Shown here one piece after another: positions 1 to 64,000 of a stretch of 64,000 bases of DNA (position 1 is the first letter of the stretch; each line of letters begins with the position of its first letter). The notes under the pieces were generated by a model. It was not told the DNA's origin. It saw only the letters and a list, made by a program, of their open reading frames with translations, and did no database searches. The DNA is from Liolophura sinensis (Eukaryota > Mollusca > Polyplacophora > Chitonida > Chitonidae), in NCBI RefSeq assembly GCF_032854445.1, contig NC_088301.1, positions 56,618,512 to 56,682,511 of the forward strand, read 5' to 3'. The position numbers were made by a program, and so were the translations under genes.

Positions 1-3000
1 GAAACTTCTCCAATGATTTGTCTCCTCCATTTTTCTGCTTTATGTAGGTCTTCGCAATCTGTTGCAAGAAATGGCCTTCTTTCCTGTTTAAAAGACAACA
101 ATGTGAGTTTACTTCCATAGGACACCATTTACAAAATTCAAAATAAACATAAGTCAGTTTAAAGGCAGAGTAACATAAAGCAGCATCTATACGAAAGTTG
201 TGCACACCTGCCTATTCGAACCACTCACTACACTATACACTTTATCACTAGAAGAAAATCTTCCATGTTTTATTTATACTTGGCAAAGTTTTGATGTTGG
301 CATGCATAGGGGAAATACACAGTGAGTAAATTATGTTTAATACCACACAATATAAGGTACATGAACTGTGACAAGGCACAACTAAAACTAAAAGGTATCC
401 TGTAGGCAGTCACTAGACATCACTAAAGCAATTCTCTTACCCTCTCCTTCGTTCCCGCCTGAGCTGCTCGCCACCGAGCCAAAGTGGTCCTGAAATTGAC
501 ATGTACATTTATGAATGGATAAGATGTTGAGGGGCTAGTCCATTACGGCAAAGCTACATACTCTTATCTGATATAATATACCCAAAAATATCTAATATTA
601 ACTTGTTAATAATTCATTTTTAACATTAATAAATGTCTTAGGGAAATGTAAATGGAGAACTACAATTTGTAGTACACTTTATTTAAACATCATGTTCAGG
701 GCAAACACCTTTAAATGCTGAGAAAATGAAAACTCTTTCCAGTTTGCCCTAGATTCCCAACAATCCATCGGTTATCTCCCTTGTATCAAGCCACCTGGCT
801 CAGTATGAATTGCTGAAGATTAAAATGGTGATGACCTAATGCCAATAATGTACAATGATCCTGAGAGGAAGATCACTGTGCATGTGTATCATGAAATTAT
901 ACAATATCAGACATAAATCAAAGTACTTACATAGCTTTTTCACTGTTTCGAGCCTGAAAAAAAAAACGAATCACAAGTTAAAAAACATTTACTGATTTTA
1001 ACTCTAACTTGAATCAACAAAGAAGAAATTTTGAAAACTGAGACTTTATGCAATTTTGGCAACGTTATGTTGCCAAATACAGTTAAAATCTATTGAATGG
1101 AGAAAAGTAGAAGATGTAAGAGTAACTGATGTGTGTAGGATATTGACTTACTAGTTATATTTATCATAGAAAAATGTTTAAGGTTTCATTGGAATGCAAG
1201 ATGATGTCCTACTGGAAAAATGTTTCACCTCCAAAAGTAATAGCATATGACAGTTCTTTGCAATCAAAAATTCTCTTTTTGAGCAAAATTTTAAATCATT
1301 TACTATCCTCTCAGATAAAAATAACAAAGACAATGTCTCGAGTTAGACGGTGAGGAGCTATTTTGATACATAACGTGGTCTTGAAATACCTCTAGTAGAT
1401 CATGTGATATAGCATTGAACTTTTCACCACCCTCTGTAGCCAAAGCACCAAGCTTCATAATCCAACCCAGAAGGGCATAAAACATAACTTGCACTCCTTG
1501 GCAGGTAAATTTAGGTAGAACTGTCACGGACACGGACATGGATTTGAAAATATTTTTTTTTGAGAGGCTGGGATGTACTCAGTGTTACGATAAATGTCAG
1601 ACTATTAAAATAGCACTACAATGTCATCTAGATGGACTAGGCCAATTCTTACATTCCATTCTGTCCGCAAGCAAAACATGCTAGTTAGGTTTAGTGTGAG
1701 ATTGTGCTGACATTTGGTTTGGTTTGCCCAGCCAAGGATGGCCCCAAAACAACATCAGGGTGCTTCGTTTAAAAACCAGATGCAGTTGCCGTAGCAGTTT
1801 GTCATAGCATTTTACCCATCAAATATCTGTTCTTTGCCTGAAGTTTGCAGAAGACACTTATGTTCCTTGCCATTTCGTCTCTTTATTTACCACAAGTACA
1901 TCGTTAATCCCTAATTTCCTTGACCGCGTGGGCCCTAGATTCCTTGGTGATGCTCAAAGCGACTCGCTGTATTGACAGCCTCAACGAGGGAAGGTAACTG
2001 CATCAGGGTTTTAAATGGACTGGATGTTTGTTTGAGGCCATTCTTGGCCGAACAAAATTCAACCCTAACATTTGGGCAATCTCAGACTAGTTAAAATTAT
2101 CATGAATGTTAACAGGGGAAGATCAGTCTTCCTGAATTTTCTCAGTTCAGAGCTTTCAAATAGGCCTACTTCAAGTCAAAGTAGGCCTATACCTATGTCT
2201 AGCCATGTTGACACATAGCCCCAAGTGTCTGTTTCAACTCCTCTCTTTATATACAAAAAGTTGAGATATGACCCTACAGTTTTATAGTGTGTCAACTAGT
2301 CCCAGGTGCCTGTTTCAATTCTTCTCTTTATACTGGGCTGGCAGTGTCACAGCTCGATACACTATAAACAATACACTGTTTCTCGCAGACTCCAATACAT
2401 CTTTATAATTGGTTGCAGGAGTATAAAATGGATGTTAACTGTGGCTCTTACCTCAGCTTACCAGCACATGCAACATCCCACACATATTCCACTTTGTAAG
2501 GCCACATCATACCCAAATTCACGTGACGGTCATCGCTAATGCAGCAGTCATTTTGCCTTCACCAGGAGGTGATTGTCACCTTGATTAGAAATGGTTTTCC
2601 ACGTGGTGAATACGGGACTTGTGTGCCATTACAGACAGGAATATACCTGAGATGCTGCGTGTGCGGGCAAGCGATGAGGTAAGACCCAAAGTTGACACCC
2701 CTCTTGGACTGCAGCCATCATTTAGAAATGACTTATCGAGCATGGCATGAAACGATACATGGTTTACCACAGTCTGCTGCTGTGGCCGTGATACTCTGTC
2801 AGCCCAGTACAAAAAGAGGAGTTGAAACAGGCAACTGGGACCAGTGGAAACTCTGTAAAACTGTAGGGTCATATCTCAATTTTTTTATTCCATAGGTCTT
2901 AGTTTCTCCATGCATAACACCATATACCAACTTAGCTCGTCATAATAGACTAAACGGTTAACAAAAGGCTATGTGCAAGTGGAGATTATGACCTGGCTTA

Positions 3001-3101
3001 TTTATCATTTGTTGTTGTTGTTGCTGCTATCGAACAAACTCAAGATTAGTATCGCTAATAACAACACAGCAAACAACAAATCACTTTAATAAACATACCA
3101 T
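1..3101 (-). CDS. ISY1: Pre-mRNA-splicing factor ISY1 homolog, 5' part (partial)
   Basis: ISY1 is a component of the catalytic spliceosome (NineTeen-complex associated) acting in the nucleus. Four exons are visible on the minus strand. Exon 1 ends exactly with the initiator ATG at 3101-3099, followed by donor GTATGT. Exon 2 (953-931) encodes ARNSEKAM across its junction. Exon 3 (489-441) encodes TTLARWRAAQAGTKER. Exon 4 (83 to beyond position 1) encodes ERRPFLATDCEDLHKAEKWR and then RQIIGEV. This order matches the conserved ISY1 N-terminus (MARNAEKAM, LARF/LARW, ERRPFLA, KAEKWRRQIIGE). Phases join cleanly (exon 2 leaves AT, exon 3 starts with G). The protein is cut by the window edge after about 52 residues; the rest lies to the left. 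Intron 1 (about 2.1 kb) holds a long inverted repeat. Exons 2-4 are certain; exon 1 is inferred from the ATG-plus-donor pattern and the head-to-head position with IMP4. Confidence 0.88.
2161..2189. repeat. Perfect 11-bp-stem palindrome
   Basis: TAGGCCTACTT at 2161-2171 pairs perfectly with AAGTAGGCCTA at 2179-2189 around a 7-base loop. It lies just outside the larger fold-back element in ISY1 intron 1 and may be a remnant of an element end. Confidence 0.6.
2255..2885. mobile_element. Long fold-back (inverted-repeat) element in ISY1 intron 1
   Basis: The left arm (about 2255-2537) is the reverse complement of the right arm (about 2600-2885), with a short spacer. The clearest pairing is TTGAGATATGACCCTACAG at 2261-2279 with its exact complement at 2861-2879. 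Further paired blocks are TATACTGGGCTG near 2330 and the matching CAGCCCAGTAC near 2800, and the internal CTTACCTCA block. Arms of nearly 290 bp with imperfect identity indicate an old fold-back MITE-like insertion. It carries no protein. Confidence 0.75.
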
Positions 3102-3451
3102 TGTAGGAGCCTGAAGTCACCTCACGATTGGAACAGGGTTAACAGAGTACAGCTGGCTTCCTCACGTGAAGAGGAATCTCAAGTTCATCAGTTGAACACC
3201 AGCTTTTCAGTTGTAGTTGTCGCTGTTGAGTCGTTTTTCGGCATAGACAAAACTAAGCGATAAACAAGTTTTAATAAATTACTATATGTTAAGTGACAGT
3301 TTATATGTACATGTATATAAAATTCATTACAAAGCAATATTTATTAGTTATTGTTATGATTTTGTTCATTTTGTTTTATTTATTGTTCAAAAAAACTATT
3401 TTATAGATTACAGTAGCCCTCACTTCCGGTTTCGACTTCAAGTAAAACAGC
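3102..3451. promoter_or_regulatory. Shared divergent promoter and 5' UTRs of ISY1 and IMP4
   Basis: Only 350 bp separate the inferred start codons of the two divergent genes. On the IMP4 side, CACTTCCGG at 3421-3429 is an ETS-like CTTCCGG element of the kind common at housekeeping transcription starts, followed about 23 bp later by the ATG. On the ISY1 side, a GTTTTTCGGC stretch near 3230-3242 is likely close to the 5' end. No clear TATA box serves either side. Exact start sites cannot be read from sequence alone. Confidence 0.55.
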
Positions 3452-6400
3452 ATGGTAGGTCACATGTGTGTGTTGTGAACTGTATTTTTGGATGTAGTAT
3501 TCTAGTATTAATCATGCCATGGACATTAATATTGATCTGTAGAGAAATTTTCATAGAACTTTTCCCATTGGGTTCATTTTTGGTTCATTGGGAGCATCTT
3601 GGCCCATGAAAGTAAAAAGCATTACACTGTTAGCGTTCTCACTAGATGTGGCGTGTTGTAAAGACGTTCTGATTTTACGCTGTAGTGACGGACGGAACAG
3701 AGCATTTCATTAATACAGCTTAATTTTTTTCCAGTTTCGAGAATCTCTCTTCTGCCCAGCATATTATCCAAATGATTTTGAATTTAAGAGTAACTCTTAA
3801 ATCCAGCAACCCAAAGTTTTGCAAGAGTTAAGGTGGAATACAGCCCCCACATACCCTAAATCACGAGTTTAGCCGAAAATTTCTGACCATATATAGTTAT
3901 TTATTTTAGACTAGACACATATTTCGTCGTTCGGTGATGTTTTGAAAGAACGGCACCCTTATCAATGTCGGCCTAATTGTTACTGATGTTTTGGCACAAC
4001 ATACTCTCGCAGACCATACATGAAACATGCATTCTGGTAGAAGATATGTAGAGACGGAACTAGTGCTAAAATTTCATTGCTGAATGAAGCATTTTGGCAC
4101 GACTCACTTGGCAAAAAATAAGTGAGATGTGCATTCTTGCCGTAGGTGTGTAGTGATTCTACAGGAGCTAACAGTTGCATGTGCAGGGAAGCATGAGCTT
4201 GTCTATTAATCTTGTCACAGGTATGTACAATCCTGTGAAAAAACACTGCTGAGACCTCCACTGTCCCCCATCTGTGCCCAATTACCAAGAATCACAGTTA
4301 GACACAAGGAGTCGTGGGGTACACTTTTTAAATTCATCAGCTAAACTAGATGTGATTTAGGGTATGTCTTCACCTCCCTAGCGTAAATTCAATGTCAACC
4401 AAGTGTTCATCATAATCAGTTAACCTGTTTTAAGTCTTGCTGAACCAATAACGATCCATGACAACCACACAAGTTCAAAATAAGTACATTTCCAGACACT
4501 ACATGCACTGTGGCTGCCATCTCATTCTGATAGTCATGCACACATCGCGTGATAGATGTAAAAAAAAAAATAAGTTAGTTCAATGAAGGTAATCCCAATG
4601 GCAATCATTACAGTAACACTAGGTAAGTCCAGTCGCCCGTCAGATTTAGACTGGCGCAGGCCCTGAGCTCAGAGCATTTCACTCATCACTCATTCATTCT
4701 CATCTGAAAATGTACTTGTGTTGTGAATTTGTGTAGGTTGTCCTGGATTGTTTTTGGTTCAGCTACGCTCGGAACAGGTTAGTTGGCTATGTTCATCACT
4801 CGGTTAACATTGATTTTTGCTAGGGAAATTTTAATGCGTGTGTGAAGATGTGGTAAATGTTCCTTACCGTTAGTCCGATACATTTGAGGCTGTGGCTATA
4901 TGGCAGCTTGATGGAGGTGGGTATACTATAACTGCTATGGTATAGACTCGGAAAATATGACTATTTTTAATGAACAGACGTAATTCTCACAACAGGTTAG
5001 TCAGTTTGTAGAAACATTTGTAGTTAACATTGATTTATGCTAGGTGTGTATTCATTCTATCAACTATTGTAAAGTCAGGGCTTTTAACGAGGTTAGTTTG
5101 CAAGAGTCCACTACCATGTCCTGTCCAAATCTATGTGAACTCGCAAGGCCCATTAATATATAAACATACAATTATTCTATCTGCCCTGACCTTCTCTCAC
5201 ACTTCAGCATAGTCATTTGATCGACCATTTGCTTCTCTCAGAGTTCGAGTTCTACTGACTCACACCTCTTGCATTTCTTGTTTGTCTTCTGTGAAAGTAC
5301 ATGTACAGATTTGTGCAAATATGCACGATTACATTTAAAATAAAATGAACAACTATTATGTCTAACTGTCCTCAGTGAGCTATTCTATAAAATTCTGACA
5401 TGCCATTGTCTATCGGTGTATCAAAGCAACATGGTTAAAGTAAAAGAAAGCTAAAATATGAAGTAAGGTTCATCATACAGACAACTTAAAACTATGCATA
5501 AATATACTTTCATCTGTTTTTTTTTTTTTTTTTTTTTTTTAGATTTTTTGTGAAGAGTTAAAGCAGTTTAAACCTTTGAATTCTAAAGTGGGCTTTATGG
5601 ACCATACTACCAGAGTGTAGGAACTCTGACGTCACAGGAAGTTTTTCCAACTTTCATCATGACACTGAATGATGTTATTTACTTGTTTGATTGGTGTTTT
5701 ACGCTGAACTCAAGAATATTTCAATTATACGATGGCGACCAGCATTATGGTGGGAGGAAACCAGGCAGAACGCAGGGAAAACCGTCGACCATCCACAGGT
5801 TGCTGACAGACTTTCCCATGTACGGCCAGAGAGGAAGCCAGCATGAGCTGGACTTGAACTCACAGCAACCGCATTGGTGAGAGGCTCCTGGGTCATTACA
5901 CTGCGCTAGCCAACTGAGCCATGGAGGGCCCCTGAATGTTGAAAAAAATCCTTTAACCCATGAGTAAAAGATTACTCAAATAATGTTCTCAAAAATTCCT
6001 TCCTTCTGGTGAACATGAGGAGAAAAAGGTGATCTGACATCAGAGTTCCTTAATACCATCAGTACGGCCCATAAAGCAACCACAGAATTCAAATATTTGA
6101 ATGCCTTTCAACTCTCAAGAAAATCTAAAAAAATAAATGAAAATATTTTTACACATAGTTTTCAGAGGTCTGTATGATGAACCTTACTTCATATTTTAGC
6201 TTTCTTTCACTATAAAATGCTTTTCCTTCAATCGCTCAGATATTTTCACGATCCCTCCACCCCAGCTGTACATGAGGCTTCAATTATTATCACTTCTGGT
6301 GAAATGAGTTTCATGTAGGGCATTGTCTTTTTAGTTTTCTTTACGTCTGTCATTCAGATTCTTACATCTGTAAAAATTTACACCCATGCTTCTCCATCCC

Positions 6401-9400
6401 ACTTTATATCATTTCTAAGCCACATTTCTGAATCTTGAAAAGTGAGTTACAGTACACAGAAATTTGCAGATATATTCCCTTACTGAGGATAATTTTCATG
6501 GCAGCCACATCTGTATTGCAAGGATTACTGTGGCAGTGTCCAGTATTATAACAGTAATTCCTGTTAACCTGCTGACGGAAATAAGTTATTTGTAATTTCA
6601 GTTAAGACGACAGGCAAGGCTGCGGCGGGAATATATTTACAGGAAATCTGTTGAAGAACGTGATCGTGCAGTTGCAGACAAAAGACAGCGATTGAAGAGA
6701 TCATTAGAAGGTAAGATTTAGATTGATGAATTCATCAGCTTTTATTATATGGGAAAAGAATTCCAGTCACCTTGAGTCACCTTGGTTAACTCTCTTCGAC
6801 TTCTTTGTTTGAAGGATGAATTTTTGTGTAACATGTATCAAGAATTTTTACTCCTGAAGTCTGCAAACTGACCACATAGCTGATCACAGTCTCCTCTGAC
6901 ATAATAGTTGAAAAAGAATATTTACAGCCTTCAGTTGCAAGGTGACATAGTTCCATGAAACACACTTAGTGTTCGAATAGAAGTATTCATTGTCATGTGA
7001 TATTTCCATTGCAGAAAACAAGGAGATACCCACAGATCTAAGGAGAGATGCCATAGACTTACAAAAAAAGCTAGACTGGGAGGATCCAGGAGCTGATGGT
7101 AGGGAATTTGTCCTCTGTAGTACATTAAATCACCTAAAATTTTGCCCAAAAAGGTGCTCTTTCAGTTGCAAATAAATGCCGGCATAAAACATTATGTGTT
7201 GAAAGAAACACCTTTCTTAGATCAATAGAATTCTCACAATCAGACAAATTTACAATACTTATAGATCTGGTAGTAAGAACTGTGATGAAAGTGCCAATTA
7301 GCATGTTCCTAATACAATCATGGTACACTGCAATATTTTAATCTGTATAAGAAGACGCATTCTCATAAGTTAATCAACAACCTGCTTTTTTGGAAGGAAT
7401 TACAACTAATGTGGATGACGAGTACAAGTGGGCTGGAGTGGAGGACCCAAAAATTATTGTGACAACCTCAAGAGACCCAAGCTCTAAGTTAAAACAGTTT
7501 GCAAAGGTGAGAAATATTTCAGTAAGGGGATGTATATTAAAATGTTGTCATGTCCAACTATATTATTCCAACAATTATTATTATCAAAATTTCTTGTTTG
7601 GTGGTGATTTTAAAACTCTCAGCAGTAGCAAGAGAAACTTACAGGTTATACTGTCTAAAGCTCACGGTGAATCAAATGAACTGGGCCCACATACTCAAAG
7701 CAGGAAACAGCTAACTTGATAGTGAAGTCAAGTTAGCTTGACTGCACATGTCCAGGGGCCACTTGCACCAAGCGATTGTAACTGTCTTCGCAACACACAT
7801 TTAAAGCATATGTTGCTGTGTTAGTTACAGTCAACTTAGGCAACGACTTGTTTTTGGGAAAGGCCCCAAAAGATCCAAAATTGGAGTCAAAAGTAGAAAA
7901 TCTGAGACATATCCATGCACTTTCTTTCTTCTGTGTAAGAAAGAACATGTTTGAATTCTCTATTAGTTTGTGTCATCATGCTGAAATTTTTTTTTTTTTT
8001 TTTTATCAGGAAGTGCGGTTACTGTTCCCAAACAGTCAACGAATCAACAGAGGGAACTATGAGACAAATCAGCTGATGTCAGCATGCCGATCTAATGATG
8101 TAACAGATTTAATACTGCTCCATGAACACAGGGGTGTGCCAGGTAAAGCTGTGGGCAAAGAGCAGCTAGCACCAGTAAACAAACACATATGATTGAAATA
8201 CATGTACATGGTACCTGTACTTTGAGGGATCAGTTGCACCTTTCCTAACTTGCAAACCAAGTTAGTTTGCAACAATGCAACAGAATCTGTTCTATGCTTC
8301 AGATATGTTTTCATTACTAGTGAAGGCTCGGCTTGAGTGTTTTTTTGTCCGACAACACAAAGCCACATGTAAAACAAGAAAACTAGTATATCTTGGGAAT
8401 GGACATTTCAGCAGAATGGACAGCAACATGTAGCACTGGACTATTTGTTGGATTGTAAGTTATCAATGGGAATATTTAAGGGCAGCATGAAATGAAAAGG
8501 ACTTGAGTAAGCGAAAGTTAATCAAGAAATTGTGAGAGTGATACAATGGTACAGTGTCAGACACTAATCTGTGTACGCCTGTGGCAAAACTTCATTTTTT
8601 TTTTCACACCTGCCTTCATGTAATAGGCAAGGCTTATCATTTATTATTTGTATTGCTATTTTGTATGTGCAAGGATCTTTTATAGAATTTATTAAATCCT
8701 AGTTGAACACAAAAATGTGCTTTCTTATGATTATACTTTTGTAACCTAATTTTCTTGTGCAGATGGGTTGATAGTTTGCCACCTACCCTATGGTCCCACG
8801 GCTTACTTCACACTCTCAAATGTTGTCATGAGACATGACATCCCAGATGTAGGCACCATGTCAGAGGCTTTCCCGCATCTCATCTTCAACAAATTTTCAT
8901 CAAAGCTTGGTAACCGGGTAAGTAAGGACAGGAAACCTTGTTATGGTTGTGCATCATGTCTTGTAATTGTAGACATTCACGCTACATGTGTAGGTGGGCC
9001 TCAGTGGCCTAGTGGTTAGCTATTATGGCAACAATTCCTCAGGAGCCTCTCACCCATGTGATCACTATGAGTTCAAGCCTAGCTCATGCTGGCTTTCACT
9101 CTTGTCATGCATGAGAAGGCCTGCCAGCAACCTATGGATAGTTGTTGGTTTTCTCTCGACCTAAGTTCAGCTTCCTTCCTTGCCATCTTATAAGCGAAAA
9201 ATATTCTTGAGTATAGCGTTCAACTCCAATCAAATATAAATAAACAAACAAAAATTAAATATGGTCAGGCATAAATTCTAAAGTATTATGCAAAGTGCTT
9301 AAGGAGTTTTTCACACTTCTTACTAATTATTTACACTACATATAAAAAAGCCTGTAAGATTCTCCAGAATTAGGGGCATTAAGCACTTGGCAGTGCTTGT

Positions 9401-10776
9401 GAGACAGTTACTGAAAAAAAAAACACTGCTCTTACAGAAGTTCTTTGGAGGTCACTTACCTTCCACTCCAGCAACATGGCACAAACATATGTAATGAACT
9501 CGGGGTCTCCGTGGCTAGGATGGTTAGTGCGCTAGCGCAGCGTAATGACCCAGGAGCCTCTCGCCAATGCGGTCGCTGCGAGTTCAAGTCCAGCTCATGC
9601 AGGCTTCCTCTCTGGCAGTACGTGGGAAGGTCTGCAAGCAACCTACGGATGGTCGTGGGTTTCCCCGGCGCTCTGCCCGGTTTTCTCCCACCATAATGTC
9701 ACACAAAGGAGAGTTAGCCAGTAGGCCGAACTAGCCGAAGGGTGAACTTCATCATTTACTTGTAAAAGGCACAAATGTTGCCTCCAGAATCAATCAATCA
9801 GTTTAATGTGTTCAGTTACAGTTTTCCTCCCACCATAACCCTGACAGCCATAATATAAAATGAGATACACTGAGTGCGGAGTAAAATGTAACATAATACA
9901 GATAAGTGTGCGATTGTCTTATTGTACTGATTCGTATTTTAGGTGAAAAATATACTGAAGTACTTGTTCCCTGTGCCTAAAGATGACAGTAGAAGGGTCA
10001 TAACTTTCTCCAATGATGATGATTTTATTTCATTCAGGTAATAGTTTCCATTTTCCTAGAACTCTGATGCATTTATTAAAACAAGGGTGCTAGCTTCATG
10101 AGGGTAGTAATGGATGATAATATAGACACGTTATACATGTATATAGAAGTACGGTAAAAGATTATCTGACTGAATTAAGTGATTATAAATAGAAAAAAAA
10201 ATTTTTAAATTGGTCACTTAATCATTCAATTGTCTGTGAGTGTTCAGGTGGATAAGTTTTCAGATTGTTACTGGGCTCCGTTCTGATTGTATTATAGAGG
10301 TTTGAATATATAAGAAATAGACATTGGTTTATGTCTGTACACTGGTAGCTACAATGTTTGTCATTTCGTCTTTCAGGCACCATGTGTACAAAAATGTTGA
10401 CAGAGATATTGTTCTGACAGAAGTAGGACCACGATTTGAAATGAAATGTGAGTATCAGAAGTTAAAGCACCTTGTATTGAAAGCCTAAAATCTTACCTCA
10501 TGTTGACACAAATTTTTAAGATCTTCAGTTATCAGTTAACATCCCTGATACTGCAAGTACATATTCATGTACATTGAAGAAGTTGATTTAATGTAAAAAT
10601 TAATGCTCATAACCATTACAAGGCAAGATGTATTATATAAGTGGTGTTTACTGTTTTTTTGCAGTGTATCAAATCATATTGGCACACTGGACACAGCCAG
10701 CACTGCAGATGTTGAATGGGTCTTGAGACCATACATGAATACCACAAAGAAAAGAAGATTTCTCACTGATGAATAA
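3452..10776 (+). CDS. IMP4: U3 snoRNP protein IMP4 (Brix domain), frameshifted in last exon
   Basis: IMP4 belongs to the Mpp10-Imp3-Imp4 module of the SSU processome in the nucleolus and promotes U3 snoRNA pairing with pre-rRNA. Exons: 3452-3454 (ATG at the end of exon 1), 6602-6710, 7015-7098, 7397-7506, 8010-8142, 8763-8917, 9943-10037, 10377-10447, 10665-10776. Diagnostic peptides in order: [118 protein letters not shown]. All phases join. In the last exon the frame fails at about 10678-10683: LYQII must be followed by [13 protein letters not shown], which lies one frame over, so one G is missing from the TTGG run. Read literally, translation stops at 10724-10726. With one base restored the protein would be 290 aa, close to the usual family length of about 291 aa. 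A homopolymer sequencing or assembly error is most likely. The TAA stop overlaps AATAAA. Confidence 0.95.
3831..4375. mobile_element. Short element with terminal inverted repeats in IMP4 intron 1
   Basis: ACATACCCTAAATCAC near 3850-3866 is exactly complementary to GTGATTTAGGGTATGT at 4349-4364. Pairing continues through GTTTAGC on the inner side and AGGTG on the outer side, giving TIRs of about 35-45 bp. The interior of about 450 bp has no recognisable coding content. Family not recognised; probably a non-autonomous DNA element abutting the next fold-back element. Confidence 0.55.
4375..4890. mobile_element. Fold-back element, copy 1 (same family as 23.2-23.9 kb)
   Basis: The left arm at about 4375-4495 (including CGATCCATGACAACCACACA) is the reverse complement of the right arm at about 4705-4832 (AGGTTGTCCTGGATTG). 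The right arm extends to about 4890, while the outer part of the left arm is missing or replaced by the neighbouring TIR element. The central part includes GGCAATCATTACAGTAACAC, which recurs in reverse complement in the second copy. No coding capacity. Confidence 0.7.
5443..6208. mobile_element. Third fold-back element, split by a SINE
   Basis: AAAGAAAGCTAAAATATGAA at about 5443-5463 and the AGTAAGGTTCATCA that follows pair perfectly with the block ending at 6208 (stem over 30 bp). Inner blocks also pair: GAATTCTAAAGTGGGCTTTATGG near 5578-5600 with the CCCATAAAGCAACCACAGAATTC region near 6068-6090, and GGAACTCTGACGTCA with TGACATCAGAGTTCC. The interior holds a minus-strand SINE (5674-5933) that inserted after the fold-back element. 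Located in IMP4 intron 1. Confidence 0.75.
5674..5933 (-). mobile_element. tRNA-derived SINE, family A, near full length
   Basis: In reverse orientation it reads a tRNA-like head (TGGCTCAGTTGGCTAGCGCAG-type A box region, then GAGTTCAAGTCCAGCTCATG as B box) followed by the family body (ACCATAATGCTGGTCGCCAT, ATATTCTTGAGTTCAGCGTA) and an AAACACCAATCAAACAAGTA tail. It matches about ten other copies in this window. Confidence 0.8.
7709..7738. repeat. Short perfect palindrome in IMP4 intron 4
   Basis: AGCTAACTTGA at 7709-7719 pairs with TCAAGTTAGCT at 7728-7738, with an 8-base loop. Related CAAGTTAG words recur at 8226-8270, suggesting remnants of a small palindromic element in this intron and the next. 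Confidence 0.5.
8995..9251 (+). mobile_element. SINE family A, diverged full-length copy
   Basis: Starts with GGCCTCAGTGGCCTAGTGGT (tRNA-like A box), continues with GAGTTCAAGCCTAGCTCATG (B box), and ends with the family 3' end and a CAAATATAAATAAACAAACA tail. Lies in IMP4 intron 6. Confidence 0.75.
9502..9698 (+). mobile_element. SINE family A, 3'-truncated copy
   Basis: Contains the complete tRNA-like head (GTGGCTAGGATGGTTAGTGC, GAGTTCAAGTCCAGCTCATG) and the body up to CTCCCACCATAATG, where it breaks off without the AAACACCAATCAAATAAATA tail. Second SINE within IMP4 intron 6. Confidence 0.75.
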
Positions 10777-10777
10777 A
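10772..10777 (+). terminator. Polyadenylation signal AATAAA overlapping IMP4 stop
   Basis: The stop codon TAA of IMP4 lies inside GAATAAAATG. A cleavage site 10-30 bp downstream would give a very short 3' UTR. Other AATAAA hexamers occur further downstream (near 11384 and 11930), so usage is not established. Confidence 0.4.
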
Positions 10778-13749
10778 ATGTTTCTTCTAATATATCACTG
10801 TGCAGTTTGTGGTTCAAATTGCCATGTAATAAGGGGTCTTGACGTCCAACCAGTTTACATGTGTTGGGAAGTTTTTCCCTTGTTTATAAACTTTATTAAA
10901 ATTTAAGCGGGTGAAGTTTGAGGAAGAGGCACAACAGTCCTGTGGAGTTAGTTACTCCTGGCATCTGCTTTGTATTTGTTGAATACTTGCTAGTTATATG
11001 CTTTTATGAACTGGATTTGTACATTTGAATTACACATTATGATACATGTTTGTGGGCCCTATAGTGACAATAATCTGTGAATGACCATTTGTGTTGTTAT
11101 TTGTTGAAGACCGCTTGTCTTCCATCAATATGATGTGCATACCTGGAATTCACACGGAAAGTTTATCAGTATTGTTACAATCAACCTATATTCCAAATAT
11201 ATGTTTCAATAGATGGAATATGAACACTTGGTCTGTTAGGATGCCTAAAGACAAATCTTTCGTGTTAGATTCAATTCTGACACCACCGATTTGTGTTACC
11301 GGAATTCAGCAGACATAAAAGGCCCATCTGTGATATATGTCATATATGCGTGAGGACTAAGCCACCTGTGAAAATTCCGCTTAAATAAATACTTGTCACA
11401 CAATATGAAAATGACAGTTGATTGTCAAGAATCAAATTTCAACATGTCAGTTTTATTATTGAGAAATAGAACAGCTGTCATACCTAACTGTGATTGACGG
11501 TTCGTTCTAATCATGGTTTCCTCCATTATAATATGTAGTGCAGACCTTGTTTGCAGTCATCTAATGGGTTACTTTATCTACTGGAACAGGGGAGAAAACT
11601 CCTGGCTTATGCGACTTGTTCCACCTGTATCTTTTATTTACAGCTAAAGCTCGAATTAACTGTATCTCGTTCATCTAGTCAGTAACCAGTCATCAACCCG
11701 TGGTAATCACTTGCATATATTTTTCTAAATGTATTGACCAGAGATTATCAATTATGGTTCCGATATATAGCAAATGATTGGTATCCTGGAGGGCTGTACC
11801 AATATTTATTCCATATTTATAAGTCAATGTACTGCGTTTCCTGGTAGCTCTTCATAAATTGGCTGCCTCTGTTCACTGGTTTTGTGATGTACAACACATC
11901 CAGTAAATGTTAGCCTGTGTGTAAACCACAAATAAAAACCATGGAAAACAGAAAATTGATCAAAAGGGCAAGTTTCAAAAGGAACCTACTCTAGTTCACC
12001 TCAATATGAACCTGTACACCAAATATGATATTTTTATCTGGTGTGGTTTGGTTTGTGCGAATGCGTTATAAATTGAACATAAATATCTGTCCGAAAAAAG
12101 TGTATGTTTAGAGGCACCTCAAGTTTTGGTGCTGCAATGGATATTTTTCCTGTAGGTTATCATCCTGCCTTCAACAACCCCAGAAACATCTCAGAGACGA
12201 AAAATGTGCAGAGTCCCATACAACCAGTAACAAAATTTTAGGTCCGTTCTGCTGTGGCCAGAATCAGTCAAAAATATTAACACATTTAATGATGTACTGA
12301 GGGATTTTATTATACTTGGAGGCAACAACCATGCAAAAATGGGCAAAGAATTAACCAACTCCTGTACAAAATACTTTCCTGTCTATAGATATATACATTG
12401 TACATACATAAACACATTCACATTTTTATCACAGCAAGAGAAATTTGTTCCACGAAGGAATATGAACTGAAGAGCAAAAGTGGATACACAAATCGCTACA
12501 CAATGTGAGGTTAAGTAGTTTTAGTGAGAACTGTGTACCGGTAATAAACTACTTACTTTACCATATGGCTACTGTATACACAGGGTGTTTAGAGCCGATT
12601 TTGTTCCAGGTAGATCGCGTAAAGGTGTTGAAAGCAAGCCAGTTTCATTATGGGTTATGATGCACATTTTTTGCATGTCTTAAGATAGACCACAAGAAAT
12701 TCTTGCTTTAAAATTTGTATTATAAATACAATAATTCATCCCATAACATCTTTCCTCTGTTGACTATCCTGTCTAAAGGAGAATTTAACTAAATGGATTA
12801 ACTCCAAAATTAGTATATGTGGTGTCTTTGTTTTTTTCCTCTGCTGAATGAATTTTCTTCAGATGATAATGGTTCAAATATAACAAACAAGACACTTATT
12901 GCAATAATTATGCAGGGTGATAAAGTCAGGAGATAATACCTGCAGGTCTAGTAAGCAAAAACAAAAATAGTTAAAACCTGAACACATCTGTTCTTACGAA
13001 CACCTTGAATCTTAACATTTTTGGAATAAAATGTAAAAAGTCACACATTCGAAACAAAAGCAGGCATGTGATCAGGAAGACCAAAAACAACTTTTTTTCT
13101 AATTTTAAATAGGATCCTTATATTAAAACTGGGACACTGGCAACAAGTTTTGCAATGTAGTATCTAATTTTAGTGGCAATCACATACAAAAAGAGCGATT
13201 TATTCAGGGACACATTACATAGGCTACATGTATATGTAATTATGAGCTTTGATCACACTTTGAGTACAAAACGTTATCACAGCAAAGTGGTCATGTAAAT
13301 TTGGATAAGCAGCTGTTTGCAGCACGTCTCTTGCAGCAGTGAATGACAATGATGGCCAGTGACTAATGACAAAGAGAAAGACAAAAAGCAACTGATAAAG
13401 TTCTATAAAACTTACATGTAAATCTAAGGAAAATTCTCAAACTAGTAGTCTCTTGAGCACAGTTATTATTTTGGACTGGTTTACACATTCAGTGTATTTG
13501 AGCTTCCTTGGAGTGGCTAAACTAATACGAGTACATTATTGTTGGAAGAGGGGGCACGGGAGGCTTGGCCAAGACCATTGTCCCAAAACAGCCTAAATGT
13601 CTCTTACATATATATCGATTTAGCAATGAGCTCAATTTCATGGCAGTTCCAAATTATAATTTGTCATGACTTATTTTTTAAGTTCTGATAACAAATGGCA
13701 TTCTTATACTTACAAAAAACCTCAGTAACAAAAATACCCTAATTGTTCT

Positions 13750-14085
13750 AATTTTTGGGACAGATATTAGTAGTGTTCAAAGTAGAATATTACATTTCTT
13801 TACCAGCCTTTTGGAAAAGTAAAGATATGATTATGTTGTCCATTAACCGGTCTAACCATGTGAGAAAGAAGAAACTCAACATTCCTGCTACAGCTACATA
13901 CATATTGGCTAAAATGAGCAGAGCAGGTGTCCCAAAAATTACAAGAAATAGGGTAGATAGAAGCCACATATTCATTGTAAACAGTGCTAATATAAACTAA
14001 ATAAGCACATATTACATGTCAACACAGAACTGTGGAAACCCCTTCTGCCCATTTTCACCTGTGCCAATAGGGTAGTACATGTACA
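13750..14085 (+). repeat. Dispersed repeat C, copy 1
   Basis: Shares long diverged identity with 33090-33300 (TTTTGGGACAGATATT, CTAACCATGTGAGAAA, AGGTGTCCCAAAAATTA, AGAAATAGGGTA) and, in its 3' half, with 20246-20367 (TAGATAGAAGCCACAT, CAACACAGAACTGTGGAAAC). No coding capacity recognised. Confidence 0.7.
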
Positions 14086-14466
14086 ATGAGCTATGAAAAA
14101 AAAAAGATCTTGGATTTACATAGCTTCTGAATTTTGTATCTGGTGTAGCAACTGTCATCACAATGAACATGAAAATGTTTGGATTTAACAGAAGTTATAC
14201 ACACCTCTCTCATAACAACACACTATGCAATGCAGTGAGGGTACAAATTACCCTATTCAATGTTTTAAAATATTTTAGAAAAGAACACCTTGAAGATGCT
14301 ATATCTTAATAGCAGTTATGGGCTTGAATTTAAATCTGCGTTGTTATACTGATGGTGTTTCTAATTTACAACCAGCACTGCTTCATGTCTATTCCTGTGT
14401 TGTATACACATGCACATATGCAACAGTCTCAGTGGCCTGACACCCTCATACATACCCTCATTCCTT

Positions 14467-14690
14467 AAACTTTTCATGTAAGAAAATGCAACTTTCAGAG
14501 CAATTTATGCACATGTTTTAATTTGCTTTTTGGAGACAAAATATTGGGTTGGATTGGCCAATTTAAAGACTTAAAGCAAAATACAATTGTATCAGTCTAC
14601 ACAGAATAATGCCTTCAAAATATGCTTGAATAAACACCTTGCAAAACATGCAAAAAGGTTGAAGAATTGCAGTATCACTGCACTAGACCT
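14467..14690 (+). repeat. Dispersed repeat D, copy 1
   Basis: Matches 25455-25665: GCAATTT(A/G)TGCACAT, GTTGGATTGRCCAATTT, TATCAGTCTA(C/A)ACAGAATAA, AATAAACRCCTTGC, AAAAGGTTGAAGAATT. A fragment of the same motif (ATTGACCAATTTGAGC) is near 29340. Confidence 0.7.
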
Positions 14691-17600
14691 GTTTTGTCAT
14701 GGGGAAGAGGTGTATGTTTTCACACAATATTTCAGTGGAGGGATATTTGGTTAGACAACACTTGTAAACAGCACAAATATCCACTTATGCTCAGAATTAA
14801 AGCTGAAGTGTCATGTCTAACATGGACATGACATTTTAATTTAGAGTAAAGGTACTGAAATTTCAGCCCAAAAGTGCATTTTTAATAGAAACTAAATGTC
14901 ATAAAACATTACACTCGGTTCTGAAACATACCATATGATATCATCCTGCCTTCCAAACAAACCTCAAATCATCTTTCTCAGATCAATAGAAATTTATGAA
15001 TCAGGCCAAATGTGTAACTTAGTCATGGGTGAGATATTAGATAACTTTACTCATCAATGAAAGTTGTGTGGCTTCTACAATACAAGTGTTCATTACGAAT
15101 CCAGGGCTCCAGTAGCTCTGTTTTTCTTTGGAATGTTTGCAAGGTTCACAACATGTGAGCTGAACCATCAGACCCACATTATGCTACAAAAACGCTTTGT
15201 TCAAAATGTATCATATTTATTAAACCTGGAATAAACGTTCAATTTACTTTTGTTTTACTAACCACAGATGTTCACTACATATGTACTATGATGCTAACAT
15301 TGGAAATGCGAATCACTGTGAAATAGAGCATGCGATAAACAAACTGATAAAAACTGAGCACATAATTCATATTTTATAGCTTCATGCATGAATACATACA
15401 CAAAGTAATAGCTAATCATACTTGATTCACATCTTGTAGTTCATTTACCACAGACCAGTACATAAGAGTTATGGTTGTATATCTACCATAACAGCGATTC
15501 CAGGTAAAATATTGTGATTACTTGTACGTGTACTGGTAAGAGCGTCTTAACACCTTGAGAGATGAAGATGTGGAGTAAAAATGTTGATAGATTTAATTTA
15601 AAATAAAGGCAACAGATTAAACCAATCAGGTTTGCCCAGTGGAATGCACCAATTGTTTAGACCAGTTAAGAACCAGCTGGTTATCTCTACATTCAGAACT
15701 TTAGTTTTGCACTAAAGCTGGGTTTGGTACTGGTGCTTTTAGTAGAACAACAGTGAATATCTTAGAGCAATTTCGGTACATCTATGCACACAGCAAAGTT
15801 AAAGCTCCCTGTACAAAAATGGTACACATGTTACAACTCATTCCAAACAACCCCATTGTAAATGGATTCAGGTGTTCACACTTGGATAGATGAACTGGTT
15901 ACATAGTTACATAGTAGTTAATAATAGTAATATTAAAGGAGAAGAAAATTTAAATATCAAACACTGAAAAGAGAATGCATTTCCTCGCAGGTGCATGCCA
16001 TAAAAATAATTCTAATCTGTACCTCAAGTTGATAAATTATAAATAAAGTTAGCGCCAAAATCCGCTGTGGGTGTCTCCATTTTGCCTAAGAACTAGTCCT
16101 AAAGTCTTCTGTGTTAGGAGGAGAATTGCCTCCAGAAACCGCTGAAGTGCAGTTGGTACATAACTATTCTTCCCAGAAGACAGCAAACAGTACAGTTCAT
16201 TTTCCGCTACACGATTGGAAAACTGGAATGTTGGACATAGGTTCTGAGTTTACACGAACAAGCTGGCAGTTTTAACGACTTCCATTGGCTGAGAGGCAAC
16301 ACACACCCAGCATAAATTAAAGGGGGTTTAAGAATGAGGACACGATGAACTCGTTTTCAGTTTTCAGACTTTACGTGTATGGCGATGAAAAATTGCAAAA
16401 TTATGCAGCAGGCACCGCCAGATAGAAAAAAATTTGCTCTTTTCAGCCTATAGTGTCATTGTTTTAATTTTTCTTCTCCTTTAAAGATGAACTCCCCTGA
16501 TTCACAGCTGGTATGTAATATAAAACACATTCAAGATAATGTCTTGTTTTGACATACATACGTGTACATGGTGCAAACTTCTATTTAACTAGAATTTAAT
16601 TATTGTCCACAATTGGCACATCTGAAAATATTGCACACCATTGGACTCCTGTATCTGTTCAGTGGGTTTCAACACATCCAGTCCACAAGACTACGTCTTT
16701 GTATCTAACTGGCCTTCAAATAAGTCCAACAACCGTTTAATCTCCTTGCTGAAAACAACTGTTAAGAAACAATCAACTCAAAGTGTGAAATCACTGGCAG
16801 AAACAAACAGTTTCTTACTCCTCCACTTTACATATATACTTCTGACCAAGACAAAAGAATTTATTACTTATTTTTGAATATTATTAATATGCACCACAGC
16901 AACAGATTTCCAACCAAACTATGAAGGCATTAATTACAAGAAACAAAGGCAAAAGCATCCGACATAAAGAATCTATTAGAAGCTGCCTTCAGTCAATGGG
17001 CCTTTACATTGGTCATGTACTGAGTTATACTATGCTAAACTTCTCTGTGTGAATTTTTTTTATAAACGTTTGTTTACATCCCACTTCTTGAGACACCCAA
17101 TTAGATGCTTCACCAGTGAATCCGATATCACAGTATATTAGTGTTATCTCTATTACACATAACAACTGTTCCCATGTTAATTTTGACCTCCCTCCAAAAT
17201 GAAGAATACAGCTTCAAAGTATAGAAATTCTGCCATGAGCCAATTTGCCTGTATTCAACCTATTTTTGTCTGGTGACATGGAGTGAAAACCCTTTGTGAT
17301 GTTAGTAAACTAGCAGCTGACATGCGGTCTCAACATACAGAGATGTCATTGTGTGGCATTAAATGTATTCTAGGTCACTGCATGATCAGGCTCACAGGTA
17401 AACTTAGTTTAAACACTTATTTTTTGAATTCCAATGATCGGATATATCACCAATCTTTATGGTTGTCCTCTTTCACTTTTACAAAAATTTGGTAACAAGG
17501 TTTCTCCTTAACTCATTTATTAATGTATTTAATTGAATGGTGCATAAAACCATAGTTCTCACTTAGTCAATGGCACTCCTGTTGATGTGCGGATCAACTT

Positions 17601-18270
17601 TAAACCTTCTCACATTTGATGTACAGACAGCAATTATTTGCCAACCAGACACACACTAGCATCGAGGGCCACTTTTTTCACTCAGGTCCAACAGTCTGAG
17701 AGTGGAAATCTACAAATTCTCTGTCCAAACCCTGAAATCATACTTTACATGTATGTGTACTAGTGATTGAAAGTGTGTGTTCTTAAAGTAGCCAATTTCT
17801 TTTGGTCAAACAAGAATATACTGAAGTCAGATTTAGATGCCTTTCCCTATGCTGAGATGTCTCTTATATTTAACACATCTGAAGTGACCCTTATTTAATA
17901 CTTAATGCCTATCCGCTGTCATATCAAGCTCAGGCTTCCTTCCCTATGGAAAATAAAGTGGGTTCTATAATGGGTTCATTTAATTTCATATGACGCATGT
18001 ATGCATTTTGCAATGATTCAGTCTGATAGCTTTGAGCTCTGATTTTTAGCCAGACTGAAAACAGATGATACTTTTGATCTATTGTTTATCTGTGTAGGCA
18101 ACAACTATTAAATCTGACTTGAGCAACACTGAGTTTTGACATGTCCTGATGTTTGGATAAGTAACTAAAAGTTACCGTAGTAAAGCTGCTTTTCATATTT
18201 CCAATTTTGTTCTTCAAGACCTAACATTCTGCAGTGTCATGACATCAACAACATGGTGTTGGTTACCACT

Positions 18271-21200
18271 TCAATGCAACAAGTTCAGATCATAGACGTT
18301 CTTATTATTTGCACGCATTACACTGTTGCAGGAAAAAGGATACATTTGATCTGCTAGCTGGTACACAGGTTTGACAGTAGTACTCAACTCCTCACACTTT
18401 GCCATTAGGGCATACATTGCCTGAAAGCAAATTAATCACACAGTTAGTACAGAAAAATATAAGAAATAACAAGACACATGAAACAGTTAAAACATGAAAG
18501 ATAAATGTCAGTATAATGAAACATACATACTGTAAGCACTTTTTTCAGCAGAATTTTTCCATACAATTATTATCAAAATGATGATAAAATGATTCATTTG
18601 AATCACTAAATATGCAGGTTTCCAAAAAACTGTGCAAATTATTTCTCTATAGCCCATAGTTCTCTCAGAATGTTTCAAAATATAGGTTGCACAGGCAGTT
18701 GAAAGGTTGAAGAATTAGGGCAGATTAAGAACAACTTTCTCAAAACCACTATAACCACTGCAGTTAACAGGTTTTCACAACATACTTACCTTTATACTAG
18801 CATCTACAGCTTCACAGGTGCTTTCCACAGAGTGCTTATAGGCATCCAGTGTACCAACTGTTATTGCTGACATCTAGAACACAACGCCTTATGGAGTTAG
18901 AGATCAACTTGTAAACAGCTGGTAAGGAGAGCATCAGTTACCCAAATCCTTCACATGTTTTATATCAGCATAAAGGCCAAAACAACCATTATTCCACATA
19001 TGACTCAGACCAGGGCATATATACATGTAGACGACATGTACATGAGTGTAATGTAGAAGTAAACAGTAAATAGAGATCTATGAACAAAAGCTCAAATTTA
19101 TATCGCTAACTGAAACAGAATTCCTGGAAGCGCTACCAAAATTTAAAAGCTTAAAGAGTCTGCTGCAGATTGTATATATTTGTGTTTTTTTATAAGTGGT
19201 TACGTTACTTTCATTTAGATTCCATTTTACCACAGACTGCATGAAACCAAAAAAATGCATATTATCAAAATGAGAGGTCTATTACGGATGCTGTTCTTTT
19301 GTGTGGTGACAGTTGTATCAGCTTAGCCATGAATATATTGGCATATTTGTATGTGTATATGTAAATGATGCAAAATGATTTTCTCTGTTATTGTACATAT
19401 TGTTTCACCTCATTTATACTTGTATATTTAACCTTTGATCCATGTTGCTCTGCTTCCATGTTCCTTCCTCTATTTCAAGCTTAAATTTTAAATTTTAATT
19501 CCTGATACATAATATTCTTATCATTATTACAGTAATTAATATTTGTTTTAATATAGTGGCATTGATTTACTATAGCATCGCTATTATTGTCTTTACATGT
19601 ATATTTCTTCTTCTTGTTTTCTAACTGTTGACAAGGGCCAAATTAAAGCAAAAAATAAATAAATAAATAAAAACGAGGCCTAACATGCCTGTACCGATTT
19701 ACAAACAGATTATTACACTTTCAAAAGTACACAACCTTCATTAAAATACAAATCATTGCATGACATGGTAATTCTAGTCATGTCAGTCAAGACACCAAGT
19801 GTTTTACATGTAAATGTGATCAATATTACAGTCTTCATCAACTCAAGCTTTATTCCTGTGTTCATCATACCTTGAAAAGGTTTGCCTTCAGGTTACCCAT
19901 CATCAAGTCAACCCTGTCAGCCACAACCCTGGCTTGGGACTCCAAGTCTTGCATGGCTTGAGGGTCAATAGGGGGTATGGCGTCAGGTGACTGCTGCACT
20001 AGACTGCTAGGGGAGCGGGACATGCCAGATACAGACGTAGCTAATGATGAGGTATAGCTGGAGATGCTATTCACGCTGGAGATGCTGCGCATACTGGATG
20101 TGCGACTGCCCATGCTAGAGGAGTCTGTTGACAGAAAATGTAACAAGTAAGCTGCCATGTAACATACAGATGGGATGAGGGGATTCACCTGACATTATAA
20201 TACACAGCGCTGCAACCCAGCACAGATTCGAGGTAAACTTCCTCAGTTAGATAGAAGCCACATTTCAGACAGTGCTCATATAAACTAAATAAATAAATAT
20301 ATTACTTCTCAGTTGACACAGAACTGTGAAAACCTCATGTAGCTCATTTTCACCTGCGACAATTTTTGAAACAGGCACCAGAGTTTGCAGTAAATCAACA
20401 TACTGTATTTGAATGCAGCTGTTGTCTTGCTCATAGATGTACAAGTACTGCAGTGCATGAAAGCTGCAAAGTTCACCAATGTGTACAGCAAGTGAACTAA
20501 AGATTTCAATGCAGAAACCTGCTTACTGGCCCTTGGATACCAGATGCATGTGATGCACATGCAATTACTAATATGTAAGTAGTGAAACTGTTCAGGCCAT
20601 CATATATTAAAAATATGTTTGCTTGGTGTAACCATATTGTGTTTTTGTGAGATATACTATAAATTTTTATGGAGCTTTTGATAGACATTTTTCTTCTTAT
20701 TTTCTCTCAATGTTAGTTTCTTTAATATACCCATCCTTTTAGCGTGAACCAAACATAAACTTCCCTATCAATCCAACCTATTTTAGCTGAAAGGATCTTG
20801 TTACACGCAACAAAGCATTTTTAAGGATGGCCTAATCACATGATAATTCATATTTGTTACATGTATAACAATGCATGTAACAAGTCAGAGACGTACACAG
20901 CTTGTAATTAGACCCCACTATCACCGATTGTGTGATGCCTTGCCAGCCTGTGTCCTCCCATGAAAACATTGTTTTTCCACTTCAGTTAAAATGTACATGA
21001 AATCGCCAATGGGAGGAATGATCAAACGGCAAAACAGTTTACTCTATACTTCTCTGTAAACTCACCACAAAATCTATGAAGTGGCAGTTTAGCCAGGGCT
21101 GTGCCATGATTATTGAATATTGAACTAGGTGCTTTAAACAGAAAGAAGGATCATATGGCCCATGCTTTGAACACAAAGCATGTAAGCTGAAATTTCCATC

Positions 21201-22963
21201 ATTTGCAAAAAAAAAGTAGCTTGTCTTATTAAAGTAGCATGAAAACAATATATTTTTAATTGAACTATTTTTAGTAACATTATGATAAAAAATAATTTGG
21301 ATATTTATGTTAATGCAATATATACTATATTTTTATATTTAAAAACTTATTTTATTCAATGGGAGGAAAACATTATACGCCTATGTTTGTATTAATTTAA
21401 GAGCCGAGTGGCAAACTAAATTATAAAATAAGTTTGACCATTTATGGTATAAGTAACAAAAAAAAAAACACTTGGCAAGCAATAAATATACATCAATTCT
21501 GTGTGGTATCATATTACAAAACATGACATCTGTAAATGATCTTTCTGACACTGATTGTCACAAATCTCCAGTGGTATCACAAATACCAACACATCCCACT
21601 CATCCAGCACTTGACAAACATCACACCAGAAGTTGAAATATAACCATAACTTAAACACGAGATTCAGGTGCCTGCAGTTGTCAAGTTGGTTAGCATGTCC
21701 AGCTCAGGTAACCAGGTGCTGGCTGCTGTGAGTTCAAGTCCAACTCATGCTGGCTTCCTCTCCTAAATGTAGTGGGAAGGTCTTCTAGCAACCTGCGGAT
21801 ATTTGTGGGTTTAAAACCAGGCTCTAAGTTTTCTCCCACCATAATGCTTGCCACTGTCATGTAGGGGAAATATTCTTGATCACAGCGTAAAACACAAATT
21901 AAATAAATAAACAAATAAATCGGCTATTCATCACAGCACACCCAAATGAAGAATCTTTATTCACTTAGCCAGCATGGACTCACATCTGTATGTATTGAAA
22001 CCATGTAATTCAGAATATAATAAATTAATACTTGCCTCTGCTTCCCCTAATTTTTTCCTGCAAGTTATCTGCCACAAACTCAATCATGTCACCTTTTCTC
22101 ATTATCATTCCTTGCAAAGATGAGCCAAGGGAACTGATGTCACTGTCCACACTTATTTGGTCATCACTACTTGTGTCATCAGGAATTCCTGCCTTGAGCC
22201 CTTTGTGCCGATGCCGCTCATAGTACTGTAGAGGTTTCGGCAGCGATAAGCTATGTGGCCGATTTTGGGACCCACTCTCTAAACTGCTACTCTCCTGATT
22301 ACCATCATAGGCAGTTTCCTCAATATCTGTTACATCACTTGAACTATTCGTTTCTCTCACAACCTTTTCAGTGCTTTCACTTGCAGACTCACTTGGAAGC
22401 GCAGCCTTCTCTGTATCTGAGTTTGTGCTCTCACTTGTCCTTGACGTGTTGCGAGACCTGTTCTGTCCACTGTCACTGCTGTTTGTGATGGGCATTGTGT
22501 CTTGCACAATCTGGTCAGCAAACACATTATCACTACTTCCAGTTTTGCTTGATGCCTCAATTTCACCACTGTTTTTACTTGGATTTAAACTTTCCTTTGT
22601 GTTGTTGTCTGTGTGCTCACTTTCTGTCACTCTTGGAGACACCTTCCCACTGGTTTTCTTTGTGGGTTCTATCACCATCACAGTGCGTGTGTTGTTACAC
22701 CCCATACTCGCCTGACTTTTGTCCTTGTCTATTTCTTTGAGACGCGACTTGGTGGTGGATGGGGCGATGTCTGGCCTGCTTTTAACTGGTGGTACTGAGG
22801 CCGAACAACTCTGCTCCCCATTCACATGTAAAATAGCTGAAGTATGCTCATCTGTATTCTTTGATTTATCTGTAATACTCCCACTGCTTACACCTGTATG
22901 AGGCTGCTTGTCGCTGTTCCCATTGACCAAGCTATTTTCCAAACTGTCAGTTACTTCTGTCAT
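18271..22963 (-). CDS. BORCS6: BLOC-1-related complex subunit 6 (lyspersin)
   Basis: BORCS6 is a subunit of BORC, which recruits ARL8 to lysosomes and drives their kinesin-dependent movement. Exons on the minus strand: 22969-22036 (ATG at 22963-22961), 20124-19871, 18873-18790, 18420-18271. The N-terminal half is long, Ser/Thr/Asn-rich and probably disordered, ending with KGDMIEFVADNLQEKIRGSR. The conserved C-terminal domain reads IDPQAMQDLESQARVVADRV, MSAITVGTLDAYKHSVES, CEAVDASIK, then AMYALMAKCEELSTTVKPVY and QLADQ, a clear match to the BORCS6 family. Read through, the protein is about 471 aa, longer than the human protein because of the N-terminal region. Intron 1 uses a GC donor (AGAG/GCAAGT at 22036/22035), required by phase. 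The last 23 residues after QLADQ do not resemble the family, so the true end may lie in a further exon after a weak donor near 18345. Confidence 0.88.
20246..20367 (+). repeat. Dispersed repeat C, copy 2 (3' part)
   Basis: TTAGATAGAAGCCACAT, AGTGCTCATATAAACTAAAT, GACACAGAACTGTGAAAACC and TTTTCACCTG match the 3' half of the 13750-14085 repeat. Lies in BORCS6 intron 1. Confidence 0.65.
21671..21925 (+). mobile_element. SINE family A, near full-length copy
   Basis: Tail GCGTAAAACACAAATTAAAT with AAATAAATAAACAAATAAAT, body CTCCCACCATAATGCTTGCC and B box GTGAGTTCAAGTCCAACTCA. Located in BORCS6 intron 1, in antisense orientation to that gene. Confidence 0.75.
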
Positions 22964-23188
22964 AATGCTCTGGAAGAAAGAATAAGATAACCATAAATCA
23001 CTCAGATGGTTTGTTATTATGTTTTCAACACACTCAATATACATATGAAACTACAAACATCTTGAGGCCACCATCAAAATTTTGGACAACTTACAATGAA
23101 AATGAAATCCTCTCACTATGAATGAATCTGCCTCAACAAGTGTTTAGTTGTGGAATGTAACTCTGAAATCGATCACCACGAAGTGTTC

Positions 23189-23862
23189 AGAGAGTTACGG
23201 GGAATAACTGCTTCTAATGTGTCGGATCAACAGTAAGCCACATTTACCCCATCTTCATGCGAGCATTACATCTTCCTTAGCGTAAATGGATGTCAACTGA
23301 GCGATCCCCATAATGAACTAACCATTTCTGAGAATCGCCGATTCAAAAACGATCCATGACAACCGCACAAATTCACAAAATAAATACATGCACTGTGGCT
23401 GAAAGACGTCTGTACCCATTTTGATCACTTTCGAGAACGAACGAGACTGAAGCACCATCTGACGACAGGGGGATTGAACCAGCCAAACGGACGACTAGAC
23501 TTGCCTAGTGTTGCTATAATGATTGCCATAGGTATTATCTCCCTTGAACAACCTTTTTTTTTTTTTCTGGGCTCACATTGATCACGTGACTTGTATGTAT
23601 GACTATCAGAATGACATTGAGGCCACAGTGGGCGTAGTGTCTGAAAATGTATTAATTTTGTGAATTTGTGCAGTTGTCATGGATCATTTTTGCTTCGGCG
23701 AGACTCAGAACAGGTTAACTGATTACGGGAACCACTCAGTTGACATCTATTTACACTAGGGAAGATTTAGTGTTTGAGTGAAGATGCTGTGAATGTGGCT
23801 TACTGTCGATGTGACACATTAGAAGCAGTTTATTCCCTGTAACTCTCCCAAAACTTTATGTT
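23189..23862. mobile_element. Fold-back element, copy 2, with intact ends
   Basis: The left end GAGAGTTACGGGGAATAACT near 23191 and following GCTTCTAATGTGTC pair with the right end ACATTAGAAGCAGTTTATTC...GTAACTCTC near 23815-23860. Inner arms (AACGATCCATGACAACCGCA near 23350; GTTGTCATGGATCATTTTTG near 23672) also pair. Outer arms, inner arms and centre all match copy 1 at 4375-4890, so this copy defines the element as about 670 bp. No coding capacity. Confidence 0.75.
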
Positions 23863-25262
23863 GGTCAAATTCAGAGTAACATTCGGCAACTAAACAAGAG
23901 TTATGTTATAATTTGTATTAATTGCCTGTTAGATAAGAAATCATTTTAAACATGCAGAAGAAAAGTCAATTTTTATCTCATCTGGTGTGTATGGTAAGTT
24001 TAATACAATAAAATTATCATGTAAACTAATGTAAATATTTTATGCCCCCATCTGCGATGAAAATCTTAACAAGTGGTATTATTATGTCTGATTTTTCAGT
24101 GAAGCAATGTCAGTGAACGTGTTGTAATGTATTATTCCACTGCTCTGTTTTTATACTCTATGAAAAAATTATTTGGTTCTCTGTGTACCGTGTGTTAGAC
24201 TTATCACAATATCTCCTGTAAACTCTGGTCAGAAAACTCAGACTAGGTCTACTTCAACACATATATACACGAGAAACTGACTTCACGCGATTTCAAAGGC
24301 TGTGGTATTTTCTACTAAATATACAACAAAGTATTCAGGAAATTGATGACAATCATCAAAATATCATTATTACTGCATCTGTATCATACTTATCCATTTC
24401 TGTTATCTTAAAATCTACATGACGTCCATGGCAGTTAGGCCTAAATGTCAGTAAACTCAAGGAACAACAACAACAAAACAATAGCTTCCTCCCTCCTGCT
24501 TCCAACTTCAAAGTAAGAAAAAAACATAATCATCTATAACAAGCCTTAAACAACCCTATTCAATATATGTTCAATTCGGAAGTAAATGCACCCATGCCTA
24601 AATACCAGTATAGGAATATCATTTACGCTGTTTCTCTTCCTCTCCTGTCACTTTTTCTGACGAGGTTACCAGAGGAAGAAATTTCTTGCACCCTGGTTCT
24701 TGATTAGGCCCCGGTCATTCGCTGGACTCCTTAAACGGTAAGTGTTGCTTTTTTTAGCCGCCGTTTCGAAATTGAGCGACCCTAATCGGTAACACATAAT
24801 TTAACTAAGAGAGTCTTAGTTACCGTACAGCAGAAGCTGGAAAATTTGTTTGGAAACATATCTTTCTTGGTATTACATTATCTCATGGATCATTTTATAA
24901 CTCCACGGTGAGAGTCAGCCACAGCCGAATTTGCCAAATATCGGCTTTAGGTGTTAATGGTGTTTAGTTATTTGTATTACAATTAATATTTAGCAATACA
25001 ATTTTAAAGCGGTCACTACATAACGCCTAGTTACATGCACACAGAGTAAAAGAATATACAGCATGCAATAAAAAAAAGACAGGTAACGTCCCTATATTTA
25101 TATACGTATATATGGTTGAGAATAGTCTCCTTTAGTTTTCCCGGTGGCAGCGGACCTTTGCAGTCACTCGGCCCAGTCATTTGCGCACTTCTGCTAATGC
25201 GCGAACTCAAAACAGATCGAGGAAGTTTTCAGCCGTCATGCGCACAATTAAATTGATCTTAC

Positions 25263-25279
25263 CGCGTGGAGTCAGCCAT
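25263..25279 (-). other. Possible first exon (ATG plus strong donor), gene unassigned
   Basis: On the minus strand ATGGCTGACTCCACGCG is followed directly by the donor GTAAGAT, in a local CpG-containing stretch upstream of BORCS6. It looks like an initial exon (MADST plus two bases). Joined to the BORCS6 exon at 22969 it is out of frame and stops after MADSTRAL, so it would be either a 5' UTR exon with a short upstream frame or the start of another transcript with an unseen exon. Confidence 0.35.
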
Positions 25280-25454
25280 TATTGACGCGTACAAAAGTTT
25301 GTGAGCTTTATGTGGATGCACAGACAAATGAAAGTAACGCGGTAGTCACACTTGTTTAATTTTTTTTCTTGTAACACGCATGTTATTTGTGTATAAATCA
25401 AGGTAAAAGTTTCAACATGACACAATCTGTTACATGCTTACAGGTACCTAATTC

Positions 25455-25665
25455 CTCAACCGTATCGCATATAAAATAGCAACGTTCAGTGCAATTTGTG
25501 CACATTTTTAAGTTAATTTTGGAGACCAAACTACATTGGTTGGATTGACCAATTTCAGAGCTTCACCAGAAGTGGAATTTTATCAGTCTAAACAGAATAA
25601 TTCATTCAGAGTTTGCTGGAATAAACGCCTTGCACACATGCGAAAAGGTTGAAGAATTACATGTA
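25455..25665 (+). repeat. Dispersed repeat D, copy 2
   Basis: Same motifs and order as 14467-14690 (GTTGGATTGACCAATTTCAG, TATCAGTCTAAACAGAATAA, AAAAGGTTGAAGAATTACAT). Upstream and intergenic to NOL9. Confidence 0.7.
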
Positions 25666-26104
25666 CAGTCATGTAAACAGTTATTTCTTACCTTATGTCA
25701 TTTTGTATTTAATAAGTGAGGATGAAAAAATCGCTAGTATGCTTTCATACCGCCATCACCAGTGTCTGTCCATGTTTGTTGATTTACACTTGATAGTAGT
25801 ACCGCAAAGGTATACATATACAGTATACATTATACATGATGATGTATTTAACCTCAGGTGTCTAATTCAACTGCCATCTTCATGCTGGGCTTGCAGAATG
25901 TGATACTCCATCACCCTAGTATAACCTAAAGAGTGGTATCTTAATTCATGTGATAAACTATCAGCTCAGTATAAAGAAAGGACTTGTAATAGCATGGGGG
26001 TAAGTAGTATATAGATCCATGTTACATGTCTAGGATGGTCAGCAGTTGTAAAGCTCAAGTCATTCATGCTATCTTTGTTCATCGGCAACACTCTTTTTAA
26101 ATGT

Positions 26105-26891
26105 CAGGGGCATAGGAAGCAATTTTAAAGTCGGGGGGCCAAGAGTCACAGCAAAACAGGTGAGGGTCCAGGGGCCGCCAAGGCCCCGGAAGCTCTGAAG
26201 GACCTATATTGCCTTAGAGACGATTTGCCGTATCTTACATATTCCAACTGAGGTGTTATTGACGAAGTCTGCCTGAAAAAATTGAAATAGATGTTTAGCT
26301 CAACTGTTGACGTCTTTGCCTGGAGAACCATGTGTCAACAAAAAACATTGTAATAATTTATCCAGAATTCAAAATTAAATTTATGCACGTTGCAGAAAGG
26401 TTGGTGTAGATTGACTAATACAAGTATTTAACTCGTACTGTTCTTTCTGGGCCTTGGTGGTAAACTTTCGATTGAAATCAATGTCATTCACATGTATACA
26501 GACACTTTTTGATCAGGCCTTTGGCTCAGTTTAAAAGGTGAGCGTCTGATTTAGGGGAATTGTCAGTAACGCGCCAAAGTCGGTGGTTACAATGGTTACT
26601 TATCTTTTTTTTTACTGATGAATCTTGCAACCCGTCCTAAGTGAAGTGATCTTGGAATGACGAAAAACCATAATGAAATAAAAAACTCCACACCAATGAG
26701 TGCATATATTGTACAAATATATTAATTATTCTGTCTTGTGGGCTGAATAGAACTGCAACGTCATCATATTGAAACACAATCACTAAGTTAGAAAAAAAGA
26801 TTGTGTTTGGAGACAAATGAGTCCATAAAAGATATGCTGGCCTCCCCACTTTTGAAAGTTGGGAGGGGGGGGGCAAGAGTCTACGCCCCTG
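26105..26891. mobile_element. hAT-like non-autonomous element (short TIR CAGGGGCRTAG)
   Basis: The left end CAGGGGCATAGGAAGC at 26105 and the right end (reverse complement CAGGGGCGTAGACTC, ending at 26891) form short TIRs. CAGGGGC ends are typical of hAT-superfamily elements. G-rich blocks occur just inside both ends (TCGGGGGGCC near 26133; GGGAGGGGGGGGG near 26863). A clean 8-bp target duplication is not obvious, so the superfamily call is tentative. The interior of about 750 bp contains no transposase. Confidence 0.5.
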
Positions 26892-27643
26892 AATGTTGTG
26901 AAAAGCAGATTCTTTAATGAACAAACATCATATCCCCTGACCAAACATGCAGATGCCTCATTTACTCAGTGGAAGAAGCCTTCATAGTTATTTCTGCAAC
27001 AGAAAAACATTCAAACAAAATTCCACATTTATCAACATTCCATTTGGTTGGATATGATCGTAGACCAAGGTCAATGTTAATTACTTTTAGAGGGTTCACA
27101 TATCTATGTATGAACCAATTGTAAAGTCAGTGATTAGTTGAATATTCATAGTGTTGAGCACCAGATTACTCACAAGGAGCAGGAGGTGATCAACAGCATG
27201 GAGCTAAATGGCCAAAGTGCTTTTGATTTTTGAGGATTCCTAGTTTAAGACATACGGGACACTTGAGCTATCATGTTTGAAGGCTTGCCCTGATTACTTT
27301 TCCACAAAGAATTTCTTATCTAAAAGCTATAGTTTTCATATAGCATTCAACGCCTATGTGGTCTGGGTTAAATTTGCTTTGTTTTCACCTCCAGTACTCT
27401 CGTCAGGTGACCAAAGAACATGCTGATGATTGGGTCTAGCCCATATGCGTTGAATTGGAGGTTGGAGTAATGTGTTTCACCTGGCAATTTTCAAGTGACA
27501 CATTTCTTGACTCTGATTGATTCATCCACCCGAGAAGTTTTTGTGTGACGTTTTTGTGTGAAGACATAAACATTGGTGAAACATCATGACTAAGATAACT
27601 TGATTAAAGATAAGCTTGAGTTACTGATGACAAAAAGCTGATC

Positions 27644-30600
27644 ATGTATAAAATGGCCAGAAAAGGAAACAAGAAAAAACAGAAAAGTGAAATTGTACAG
27701 TTAGACTCCAATATAAGTTCTCATCAATGTAAAGACCCTGTGAGATCAGAAAACAGAAAGCGAAAAAGCCACAAGTTGGAAAGTTCAGTCAGAGAGACTA
27801 AACAAAGGCGGAGACAGTCTGAAGAAAAAGGAGATAATCAGAGTGAAACTCAAAGAGGAAAAGCAACTGTAATTGACACAAACTATGTTGGTGAAAGTGA
27901 AAAATCTGATGACAGTGTCAAAGAACAAAAAGTGTCTGACAGAACACGCTGTAAATCATTTCAAGATCTACCAAAGCCATCAGCCAGAAAGTCTCGGTAT
28001 AAAGCTCAGGAGCAGCAGTTACCACACTCTGTTGCTGATGGTGACATTCCACCAGTGAGGTAAGAATAAGACTATTCCTTGTGTTTGATCACCCGTGTAT
28101 CCTACAGGTGCACCCCATTTGTTCATATTTAAATGTTAGAGAGAGCCCTCTCTGGCCCATGCAGTGAAATTGCTGGTATCATTGCTGCCAATCAGTCTCA
28201 TCAATTCAAGGTCATGTGCTTGAATCTATCACTCACTGGTTCAATTTTTTTGGTTCATCCAGACTGAATTGAAATTTGCTTTGCTTTACAAGGCTTCAGC
28301 ATGACAGCTTACAGATCAAATTTTGAGCTTCGGGCTGTTTTGCCCATTTTAGACATAATCTGGGCTGTTCCTTTGTGTTAAGCCACATGTGAAGTAGTTG
28401 ATGGGCTGACAAGGCTGTAGTTTCAACTAAACATTTATTCAGGCCAGTAGTCGGACAGATGGGGAACACGTATTCCAAAAACAGTGCTTCCAGTGTGCTT
28501 GTTTTTGAACAGTATGTGGTAAATAGTAATGAAGCTTCTTCTGTAAGTGCCCAATGTTACAAAAACTCTTGAACTATGCTTGAGGGATGTAACATAGTGT
28601 TGTAGACTTTGCACCTGTAGGTGTATTTGTGTAATATGTTTACAGTTGTCCAGAACAAATACATTCCTGTTCCATTACCTGTGTCTTTGCAGGTGTATCA
28701 AGGTAGATGGTGGGTGTGTGCTGACTTTGAGCCATCCTGAGACTCTGAGTTTTCAAGGGAAAGCACAGGTAATGGTTCTCTGTGGAGAGGTCAGTGTGTG
28801 TGGCCACAGACTGACTGTTAAGTCACCACCAGTCAGCATATTCTCCCCGGTTTCTCACAGCTTACTGACTGTAACCAGTGAAAAGAAGCTGGGAATTGTT
28901 AACAAGAAGAAGATTGTGTCCAGTTGGGAAAAACATCAGCTGTGCGTCAAAGACATTGATAACATAATTCCTAATATTACAACAGATTCTGTTGTGCTTT
29001 TACTGAAAAAAGTTGAGAGCAGCTGTTGCAACTTCGTTTCCAAATTCTCACCATTTCAGACTCTGTTCACTAAATGCTCCATAGACCTGGAGAACTCTTT
29101 GTTTTCAGGTGTTAGAGATGTGTTAGGATCTATAGATGTTCAGATGGGCACTGCGATGGATACCATTCCACCTGTGATTAACATTCCTGCTGATTTCATA
29201 GCAGTGCAAGACAAGTGGTTGAGCATCTTAAAGGAAAAAGGTAAACAGCTGAATGATTTCATTCATTAATTTTTGGCCTGCTTTCAGTATTGTAATGATT
29301 CAATAAGGTTTGATGTTATCCAACACATTTTTGGTCAGATTGACCAATTTGAGCACCTGAATTTGTGGGCAGTCATTAATTAAACAAGAAGATAAAATTT
29401 TAAAAATTCAAAATAGTTTTATTGCTTTAAGTCAATCATTTCCAGATTTTGATTCACCGCTGTGCATGTGCATGTTTTTTGTCATTTGACAGTTTCACCC
29501 CAATTTCATGTAAAGCAAAGTTGGTTTTCAGATTCCATGTAATGCAGGTATACGAGAGGCTAGACTTCCACACAGCATAAATAATACAACAAATTTAGCT
29601 TTAAATTTAATTTGAGCTTTAAAAACTTGTACGAGTAGTCCAGTGTTAATGTTGTGTCGTAAAGAGACTTAAACACCTTAAACACGCTGGTTTTTGTAGT
29701 AATGAATAAAGGCTATCTTATGGTTGTTTTTCGTGCAAGCTTCATATAGATTTTATTACTGCAATTTGTTAAGAAGAAATTTGTGGTATGAGTGTGTGAT
29801 AAGCAGTTAATGATTATATTGCAAGGCACTTATTTATAATTCCAGTTTTAGAATATTTGTGTTTCAGATGTTGCTCCAAAAGCTTTATCATGTGGTGGGA
29901 AGAATGTTGGGAAATCAACCTTCAATAGATATTTGATTAATTCAACACTCCAAAGGTATATACTTGCATAATTATAGATATATGCAGTTGATGTGAGTTG
30001 AAGTCCAGTTTATGCTGGCTTCCTCTCCAGCCATACGTAGGAAGGTCTGCCTGCAACCTGCGTATAGTCATGGGTTTTCCCCTGAACTCTGTCTGGTTTG
30101 CTCCCACCATAATACCGGCCGCTTTCATATAAGTGAAATATTTTTGAGTACAGCATAAAACACCAATCAGATAATTCATTTATAAAGCTTTAATATATCT
30201 CAGTTGATTACTGTGTCATAGTACCTCTTACAGGTGCATATAATCTTTATGCGTGCAGATAATGCACCAGTGATAATAATACGACAGTGAAGTTTGAATC
30301 ATGATCCAGCTACAGGAGATGCTTAGTGCAACTGTGGCCGTGCTTTCCTGATGATAAACACATTATAATTCGTGATTAAAACTTTTTTCTTAGGAATATA
30401 TTTTGGAAGATGAGAATGCTCAATGTGCTCATGGGTAAACTTTGTGAAGTTGTGTCTTAGATATATTCTGTTACCCCTCCAAAGAAAATAGCCATGCAAG
30501 AGTAAGGGACCTGTCTTCCCTGTCACATGTTATGTAGGCTGTCACATGTTCCCATATATGCATGTATGGGTCATCACACTATGGTCACAATAAAATGATC

Positions 30601-33600
30601 TCCTGTGAATATATTAGAACCTTTTAACTAGATAAAGTGGTTGTTTGCTTCCCATTTGATATTATGATATTTTTAGGATAACCAATCTAGACAATATGAA
30701 TTTAATTTAGAAATTCATGACTTCTGAATGTAAAATTTTATGGCAACTTTATTCTTCTGTTTACCTTTTCTTGTAGAGTAAAATCTCTGTGTTACCTGGA
30801 CTGTGATGTTGGACAGACTGAGTTTAATCCACCAGGATGTATAGCTCTCCATGTTATCCATGAGCCAGTTTTAGGTGAGCTTTTCTCCTTTTGAGAACAT
30901 TCTCCATGCCCAGAGTAAATCATTCAAGTACATGATTTTTGATTAAAGAACTTATTAACAAGAAATCCTCAGAATATATCATCAGTGTGAATATCAGTTC
31001 AAATAATTATATTTCAGGTCCCCCCTTCACTCATCAGCAAGATCCGTTCTTGTAAGTACCTTCCATGAACCTACACTTAACAGGGTGGCTGAATTTTTTT
31101 TACCAGACAGTGTTTGCATGATGCAAACTGATACCAATTAATACATCTATTCACAAGGCTCTGTGCATGTATATGAGATTTTTGTTGTTCTGTTAAAAAA
31201 TATCAAAGTAATAAATACAGATCCGAATGTTTTACTCACCAAAAGGTTAAATGCTACATCTACATGCAGGTACTGTGTGATCATTTACTGAAATATTTCT
31301 ATTTCAGCATGTGTTTCTTTGGCCTGGTATCCCCAGCAGAAGACCCAAGATTTTATAGCTCTTGTATGAAGAAGGTGTACAGTCAGTATGAGAGCATGGA
31401 CCCCAAACCCCCACTTATCATCAACACCATGGGCTGGAACAAAGGTGTGCCAATTTTGCGCTATCTAAAGCTCATTGGGTTGCAGAAAACAGATGTGTAC
31501 CTAAACCCAGATGTTCTAGGACTGAAAATTTAGATTACTAACCTCATTCATAAAGACATGCAGTAAATCAGTTAAGCATGCACCCAACAAAGCCATCTTC
31601 AGATGTCTGCCAAAAGAGAAGCATAGATCTTCAGTAGGAAAATCATTGCATTTGAAGGTTTAAGACCATCGTTCGCAATTTGCACAAAGGTTTGAAGGCC
31701 AGGGTATGTTTTGGTGCTGAATAATTCACAATACAAACGATACATATAGTTTAGAAAATGTTTCAGTGCAATAGCTGATCAATGCCACTCTTGCCAAAAC
31801 AAATATAATTTTGCTTTATCAGGAGTAAGATGCAGATGTCTTCAGTCATCCTCTTATGTATACCTTCTAACAACCGTTAAATAAAAAATTTAGTTTGACT
31901 CAAGATAATATTGAAAATTTAAATGGATTTATCATCTTTTTCTGCTCAAGGTCTTCATAAGTGAAGGTTAAATGTTACAATCACAGGTTAAAGTGTTTCA
32001 ATTCAATATGTCATTAGAAAATGATTAGGCATCAGTTGTTGTTTACTTTCAGGCTTGGGAATCAACCTTCTGGTAGATACCTGTCACATTACCTGTCCAG
32101 ACTTAATCATACAGCTGGAATCCATGAACCAATCAAACAATTTCCCTGCTGTTACACCTGATTTTCTCCACTATTCACCTGGATGGCTGTTTAACAGAAA
32201 TGCTGAAGTAAGTGCTGACACCTTCCTCTGCATGTCTTGACTTTGCTTGTTTAGTCTTTTAGTTCTGGTTTATACGTACGTTTCATTATAACATTTTAGA
32301 TACGTGTACTGCTGAATTTGTACTTGTTCTCGAAGACTGTAATTGTTCAAGATTGTGCTGCATGGTACTTATGTGATAATATTTGTCACCTGATGATGTT
32401 TAATCAAATGTTGTGATTTCTTTTGGCAGTCTGATGAGGAAGAACACAAATTCAAACATGAGTTAATAATAGTGGATTCACCTGTGGTTCCAAACATAGA
32501 GTAAGTTTCTGTTGTAAATTCTTTTGTACTTTATATATTGATTAAGATATTTTTCTCCCAATCTAAGCTTTAAGCTTTTAAGACTAATTGAATGAATGAA
32601 TGGATGGATGGATGCTTGGGGTTTTACATCGTAAAACTAATTGATGCATAAGTAAAAGTATATGTATAATCTTGAATGAAAGCATGGTAATAGTTTTTGT
32701 AAGGGGAAAATTTGCACAAGCTTTGTGACATGTCCTGCCCATTTTTTCTGTTTCATGGCAGAAATTTTTGGGTTACACCTTAACCTTTGATCTTTTTCCT
32801 TGCAGAAGCCAATTACGATTCCATTCCAGGGATCATCGTGATTTAACAACCCTGGGTTACATCTCAAGGTGTCTGAGGTCAGCCCAGGGACTACAGGAAG
32901 TTCAACCATATTGTGTACCGTGGAAGCACATAGCCCTCCACACCTGTCACCTGGCTGTCCCACCCTCACAGATTCTGGCTGCATTCAATGCCAGCTTTGT
33001 GGCCCTATGTGTGACTGATCACAGCAAGGTGGGTGAAGATCAACTGTTCTACATCTCAAGATATGCTATATCTCAAGAAAATTCTTCTAAGTTTTGGGAC
33101 AGATATTCATAGCACTGAAAGCAGAATATTATACTTCTTTTCCAGTTTTTTGGAAAGGTAAAGATGTTAGTATGTTGTTCATTAGATGGCCTAACCATGT
33201 GAGAAAAAAGAAACTAAATATTCCTGCTACAGATACATGTATATTGGCTTAAAAGAACTGACCAGGTGTCCCAAAAATTAGAAGAAATAGGGTATTCCAA
33301 AAAAAAAAGGGAAAAATAATATTTTTGGTTGAACAAGATTCAACCAGCTTCTGCCCATTTAGACACTCTTGATATGTCATCTGTCTGGACATTCAACAAG
33401 ACACAGTTAAAGAGAACTGAATCATTAATTTTCACTATGTGTTGTGAATATCACTCTTCAAGTTTTCAGAGACCAGTATCCACACTTATGCTTAGCTTGA
33501 ATGCTATACTGGGGGAACAAATCTTGTTTTAATAAAACATTTCAGGGGTGGCAACTCAGTTGCTACTACAGAGTACTATGTGTAGTGTCGTTCTTCTGTG

Positions 33601-35430
33601 GTCTAGATCATCTGAATGAATGTGCAAGCTTCTCAAATGGCCAGGAAAGTTACATACTTGTAGCTGTATTCTATTTGCTTGACAACAATGTGGTACGTGT
33701 TTATGGAATTTCAGAATGGTAGCCTTTTCCATTTAGTACAAGTAAAATAATCCTCTAAATGCCAAAATGAATAAATAAATAATAACTAAATAAACACAGA
33801 GTAATAGGAAGTACATCCAAAAATGACAATATCTCCTTCACAGGCCAGGCATATCCAGGACAACCCTGAACTCCCCCTTCACTTTGATAAAACACCTGTT
33901 TGTGAATGTCTTGGGATGGGTAAGTACTAACCTGTATGGCTGTTTGCCATGTGGTCATTCCGTGTGTCAGTTGTAATATACTTTTGCAATCATTGTACTT
34001 CAGAGTTATATCAAAAAATATATCAGCATAAATAAAACAAGGTAAAGCACCATGTAGTCTGAAAAAAGAAGCTGTATACATTCATCCATACAAAAAAAAA
34101 AACACAACATCACAACCAATAGTGCTGTCCCTGCAATTGTCCAAACCAGCAGAAGAAGTAAGGTAGGGGGAGACGGTCCATTACAGACTCCTTACCCCCC
34201 TGCTGGCTGGAACCCACTGAACACATGTAGCCATGGTGAGGGAATTACTGTAGTAGATTTCGTCATTCCACTTGTGTGTGTTTGGATTGTCTAACATTAA
34301 CTGAAGACCACCTGTCTCCAAGCAATATGCTAGTCTGCCAGTCAGATGTAAGAAACTTTGTCAGTAATTTGTGAAAACATGAATGTGTAATGTGTTAAAT
34401 ATTTATTTATTTATTTATATATTTTATTGGTATTTTATGCTGTACTCAAGAATATTTCACTTATATCACGGCGGACAGCATTATGGTGGGAGGAAACTGG
34501 GCAGAGCCCGGGGAAAACCCACAACCATCCGCAGATTACTGTGTTAAATAAGAGTCAAATAACAATTACACATGCTTCATAATATTGACCTATCAAAAGT
34601 TTCAAGAAATGTTGTACATATTTGTATCAGAAGCATCCAAAGGCTTGTCTGAAATACAGCTTACTTCCAATGTAGGTATCTCAGATGTGCTTGCCTTACA
34701 TTTACAGGCATTGTTGCTGGAATTGACATGGAAACACATGAGATATATTTGGTGTGTCCTATAGACTTGTCACATCTTAAGAGAGTCAATACCTTGATTC
34801 GAGGTGCTTTGAATTTACCTGACCAGTTGCTTCTTAGACAGGTGAGATGCATTGTGACTTGATATTAGATTGCATCAGAAATACAGAACTTTGATATAGC
34901 ACATATTAAAGGTTTTTCTTGTAAATTGAATCTTTGTAAGCGCCTTTGTCCAATTGCAATGATGACAAAATGTATCAAACATAATGAACTTTTCGCAGCG
35001 CTTTAGCATGTGGGGACATTTTTTGTTTTAGTGCAATAGAATCAGGTAACAGTGTTTAGTCACATTTCATGTGAAATTTTACTGTCATATCTTTTAAAGG
35101 GTCTTTGCAGGAGCTGTGTATGGTGAATTTCTGAGTGGTCTATAATGGGCTTTGCCAAGTTTAATTCAGTAGGACTTGGTGGTGAAGAACTGATGCCAAA
35201 CTGATGTTGATTGTCTGACATTCTAGGTTAAAGATGCTGTTCACGTCACATTTCAGTATACTCTTATTTATTTTGTTTCTTGTAACACACTGTTCTTGTT
35301 TCAGAAGAGTGATTCTGGCCTGCCCTATGTGGGGAAACACCTCTCCATGATTGGGTCCAGCTCCGTTCGCCCAAGGCGTTACATGCCGAGGAAAAGAGGA
35401 GAGTCAAACAAGCATGGGACTGACGAGTAG
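27644..35430 (+). CDS. NOL9: Polynucleotide 5'-hydroxyl-kinase NOL9
   Basis: NOL9 (Grc3/Clp1 family) phosphorylates the 5'-OH left by LAS1L cleavage in ITS2 during 60S ribosome maturation in the nucleolus. Exons: 27644-28059, 28693-29240, 29868-29955, 30777-30874, 31018-31051, 31308-31444, 32053-32207, 32430-32500, 32806-33028, 33844-33919, 34708-34841, 35305-35430. All phases join, giving about 701 aa, near the human length. The basic N-terminus (KRKSHK, KQRRRQ) is NLS-like. Walker A is CGGKNVGKST at about residues 330-339; YLDCDVGQTEF at about 357-367 is the family's DxDxGQ segment. Further conserved blocks are INTMGWNKGLGINLLVD, ELIIVDSPVVPNI, HRDLTTLGYISRCLRS, KTPVCECLG, GIVAGIDMETHEIYLVCPID and the C-terminal GSSSVRPRRYMPR. 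An in-frame stop precedes ATG 27644; the second ATG at 27653 has a better context. Exon 5 is only 34 bp. No broken frame. Confidence 0.97.
29985..30172 (+). mobile_element. SINE family A, 5'-truncated copy
   Basis: Begins at the B-box region (GTGAGTTGAAGTCCAGTTTA) and runs through GCTCCCACCATAATACCGGC to ATAAAACACCAATCAGATAA. The tRNA-like A box is missing. In NOL9 intron 3, shortly after exon 3. Confidence 0.7.
32587..32637 (-). mobile_element. Fragment of SINE family B 3' tail
   Basis: GAATGAATGAATGGATGGAT followed by GCTTGGGGTTTTACATCGTA is the reverse complement of the family B tail (GTTAAACCCCAAGCATTCAT at 35971-35990). In NOL9 intron 8. Confidence 0.55.
33090..33300 (+). repeat. Dispersed repeat C, copy 3
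   Basis: GTTTTGGGACAGATATTCAT, GGCCTAACCATGTGAGAAAA, CAGGTGTCCCAAAAATTAGA and AGAAATAGGGTATTCC match the 5' two thirds of 13750-14085. Inserted in NOL9 intron 9. Confidence 0.7.
34395..34540 (-). mobile_element. SINE family A, truncated copy
   Basis: Reads in reverse from a TTTATTTATTTAT tail through TATTTTATGCTGTACTCAAG and CATTATGGTGGGAGGAAACT to CACAACCATCCGCAG, where it ends without the tRNA-like head. In NOL9 intron 10. Confidence 0.75.
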
Positions 35431-35525
35431 CTTACCTTGTAAACATCTACTCAGAGCAGACGTTCTGTCAACAGCAGCCTTTTTAACGGGAAACATCGTG
35501 GAAAAAGGAGCATTGGTGTAATTAT

Positions 35526-35535
35526 AATAAATAAA
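35526..35535 (+). terminator. NOL9 polyadenylation signal (overlapping AATAAA)
   Basis: AATAAATAAA gives two overlapping hexamers about 100 bp after the NOL9 stop, a plausible 3' end for a short 3' UTR. Confidence 0.55.
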
Positions 35536-35647
35536 GTGTAATTTAACCTGAGTTATATATTGGCTCAAGCAATTTGGATCAGTCTCCTTTCACACCTGCC
35601 ATGGCATAAGATAACACACATCATGCATAAGATTTTAAATTTCCCAA

Positions 35648-36000
35648 GACTACTTTGGTGGCCTAATGTTTTAGAGCGTCTGCCTTGAATTCAGGAGACG
35701 GGGTTCAAATCCAGATCGGGTCATACCAGAGACTTTAAAAATGGTACTTGATGCTGCCTTACTTTGCGCTCAGCACTGGGGGTAAGAGCAAGGAAACAGG
35801 ACTGGTTAGCCCTGGTGTCAGTATAATATGATTGGGTGGGGTGTCTGGTGTCTTCTGCATGATATTTAAGTGGTGGCAGCACTCTGGCGGCCATGGACTC
35901 ACCCTGCCACAAGAAGACACACACCTTATGACTCCTCGTGGTAATATGACTGAAAAAGTGCAAAGTACAGGTTAAACCCCAAGCATTCATTCATTCTTTC
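35648..36000 (+). mobile_element. tRNA-derived SINE, family B, full length
   Basis: The tRNA-like head has GGTGGCCTAATGTTTTAGAG (A-box region) and GGGGTTCAAATCCAGATCGG (B box). The body includes AAGGAAACAGGACTGGTTAG, TGGGTGGGGTGTCTGGTGTC and CCTGCCACAAGAAGACACAC; the tail is CATTCATTCATTC. A reverse copy is at 42412-42745. Confidence 0.75.
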
Positions 36001-36039
36001 ATTTATTTTTAACTTGCCAACCTTGGTACTACCTCATAT

Positions 36040-36335
36040 TAATTTTGCTTTCGAAGTTGGGAGACCTGGGATAAACCCAGGTCAGGTCATATATAAGACT
36101 TTTAAAATGGTACTTCTTGTTGCCTTGCTCGGTGCTCTACAATGAGAAGTTAGAGCAAGGAAACAGGACTGGTTGGCCCAGTGTCCGTATAATGTGACAG
36201 GTGGGGTGTTGTGTGGTGTCTTCAGCATGATACTTTAGTGTCCTGCCACAAGAAGACACCGTAAATGTAAATTGTCTCATGAATCCTCTTCGTCATATGG
36301 CAGAAAATCGTTAACACTACGACATTATGCCCAAG
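36040..36335 (+). mobile_element. SINE family B, second tandem copy
   Basis: Follows the first copy closely: GGGATAAACCCAGGTCAGGT (degenerate B box), GAGCAAGGAAACAGGACTGG, GGTGGGGTGTTGTGTGGTGT, CCTGCCACAAGAAGACACCG. It has lost part of the head and ends at an ACAT microsatellite. Confidence 0.65.
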
Positions 36336-36379
36336 TATACATACATACATACATACATAAATACACACATACATACATA
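36336..36379 (+). repeat. (ACAT)n microsatellite
   Basis: Imperfect run of ATAC/ACAT tetranucleotides at the 3' end of the second family B SINE, as often grows from SINE tails. Confidence 0.85.
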
Positions 36380-36384
36380 ATCTC

Positions 36385-36545
36385 GTGCCGCATAAGGGCC
36401 AAGTACTGGTCAGTGTGATGTCAGTAAAATGAGAATGAGTGGGGATATAGTGTCCTCAGCATTCAATGAGGCTGCCATATAAATATCTGGGCAATGGGTC
36501 CTGGCCCAGTACAAGGAGATAACTGGGCGCAATGATATTGCCAAT
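36385..36545 (+). mobile_element. SINE family B, degraded third copy
   Basis: GTACTGGTCAGTGTGATGTC, GTCCTCAGCATTCAATGAGG and CCAGTACAAGGAGATA retain the order of the family B body (ACTGGTTGGCCCAGTGTC, GTCTTCAGCATGATAC, CCACAAGAAGACA) but at low identity. Confidence 0.4.
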
Positions 36546-36867
36546 ATATCATAAAAAGCGACCCAAGCAAACAAAACAAAAAGCTATATGTGTAGTGGAT
36601 TTGCAAGAAGGTGTGTTGCTTGTTAGTTGACCATTTCCATATAGCATTTTACCTCGCATTACTTTTCATTTTGAGAGAGTTGTAAAGCACTGTTTGAGAG
36701 ATTTATCATGGTGGCTTATTTCGTCGAATACGTTGTTACGGAAGCCGTACCAGCGCAAACGCCATGCCAACGTATCACTTCAGTCCGTTACCATTACAGT
36801 TGTGCTAGCGCATATTTGCGCACGCTTGATGCATGCCTGTGCTTCACAGTCCGCTTCCCCAGTGCCT

Positions 36868-37048
36868 GGCGTGCTAGCGCAGCAAAATGACCCAGGAGCC
36901 TCTCGCCATGTGGGTTTCTTATCTGGCCTTTCATGTGAAAGTCTGTCAGCAACCTGTTGATGGTTGTGGGTTTCCTTCATAATGCTGGAGCCGCATACGT
37001 GAGATATTCTTGAGTACGGCGTAAAACACCAATCAAATAAATAAATTC
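36868..37048 (+). mobile_element. SINE family A, internally deleted copy
   Basis: GCGTGCTAGCGCAGCAAAAT and CCCAGGAGCCTCTCGCCATG (head), then a jump past the B box to the body, ending GAGTACGGCGTAAAACACCA plus ATCAAATAAATAAA. Just upstream (36709) a GC-richer open frame runs into the SINE; I could not assign it. Confidence 0.7.
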
Positions 37049-37199
37049 TATACCTTATAAGGACTGCTATCCTGTGGTGGTATATGGGTATCCGCAATGC
37101 TTATGATTTACAGCAAGGAGTAGGGAAAAAAAAGGTAGATTGCACTGTCTGTTCAAAGAGGGTGTTTCTTGTGGCATGCTCTAAATGGGCATCTGCTAG

Positions 37200-37245
37200 C
37201 CCAACATGGCTCCACCTAGAGTGAGCAAAGGTGGAGCCATGTGGG
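37200..37245. repeat. Strong hairpin (17-bp stem)
   Basis: CCCAACATGGCTCCACCT at 37200-37217 is complementary to AGGTGGAGCCATGTGGG at 37229-37245 with a single-base bulge and an 11-base loop. Weak pairing continues outside (TAG / CTA). Probably the centre of a small fold-back element. Confidence 0.6.
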
Positions 37246-37299
37246 ACTAGGCATACGCCAAGTAAACTCATAAAGTTTGAAAGCAATTGGTGAACTATC

Positions 37300-39399
37300 T
37301 GTACATCAGGTCTGCGAGTAGGTGAAGCTGTGAAAATCTCTGTAGGAAATATCGCTTACATCAAAATACCTTCACATAGGCCTTCTTTGGGTGTCTCGAT
37401 AGATCTAATGAATATTGTTCATTGATTATATAAGTATAACTTCGTTCAAGGAAATATTCAGTTCAATCAGACAACTAGTGTATAGGCATTCACGCACCAC
37501 GTGTGTATTCACATGCCGCTTGTAAGATGGCAGGCGATACGACATGCCGGAGCGCTCCTAACGTACAATACAGTCAAAGTGGTCAATTAGTCCTGAATTC
37601 CGACCCTACGCACGTGGGGAACAATTACACGGTTAGTTAGAGGCTATGTTTGGTCAGGCGGAGGTGGTTTGCTGCATGGCCCGGTCACTGAACACAGAAG
37701 CCACACTGTCAAATTCGGTGATTTTAAAGGCACCACCGACGCAAGAGCTCAGGGACAACAGGCCGTGTTAACTGCTTCAGTTTAAACACGCCCATACACT
37801 GTGATCATACCCGTTAACTCGAGAGATAACTTAAGAGCCTCCGACAATTATCCTCTTGTTCTAGAGTTATCTTTGTCAGCCGGGCCTATATATACCCCGA
37901 AAAGTAAGGGGGTTGAACGGATTGTTGCATTCCGCCGGTGTATGGGATGAGGACGATCTATGGCCCGTTCCACCACGCGCACGTGGCGCTACGTTCACGT
38001 AACCACCATTTGGCGATGTAATGCCTACTGTATTGCGCCGGGTTGTTCGAAAGTGTATTAGCTAGTACTGGTAATAAGTATAAAAGCAGAAGTTTTAGTT
38101 CATATTTAATATATATTGGTACACACTTTTTTCAGGCTAAGTAAAGAATTGAAGACTTGTGTTCAAGTTAAATCTGGTATTAGGTTTTAAACCACTTTTG
38201 AACAACCGGTCCCTGGTGTTTAAGATTGTATACCTTAAATTTGTTTGTATAACCAGCATTAACCGATAACAAACGTTTCAAATTGTTTGCAAAGTGTGCT
38301 TCTCGATGAAACAGACTTTCAGGGCTAAATACACCCGGTCCAAATGTGGATCATCCATTTAGCTGAAGATGATATTCCGCTTCTGTTTTTGTAGAAGAAT
38401 TGCTTGCTGTGTAGTGTAGGCCTGTTCTAGTCCTGAACCATCACTGTATATGTAGTGTAGTGTCCAACGGTACCCTATGTATATGGGGTATGTAGCCTAT
38501 ATAGTTTAATCGCCGCGTCTGTGGGTTTACAAAAATACAAAACAAACCGTACAATGCACGAAAATACACCCTCTGCCATAAGCACGTTTTGTGTTTACAA
38601 AGCCCTGTAACATTGACTTTGAATAAACGTGTCAAGGTCAACGAATAATGAGAGGAATTCTGTATTTTCGTTAAATTACTTAAGGACTTCAATAACATTT
38701 TTACACTCCTGACAGGCATGTATGATACGATAAATCTTGATTTAAAGAGATAGATGTAATAATTCAAGAAGGCATGTGGCACGTCATTGTCTACATGTTG
38801 GAACTTTTCTCACGCAGACGTCCCGACTGACCATCCAATAAAAGGACCCCCTGAACCTTGATGTTTATTTGTGCTTTGTCTTTCCAAGAACTTTAAAACC
38901 CTGAGAAATATTTATAAAAGTAATACATTATATTCCTTATTATCTATCTTTTCCGTTAAGTTGCACATAGGCAATTGTAGTACGGTACTGGTATGCTATA
39001 TTGTTGATTCGGCACCGTGTTCGTCACATACAGTATATATCCTAAATATCACATAAACTTTCTTTAATGGACGGAACATATTTCATTCCCGAATTTCTAC
39101 TGGATGATTGATTCCATCGACAACCAGTATCAGCCAGTGAGCTATAATATGCTGTCGCCCTGTTAACCAACGTACATGGATCTATGTGTGATGCCCTCTG
39201 GTCATACGAGAGAAGACTGAGTCCAGTTCCTCTGATACCAACTTTGCTGGTGACCACAATCTTCGAGTTTTCTCACAGCTTATATACGCCGCATCTATGC
39301 TCGTATACGTGGATAATTCCATGCTCCAATCGATCCCCTCTTTAACTCCAGTCATATTTGAAATGTAGCTGGCAACGATAATTACCCTTCAGGTCTTAA
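37300..39399. other. Intergenic DNA, partly CpG-rich, no gene recognised
   Basis: About 37500-38060 is noticeably richer in CpG than the surroundings (CACGTGGGGAAC, CACGCGCACGTGGCGCTACG) and could hold a promoter, but no exon with a recognisable product follows within 2 kb on either strand. The remainder is AT-rich with short open frames only. Confidence 0.4.
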
Positions 39400-39921
39400 C
39401 ATAGTTTAAGATTGGGTCAACGATACCTTTATCGACATCCCTATGGTTCGTCTATAGATCACCACTATACAGTGTACAATGGAAACAGAAATCGGCAGTT
39501 GGCGTTCATAGATGTGCCGATGTCCAGAAAACAAACGCACTCGGCTTCTGACCAGAACCTTTATCATTACTGTAACCACTCACCTCGAAACAAGACAAGA
39601 ATTATCAACTCGAGTACACACCAAGCGAGGGCAGATTCCTCTGTTTCCAAGAAGAGGAGAGGTTCTGAAATTACCAATTCGTCGAATATCACGAACGACT
39701 TTTCGACCACAAAATTTGAACAAAACTCTATACTTTTACCCAAAATACCAGATCCATCAATGACAGCGACCCAAGTGTCCGCGCAACTGAATACATGTGC
39801 ACTGGAAATGTCACCAAATTTCCATACGTCTCATGCAGAAATTCCACGTGCACAAAATAAAGGATACATAGGGTATAGTGGAGGAAAGCAGGCTATCTCA
39901 TCGACCTCAACCCAAAGTTAG
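39400..39921 (+). CDS. Unassigned open frame, possible exon of a lineage-specific gene
   Basis: The frame is open for about 174 codons and ends in TAG. It lacks an ATG near its start (the first Met follows FIDVP about 40 residues in), so if real it would be an internal/terminal exon, for example after the AG at 39409-39410. The translation is hydrophilic, rich in Ser, Asn, Thr, His and Arg, with a basic patch KKRRG and no hydrophobic core, cysteine pattern or known domain. Function unknown. It could be a chance open frame: there is no supporting upstream exon, and the region around it is SINE-rich. Confidence 0.25.
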   Translation, partial: HSLRLGQRYLYRHPYGSSIDHHYTVYNGNRNRQLAFIDVPMSRKQTHSASDQNLYHYCNHSPRNKTRIINSSTHQARADSSVSKKRRGSEITNSSNITNDFSTTKFEQNSILLPKIPDPSMTATQVSAQLNTCALEMSPNFHTSHAEIPRAQNKGYIGYSGGKQAISSTSTQS

Positions 39922-40347
39922 GCCTATTATCTAGACATTACAGCGTATGTGTATTCTGCGTTGTTCAAACATTGAAACCTCTCAACATTAAAAACTTGAT
40001 GGAAAGTCTACCATTTCAGAGCACCAAAGCCGTCAAAAATATTGATGTAGAAAACAACAACATCTCCCCTTCGCTATAAAACGGACTGCACGATCTCATA
40101 AAAACAGGTTTCCTTGCAGCTAAACTCATAAAAAAACGACACCGAACTGTGACAGAAGTTTCTTGATTTTCCAATGCATAATGGGCTAATTCCTGGATCA
40201 GAACAAGCCTCTCACCCTGCGTAACCCTATATACGTTGTGTTGAAGAACTCACTGCCAATCAACTTCACCTAAACCCATTGTTATTCATAAGAATCTTGT
40301 TAATGGAGCCGTATCATATACGACTTTCTGAATGTCTTTGATTTGTT

Positions 40348-40612
40348 AGGCGTCCATGGCCGAGGGGACTAGCACACCAGTACGGCGCAATGACCCAGGT
40401 GCCTCTCACTCATGCGGTCGCTGTGAGTTCAAGTCCAGCTAATGCTGGCTTCCTCTCCAACCGTACGTGGGAAGGTCTTCCAGCAACCTACGGATGATTG
40501 TAGATTTCCCCCGTGCTCTGCCCGCTTTCCTCTCACCATAATGCGGGCCGCTGTCGTATAAGTGAAATATTCTTGAGTAGGACGTAAAACACCAATCAAA
40601 TAAATAAACAAA
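40348..40612 (+). mobile_element. SINE family A, full-length copy
   Basis: Head GTCCATGGCCGAGGGGACTA (A box), GTGAGTTCAAGTCCAGCTAA (B box), body CTCTCACCATAATGCGGGCC, end GGACGTAAAACACCAATCAA plus ATAAATAAACAAATC tail. One of the best-preserved copies. Confidence 0.85.
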
Positions 40613-42017
40613 TCTTTAATTTAATCAGTTTCTATATCACACAAAACTGTGACAGAGGTACATGGGTTCACAAATGTTGTTTATACATGTGAATATACTG
40701 GGCTATAAACAGTTCACATGTTATTTCCCTAAAACGTTTGTATTTATGGAATTTTGAAGAACTATGTATAACCTTATGGATCTCCAGAGAGATTCCCAAT
40801 GATAGTTAACTGTGTAGAACTAATTGCGGCGAATGCAGTTAGAAGTATATATATATCTTAATTTGTACTTGTCAAAGCTCTCCATATACATGTAGATGAA
40901 GGATTTTCTGTAGCATCATTGTACGTAATCGACCCATTAAAACACCACTGTATGCACTCTTTTCGATGTTATATACATAGGAGTTTGTCCATTGAATATA
41001 TGATTATAGTTAGGCCTGTATATTAACAGCGTCGATTAATGATCATGTTGCGTATACGGTACGGTTTTATGCTGAATGAATCTGGGCGGATGCAAGCCTG
41101 GGAAAGGGGGTGTCTGTAAACAGGAAAGTTTTCATCACGGATACAATACTTCAATATAGGAAATCATAAGCTGCATGTAGACATTTCCCTGCCACCGGCT
41201 GTACTCTCGAAGGATGTGGACTAAAGAGAGAAAATGTCAAACCTCTGACTATTTTGTACCACCAGGAGAAATATTCTTGACTAGCAGCAATCTCATGTAC
41301 ACACCAAGATTTAGGCCTACATGACCTGTGAGCTAACGTATAGAGACACGAACATGCAGCCAGGCCACCATCCACAAAGTGTTCGCAGACTAATGAGGAT
41401 ATAACTACCATGGCTACACCTGTTAAACAAAGACGTAGGCATGCATCCTGCATACGATCAACTTTACGATCGCTTTGTGCATGGGTGGTTCCCAGTGTTA
41501 GTAAATAAGTGATTTTACAAGAGGGATAATTTCAATTTTGACATTGTAAATCATCCTTATACTTGGAGAGCACTATACCAGGGTCCTGTATATGGCGTGT
41601 ACATATCTCGCCTTGTAACACTGGTTAAATCCTGTATGTTATCTGGCGATTGAAATCAGTGTCACCGGTTATTACTGCAAAAACTAGTGTGTTAAGCTTA
41701 TTCCATCAAATTCTAAATTTCAAGCGCAACAGCATGAGATACATATTTTATTATCGCCAACTTGTATATTAGCATGGTACACTATTTGAATACTGATTCC
41801 ATTCATTAGTCTAGAACATACACCTGCGTATTTCCAACATCCCTGAAAACTGTTGACTCTGTTTCTTTGCACAATTCCGTCCTAATTTCGTATCTTATAG
41901 GCCATCTTAGTTTTTAGGTAGTTTGTGTTAAACGTCGTCTTGGGAATTTACCTCGCCATTTTAATGATATTATTATTACTATTAATAATACGAATGTTTG
42001 CTTCGGCGCATAGATCT

Positions 42018-42205
42018 ATCACTTAAAGTTTTTTTTATTTTTATTTATTTATTTTCATTAATGTTTTACGCTATAGAAAACTTCACTTATACGACGGCGG
42101 CCAGCATTTTAGGGGGAGGAAACCGGACAGAGCCCGAGCCGAAACCCACGACCATCCGCAGGTTGCTGTCACACCTTTCCACATATATACGATCGGAGAG
42201 GAAGC
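42018..42205 (-). mobile_element. SINE family A, partial reverse copy
   Basis: Reverse complement of the family 3' half: TTTATTTATTTTCATTAATG, CGACGGCGGCCAGCATTTTA, CCACGACCATCCGCAGGTTG, up to GGAGAGGAAGCTAACATG. The tRNA-like head is absent. Confidence 0.75.
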
Positions 42206-42411
42206 TAACATGTTTTATTGAAGACTTTTATTGACGAAAATGGTGAAGATAAGTTACTGAATGCATATACCTAAATTTGATTCCCAAATATTAATGCAAA
42301 CACGGTAATTTTCACCGGTATAGATTGGAGAAATATGCGAATCATGAGGTACATAACATTGTTAACATTATGTTTTCATTTTAACCCAGAATTTAATTCT
42401 GTGTTGCCCTT

Positions 42412-42745
42412 GCTGATGAATGAATGAATGCTTGGTGTTCTTCAGTCGCACGATGACGAGGAGCCATTATAGGAGTGAGTACATATATTGTGTGTTCTTG
42501 TGGCAGGGCGAGTCCATGCAGCCAAAGTGCTGCCGCCACTGAAGAATCATGTCGAAGACACCACACATGACACCTCACCCAGTCACATTATACTGACACC
42601 GGGCCAACCAGTCCTGTTTCCTTGTTCTAACCTCTCAGCGCCAAGCGAGGTAGCAACAAGTGCCTTTGGTATGACCCAACGAGGGTGTTATCCTGGGTCT
42701 CCCGACTTCGAGGCGAACGCTCTAGCGTTCTATACGTTATTGGCC
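42412..42745 (-). mobile_element. SINE family B, reverse full-length copy
   Basis: Reads in reverse from GAATGAATGAATGCTTGGTG (tail) through TGCTGCCGCCACTGAAGAAT, GGCCAACCAGTCCTGTTTCC to GGGTGTTATCCTGGGTCTCC and CGAACGCTCTAGCG (tRNA-like head). Matches 35648-36000. Confidence 0.75.
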
Positions 42746-42890
42746 CTATATAATTGTTTCACTTTCCATGGCAAATCTGTGAAGATCTGATGTTCTCAAA
42801 CACGTACAGCCTTTATATAGTGTATACTGCGATATTGGCGTGAACACCATTCACACCACGTCTGTAGCGTACTCTACTGTTGCATCGGCG

Positions 42891-42931
42891 GTAGTTTGGC
42901 GTTTGCATATATACAAAACGCCAAAACGTAG
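42891..42931. repeat. Hairpin around CATATATA loop
   Basis: GTAGTTTGGCGTTTG at 42891-42905 pairs with CAAAACGCCAAAACGTAG at 42914-42931 (TTTGGCGTTT / AAAACGCCAAA core). Weaker flanking pairing GTAGCGTACTCTAC with GTAGTATAGCGTAC extends it to roughly 42864-42941. Probably a mini fold-back element. Confidence 0.5.
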
Positions 42932-43118
42932 TATAGCGTACAGACTATTATAGTAGTCTATCTGAGCAAGGATATAAGCGGGGCCTAAAATATTGTCTCT
43001 ATGCGCAGAATGTGTGTTCACATATATGGAACCTAGAACGTATGATGCTCACCTATACTTTATATAGGCATCTTTTATTACCACTTGCCCTGGGTAGGGG
43101 TATTGATACCTGGAAGGC

Positions 43119-43140
43119 GGGGGTGGGGTGGGGGGTGGGG
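43119..43140 (+). other. G-quadruplex-forming run
   Basis: Four G-runs of 5, 4, 6 and 4 separated by single T residues, an ideal short-loop G-quadruplex motif. In intergenic DNA, about 3 kb upstream of the next gene. Confidence 0.8.
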
Positions 43141-43149
43141 ATAATAAAT

Positions 43150-45550
43150 GTATATATGCTTTAGTTTTTCTTCAACTCATGTGCAGCCTAGATAGTGTGT
43201 GAATAAACCCAAGAGTTTAAGTCGGATATCAATGTATAATTAACCCTATATATACCTGCATAAATTATGGGTGATGTAGGATGGTGACAAAAGACATCGA
43301 CAGAAAAGTGAAAAACACTCTTGAAAAGTTCATGATTACGTGCATAGCACGACCTTGTGGTGATTGCATGCACTACACTGTAAGTTCGTGAATAACAGAT
43401 GTACTTGTATAGGTTGATATATCCCCTCTCTTCTAAAAATATGCATGCATAAAAGTCATATAAAATGCTATATGTAACACAAGTATACAGGTCCAATCTA
43501 AATAGTATATGACCTGCGAAAGATATACCTGTGGTTATATACAGGGGCCATGTCACATCGAGGCAGATATATATCGTCAGGCAATTAAGATAACAGACAA
43601 GAGGACTAATTTAATTTACTTATATCGTTATACTCTTCAGTCATCTGCAAATGAGGGTACAGGCAATTAAATCAGCCAGGCAGTCCCTGTGCCCTATACC
43701 TATTCTACCTTTTGCATGCCGTCATATAAGTCTACATACTCGAGATGTGCATGTTTTGGAGGACAGGGAAATAGCAGGTCTCGTGTTAATGTGTTAATGT
43801 TTTGACATTAGATTTGTATCAACATGTCAATCATCATTGCGCTTCATGTGACACGACATGGGAATATGACATGTGTGGAGATGGTGATATTCAGTAATAG
43901 AGAATTAAGGCCTGTTTAAATGCATATATACACTGTAGGACGTAATATGTCATAATACACTATACGTACATGTGCATATAGGTGTAAGTCAAAAGTATAT
44001 AGTGACCTTCGTACAGAAGCATATAAATGTATGCTTAGTTTGTATACATATGCCTGAAACAAGATTCATGCCGTAAATATGTATATAGCCGCATGGTTGA
44101 TTACCAGACTGTGCCAAGAAAAACATATGCAAGACATCGGGGAATAAAATTGGATATGTATATATACACATCACATATTAAGGTCTGGGCTTTATTTCAA
44201 TTTTTTGATGAATTACACCGTATGGGTAAGATTTTATTGAGTGGAAGAAACCTGGCAGGTGCGTGGGAGGAAAACATTACAATTTGGTAGGTAAGCATGT
44301 AATACCTGACAGATCTAATGGTGGATCACATATAAAGATGATGATGATAATTAAATGCATGTTTTTATTTTACAAAAATGCTAATATAAAGAATAGCTTT
44401 ACTTTTATCGCCAAGGAATTTTAGTGAGATACTATACACATGCATATATATGCGGATCAGTGAAAGTTTTAAAGTAAACATACAAGTATAAGTCACATAC
44501 ATATGTGCCGTGCCTAATTAACAGATGTCGACCTGTCTACACAGAACTTAGTACGCTAAACGCATAGCAATACACCACTTATCTATAGACACGCCAAATA
44601 ATGAATGGTACTGAGGGTGCATGTTGTAACTTACTGCACTAGGCAAATATTTTTGACAACAATCATGGATTACGAGAATGTCATAACATCCGGGCTTTGT
44701 TGCATATATGGGTGGCCCTAGCACGATCTAAAATGGGCGTTTTTCCTTTTTCCGTGTAGCCGTGACAGAATATGACACAAAGATCATTGTTTATGAGAAC
44801 TGGGGTGCTTGGAGATAATTTAAAGAAACTATGTACGTTTGTCAATGCATGTGTAGTGATTATATGGAGCACCTGAATAGTGGACGTCTTGGATGCGAAC
44901 CTGGTAGATTTGGCCTGGGTAGAGCCAAGTTTATGTACGCCTTCTGTTTACATGCATGTACGCGGCGTGCTCCCCGTCGCCGTTTCTGCTACATGTACCT
45001 ATATGTTAGTTATTTTCACATGCACCTATATGTTAGTTATTTATATAGGTGACGCATCGTGACGTCCAAATTGGACTGTTTAATGAATGTGACCATTAAC
45101 ATGCAATTCTTAGACGTATTGCGATCACCTCTTGCTGTGACGTGCCTAAATATATATTGATATGTATCCATGTTAGTCATATTAGCAATCACGTGTCTGT
45201 TTCATATAGTGCACTTCATTTAGCCTGCAAACGAGTTTAAAGGTGGACTAATTGACCTTTCTTGTCATATAACGTGATAGTTAAAGGGAGACATGTAAAG
45301 CTTTATTTTAATTGATACTATAAGTTAATTGTTGGACCTGTGGTATGTTCTGTGCCTGCCTTACATGATTGTAATACGAACGTAGGCATTGCCTTACCGA
45401 TGTTGCACATGTTATGTACGTTTGGTTTGGATACCGATTCACACTGCTGACTTAATACTCGTACACATAGGCTTGAAAACTGTCGGGCATTGTTTTGGTT
45501 AAATTGTCAAGCGGCCCCAGGTCATTGTTTTATGTAGCAGACAAGGATTG
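43150..45550. other. AT-rich intergenic DNA, nothing recognised
   Basis: Short open frames only, dense in ATATAT and ACATGTAC-type words. No conserved peptide, RNA gene or family A/B SINE was seen apart from the short tandem duplication at 44991-45043. Confidence 0.5.
44991..45043 (+). repeat. 26-bp tandem duplication
   Basis: Two copies of ACATGYACCTATATGTTAGT plus TATTTW, at 44991-45016 and 45018-45043, differing at two positions. Confidence 0.8.
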
Positions 45551-45599
45551 CCAGGAATTCGAACCTAGGCTGGAAATTTGATCCCTGGGACATCGCCCA

Positions 45600-46112
45600 A
45601 TAGTGACGCTGATACGAGCCTATCGGACTTCAGCAACGGTGTGTCCCTTCCTGCGTTCAGCCAACGGGAAGTTCCCGTACGAGGACGTCCTGCTTCCATC
45701 GATAAAAGAGAAACTTTGGCGCGGCAGTCTTAACCCGAGACTTCACTCTTGATAAACGCATCTGCGAGTCACTTCGCATCATCTTCAGGTTTTCGAATCT
45801 TGTCTTAATTGACTTTTCAAATTCATTTGTAAGACCTGTTCGCGTAATTTGTATACGTTTGTTTTTAATGCAGCTGTGGTTTCCATGTGGGCATTAAATT
45901 AGCTTTGGAGTAGATTGCATAACAAGGCGCTCATTATACGAGCCTTTCTCTTGACTGCAACTCGACCCGCGGCCTTCAAGTGGCACATTGGTGCGGCCCC
46001 ACTGTGTGCTAACAATCGCCCCACGCGGACGCCATAGCTCCGATACAGCAGTGACTCAAGTCCTTCACAGGACTTTCATGTGAACTCGTCTGGAAATATA
46101 CCATAAAAAATC
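45600..46112 (+). promoter_or_regulatory. Likely promoter and 5' UTR of the D8C sialomucin gene
   Basis: GC and CpG content rises here (CCCACGCGGACGCCATAGCT near 46020; GTCAGTCTTAACCCGAGAC-type sequence near 45725) compared with the AT-rich DNA to the left, ending at the start codon in the context AAAAAATCATGG. The exact transcription start is not visible. Confidence 0.4.
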
Positions 46113-49100
46113 ATGGCAATCCGTGGTTTCTACACCTATAAGGTTTTCATCATTGCGATGGGTAAGTACCTTACAAAGCTTGGGTTTAATAAATATTCCA
46201 TAAGAATAGATAACCGCGACGATCTGTAATGTTTAATTACATATGCGCAATTGTCGATTTAGCTCACATATCAGACTAAGCACGTTGGTGTAGAGGAAAT
46301 GCTAGGGCTTAGGCCTATAAGTATATACAAGCTACTAGTATATTAAGAATCTAGTTTTGAGTCGTGAAATCCATCAGCCAGTTTTGTTAAAGATAAAAAA
46401 AAGTTGCTTAAATACTTTTATGATCTACGTCTACCAAATTTGTCAGCAGTCAACCAGTCGTCGTTCTTCTTTTTTAACTTAACTTGATTCGTTCTTGTTT
46501 TGACATGTATGCTGTACACGACATTGTGTAAATGCCTGGGTTCCATTAGTGATCAGTGCTTACCCATGTGCCCCTGAACATCTTTTATAGAAAAGATCCA
46601 GGAAATGTACATTTTTTATGCAACTTTGACTCTCGTTCTGTTACTTATACGTTCATGCGCATGGGTCAGATGAGGTCTTTACACCACACAGGTATATACT
46701 CTTTAAACCTTTTGCACCTTCACAGTTTGTTATGCTTTAGTTTATTTTCAACTATAATTTTGCTCATTATTAGATCCTGATGGACTTTTTCCATGTGCAA
46801 ATAATTTACCAAATTTTTGTGGACAAATTCGTCATAATCCAATGTACGTAATCCGGTGCTAAGTCCGTTAGTGCAACAAGTGTCTCAGAATTTTGATGAC
46901 CACATTTCGGATTATTTATAACTTAGGACACACTATCGCTGACACTCCCTATCATACCCTATATATAGTACATGAATATATACAGTCATCTCATGGTTTA
47001 ATTACATTTGCAATAGAATAGGCCTTTGATTTTCTTCACCTCACCTTAATTCAACCATGTACCTAATCTGTCTTCTCTGTCTCTTCTTTTACTGTTTTTT
47101 AACAACGCTCCTGTGGCTAAGTGCTGCGTATCAGTATAGAGTTGATTTATTTTACTGTGCAGGTTAGATACCGTATTCATATGAGACGGTGAAATATAAT
47201 CATCGCCAGGTATAGACTGTTGTACCGAATGCATGGTGGTTACAACATTTAGGGTCAAATTGGCACAAAAATACCGTTTCCCCAAGAGCGAAATTTTTAG
47301 TTGTAGCTCACTCATAATTTATGTGGATAAATATCGGTGTTGACTCCAATGATGTAAATGCTACACAAATAAAATTTCAATCGTCTTCCAGAGCATAGAA
47401 TCGGTAGTTTTTTTACCCCAGCTGCTAGTACCAATATTCAGAGAATTTGTACCCGAGGATGAGACATTGAAATTATGTATACAATGGTGCATAATATGGT
47501 TAGGTGTGTTTTGAAAATACGAGAGTACCAAAGGTTGACATGCCGGTGTCAGAAGGATTGGGAAGTACGCGTGTGTGCTTTGGGCGAGTCAGCGATAACC
47601 CATTGACCCGTACTTCGTTGTGGCGCTGGGATGAAGTACCCAATTCGGCTAAACTCTCATGGAATTAGTTATCACAACAGTAGACGCTGGTACCATTGAG
47701 CCATTTTTTGGAAGAGAAGGGAGATATGTGTTCCAGACAGAAAACATCCCAATTCATGCAAAGATTCATTCTTAATCACACTGTACTAATACCATGTAAA
47801 AACTAAAGAGAATCTTGTCTAGCACTGACAAGGTTGGGTCATCCGGTATATCTATATGACCGCTCACAAACCACTTCCGCGCAGACTATTTCCGCTCCAG
47901 CTCATATCTTGCAAAATAAATGTCTGTATGCTAATGGTTCACTTATACATGACTTGTATGCATGGGAATACCTTATATTATATATATTGGTTAATAGCAC
48001 AAACGAAAGTAATCGACTCTCTGTCGTCCTCTATATTTGCAATAATTCCACTTGCCAATGTGCAGATGTATGTAAGAGACATTGTATATCAGAATTTGGG
48101 CATACTTCCTCCTCGCCAGTCAGGTTTTATTAGTTTACAGACTTAACGTTTTAGAAAGTTTACTGGAAAATGGTACCGACTAATGCAAATATCAGCTTGG
48201 GATACTTCAACTTCCCATTGTACTTACAATGATATGCGTGTATGTCTATTCATATGGGGTATACGATGGACATCTTTTCGTAATAATGGACACAATTAAA
48301 AAGTTAACTTCTGGACCATACACTCTTGCTGCATATTTTAGTGTTAAGCCATTTGATGTTATCACAATCCGGCTAGTGGTGTTGACAGCCTGGAACCCTG
48401 ATGGCGACCGGGACGTCAGGGGCGCACAAGGCTCAAATGACATACGACCCTGTTAATTCGCCATTTAGACAGGATCGAGGCGGCATGGTCCAGATGGTTT
48501 TTGTTCATCTGATCATCACTATTTGTTGATAGTATCAAAAGAGAGCAGATGACCTCTCGTCATGCGGCCTGTGTCACTCTTTGTTTGCTTATCAAATATT
48601 TAAAACATCGCAAACAAGCTTACTTGCGCTGATGATGACGGATGTTGGGTGCAACCCAGAGGTTAACAAGAATTCTGTATAAACTATGTCCTGTCGCTGA
48701 AACAACGTTCTGGATAATCACCGAATCAGAGAATGCATCCATAGTTTATACATGCCTTTTTGCATTCAGTCATTGTAAATGTATAAAAATGTCACCAAAA
48801 TTCCTAGATAATGTCAAGTTAAAATGAGATCTTCAACAAAATGGTGTTTTGTGAGGTTTTAAATGATGTTTTACTTCGTACACAACTCTTTATTGTTGAA
48901 ATATGAAAAAATGTGCATAGCATATACCCAAACAATATGCATCTTTTATATTTAAGTGAATCATCAGTTAAGATTTATATATAGGGTGTAAATAAATCTA
49001 CCGCCCTTCGTCAGCTAACAGGAAGCTTTTTTGACACAGAACAACTCCTCCATGCAGCAAGATCTGCATTCGAACAGGCGACCCCAAATTCTCGTGGGTC

Positions 49101-52100
49101 GATGGTATGTACCTCTCATAGCGAAAGAGGTATACACCCATTGCTTGAGGAGACCAAGTCGCTGTAAAACTTACACTTTAAACTTGGAGTGAGGCATAGC
49201 ATAATAGCATGCTGCTGTACATATAAATTGCACATGCCTCTGGGTTTTAAACTTTAAGAGATTAAATGCAATTATTAGTGAAGTCAAAGTGCATGTATTT
49301 TTGATTCTTGTCTTTTCCCTTTCAGTTTCGCTTTTCCAGAGTCAAGATGTCACAGGTAAGAAAAACAGTTTTATCCATACGAACCGAATCGATCATATCC
49401 AGTACATTCAATATTGGCGTACCTGGCAATTATAGATGCCTATATACGATTAGGATATAATAAATCTATAAAAAGTTACTACACACGTGCTTATGTTCAA
49501 ATTAATGTTATTTCACTAACGAATAATTTGTGGTCATAAATCACTTATGATATGATTTGTTTATGAACTACATGATATGCTAAAGTAACTATTATAGTTG
49601 TTTTAGACAGGCTGTTTCTGAGAAACCAAATTAATATTTAATCTAGAATTATATCGATATCAATAAACATATTATCGATACATATTTATAGATATCTATA
49701 AATAATTTATTGTTGTCGATTATTCTCGATTACGTGTTTATGTGGCTCCTCCAAGACACGATGGCCATTACGAACTTGTACTGTTGTTGACAGCTGACCC
49801 ATGCGCGTTAACCACCACTCTTGATGCTTGGGAACGGGATATAACTCTGGCGTTATCCAGTCCGGATCGGGGGTTGTGCGATCGAGGCCTCTTGGAAGGA
49901 TGGTACATGTTCGAGAATAAACAGAAACCCATGCAGATTCCCACACAATGTCTCCGAGTAAGTCATCTGGTCCAAATATCTAGTGAAGAATGTCCATTCA
50001 TGCAGGTGGTATATATGCAATGAAGATGCCAATCTCATTGGCCAAACTGATGTCTGACAATTTGTGGTTTGATTTAAGAAACAAGATGGTCTCAAAGAAG
50101 AAAATGAAATTACTTTAGAAAGCAATTACATCATAATATGTATTACATTCCCATACTGGAAGCTGTCAAAGGTACGATATAAGGCATAGATAATTCATCG
50201 CGCCAAAGATTTAGTCCAGTTGTGGTTTTAGTCGGCTTTGTACTATATGATCTGTGTTTCTGTCAATTTTGTGTGACCTGTTTTTAATAGCCTTAACTTA
50301 AGCAGTTATAACGCATTAAACAGTTGGCCCAGGCAGTGGTTAGAACAGTATTTGAATACAGATTTCAATCTTTCACGTAGAACATTCCTTGTGCCTTTTT
50401 CAACATCATTGAAAATTGTTGACTGCTTCCCTTTGCTAGATTTTCGAACTTTATACACTTTCTTGTTTCTTTAGTTGTCTGTGTTAAATGTAGTTTTGGG
50501 AATTGTTCCGGCGATTACCGACCTGGAATTTTGGTTGACGGCTGATATATATGAATGAATGTCGGTGTCGAGACATAGATTGCATACCAATTTTTGTAAA
50601 GGCAGATGTATAAAAGGGAAATGTAACTGGTAACGTTTGGGTATTGATTCTTGAAACATCCAGTCATTTATTACTTTTTCTGTATACTTGATTTCGAGAC
50701 TTAATCAGGGCCAAAGAAGATATACACTTATATGAGGTAAACAAATTCCTGGGATCCGATTTCTAGAATTTTGTATGTCACTATAAAATCAAGTCTGGTT
50801 CCTCTTCGTTCCTGGATCATGTCCATTGGTGCGTGGGACCAGTTTTTGTGAACGGCTTGTCGAAAGACAACATGTATCACCTTGAGTCATTCTGGAGTTG
50901 CCCCTGCAGTCCACTTTATGGTCTCTTCAGTGGATATGAACATATAAGAAGCTATTGTCAGGAGAAGCTATTGCCATGTGCAAATAGCTGGTGCACCAAT
51001 CCAAAGGAATGTATAAAGAGAAACAAAATTTCCCCAAAATACACAATGTAACAAAATTAAAGACAAGAATAAACAAATACAATGTAAACCAAATAATTCG
51101 GGAAAGTAAAGAAGAGGTTAATTTGAAATGCTGTTATACCTTGAATACCAGTAATGTACTAAAGTTATCTACATGTATATATCAAGCCAATGTAAAAGCT
51201 GGTTGATCTATTACCAAGCCTTTAAACAAGCATTCGTTTGGCCCTATCGACTAAAGCTTTTTCATACAGTTTGTAAACTTTAGCAAAGTCGCTACACTTA
51301 CTAAACATACTCCAAGACTGCCTGGAATAGTAAGATGGTGATAAACAAAGGAGACTATGTATGTACATATATGTTCTTGGCCTGAAATGAGTCCTGGGAT
51401 ACGTGCGGATGTGATGAGGCTATTGGAGCACGACACTGGGCTGTTTAAAATGAGTATGTGTTTCATATTTTTGAGTGTTTGTGTGTCGCAAAGCGAGCGA
51501 GGTTTTTGTTTTAGAGCTATATGAGTGAGTCAGTTTCTTAGAAATACACTAACATCCATGTATGGACACGCTGATTATGCATGGGATCGTATATTTTGTC
51601 AAAATCTTGTTCCTAGATTTATAAATATTTGGAGGATGAGTTAATCACATCTATCTTCAAAATCTGGAGTTAGGTGGGGCTCTGTTTGATAAGACATGTT
51701 TATTTCCAGCTCTTGAAACAGAACTAAAAGCCTGAGGTTAAGTTAGTAAGGAGGTCTACTCCCTTATTTGGGCGGCAAATGCCAGGATGTCAACTTATCC
51801 ACCTCATTAAAACTCTCCATTTAGGGTTGGCTGCATTCCTGGATGACATAGATATCCTAAAAAAATGTGTCATATAAGGCGGTTCTTTTACAGAAAACCA
51901 AAATTATTTCCTTTCTCTGATATCCCTTTTCCCAACATTCTGATATCTTACATCACTTCAATGCACAATATTTCAACGAGAGTTTCATATATACATGGTT
52001 TCCTTATATTTTTCAAACTTAAGCCAGAACATTAATGTTTGCTCCTTTAACTTTAACAACACCTGATACAGCTAAGCCAACCATTTCCTCCTTCGCCAAT

Positions 52101-55100
52101 TTTTCTTCCAAAATACTACCGCTATGCAATTAAACACACACAATTTTCTGTATTTTTTCTCTTAAAATCTTGTGTAAACAAACGTGAATTTTACCACTAA
52201 CATCAACAAGAACCACTATAAAATTTTAACACTACAGATACAGTAATACCAGATTACTGAAAATACCAGATAACTAAAGAAATTTAGTAATAAAGAATGA
52301 CTGGACTGTCCACAGGAATATCAAACATGGAGTAGGTTTCAAGTAGATACAATTCCCGATGATGGGAGTGATAACCAGTGCTACTTGGAGCCTTCGTGGC
52401 TTAGTGGGTTAGCGCGATAGCGCAGCGTAATGACCCAGGAGCCTCTCACCAATGTGGTCGCTGTGAGTTCAAGTCCAGCTCATGCAGACTTCCTCTCCGG
52501 CCGTAAGTGGGAAGGTCTGTCAGCAACTTGCGGACGGTCGTGGGTTTCCCCAGCCCGGTTTCCTCCCTCCATAATGCTGGCCACCGTCGTATAAGAGAAA
52601 TTTTCTTGAGTATGGCGTAAAACACCAATCAAATAAATAAATAAATAAACCAATGATACTTCATGTTTTAAATGTGAGGCTGTAGTTTTAGAGCCATGGT
52701 CTTTACCAGGAAGCACTAAATACTTCATACTTCTAGACATAAGTTGTGTCTACTAATTCATGCCAATGTTAACGTTGCTTTTAACATCATTTTCTTGGGT
52801 GATGTATCCGTGTATATCCCTTTGTAGCAGACTTTTGTAAGTGTTAATTGACCACACCACGAATGACTGGTACATTCTTGTGTGTAGCTTATCGACAAAT
52901 GAGAAAGCAAAAAGATAATCAAAAGAGCCAACATTGGGTTGAACTCCGGTCTCTTGTTCGTGAGGATAATGGTTTAACCACTTGGCCATTGCACCTGGGT
53001 GTATTCATGTAGTGCAATAAAATTTTCCGTCTTACAGGACATATGCGGGCCTACAAAATATGCACAGATTGTTATTAGCAAAACCACAGTTTTAAACTCT
53101 TTATTAATGGACATTTTTACAGCAAAACATATGTGGGACCGGATTGCCATACTGGCTGGACCTTGGTGAAGGGGGAATGTTACCTGGCCAAGGTCAACAG
53201 GTGAATGCTTCCTTCTGCGCCTCTTTTGATGTGCTCGGCTCAGTAGACTGCTGTGTGCTGAGAATGCCAACTCAGGTGCACAACTGTGGTAATGGCTTTG
53301 CGTACTACCTTCGGCCGACGGACAGATGCCCTGTTGCCTACTGCGCTTACGGTAAATAGTTGACTGACATGCACATCTCATAAATTCATATAAAATGTGT
53401 TTATTATTACATTGAGCTTTAGCTTGCCTGCAATGTTCATGCACAAATGCAACCTGAGAAACAGGTATAAAGCATTAAGCACGTATTGTGTGAATAATTT
53501 TCAATTGTGAGCTTTTGCCATGAACTGTTGTATACTGAAATTTTTCTGTTCGGGTTACAATGTCAATAACTATACCGGTACCAAATATGATGTGGTAACT
53601 AGATGCACTACGCTGACAGACCCTGGATTCTGGACGTTGCACAAGGAGATAAAGTGATGTTAGGATTATGTTCTCGACTGGTGTCTACCATGTGCTTAAG
53701 AAAACTTAAGCGCTACATATGACAACAGAAAGGGGGTCACCAAACCCTGAATTTGAAATAAGGCTGCAGACATTATTTATCAGGGACTGTCTCTTTGGAG
53801 AATTCATAATATGGCTTCACCATTGTGTCACCTTCTTGCTAGGGAGAAAACATTGCAGTTCCAACATCTGTTTATGAAAATCCGCTGTGTTCTTGTCACT
53901 GCTCTTGTTTGTAGATCCAACACAAGGTTTGAACTCAATGTACATTACACAAAGAGGTCAGAACTCTTCAGAACTGACAACGCTTGGGCCAGCAAGTGAT
54001 GCAAGCTCTGGTGAGTACTAAAGCCTAAATCAGAAAGTGTAATGAAAATTGACTTTCAGAACTGGCAGTTACCTTTACGAAATTACATGTGTCAAAAATT
54101 CAAGAAATTAAATTATTCACACGTCACAGTGGATAGGGAAAGTAAGAACATTTTTATTAATGCACTTGATTAAACGTGTCCATGTCAGCTTTATCTAAAA
54201 TGTTATTAAAGTACATATTTACACAAACCAGTAAGAATAGATGCAAAAGATGAAAATGTTCGTAGATACTGCTCTTAATATCATCAGTAAACTCAGTACA
54301 CAATTTTGCTCCGATTCTGTAACTAGGTGATGATGTTAAGCCCACGAAAGGTAGCACAAAACCTGGTGTAACAGAGCTGAAAAGTACTACACCAGTTTCC
54401 ACTGAAGCGAGGACATCAGTTGCCCAAGACTTAGTCCTTAATGTAACCAGTTCAGCAACACCTGGCCCTGAACAAGGGAAAGATTCTTCCAATGACTCAT
54501 CAGCTTTACAGGACTCCGGGGATGTATCGCCAGGTGACCTGGCAAGAGTGATACAGTCGGGTGATCAGGCACCTGAGAACAAGACTGTCAATAGTACAGT
54601 GGAGAGCATCACAGGTGTGCAGAGCAATGTGGACAGCAACCAGACTAGCAGCCCTACAAGTGTCAACCTTTCTCCAACATCCACAGCTACTTACGATCTG
54701 GGTTTTGAACAGGCTGGCTCATCAATTCTAGACAAAACAGTCAGGGTACCCAACAGAACTCCTTCTACCCCAGATACAGCTGCACAAGCCACTACAGTAG
54801 GTATTTATCCAGGTGAGATGTTGGTGGAGCCCACCCAACCATCGAGTAAAGCACCCTCGGTTACAGACAGTGACGCTCCAATGGATGCGGCTACCAAAGC
54901 TTCCATAACATCAAAGACGGCAGTGCCAAAAGTAACCGTAACGATCTCTACAATGCAGCAACAAACTACAAAGCCAGGTCCAGTCACACCTGTGTCAGGA
55001 ACAGTCTCAACTGTGAAAACAGATACACCTGGATCAGTGGAAACACCTCCAGAAGTTGCAACCAAAGCTTTGGAAGTTGCGACTGAGGCAGCAACCAAAG

Positions 55101-58100
55101 CTTCGGTAGTAACACCGGCTAGATCAACATCTGCGAGATCAACACCTGTAATTGCACATTCATCTACTGTACATGATCAGACCAGTGCTGCTACCATCAC
55201 AGTGCTTAATCAGACAGTGACAAAACCTGTCCCGTCAACAAATTCAGAAGCCGGGACCATAAGTCAGAAACAAGTTACACAGGCTCCTCAGGTAATGCAG
55301 AATTTCTTGGTTTGGACAAAATCGTAAATTGTTTCTGAAACAAAAACTGAATAAAACAACATAACAATAATAAATTGGCCGACATAATTATCACATGAAA
55401 AACATACCCTTTTCATAAAGAATCAATTTGAACACTAAGACGAATAAAAATTTGGTTTAATTATCAAATTAAGAAAAACATCTGTACATTAAATCGTCTC
55501 ATTTGCCAGTCTGTATTTTTCAGTGTTTTTCCATTTGACAAACAATGATTCTTCCTTGTAACTGTGGTATTCTTTCAGAAACTCGAGATAAGGTATTTGA
55601 ATCCACGAAGTATCATTAAATCTTTACAATTGCTTTTGATAAATTTATACTTTTTCCCCAGTTAGGACATTATGTTTGCTGTGGTAATTGCAAATGCTTC
55701 TTACTTGACAAAAATACTCCATATATCTTTATAAACTGACATTAAGAAATTATAGACAATTTTTTGGTTTTACTGCAGACTGGAACTATTGATCCTTCTG
55801 TCATTGCCAAAGAATCTATTTTGTTGAAAATTACAGGTAAAAAGGTAAGTAAATTCAGAAAATTTGTCTAAAGGAAAGTGGGCGTGTGTCAGAAAAATTT
55901 TTTAGCATGACAATTTGAACTGTAAATTGTTGTCAATAGTCAATGCTAACTTTACATTTCATTTGGGTACATTTTGGATCAGGAACTTAACTTTGGTGGC
56001 AAAGCTACCAAAGAGCTCACATGCAAGAGACAAATGAGAGGCAAGAGTTCAGTTCAATACATGAAGTTGTGAAACCTTAACATGGATTCAAATACAAAAA
56101 ATTTATACCATGAATTTTGTAATTAGGGTAAACACTGAAGGCCTTAACATGAAATAGCACATTCTCCTCATGTTATTGTGCTTGCAGGGCTCTTTGAAAT
56201 ACATTAACATTTATCTCAACATTGATACTAATGTACAATAGACAAAATCTTGAATTTTTCATTTCACTGTAATTAATATGCACACTCGCAATCACTAATG
56301 GAACATATCCCTCATGTTATTCTGCTCTACATATATGCAAAACATTAGCTCAATAAATGCTGTAGTTAAGATACCACCCCTGACATTTAATTCAACATTG
56401 GTTTCCCTCTTACTGGAAGCCGATACCAGTTGTATGACATATACTACTTTGTATTGGCGAGCTAAACAACAAAGCAAAATAGTTTTTTACTTGATATTAC
56501 TTAATATGGTTACATCCTGTCAAGTGAAGACTATGAAGCTCTGTCTGCCTAATAAAGCTCCATTCAAATAATGTCATGTATTTATTGGTATTTATACACT
56601 GCACTCAGGAATTGTTCACCTATGCACAATGACGAGTTTTAAAGGTAGAGACATCATGCCATTTATTGTAATAACTTGTGCATGTAGAAGATTATGTGAT
56701 CTTAACCTCTCTAAAAGAAGACTAGGAGAGATTTTCTTCAACCAAAAGGAAGCACCACCTTTTCATGAAACGTTAAAAGTAGTTTTAGTAAGCTCACGTT
56801 AAACCTGGGATATTCTCTTGAATTGAATATTGTTTTTGCAGATAACCTCTGAGAGAGTCAAAGAAGCTTTGATTCAAGGTATCCTACGCAGGTGTCAAGT
56901 TGGTTTACACACGGCGTCACATTCAGTCAAACAGGTGTTTTTCAAGTACAACCTTTGTGACACATTTTCCCGAAGAAAGCGAAGAGAGGCCACAGGCTTG
57001 GAGCCTGTGCTGACAGGGTCATTTAATGATGAATCTGGAACTTTCCACTCTAATGTAGCCTTAACTAAGACCAATGGCACCAGTGGTGAGTTACAGCTGT
57101 TAAACAAACTCAGAATGCTGACTGACTCGTGCAAGTAGGGTTTTCTTTCTTTCTTTCATCTCAAGCTTGATAAGGTTACAAAACTGTCCCGATCATAATC
57201 AAGGCTGGTGGTACTAGTATTACTTCGAAGCAGAATTTTATCTCAGATTTATAACTGCCATGATACTAATACAATGTACCAAAATAATAAAAACTGAGGG
57301 AAAATTCCATTGTAACAAATCCTTAATTGCATTGCTTTCATTTACATGCAGTGACCGAAATATTTCTCTTGTCGAGGAAAAGAAAAAAAAACTAAACGAA
57401 TGTATCGCGTAACCTAACTTGATCCACTTGAGATGCAGTCATGAAGCCTTACATTTGCAACATTTTGTTCTTCCAGTCAGACATATTTGGCTATTTTGAT
57501 TCTGTATCAGCTAATAAATCTCAAATAGCGGATATCTCATATTGTGGTATTTTGTCTTTGTGCAGCTACCGTAATATCCCAAGAAGATCTACTGACTCTA
57601 TTCCAAGATGAGGAAATTGCAGACACATTCCTGTCCGAGGTAAAAATTGTTGGTAGAGAATATACCGTGTACATACTTGTATTTCTGGTGTTGTTCCATA
57701 CATGATACATGAATGTGTCTTTCTTATTTCAAATTTGGTTATTCTGTGCAACTCAAGGGGCATATACCAATGTGACATCTCTCCACACTATACTTTGCCA
57801 TGAACATTATGTCAGGTTTGTGCTGCGAGTGTTTTGTAAGTCGGGCACGAGGAGTATAGAATAGTTGCTTTGGAAATTCTATAGTGTCCTCTACTTTTCT
57901 GAAATAGCCATTTAACTGAGCAATATAGTAACAATTTATGGCAGATGGTTCACATGGATGTGTTGGCCAAAGGGAGTGATTCCAGAAAATCATTTATTAG
58001 ACATAATTTTAAAAAGAAGTGTACTTCAAAGTTGCATTGTACGACCCAAAATTACAAAAAAAAATGTTTTATTTAGGTTGGGGTGTCGGAAGCAGAGGTA

Positions 58101-58993
58101 TGTGCTCAGAAGACTGGCGACTGCAAAGTTGTGAAATCAACAAACAGTACCTCCCACAAAGAGATCCACATCAAGGAAGGGGAGGATACCTTTCGTTCAT
58201 ATCTTACCCTGATCATTGCTATGACCGTGATAGGCTCTCTGTGCCTCATCATTATCATTGTTGGCTTGGTGTACATGAGGTGCTCAAACCGTGGGAGCTG
58301 GAACAATGACTATAACAGCATTGTAAGTCTGCACCTGTGTATCTGGTTAGCGTACACAAATGACAGGGATCAGGCCCTTGGATCATATAACTGTCTTAGA
58401 CATAGGTAACATTTAACCTTAACACTAATGTTTAGTTTTGTCAAGAGGGCCCAAGACAACTCATAGTGTCAAACTAAAAATCCTTAAAATAATCACTATT
58501 TTAGCGCAGTAAACTGTTTGAAGTTAAGAATAAGTATGACTGAAGTCTTAGATAGCTTTGTGATCAGAGCCTTTTAGAAATATTTCCCACATTAACAGCA
58601 TGGTATGTCATCTTGCATGTGATAAACTCAGAAATGATTACCATGTTATCACAACTGATTTTAACACCCAAATCATCCCGAATTAGATTTTAGGATTTTA
58701 AATCTCAACTGTCATCCGGACATTTTATGTCAATGCCACAGTTTATCACATAGGAACGATCCCGACTGGATGGCAAGATGAAGAACACCAGTGCCATTGA
58801 GAACCCTGCCTCCGATGCAGAAATCATGAAAGATGAGGGAGAAATGAGAGAGAAAGATGGTGATCCCTTGACCTCTGTGAATGGCAGCCCTCATTGCAAC
58901 TACCCTGACGATGACAATGGCTGGGTGGTTCCTTATGATCAGTTGACCATGGAGGAACGAGCCTTACCAGGAGTGGCAGACACCAAGTTATAA
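46113..58993 (+). CDS. Membrane sialomucin: D8C domain plus podocalyxin/CD34-like tail
   Basis: Eleven exons join in phase: 46113-46161, 49326-49355, 49794-49957, 53123-53351, 53915-54010, 54327-55291, 55779-55844, 56842-57085, 57566-57639, 58077-58322, 58754-58993 (about 800 aa). Residues 1-25 form a signal peptide (YKVFIIAMVSLF core). Residues about 28-157 are a uromodulin/GP2-type D8C domain: DPC, CDRGLLEGWYMF, TQC, ICG, FC, DCC, C, RCPVAYC, matching family cysteine spacing. Residues about 158-511 are a Ser/Thr/Pro-rich mucin region with N-glycosylation sites (NST, NQT, NRT). Residues about 512-680 form a globular region with four cysteines (about 551, 572, 648, 655) and RRKRR at 577-581. 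A TM helix lies at about 682-705. The tail has ENPASDAEIMKDEGEMREK, VNGS, DNGWVVPYDQLT and terminal DTKL, closely resembling podocalyxin/endoglycan tails (SWIVPLDNLT, DTHL), which bind NHERF PDZ proteins. Likely a cell-surface anti-adhesive or epithelial polarity protein. The tail homology is inferred by eye. Confidence 0.85.
46162..49325 (+). other. Intron 1 of the sialomucin gene, nothing recognised
   Basis: This 3.2-kb intron separates most of the signal peptide from a 30-bp second exon. It is AT-rich and holds only short open frames without conserved peptides; a GC-richer patch lies near 48370-48480. No SINE of family A or B was seen. Confidence 0.6.
52386..52650 (+). mobile_element. SINE family A, full-length copy
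   Basis: GAGCCTTCGTGGCTTAGTGG (A box), GTGAGTTCAAGTCCAGCTCA (B box), CTCCCTCCATAATGCTGGCC (body), GAGTATGGCGTAAAACACCA, then ATCAAATAAATAAATAAATA tail. In intron 3 of the sialomucin gene, on the sense strand. Confidence 0.85.
52924..53000 (-). repeat. tRNA-like pseudogene or SINE head
   Basis: Reverse strand contains AATGGCCAAGTGGTTAAACC (A-box like) and, about 40 bp later, CCGGAGTTCAACCC (B-box like). The outer stem does not close into an acceptor arm, so this is not a functional tRNA gene; it is more likely the head of a third tRNA-derived SINE. In intron 3 of the sialomucin gene. Confidence 0.45.
56575..56632 (-). mobile_element. Fragment of SINE family A 3' end
   Basis: ATTTATTGGTATTTATACAC, CACTCAGGAATTGTTCACCT and the following bases are a diverged reverse copy of the family A terminus (TTGGTGTTTTACGCTGTACT, CAAGAATATTTCAC). 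In intron 7 of the sialomucin gene. Confidence 0.5.
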
Positions 58994-60348
58994 CAGAGAA
59001 TGACAATCGAGCCATTTGGTTGTGTGGGAGAAGAGCGAGAGGAAGAAAACTAGTTCAGAAACTAGTCATAGTGCAGCATTCATGTCCTTCTTTTATAAAA
59101 GAGAAATATCAAAGAGGATCTTTTATGAGCAAGATTTTATTGGGTGGTTGTGCTGTTGTTGACAAGACTGAGTTCAAAACCTGCCTTCAGCGTGTGAATT
59201 TAGGCCACACGAGGTGAGAAGTAAGCGCTGTTTTTAGGTCTGCTAAATCAATCAATTATGTGAAGCCAATTTAAGATTTTTTTAAGTATTAAAGATCAAA
59301 TTACAAACTTCTATAAACTAGTTCTTTAAAATGGTCTTTTTATTTGAGAGATTCTTTAAATGTTTACTCTAATGCAGAGTTAAAAATAATATTTTTTTTA
59401 TTTGTTTACCTTTAAGTTTCATTACCACCAATGCATTGATGAAGTCAATCGTTTATTTGGCAGTTAAGTCAGGCCTATGTTATAAAATCTGTCAGCCCAA
59501 TCTGACTTGTACATGTATATCAGTATCCACGTGGAAAGGGTTGGGTGAAACAAATACTGTGTAAACTTCCCAAATAAGCTGATGACGATACACACCTTAA
59601 ATTATTGCACTATGCATTGTTAACTGGTGAATTCCATTATAATAAGTACATGACATATGTGCTTCCAAAAAGAGCCAGGTGTGTACAAAATGGTGTGCTT
59701 GGATTAAATGAATACCACGAAAACACAGTTTCATTATTTGTAAATGTTTCTTGTCACATTTAAATGTTATTTTGTATTCTGTTTCATGCAAAGTGTATCC
59801 CATACTCCTTACAGCGCATGCGTCGTTATTTACCTTTCACTTTACATCACCAATAGTAAATTTTATACAGAAATCTTGAACAACGCCGAGGTCACTTGGG
59901 TCACGGTGATGAGGCAGGAAGTGATGTTAGAAAACACAAAAAAATCGTCTCAACCTTTGTCTCTAATAATAGTCTAATAATATACACATGTAATCTTTAT
60001 CTAGAGTATGTACAACATGATTCCAAGCAATACCTAAAACAACTGTATTGATGAATGCTGATTAAATAGTTCCACGGGAGGAGACAAGTGATGAGGCTAA
60101 GCCTAAACAAGCCTACGTGGGTCTCAAAGGCTCCAATGGTCAATCTTGTCTCTTGGTGGCAGTGGGGTAAAGCGAAAGGTGGAGAGCTACTCATGCACTG
60201 TAAGGAGTGCGAGTGTATCGTTAAGAAGTGTAAATTCCGTATTAGTGTAATATACTCTATTGCTGACAGATGGTTGATGTTTGTAATGTTTATCTAATGT
60301 CAGCTTGACAGTTTACCACAATTGTATCTATTGTATTTTGCTATTAAA
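58994..60348 (+). other. Probable 3' UTR of the sialomucin gene
   Basis: No conserved coding sequence follows the TAA at 58991-58993. An ATTAAA hexamer at 60343-60348 is a plausible first polyadenylation signal; AATAAA at 62490-62495 is an alternative that would make a 3.5-kb 3' UTR. ARE-like AT-rich stretches occur near 59270-59410. Confidence 0.45.
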
Positions 60349-60530
60349 GGACTGCTTGATTATACACAGTTTGTGCGAGTGAAATAGATCCCATGAAAGT
60401 TGTATTTAAAGAGTTACTTCAGTCCAGGTGATAATCTTTATAATTATATTAAGGAAACACTTTGGATCAAAAGGATTCGGATCATAAAGTACAGTTCATT
60501 TGCTGCTGTCACCATCACGATGACGTGTTC

Positions 60531-60836
60531 TTACTTGGAAAGCAACCCAGGCTGTTGATCTTCGCCATGCATTTCTTCCATAATGACAGAAATGTTAACA
60601 TGACACTGGGGCAACTCTTTAAACCTGTTTATTAGTTCCAACCTGTTACAAGTTTGTAGCTTTGTACATTCGGAGGGTTGTAAAGTGTGCAACACCTGGT
60701 TTACTTCAACCTCAGTTGTGTACTGTCTTACGAACAGGGACTTTAACAAGCTAGTGAACTTCTTCAAGTTGGACAGGTATAGCGTATATAAAATGTCTAA
60801 AGGTATTTGAGATGTAGCGTAAGTCGTCCAGGGCAT
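60531..60836 (-). CDS. Unassigned open frame, possible terminal exon or remnant
   Basis: About 101 codons ending LLSK and TAA, with coding-like composition (LKKFTSLLKSLFVRQYTTEV, VNQVLHTLQPSECTKLQ, RFKELPQCHVNISVIMEEMH). The first 90 bp are also open in a second frame (MKYALDDLRYISNTFRHF), so either the start is ambiguous or the sequence carries a frameshift. No domain recognised. No upstream exon identified at higher coordinates. May be a gene remnant or chance. Confidence 0.3.
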   Translation of the reverse strand: MPWTTYATSQIPLDILYTLYLSNLKKFTSLLKSLFVRQYTTEVEVNQVLHTLQPSECTKLQTCNRLELINRFKELPQCHVNISVIMEEMHGEDQQPGLLSK

Positions 60837-62489
60837 ATTTCATACCTTGCTTGACTTTTCCTCAATAAGGTTGTGCAGTAGTTTGATGTGTATTGTTTAT
60901 AGCCAGTTTTAGTGTATAACACCAAGCTTTAGTTGTTACAAATACCATTTCATTAATATTCTACAATCATGTTGTCATTTTATATGTATATTATCTTATT
61001 ATTGCATGCTTTTCGTAATTTGCTGATGTATATCCCAATTATTCCCACAACACACAACCGTTGTTGCTGACACGTGGCATATATGGCCCAGCCCCGTGTT
61101 ATACATCAAAATTGTTAGCGAGTTTTGGGAAATTGTGTTTACTCTTTCAAACAATTACCTTGGAGTGCAGTCTTTTAAAATGTGTTATGTATTTGTTTAT
61201 TATGACACAGGCATTGCATCAATGTGTTGCAAGTATGCAGAGGTGAGAACCTTCAAGTCTTGATTACACTATTTAATACATGTATATGAACTAAATCTAT
61301 CCAATTATGAGCATGTCTTTAAAGAAATGTAATCCAGTGCCATGCCTTCGTCCATTTATTTGTGACTAAGATGTAGTCTGGAATTGATCAGACAGGTAAC
61401 CAAAATGTTTTCACTTGATCGAGACTTGACAGAAAACAGCGGTAGGCAGAGCTAGTTATTTAGTATCATTTGCTTCATGTCAAGCTAAAGTTATACGTAC
61501 ATGTACAGCACATAATAATTATGTAGCACATTTTCTTTCATTTGCAAGGTGTAAATTTTGACACATCAGGTTCGCTATATTTTTTTAAGTGGAAACTTTA
61601 CAGTTTTAGTCAAGCCCTTGACCACTGTCTTAATTTTCCAATAAGAGTTGAAGAAGTTGAGTAAAGTGTAAGGATTAGTATTGTGTGTATGTAATGCAAT
61701 GTGCAGCATAATACATACCCACGTACACCTGATAAGCAAGTCTGACGGTGTCAGAACTATGATGTATGAACTATGTATGTACATAGGCCTGCAGGTAGGG
61801 TTTGTTGTTTGTGACTTTCACATTTTGCATGCAAACCTAACATTTCTTAATTAAATAGCTGTCCTCTCTGTATTTGCTTAGTTGGTAGTCCACACATGAA
61901 TTGTTTATGAACAAGCTCTTTACTATGTCTACAATGCAATGGGATTAAGCTGTGCTGGCTCGAAGAGACCAACCCTCCTGCAAACAACTCAACAAAGTTT
62001 CTATCCATTAGTCTGCAAACTGTTTCTATTCGAATGACATAAACAGCTCTTATAAATAACTATGAGCTCAATCTACAACAGAGTTATTTTATTTACAATC
62101 AGCTGGACCAAATTCTCTTTTCAGTCAACATGTAAACAAAATTCTAGCAATGCAGTGTTGTTACATGAATGGAAAATTGTCCAAATTATTTCAGTACAGA
62201 AAGTTATCGTCAACAAGCGATGGCACTCCTGCTTTTAGCTCTTAAAATAAGAATGAGATTTCTAGTTATTTGATGTTATAGACATTTTCCAGTTAGTAAC
62301 AATTTGTAATAAAGTCTGATGATTTATTTGAATGTGTTGAGAATTTATTACCTGTTATGTCAGTTTTATGGTTAATTGCAGACAGCCATGTTGTTGTAAA
62401 GTTATTATCTTGCACTATAACCTTCCCAATTTTTCTTAAATGTATAGACTTCTAAAGTGCCATACTAAGTTTTATACATGAACTACTTT

Positions 62490-62495
62490 AATAAA
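62490..62495 (+). terminator. Candidate polyadenylation signal AATAAA
   Basis: TTTAATAAAAAG in AT-rich DNA; could end a long form of the sialomucin transcript. Confidence 0.25.
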
Positions 62496-62560
62496 AAGAA
62501 TCCAGTTTACATTTTATGTTGCATTGTTATCTTGTCTATACCAGTAACAAAAATGAATAA

Positions 62561-62785
62561 ATATTGGGGGTTGGAAGACTTTTTTGTGAACTACATAATA
62601 AGCCGAGACACAGGTCAGTATCAATGCCCTCTAACCCAGCTGCTGATAATCAAATAGCGTACACATCATTCAGATATCCACATGGTGGTGTTCTCAGAAG
62701 TTTAAATACCTCGCCTTTGGGGAGGCGATATTCAAGAGCATCTAAATTCGCACTGAAGGAAATCATTAAAAATGCAAAACTATAG
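62561..62785 (+). CDS. Unassigned open frame, possible terminal exon
   Basis: A frame of about 74 codons ending ALKEIIKNAKL and TAG. It has no ATG at its beginning; several AG dinucleotides near 62577-62607 could be acceptors. Composition looks coding (NKPRHRSVSMPSNPAADNQ, FRYPHGGVLRSLNTSPLGRR, with a basic YSRAS motif) but no family is recognised. It could be a terminal exon of a transcript from the left or a degenerate insertion. Confidence 0.3.
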   Translation: MLGVGRLFCELHNKPRHRSVSMPSNPAADNQIAYTSFRYPHGGVLRSLNTSPLGRRYSRASKFALKEIIKNAKL

Positions 62786-64000
62786 CACACATTCGGCTGG
62801 TTTTCCCTCAAAGTAAAACTGCACATGAACTTTTATCAAAATCTGATAATATTTGGAACATCAACCACTATCAGAATCTGGTGTATTGTTAAATATGCAA
62901 ATCTTATGCATGAATCTGGCATGCTTTTGTACCTGATCTGAAAGGCCAAAAAATGAATGTCATGATTCTTCTGAAATGAGTTTACAATATACAGAAAACC
63001 TGATCGACAGCCAAACAGAATCAATGAAATCAATGAATATTAAAGTCTTTTTGTACAGATCCCACTGGTATTCAACAATAAACTGAACATAGTTACACAA
63101 AAGGAGCCTGCACATGTGTTTCGGGTATTTGTACAGAGGAACGAGAGGCAATCATGCAAGCCCAGATGGAAAGAGTCCAGGAGCTGCTTTGGTTGTCTTA
63201 AGGCACAAACATTGCAGTAAAATTACAGCACCTATAAGAAAACATCTGCAGATGCCTTTCACATCAACCTTAGCAATTTAGCTTTTTTTTTTCAAATTCC
63301 CACATTATTGGAATTGAGGCAAATAATGTAACCATTTGGCTTGTTGGGAAAACTGTCACAATGAGTACTGGGGAGGGAAAGAAGCCACTGGAGGCAGACA
63401 ACTAGAGAGGAGACAAACCTGCATGGTTATTGTTTGGACATATTCACTTAATCACAGTTGTGGTGTCAAGTGATTTTCAGTGCTAAGAAGTCATTTTGAT
63501 CCACTGTCTACTTTCAGACACTCAGCAAAGCTGCAACCATAAAATCAACAACCACATAGCACTGAAACAGAGCTGAGCTGTGTGGCACTGTGAAGAAAAG
63601 TCCAATATTGTACAATACACTATTAAACAATCTGATGTCTTTGAATAATGATCAGTTTAAGGCAACGCCTTATTGTAGTCATAAAGCTCAAAGTATTGCA
63701 CAGAAGTCACACAGAACATTCTGGGACATCTGCATGGTATTGTGCAGTAACTGTTGAGTGCCCTGCTATAAAATGTCTTGATTTGTAGTAAATAATGCTT
63801 GCAACTTCAAAAATATAGGGATTATCCTGCTGGTGACTTGGTTACTGCCAAATAACAAAGCAACTTAGAAATGTTTCGACAAGAAATTCATGTCAATAAT
63901 TTACCACAGGCAGGAAAAAATAAATTTGCAAATAATTTATACAAAGAGACAGAATATTAAAAAAAGAAAATCAATCTGAAATGTTTATTAAACCCAAAAT
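62786..64000. other. AT-rich DNA to window edge, nothing recognised
   Basis: Only short open frames, no SINE or fold-back match noticed, no conserved peptide on either strand. Confidence 0.5.

Follow-up and report, generated by a model that had tools for sequence, protein, structure and literature searches.

Work on CD34 and podocalyxin has centred chiefly on vertebrates, where they are proteins of blood, vessels and kidney, and the decoy module of UMOD and GP2 presents a glycan. A passage of a review describes the podocalyxin ectodomain as carrying four cysteines in two pairs, and gives DTEL or DTHL as the C-termini of the CD34 family (PMC10220851). In an excerpt on zebrafish podocalyxin the transmembrane (TM) helix is placed in exon 7 of 8 (PMC3819108), and a passage from a further paper in this field reports that NHERF-1 is recruited via DTHL and that microvilli are induced by the ectodomain (PMC1796660). 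Among the matches listed, titles and abstract openings of the literature named no invertebrate member of the CD34 family, and the identifier PF06365 was likewise absent from the literature matches listed; a paper on the excretory tubes of C. elegans mentions podocalyxin five times (PMC4970718).

The locus described here, from a chiton (a marine mollusc), lies in a window of 64,000 nucleotides, i.e. the whole stretch of DNA that was analysed. From its sequence it would be read as one gene whose product is a single-pass surface mucin, and this gene is presumably expressed as a single transcript.

Gene model and protein anatomy

The eleven-exon gene of the original prediction was reproduced as a frame spanning 46113-58993, which joins to 2403 bases and 800 residues, with AG at 10/10 acceptors, GT at 10/10 donors and compatible phases (Table 1). 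Ranked against the GT sites of the window, all ten donors scored at least percentile 96.3; seven of the ten acceptors scored at least percentile 93.7, those of exons 6, 10 and 11 being weak (72.6-82.5). The matrices used for this scoring were approximate. Stop-free runs of 321 codons have an expected number of about 0.001 in the window, so the mucin frame is improbable as a product of chance. Exon 5 is the least certain exon of the model and can be skipped without a change of frame. A bacterial promoter scan was uninformative for an animal gene.

The layout that had been proposed for the protein (signal, cysteine domain, mucin, four cysteines, TM helix and DTKL tail) is present throughout in the translated 800 residues. 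The N-terminal start is signal-peptide-like, as judged by eye. Residues 158-511 are Ser/Thr-rich (31% S+T, 9% P), and this rod is presumably glycosylated. The hydrophobic segment at residues 681-706 has a 19-residue hydropathy maximum of 2.9, and the protein ends in DTKL, which is of the D-T-x-L type. The penultimate exon encodes the TM helix, and the last exon the greater part of the tail; the intron within the tail is in phase 0, after residue 721. No match was obtained in an NCBIfam search at E <= 1.

Table 1. Features of the chiton mucin gene, with positions in the window
Feature	Position	Strand	Content
Exon 1	46113..46161	+	Start codon, residues 1-16, first part of signal-peptide-like segment; donor percentile 99.0
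Exon 2	49326..49355	+	End of signal-peptide-like segment; acceptor and donor percentile 99.9
Exon 3	49794..49957	+	First half of D10C: DPC start, cysteines 1-3
Exon 4	53123..53351	+	Second half of D10C, cysteines 4-10; D8C_UMOD 31.9 bits in genome search
Exon 5	53915..54010	+	Linker or beginning of mucin region; phase 1 at both ends
Exon 6	54327..55291	+	Ser/Thr/Pro-rich mucin region
Exon 7	55779..55844	+	Membrane-proximal region begins
Exon 8	56842..57085	+	Membrane-proximal region, cysteines 551 and 572
Furin-type site RRKR, residues 577-580	56971..56982	+	Sole R-x-[KR]-R in protein
Exon 9	57566..57639	+	Membrane-proximal region
Exon 10	58077..58322	+	Cysteines 648 and 655, then juxtamembrane stalk, TM helix and the initial 15 residues of the tail
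TM helix, residues 681-706	58200..58277	+	Hydropathy
Exon 11	58754..58993	+	Remainder of the cytoplasmic tail, then stop codon
EMREK..VNG block	in exon 11	+	Tail motif
GWVVPYDQLT	58919-58948	+	Tail motif in exon 11
C-terminal DTKL	58979-58990	+	End of exon 11 frame

The N-terminal D10C head

The claimed D8C domain scored above its curated cut-off (Pfam D8C_UMOD, cut-off 27: 34.8 bits with the whole protein and 40.2 bits with the domain piece), but the name needs amending, as the cysteine pattern identifies this part as a complete ten-cysteine D10C with a spacing much like that of human GP2. Ten cysteines fall in residues 30-155, spaced 25,24,6,28,11,1,11,14,5, compared with 22,22,6,25,7,1,11,15,5 in GP2 as derived from the cysteine numbers in an excerpt of PMC8930769. 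The D-P-C at the start of the domain and the C-D at cysteine 2 are both as in GP2. No ZP, EGF or VWD domain was found in the 800 residues (Pfam, E <= 10), and the D8C piece had no phmmer match among PDB sequences. Titles and abstract openings of the D8C-domain literature contained, among the matches listed, no combination of D8C with CD34.

A second D8C locus, L008, was found on C1 of the same genome. It resembles the present gene in that its D8C frames precede a repeat frame rich in Asn, Thr and Trp and a TM segment. It differs in that no CD34-like tail was seen in the stretch read, where the frame stops just after the TM segment at a TAA, possibly a splice donor.

Similarity to the CD34 family

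The link to the CD34 family was proposed before any search, and CD34_antigen (PF06365) is the Pfam family that was then matched. The whole protein gave E 1.6e-5 and 25.4 bits, 0.9 bits below the cut-off of 26.3, and the C-terminal piece (27.8 bits) and the TM-plus-tail piece (28.0 bits) both exceeded it, the match spanning stalk, TM helix and tail. In a truncation series the TM helix with 15 juxtamembrane residues provided 19.5 of the 28.0 bits and the distal tail 8.5. The tail motifs that had been singled out were upheld in part: the profile score gains 7.0 bits from residues 749-776 (EMREK..VNG) and 1.8 bits from the C-terminal eight residues, but ENP and GWVVPYDQLT bring no gain in profile score on their own.

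The tail similarity stood above background, given the contribution of the distal tail and the absence of CD34_antigen from all 12 controls in which residues 707-800 were shuffled or reversed; these shuffles also scramble the juxtamembrane stretch and so do not isolate the distal tail. When the ectodomain was shuffled, 25.5-26.1 bits were retained in 3/3 cases. With phmmer against PDB, the C-terminal piece returned only five NPY receptor TM matches, at E 0.89 or worse. The tail is probably homologous to that of the CD34 family and not merely like it.

Across the 609-Mb genome, CD34_antigen matched four places, none of them over the cut-off. The present locus was the best at 23.4 bits, with a lead of just 2.4 bits over a repeat tract, and its match (58017-58310) enters intron 9 by 60 bases, through a stop. 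The other three places were judged by eye from frame lists and rejected: L002 has the look of a stretch of tandem repeats, L003 (17.8 bits) encodes an EGF protein with a TM segment and a C-terminal ERLI that we take to be Crumbs-like, and no gene was seen in the frame list of L004. When the genome was searched for paralogues of the tail or the membrane-proximal region, only exons of this gene matched. Among possible partners, the genome has ERM C-terminal exons at two places, and EBP50_C (the NHERF C-terminus) was not found in the genome search. The "sialo" part of the name first given to the protein found no support: in an exon-wise genome search, which may miss split domains, no sialic acid enzyme was over cut-off, GT29 and CTP_transf_3 having no match and NeuB reaching 17.9 bits, below its cut-off. 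The EBP50_C and GT29 searches are uninformative because no control gave a signal.

Alternative explanations

Under convergence, the protein would be an unrelated molluscan membrane mucin whose helix, charged tail and PDZ ligand score on CD34_antigen by chance; it would remain a mucin tethered to the cortex, though not a CD34 relative. The large share of the score carried by the TM helix and its juxtamembrane residues favours this, as do the score of the Crumbs-like frame and the existence of L008 as a repeat-rich, D8C-bearing TM locus with no CD34-like tail in the stretch read, up to a possible splice donor. Moreover, CD34_antigen was lost from the listing when the TM helix was masked by X, when the L008 TM segment was swapped in and when the tail (93 residues) was given alone. 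The match nevertheless kept 19.1 bits with the TM helix shuffled and 20.8 bits with the Crumbs-like TM segment of the same genome, no scrambled tail listed the family, and the family had been named ahead of the search. Independent family traits also coincide (four cysteines, mucin, DTxL end and exon layout), and we regard convergence as unlikely. A very improbable alternative is the joining of two neighbouring genes, exons 1-4 belonging to a gene for a secreted D10C protein and exons 5/6-11 to one for a CD34-like mucin with its own start. Such a join would pass through the frame-neutral exon 5, the acceptor of exon 6 is weak (percentile 72.6), and ATTAAA occurs at 54107, 54169 and 54205; against this, the phases are exact across the join and the interval from exon 4 to exon 6 contains no AATAAA. 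A scan of 49958-54326 for a signal-like start coupled to a strong phase-1 donor was negative, which counts for little because its filter misses the gene's own start too.

Notch and SEA mucins keep their ectodomain on a membrane stub after cleavage. In the chiton protein, the membrane-proximal cysteines 551, 572, 648 and 655 lie two on either side of RRKR, and this lone site among the cysteines hints at a cleaved form. Read as a furin-cleaved receptor, which we consider quite unlikely, the protein would be cut at RRKR, within a four-cysteine domain resembling SEA, on its way through the secretory pathway, which would leave the mucin ectodomain on a membrane stub; the ectodomain would then be shed or pulled away, with the stub signalling or being recycled. 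A model of the region, folded without an alignment, has RRKR in a loop between strands and an order of strands and helices that might be compatible with SEA, but its confidence, a pLDDT of 44, is much too low. Furthermore, the four-cysteine ectodomain piece matched no Pfam profile, SEA included, none of the 343 Foldseek matches against PDB reached E <= 0.001, and SEA was not named among the best 50 of them. The assignment of a fold was dropped on the model confidence and the Foldseek result. Furin cleavage is compatible with a podocalyxin-like mucin, and both can hold.

Proposed function and origin

We consider it fairly probable that the gene encodes a podocalyxin-like surface mucin with a CD34-type tail, tethered by DTKL to a PDZ/ERM cortex and carrying a D10C head. 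Behind a signal peptide, its plan would comprise the D10C head, some 350 residues of Ser/Thr-rich rod, a compact domain with four cysteines, the TM helix and, last, a tail of CD34/podocalyxin type. By analogy, DTKL (a class I PDZ ligand) and the juxtamembrane stretch would engage an adaptor of PDZ type and an ERM protein, and this binding would anchor the mucin at an apical or microvillar membrane. With its bulk, the rod could then separate neighbouring membranes and shape protrusions, and the D10C head at its tip may present or bind ligands where the coat faces outward, as the decoy module of UMOD and GP2 does for a glycan. The protein most likely acts in the manner of podocalyxin; PDZ/ERM binding, an apical location, an anti-adhesive role and such a function of the head are inferences.

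The CD34/podocalyxin family may be older than the vertebrates. More tentatively, and somewhat unlikely in its entirety, the family would predate the protostome-deuterostome split, its early members being D10C-headed and furin-cut in the cysteine domain, and vertebrates would have kept the tail and the cortex link, the head having been lost or replaced. If the mollusc gene does share the tail plan, the mucin-to-cortex link would date to early bilaterians, before glomeruli and vertebrate-type blood stem cells, and the chiton gene would offer a system for asking what the first role of the family was. D10C, known for glycan presentation, would sit at the tip of a podocalyxin-like mucin.

Comparison with known systems

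Uromodulin, GP2, OIT3 and VWDE, as D8C or D10C proteins, share the complete ten-cysteine D10C with the chiton protein, which differs from them as a single-pass mucin without ZP, EGF or VWD matches. Podocalyxin (PODXL, PF06365) has in common with the chiton protein the mucin rod, the four-cysteine region and the TM helix in the penultimate exon, together with a similar tail ending in D-T-x-L and a TM-plus-tail profile match. Unlike podocalyxin, the chiton protein bears an N-terminal D10C head and has a cysteine region unmatched by profile. The furin-type site in the cysteine region may be a further difference from podocalyxin. Endoglycan (PODXL2), as described in passages of a review, has a single cysteine pair versus four cysteines in the chiton protein, and a glutamate-rich N-terminal stretch versus D10C; it also has a non-glycosylated N-terminal sequence (PMC10220851), and its tail is of the same kind as that of the chiton protein.

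Gene model and genomic setting

Exon-by-exon rebuilding confirmed the mucin gene model of the original prediction: 11 joined exons, with GT-AG borders and compatible phases, give 2403 bases and 800 residues. Without exon 3 the model loses both its frame and its signal peptide, and inclusion of the exon restores the frame. With approximate scoring matrices, all ten donors and seven of the ten acceptors are high-scoring, those of exons 6, 10 and 11 being weaker. The genome searched comprised 609,464,459 bases in 632 contigs; PMC11068029 gives 609,495,693 bases and 632 scaffolds (longest 96,433,062) for the chiton genome, and the species name was corrected to Liolophura sinensis in PMC12441733.

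Further upstream lie two open frames, one with a match to Cupin_NOL9 at 84.4 bits and the other with a match to CLP1_P at 32.1 bits; together they probably represent a NOL9 polynucleotide kinase gene. A Ser-rich frame of 341 residues gave no Pfam match at E ≤ 10. The dispersed repeat in intron 10 recurs in at least 39 other genome places (71-83% identity). To the eye, a stretch of intron 3 resembles a tRNA-derived SINE, judging by its motifs of box A and box B type, and frames of similar appearance lie in L004, another place matched by CD34_antigen, and in locus L007.

Positions of the features discussed (window coordinates unless a contig is named)
Feature	Position	Strand	Remark
Ser-rich open frame	22028-23050	-	
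Cupin_NOL9 frame	28598-29266	+	
CLP1_P frame	31177-31530	+	
Mucin gene	46113-58993	+	
Exon 3	49794-49957	+	First three cysteines of D10C domain
Intron 3 stretch	about 52390-52650		
CD34_antigen match, genome search	58017-58310		
Intron 10 repeat	about 58408-58568		
L008, second D8C locus	G000:C1:85900000-85909900		Repeat-rich, mucin-like frame and TM

The D10C head

D8C_UMOD matched the whole protein at 34.8 bits and the domain piece at 40.2 (Pfam cut-off 27). The ten N-terminal cysteines have a spacing nearly identical to that of GP2, whose version of the domain PMC8930769 shows to be a ten-cysteine D10C. Six places in the genome matched D8C at E ≤ 1, three of them above the cut-off (contig C4, the mucin gene and contig C1); two bacterial controls also matched, both below it. 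The C4 copy occupies two frames, split near the same domain point as in the mucin gene, and scores 55.1 bits once its halves are joined by eye at an approximate border. At L008 on C1, judged from its reading frames, D8C frames precede a frame that is rich in repeats and contains a TM segment, and D10C-headed membrane mucins may therefore occur twice in this genome. Adjacent frames look, by eye, like a Ty3/gypsy-type pol.

The CD34_antigen match

The CD34 family had been named in the original prediction ahead of any search, and a profile match was indeed found, at 25.4 bits for the whole protein (E 1.6e-5, below the Pfam cut-off of 26.3), 27.8 for residues 512-800 and 28.0 for residues 681-800. 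None of 12 controls with a scrambled tail (residues 707-800, juxtamembrane stretch included; three shuffles and one reversal of the longer piece, eight shuffles of the short one) listed CD34_antigen. All three ectodomain shuffles retained it at 25.5-26.1 bits, so ectodomain and stalk contribute about 2 bits. The score was 19.1 bits with the TM shuffled (n = 1) and 20.8 with a Crumbs-like TM swapped in. CD34_antigen was not listed by HMMER with the L008 TM swapped in, with the TM masked by X, or for the cytoplasmic tail by itself; because HMMER filters discard the majority of matches once E exceeds roughly 0.1, "not listed" does not equate to a score. Truncation after residues 721, 748, 776 and 792 gave 19.5, 19.2, 26.2 and 26.2 bits, against 28.0 for the full piece; three parts therefore carry the match, namely the helix with the juxtamembrane stretch, the EMREK..VNG block and the C-terminal end.

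Genome-wide, CD34_antigen matched four places at E ≤ 10, none above the cut-off. The mucin locus ranked first (23.4 bits), its match extending 60 bases into intron 9 across a stop codon. The second (21.0 bits) is by eye a tandem-repeat tract. The third, L003 (contig C13, near 5409465; 17.8 bits), encodes an EGF-type protein that has a TM and ends in ERLI; it is probably Crumbs and supplies a background match. The match of the mucin protein exceeds background yet is borderline against the curated cut-off. Paralogue searches of the genome found no further match to the tail or to the membrane-proximal region.

The four-cysteine region had no Pfam match; its predicted structure was of poor quality, and a structure search with that model returned nothing at E ≤ 0.001. 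The TM lies at about 50-82% of exon 10 of 11. Uneven conservation would be expected were TM and tail alone to stay recognisable in a mollusc.

Sialylation and candidate cortical partners

The main line of the original interpretation is supported, with D8C_UMOD above its cut-off and CD34_antigen matched; the "sialo" in its sialomucin gained no support, no enzyme scoring above cut-off. Exon-wise searches of the genome gave no match for GT29 (bacterial controls equally silent) or CTP_transf_3 (11 of 14 controls matched), and one for NeuB at 17.9 bits (E 0.56, below cut-off; 9 of 14 controls matched). Absence of these enzymes is not demonstrated, since such searches can miss split domains. EBP50_C, the C-terminus of the candidate PDZ partner NHERF, had no genome match, an uninformative result as controls were also silent; ERM C-terminal exons occur in two places.

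Comparison with podocalyxin

Membership of the mucin protein in the CD34/podocalyxin family is probable, not proven. By analogy with podocalyxin, the DTKL end would tie the mucin to a PDZ/ERM cortex and the rod would space membranes, while the D10C head would lie on the outside. A single RRKR site (residues 577-580) suggests processing inside the cysteine region. According to PMC1796660, podocalyxin DTHL recruits NHERF-1, and the podocalyxin ectodomain still induces microvilli when the tail is missing; PMC8227556 describes the same domain plan and an ezrin/NHERF link. As described in PMC10220851, podocalyxin has two cysteine pairs, endoglycan a single pair and CD34 three, and family members end in DTEL or DTHL; the chiton protein has four cysteines in its membrane-proximal region and ends in DTKL.
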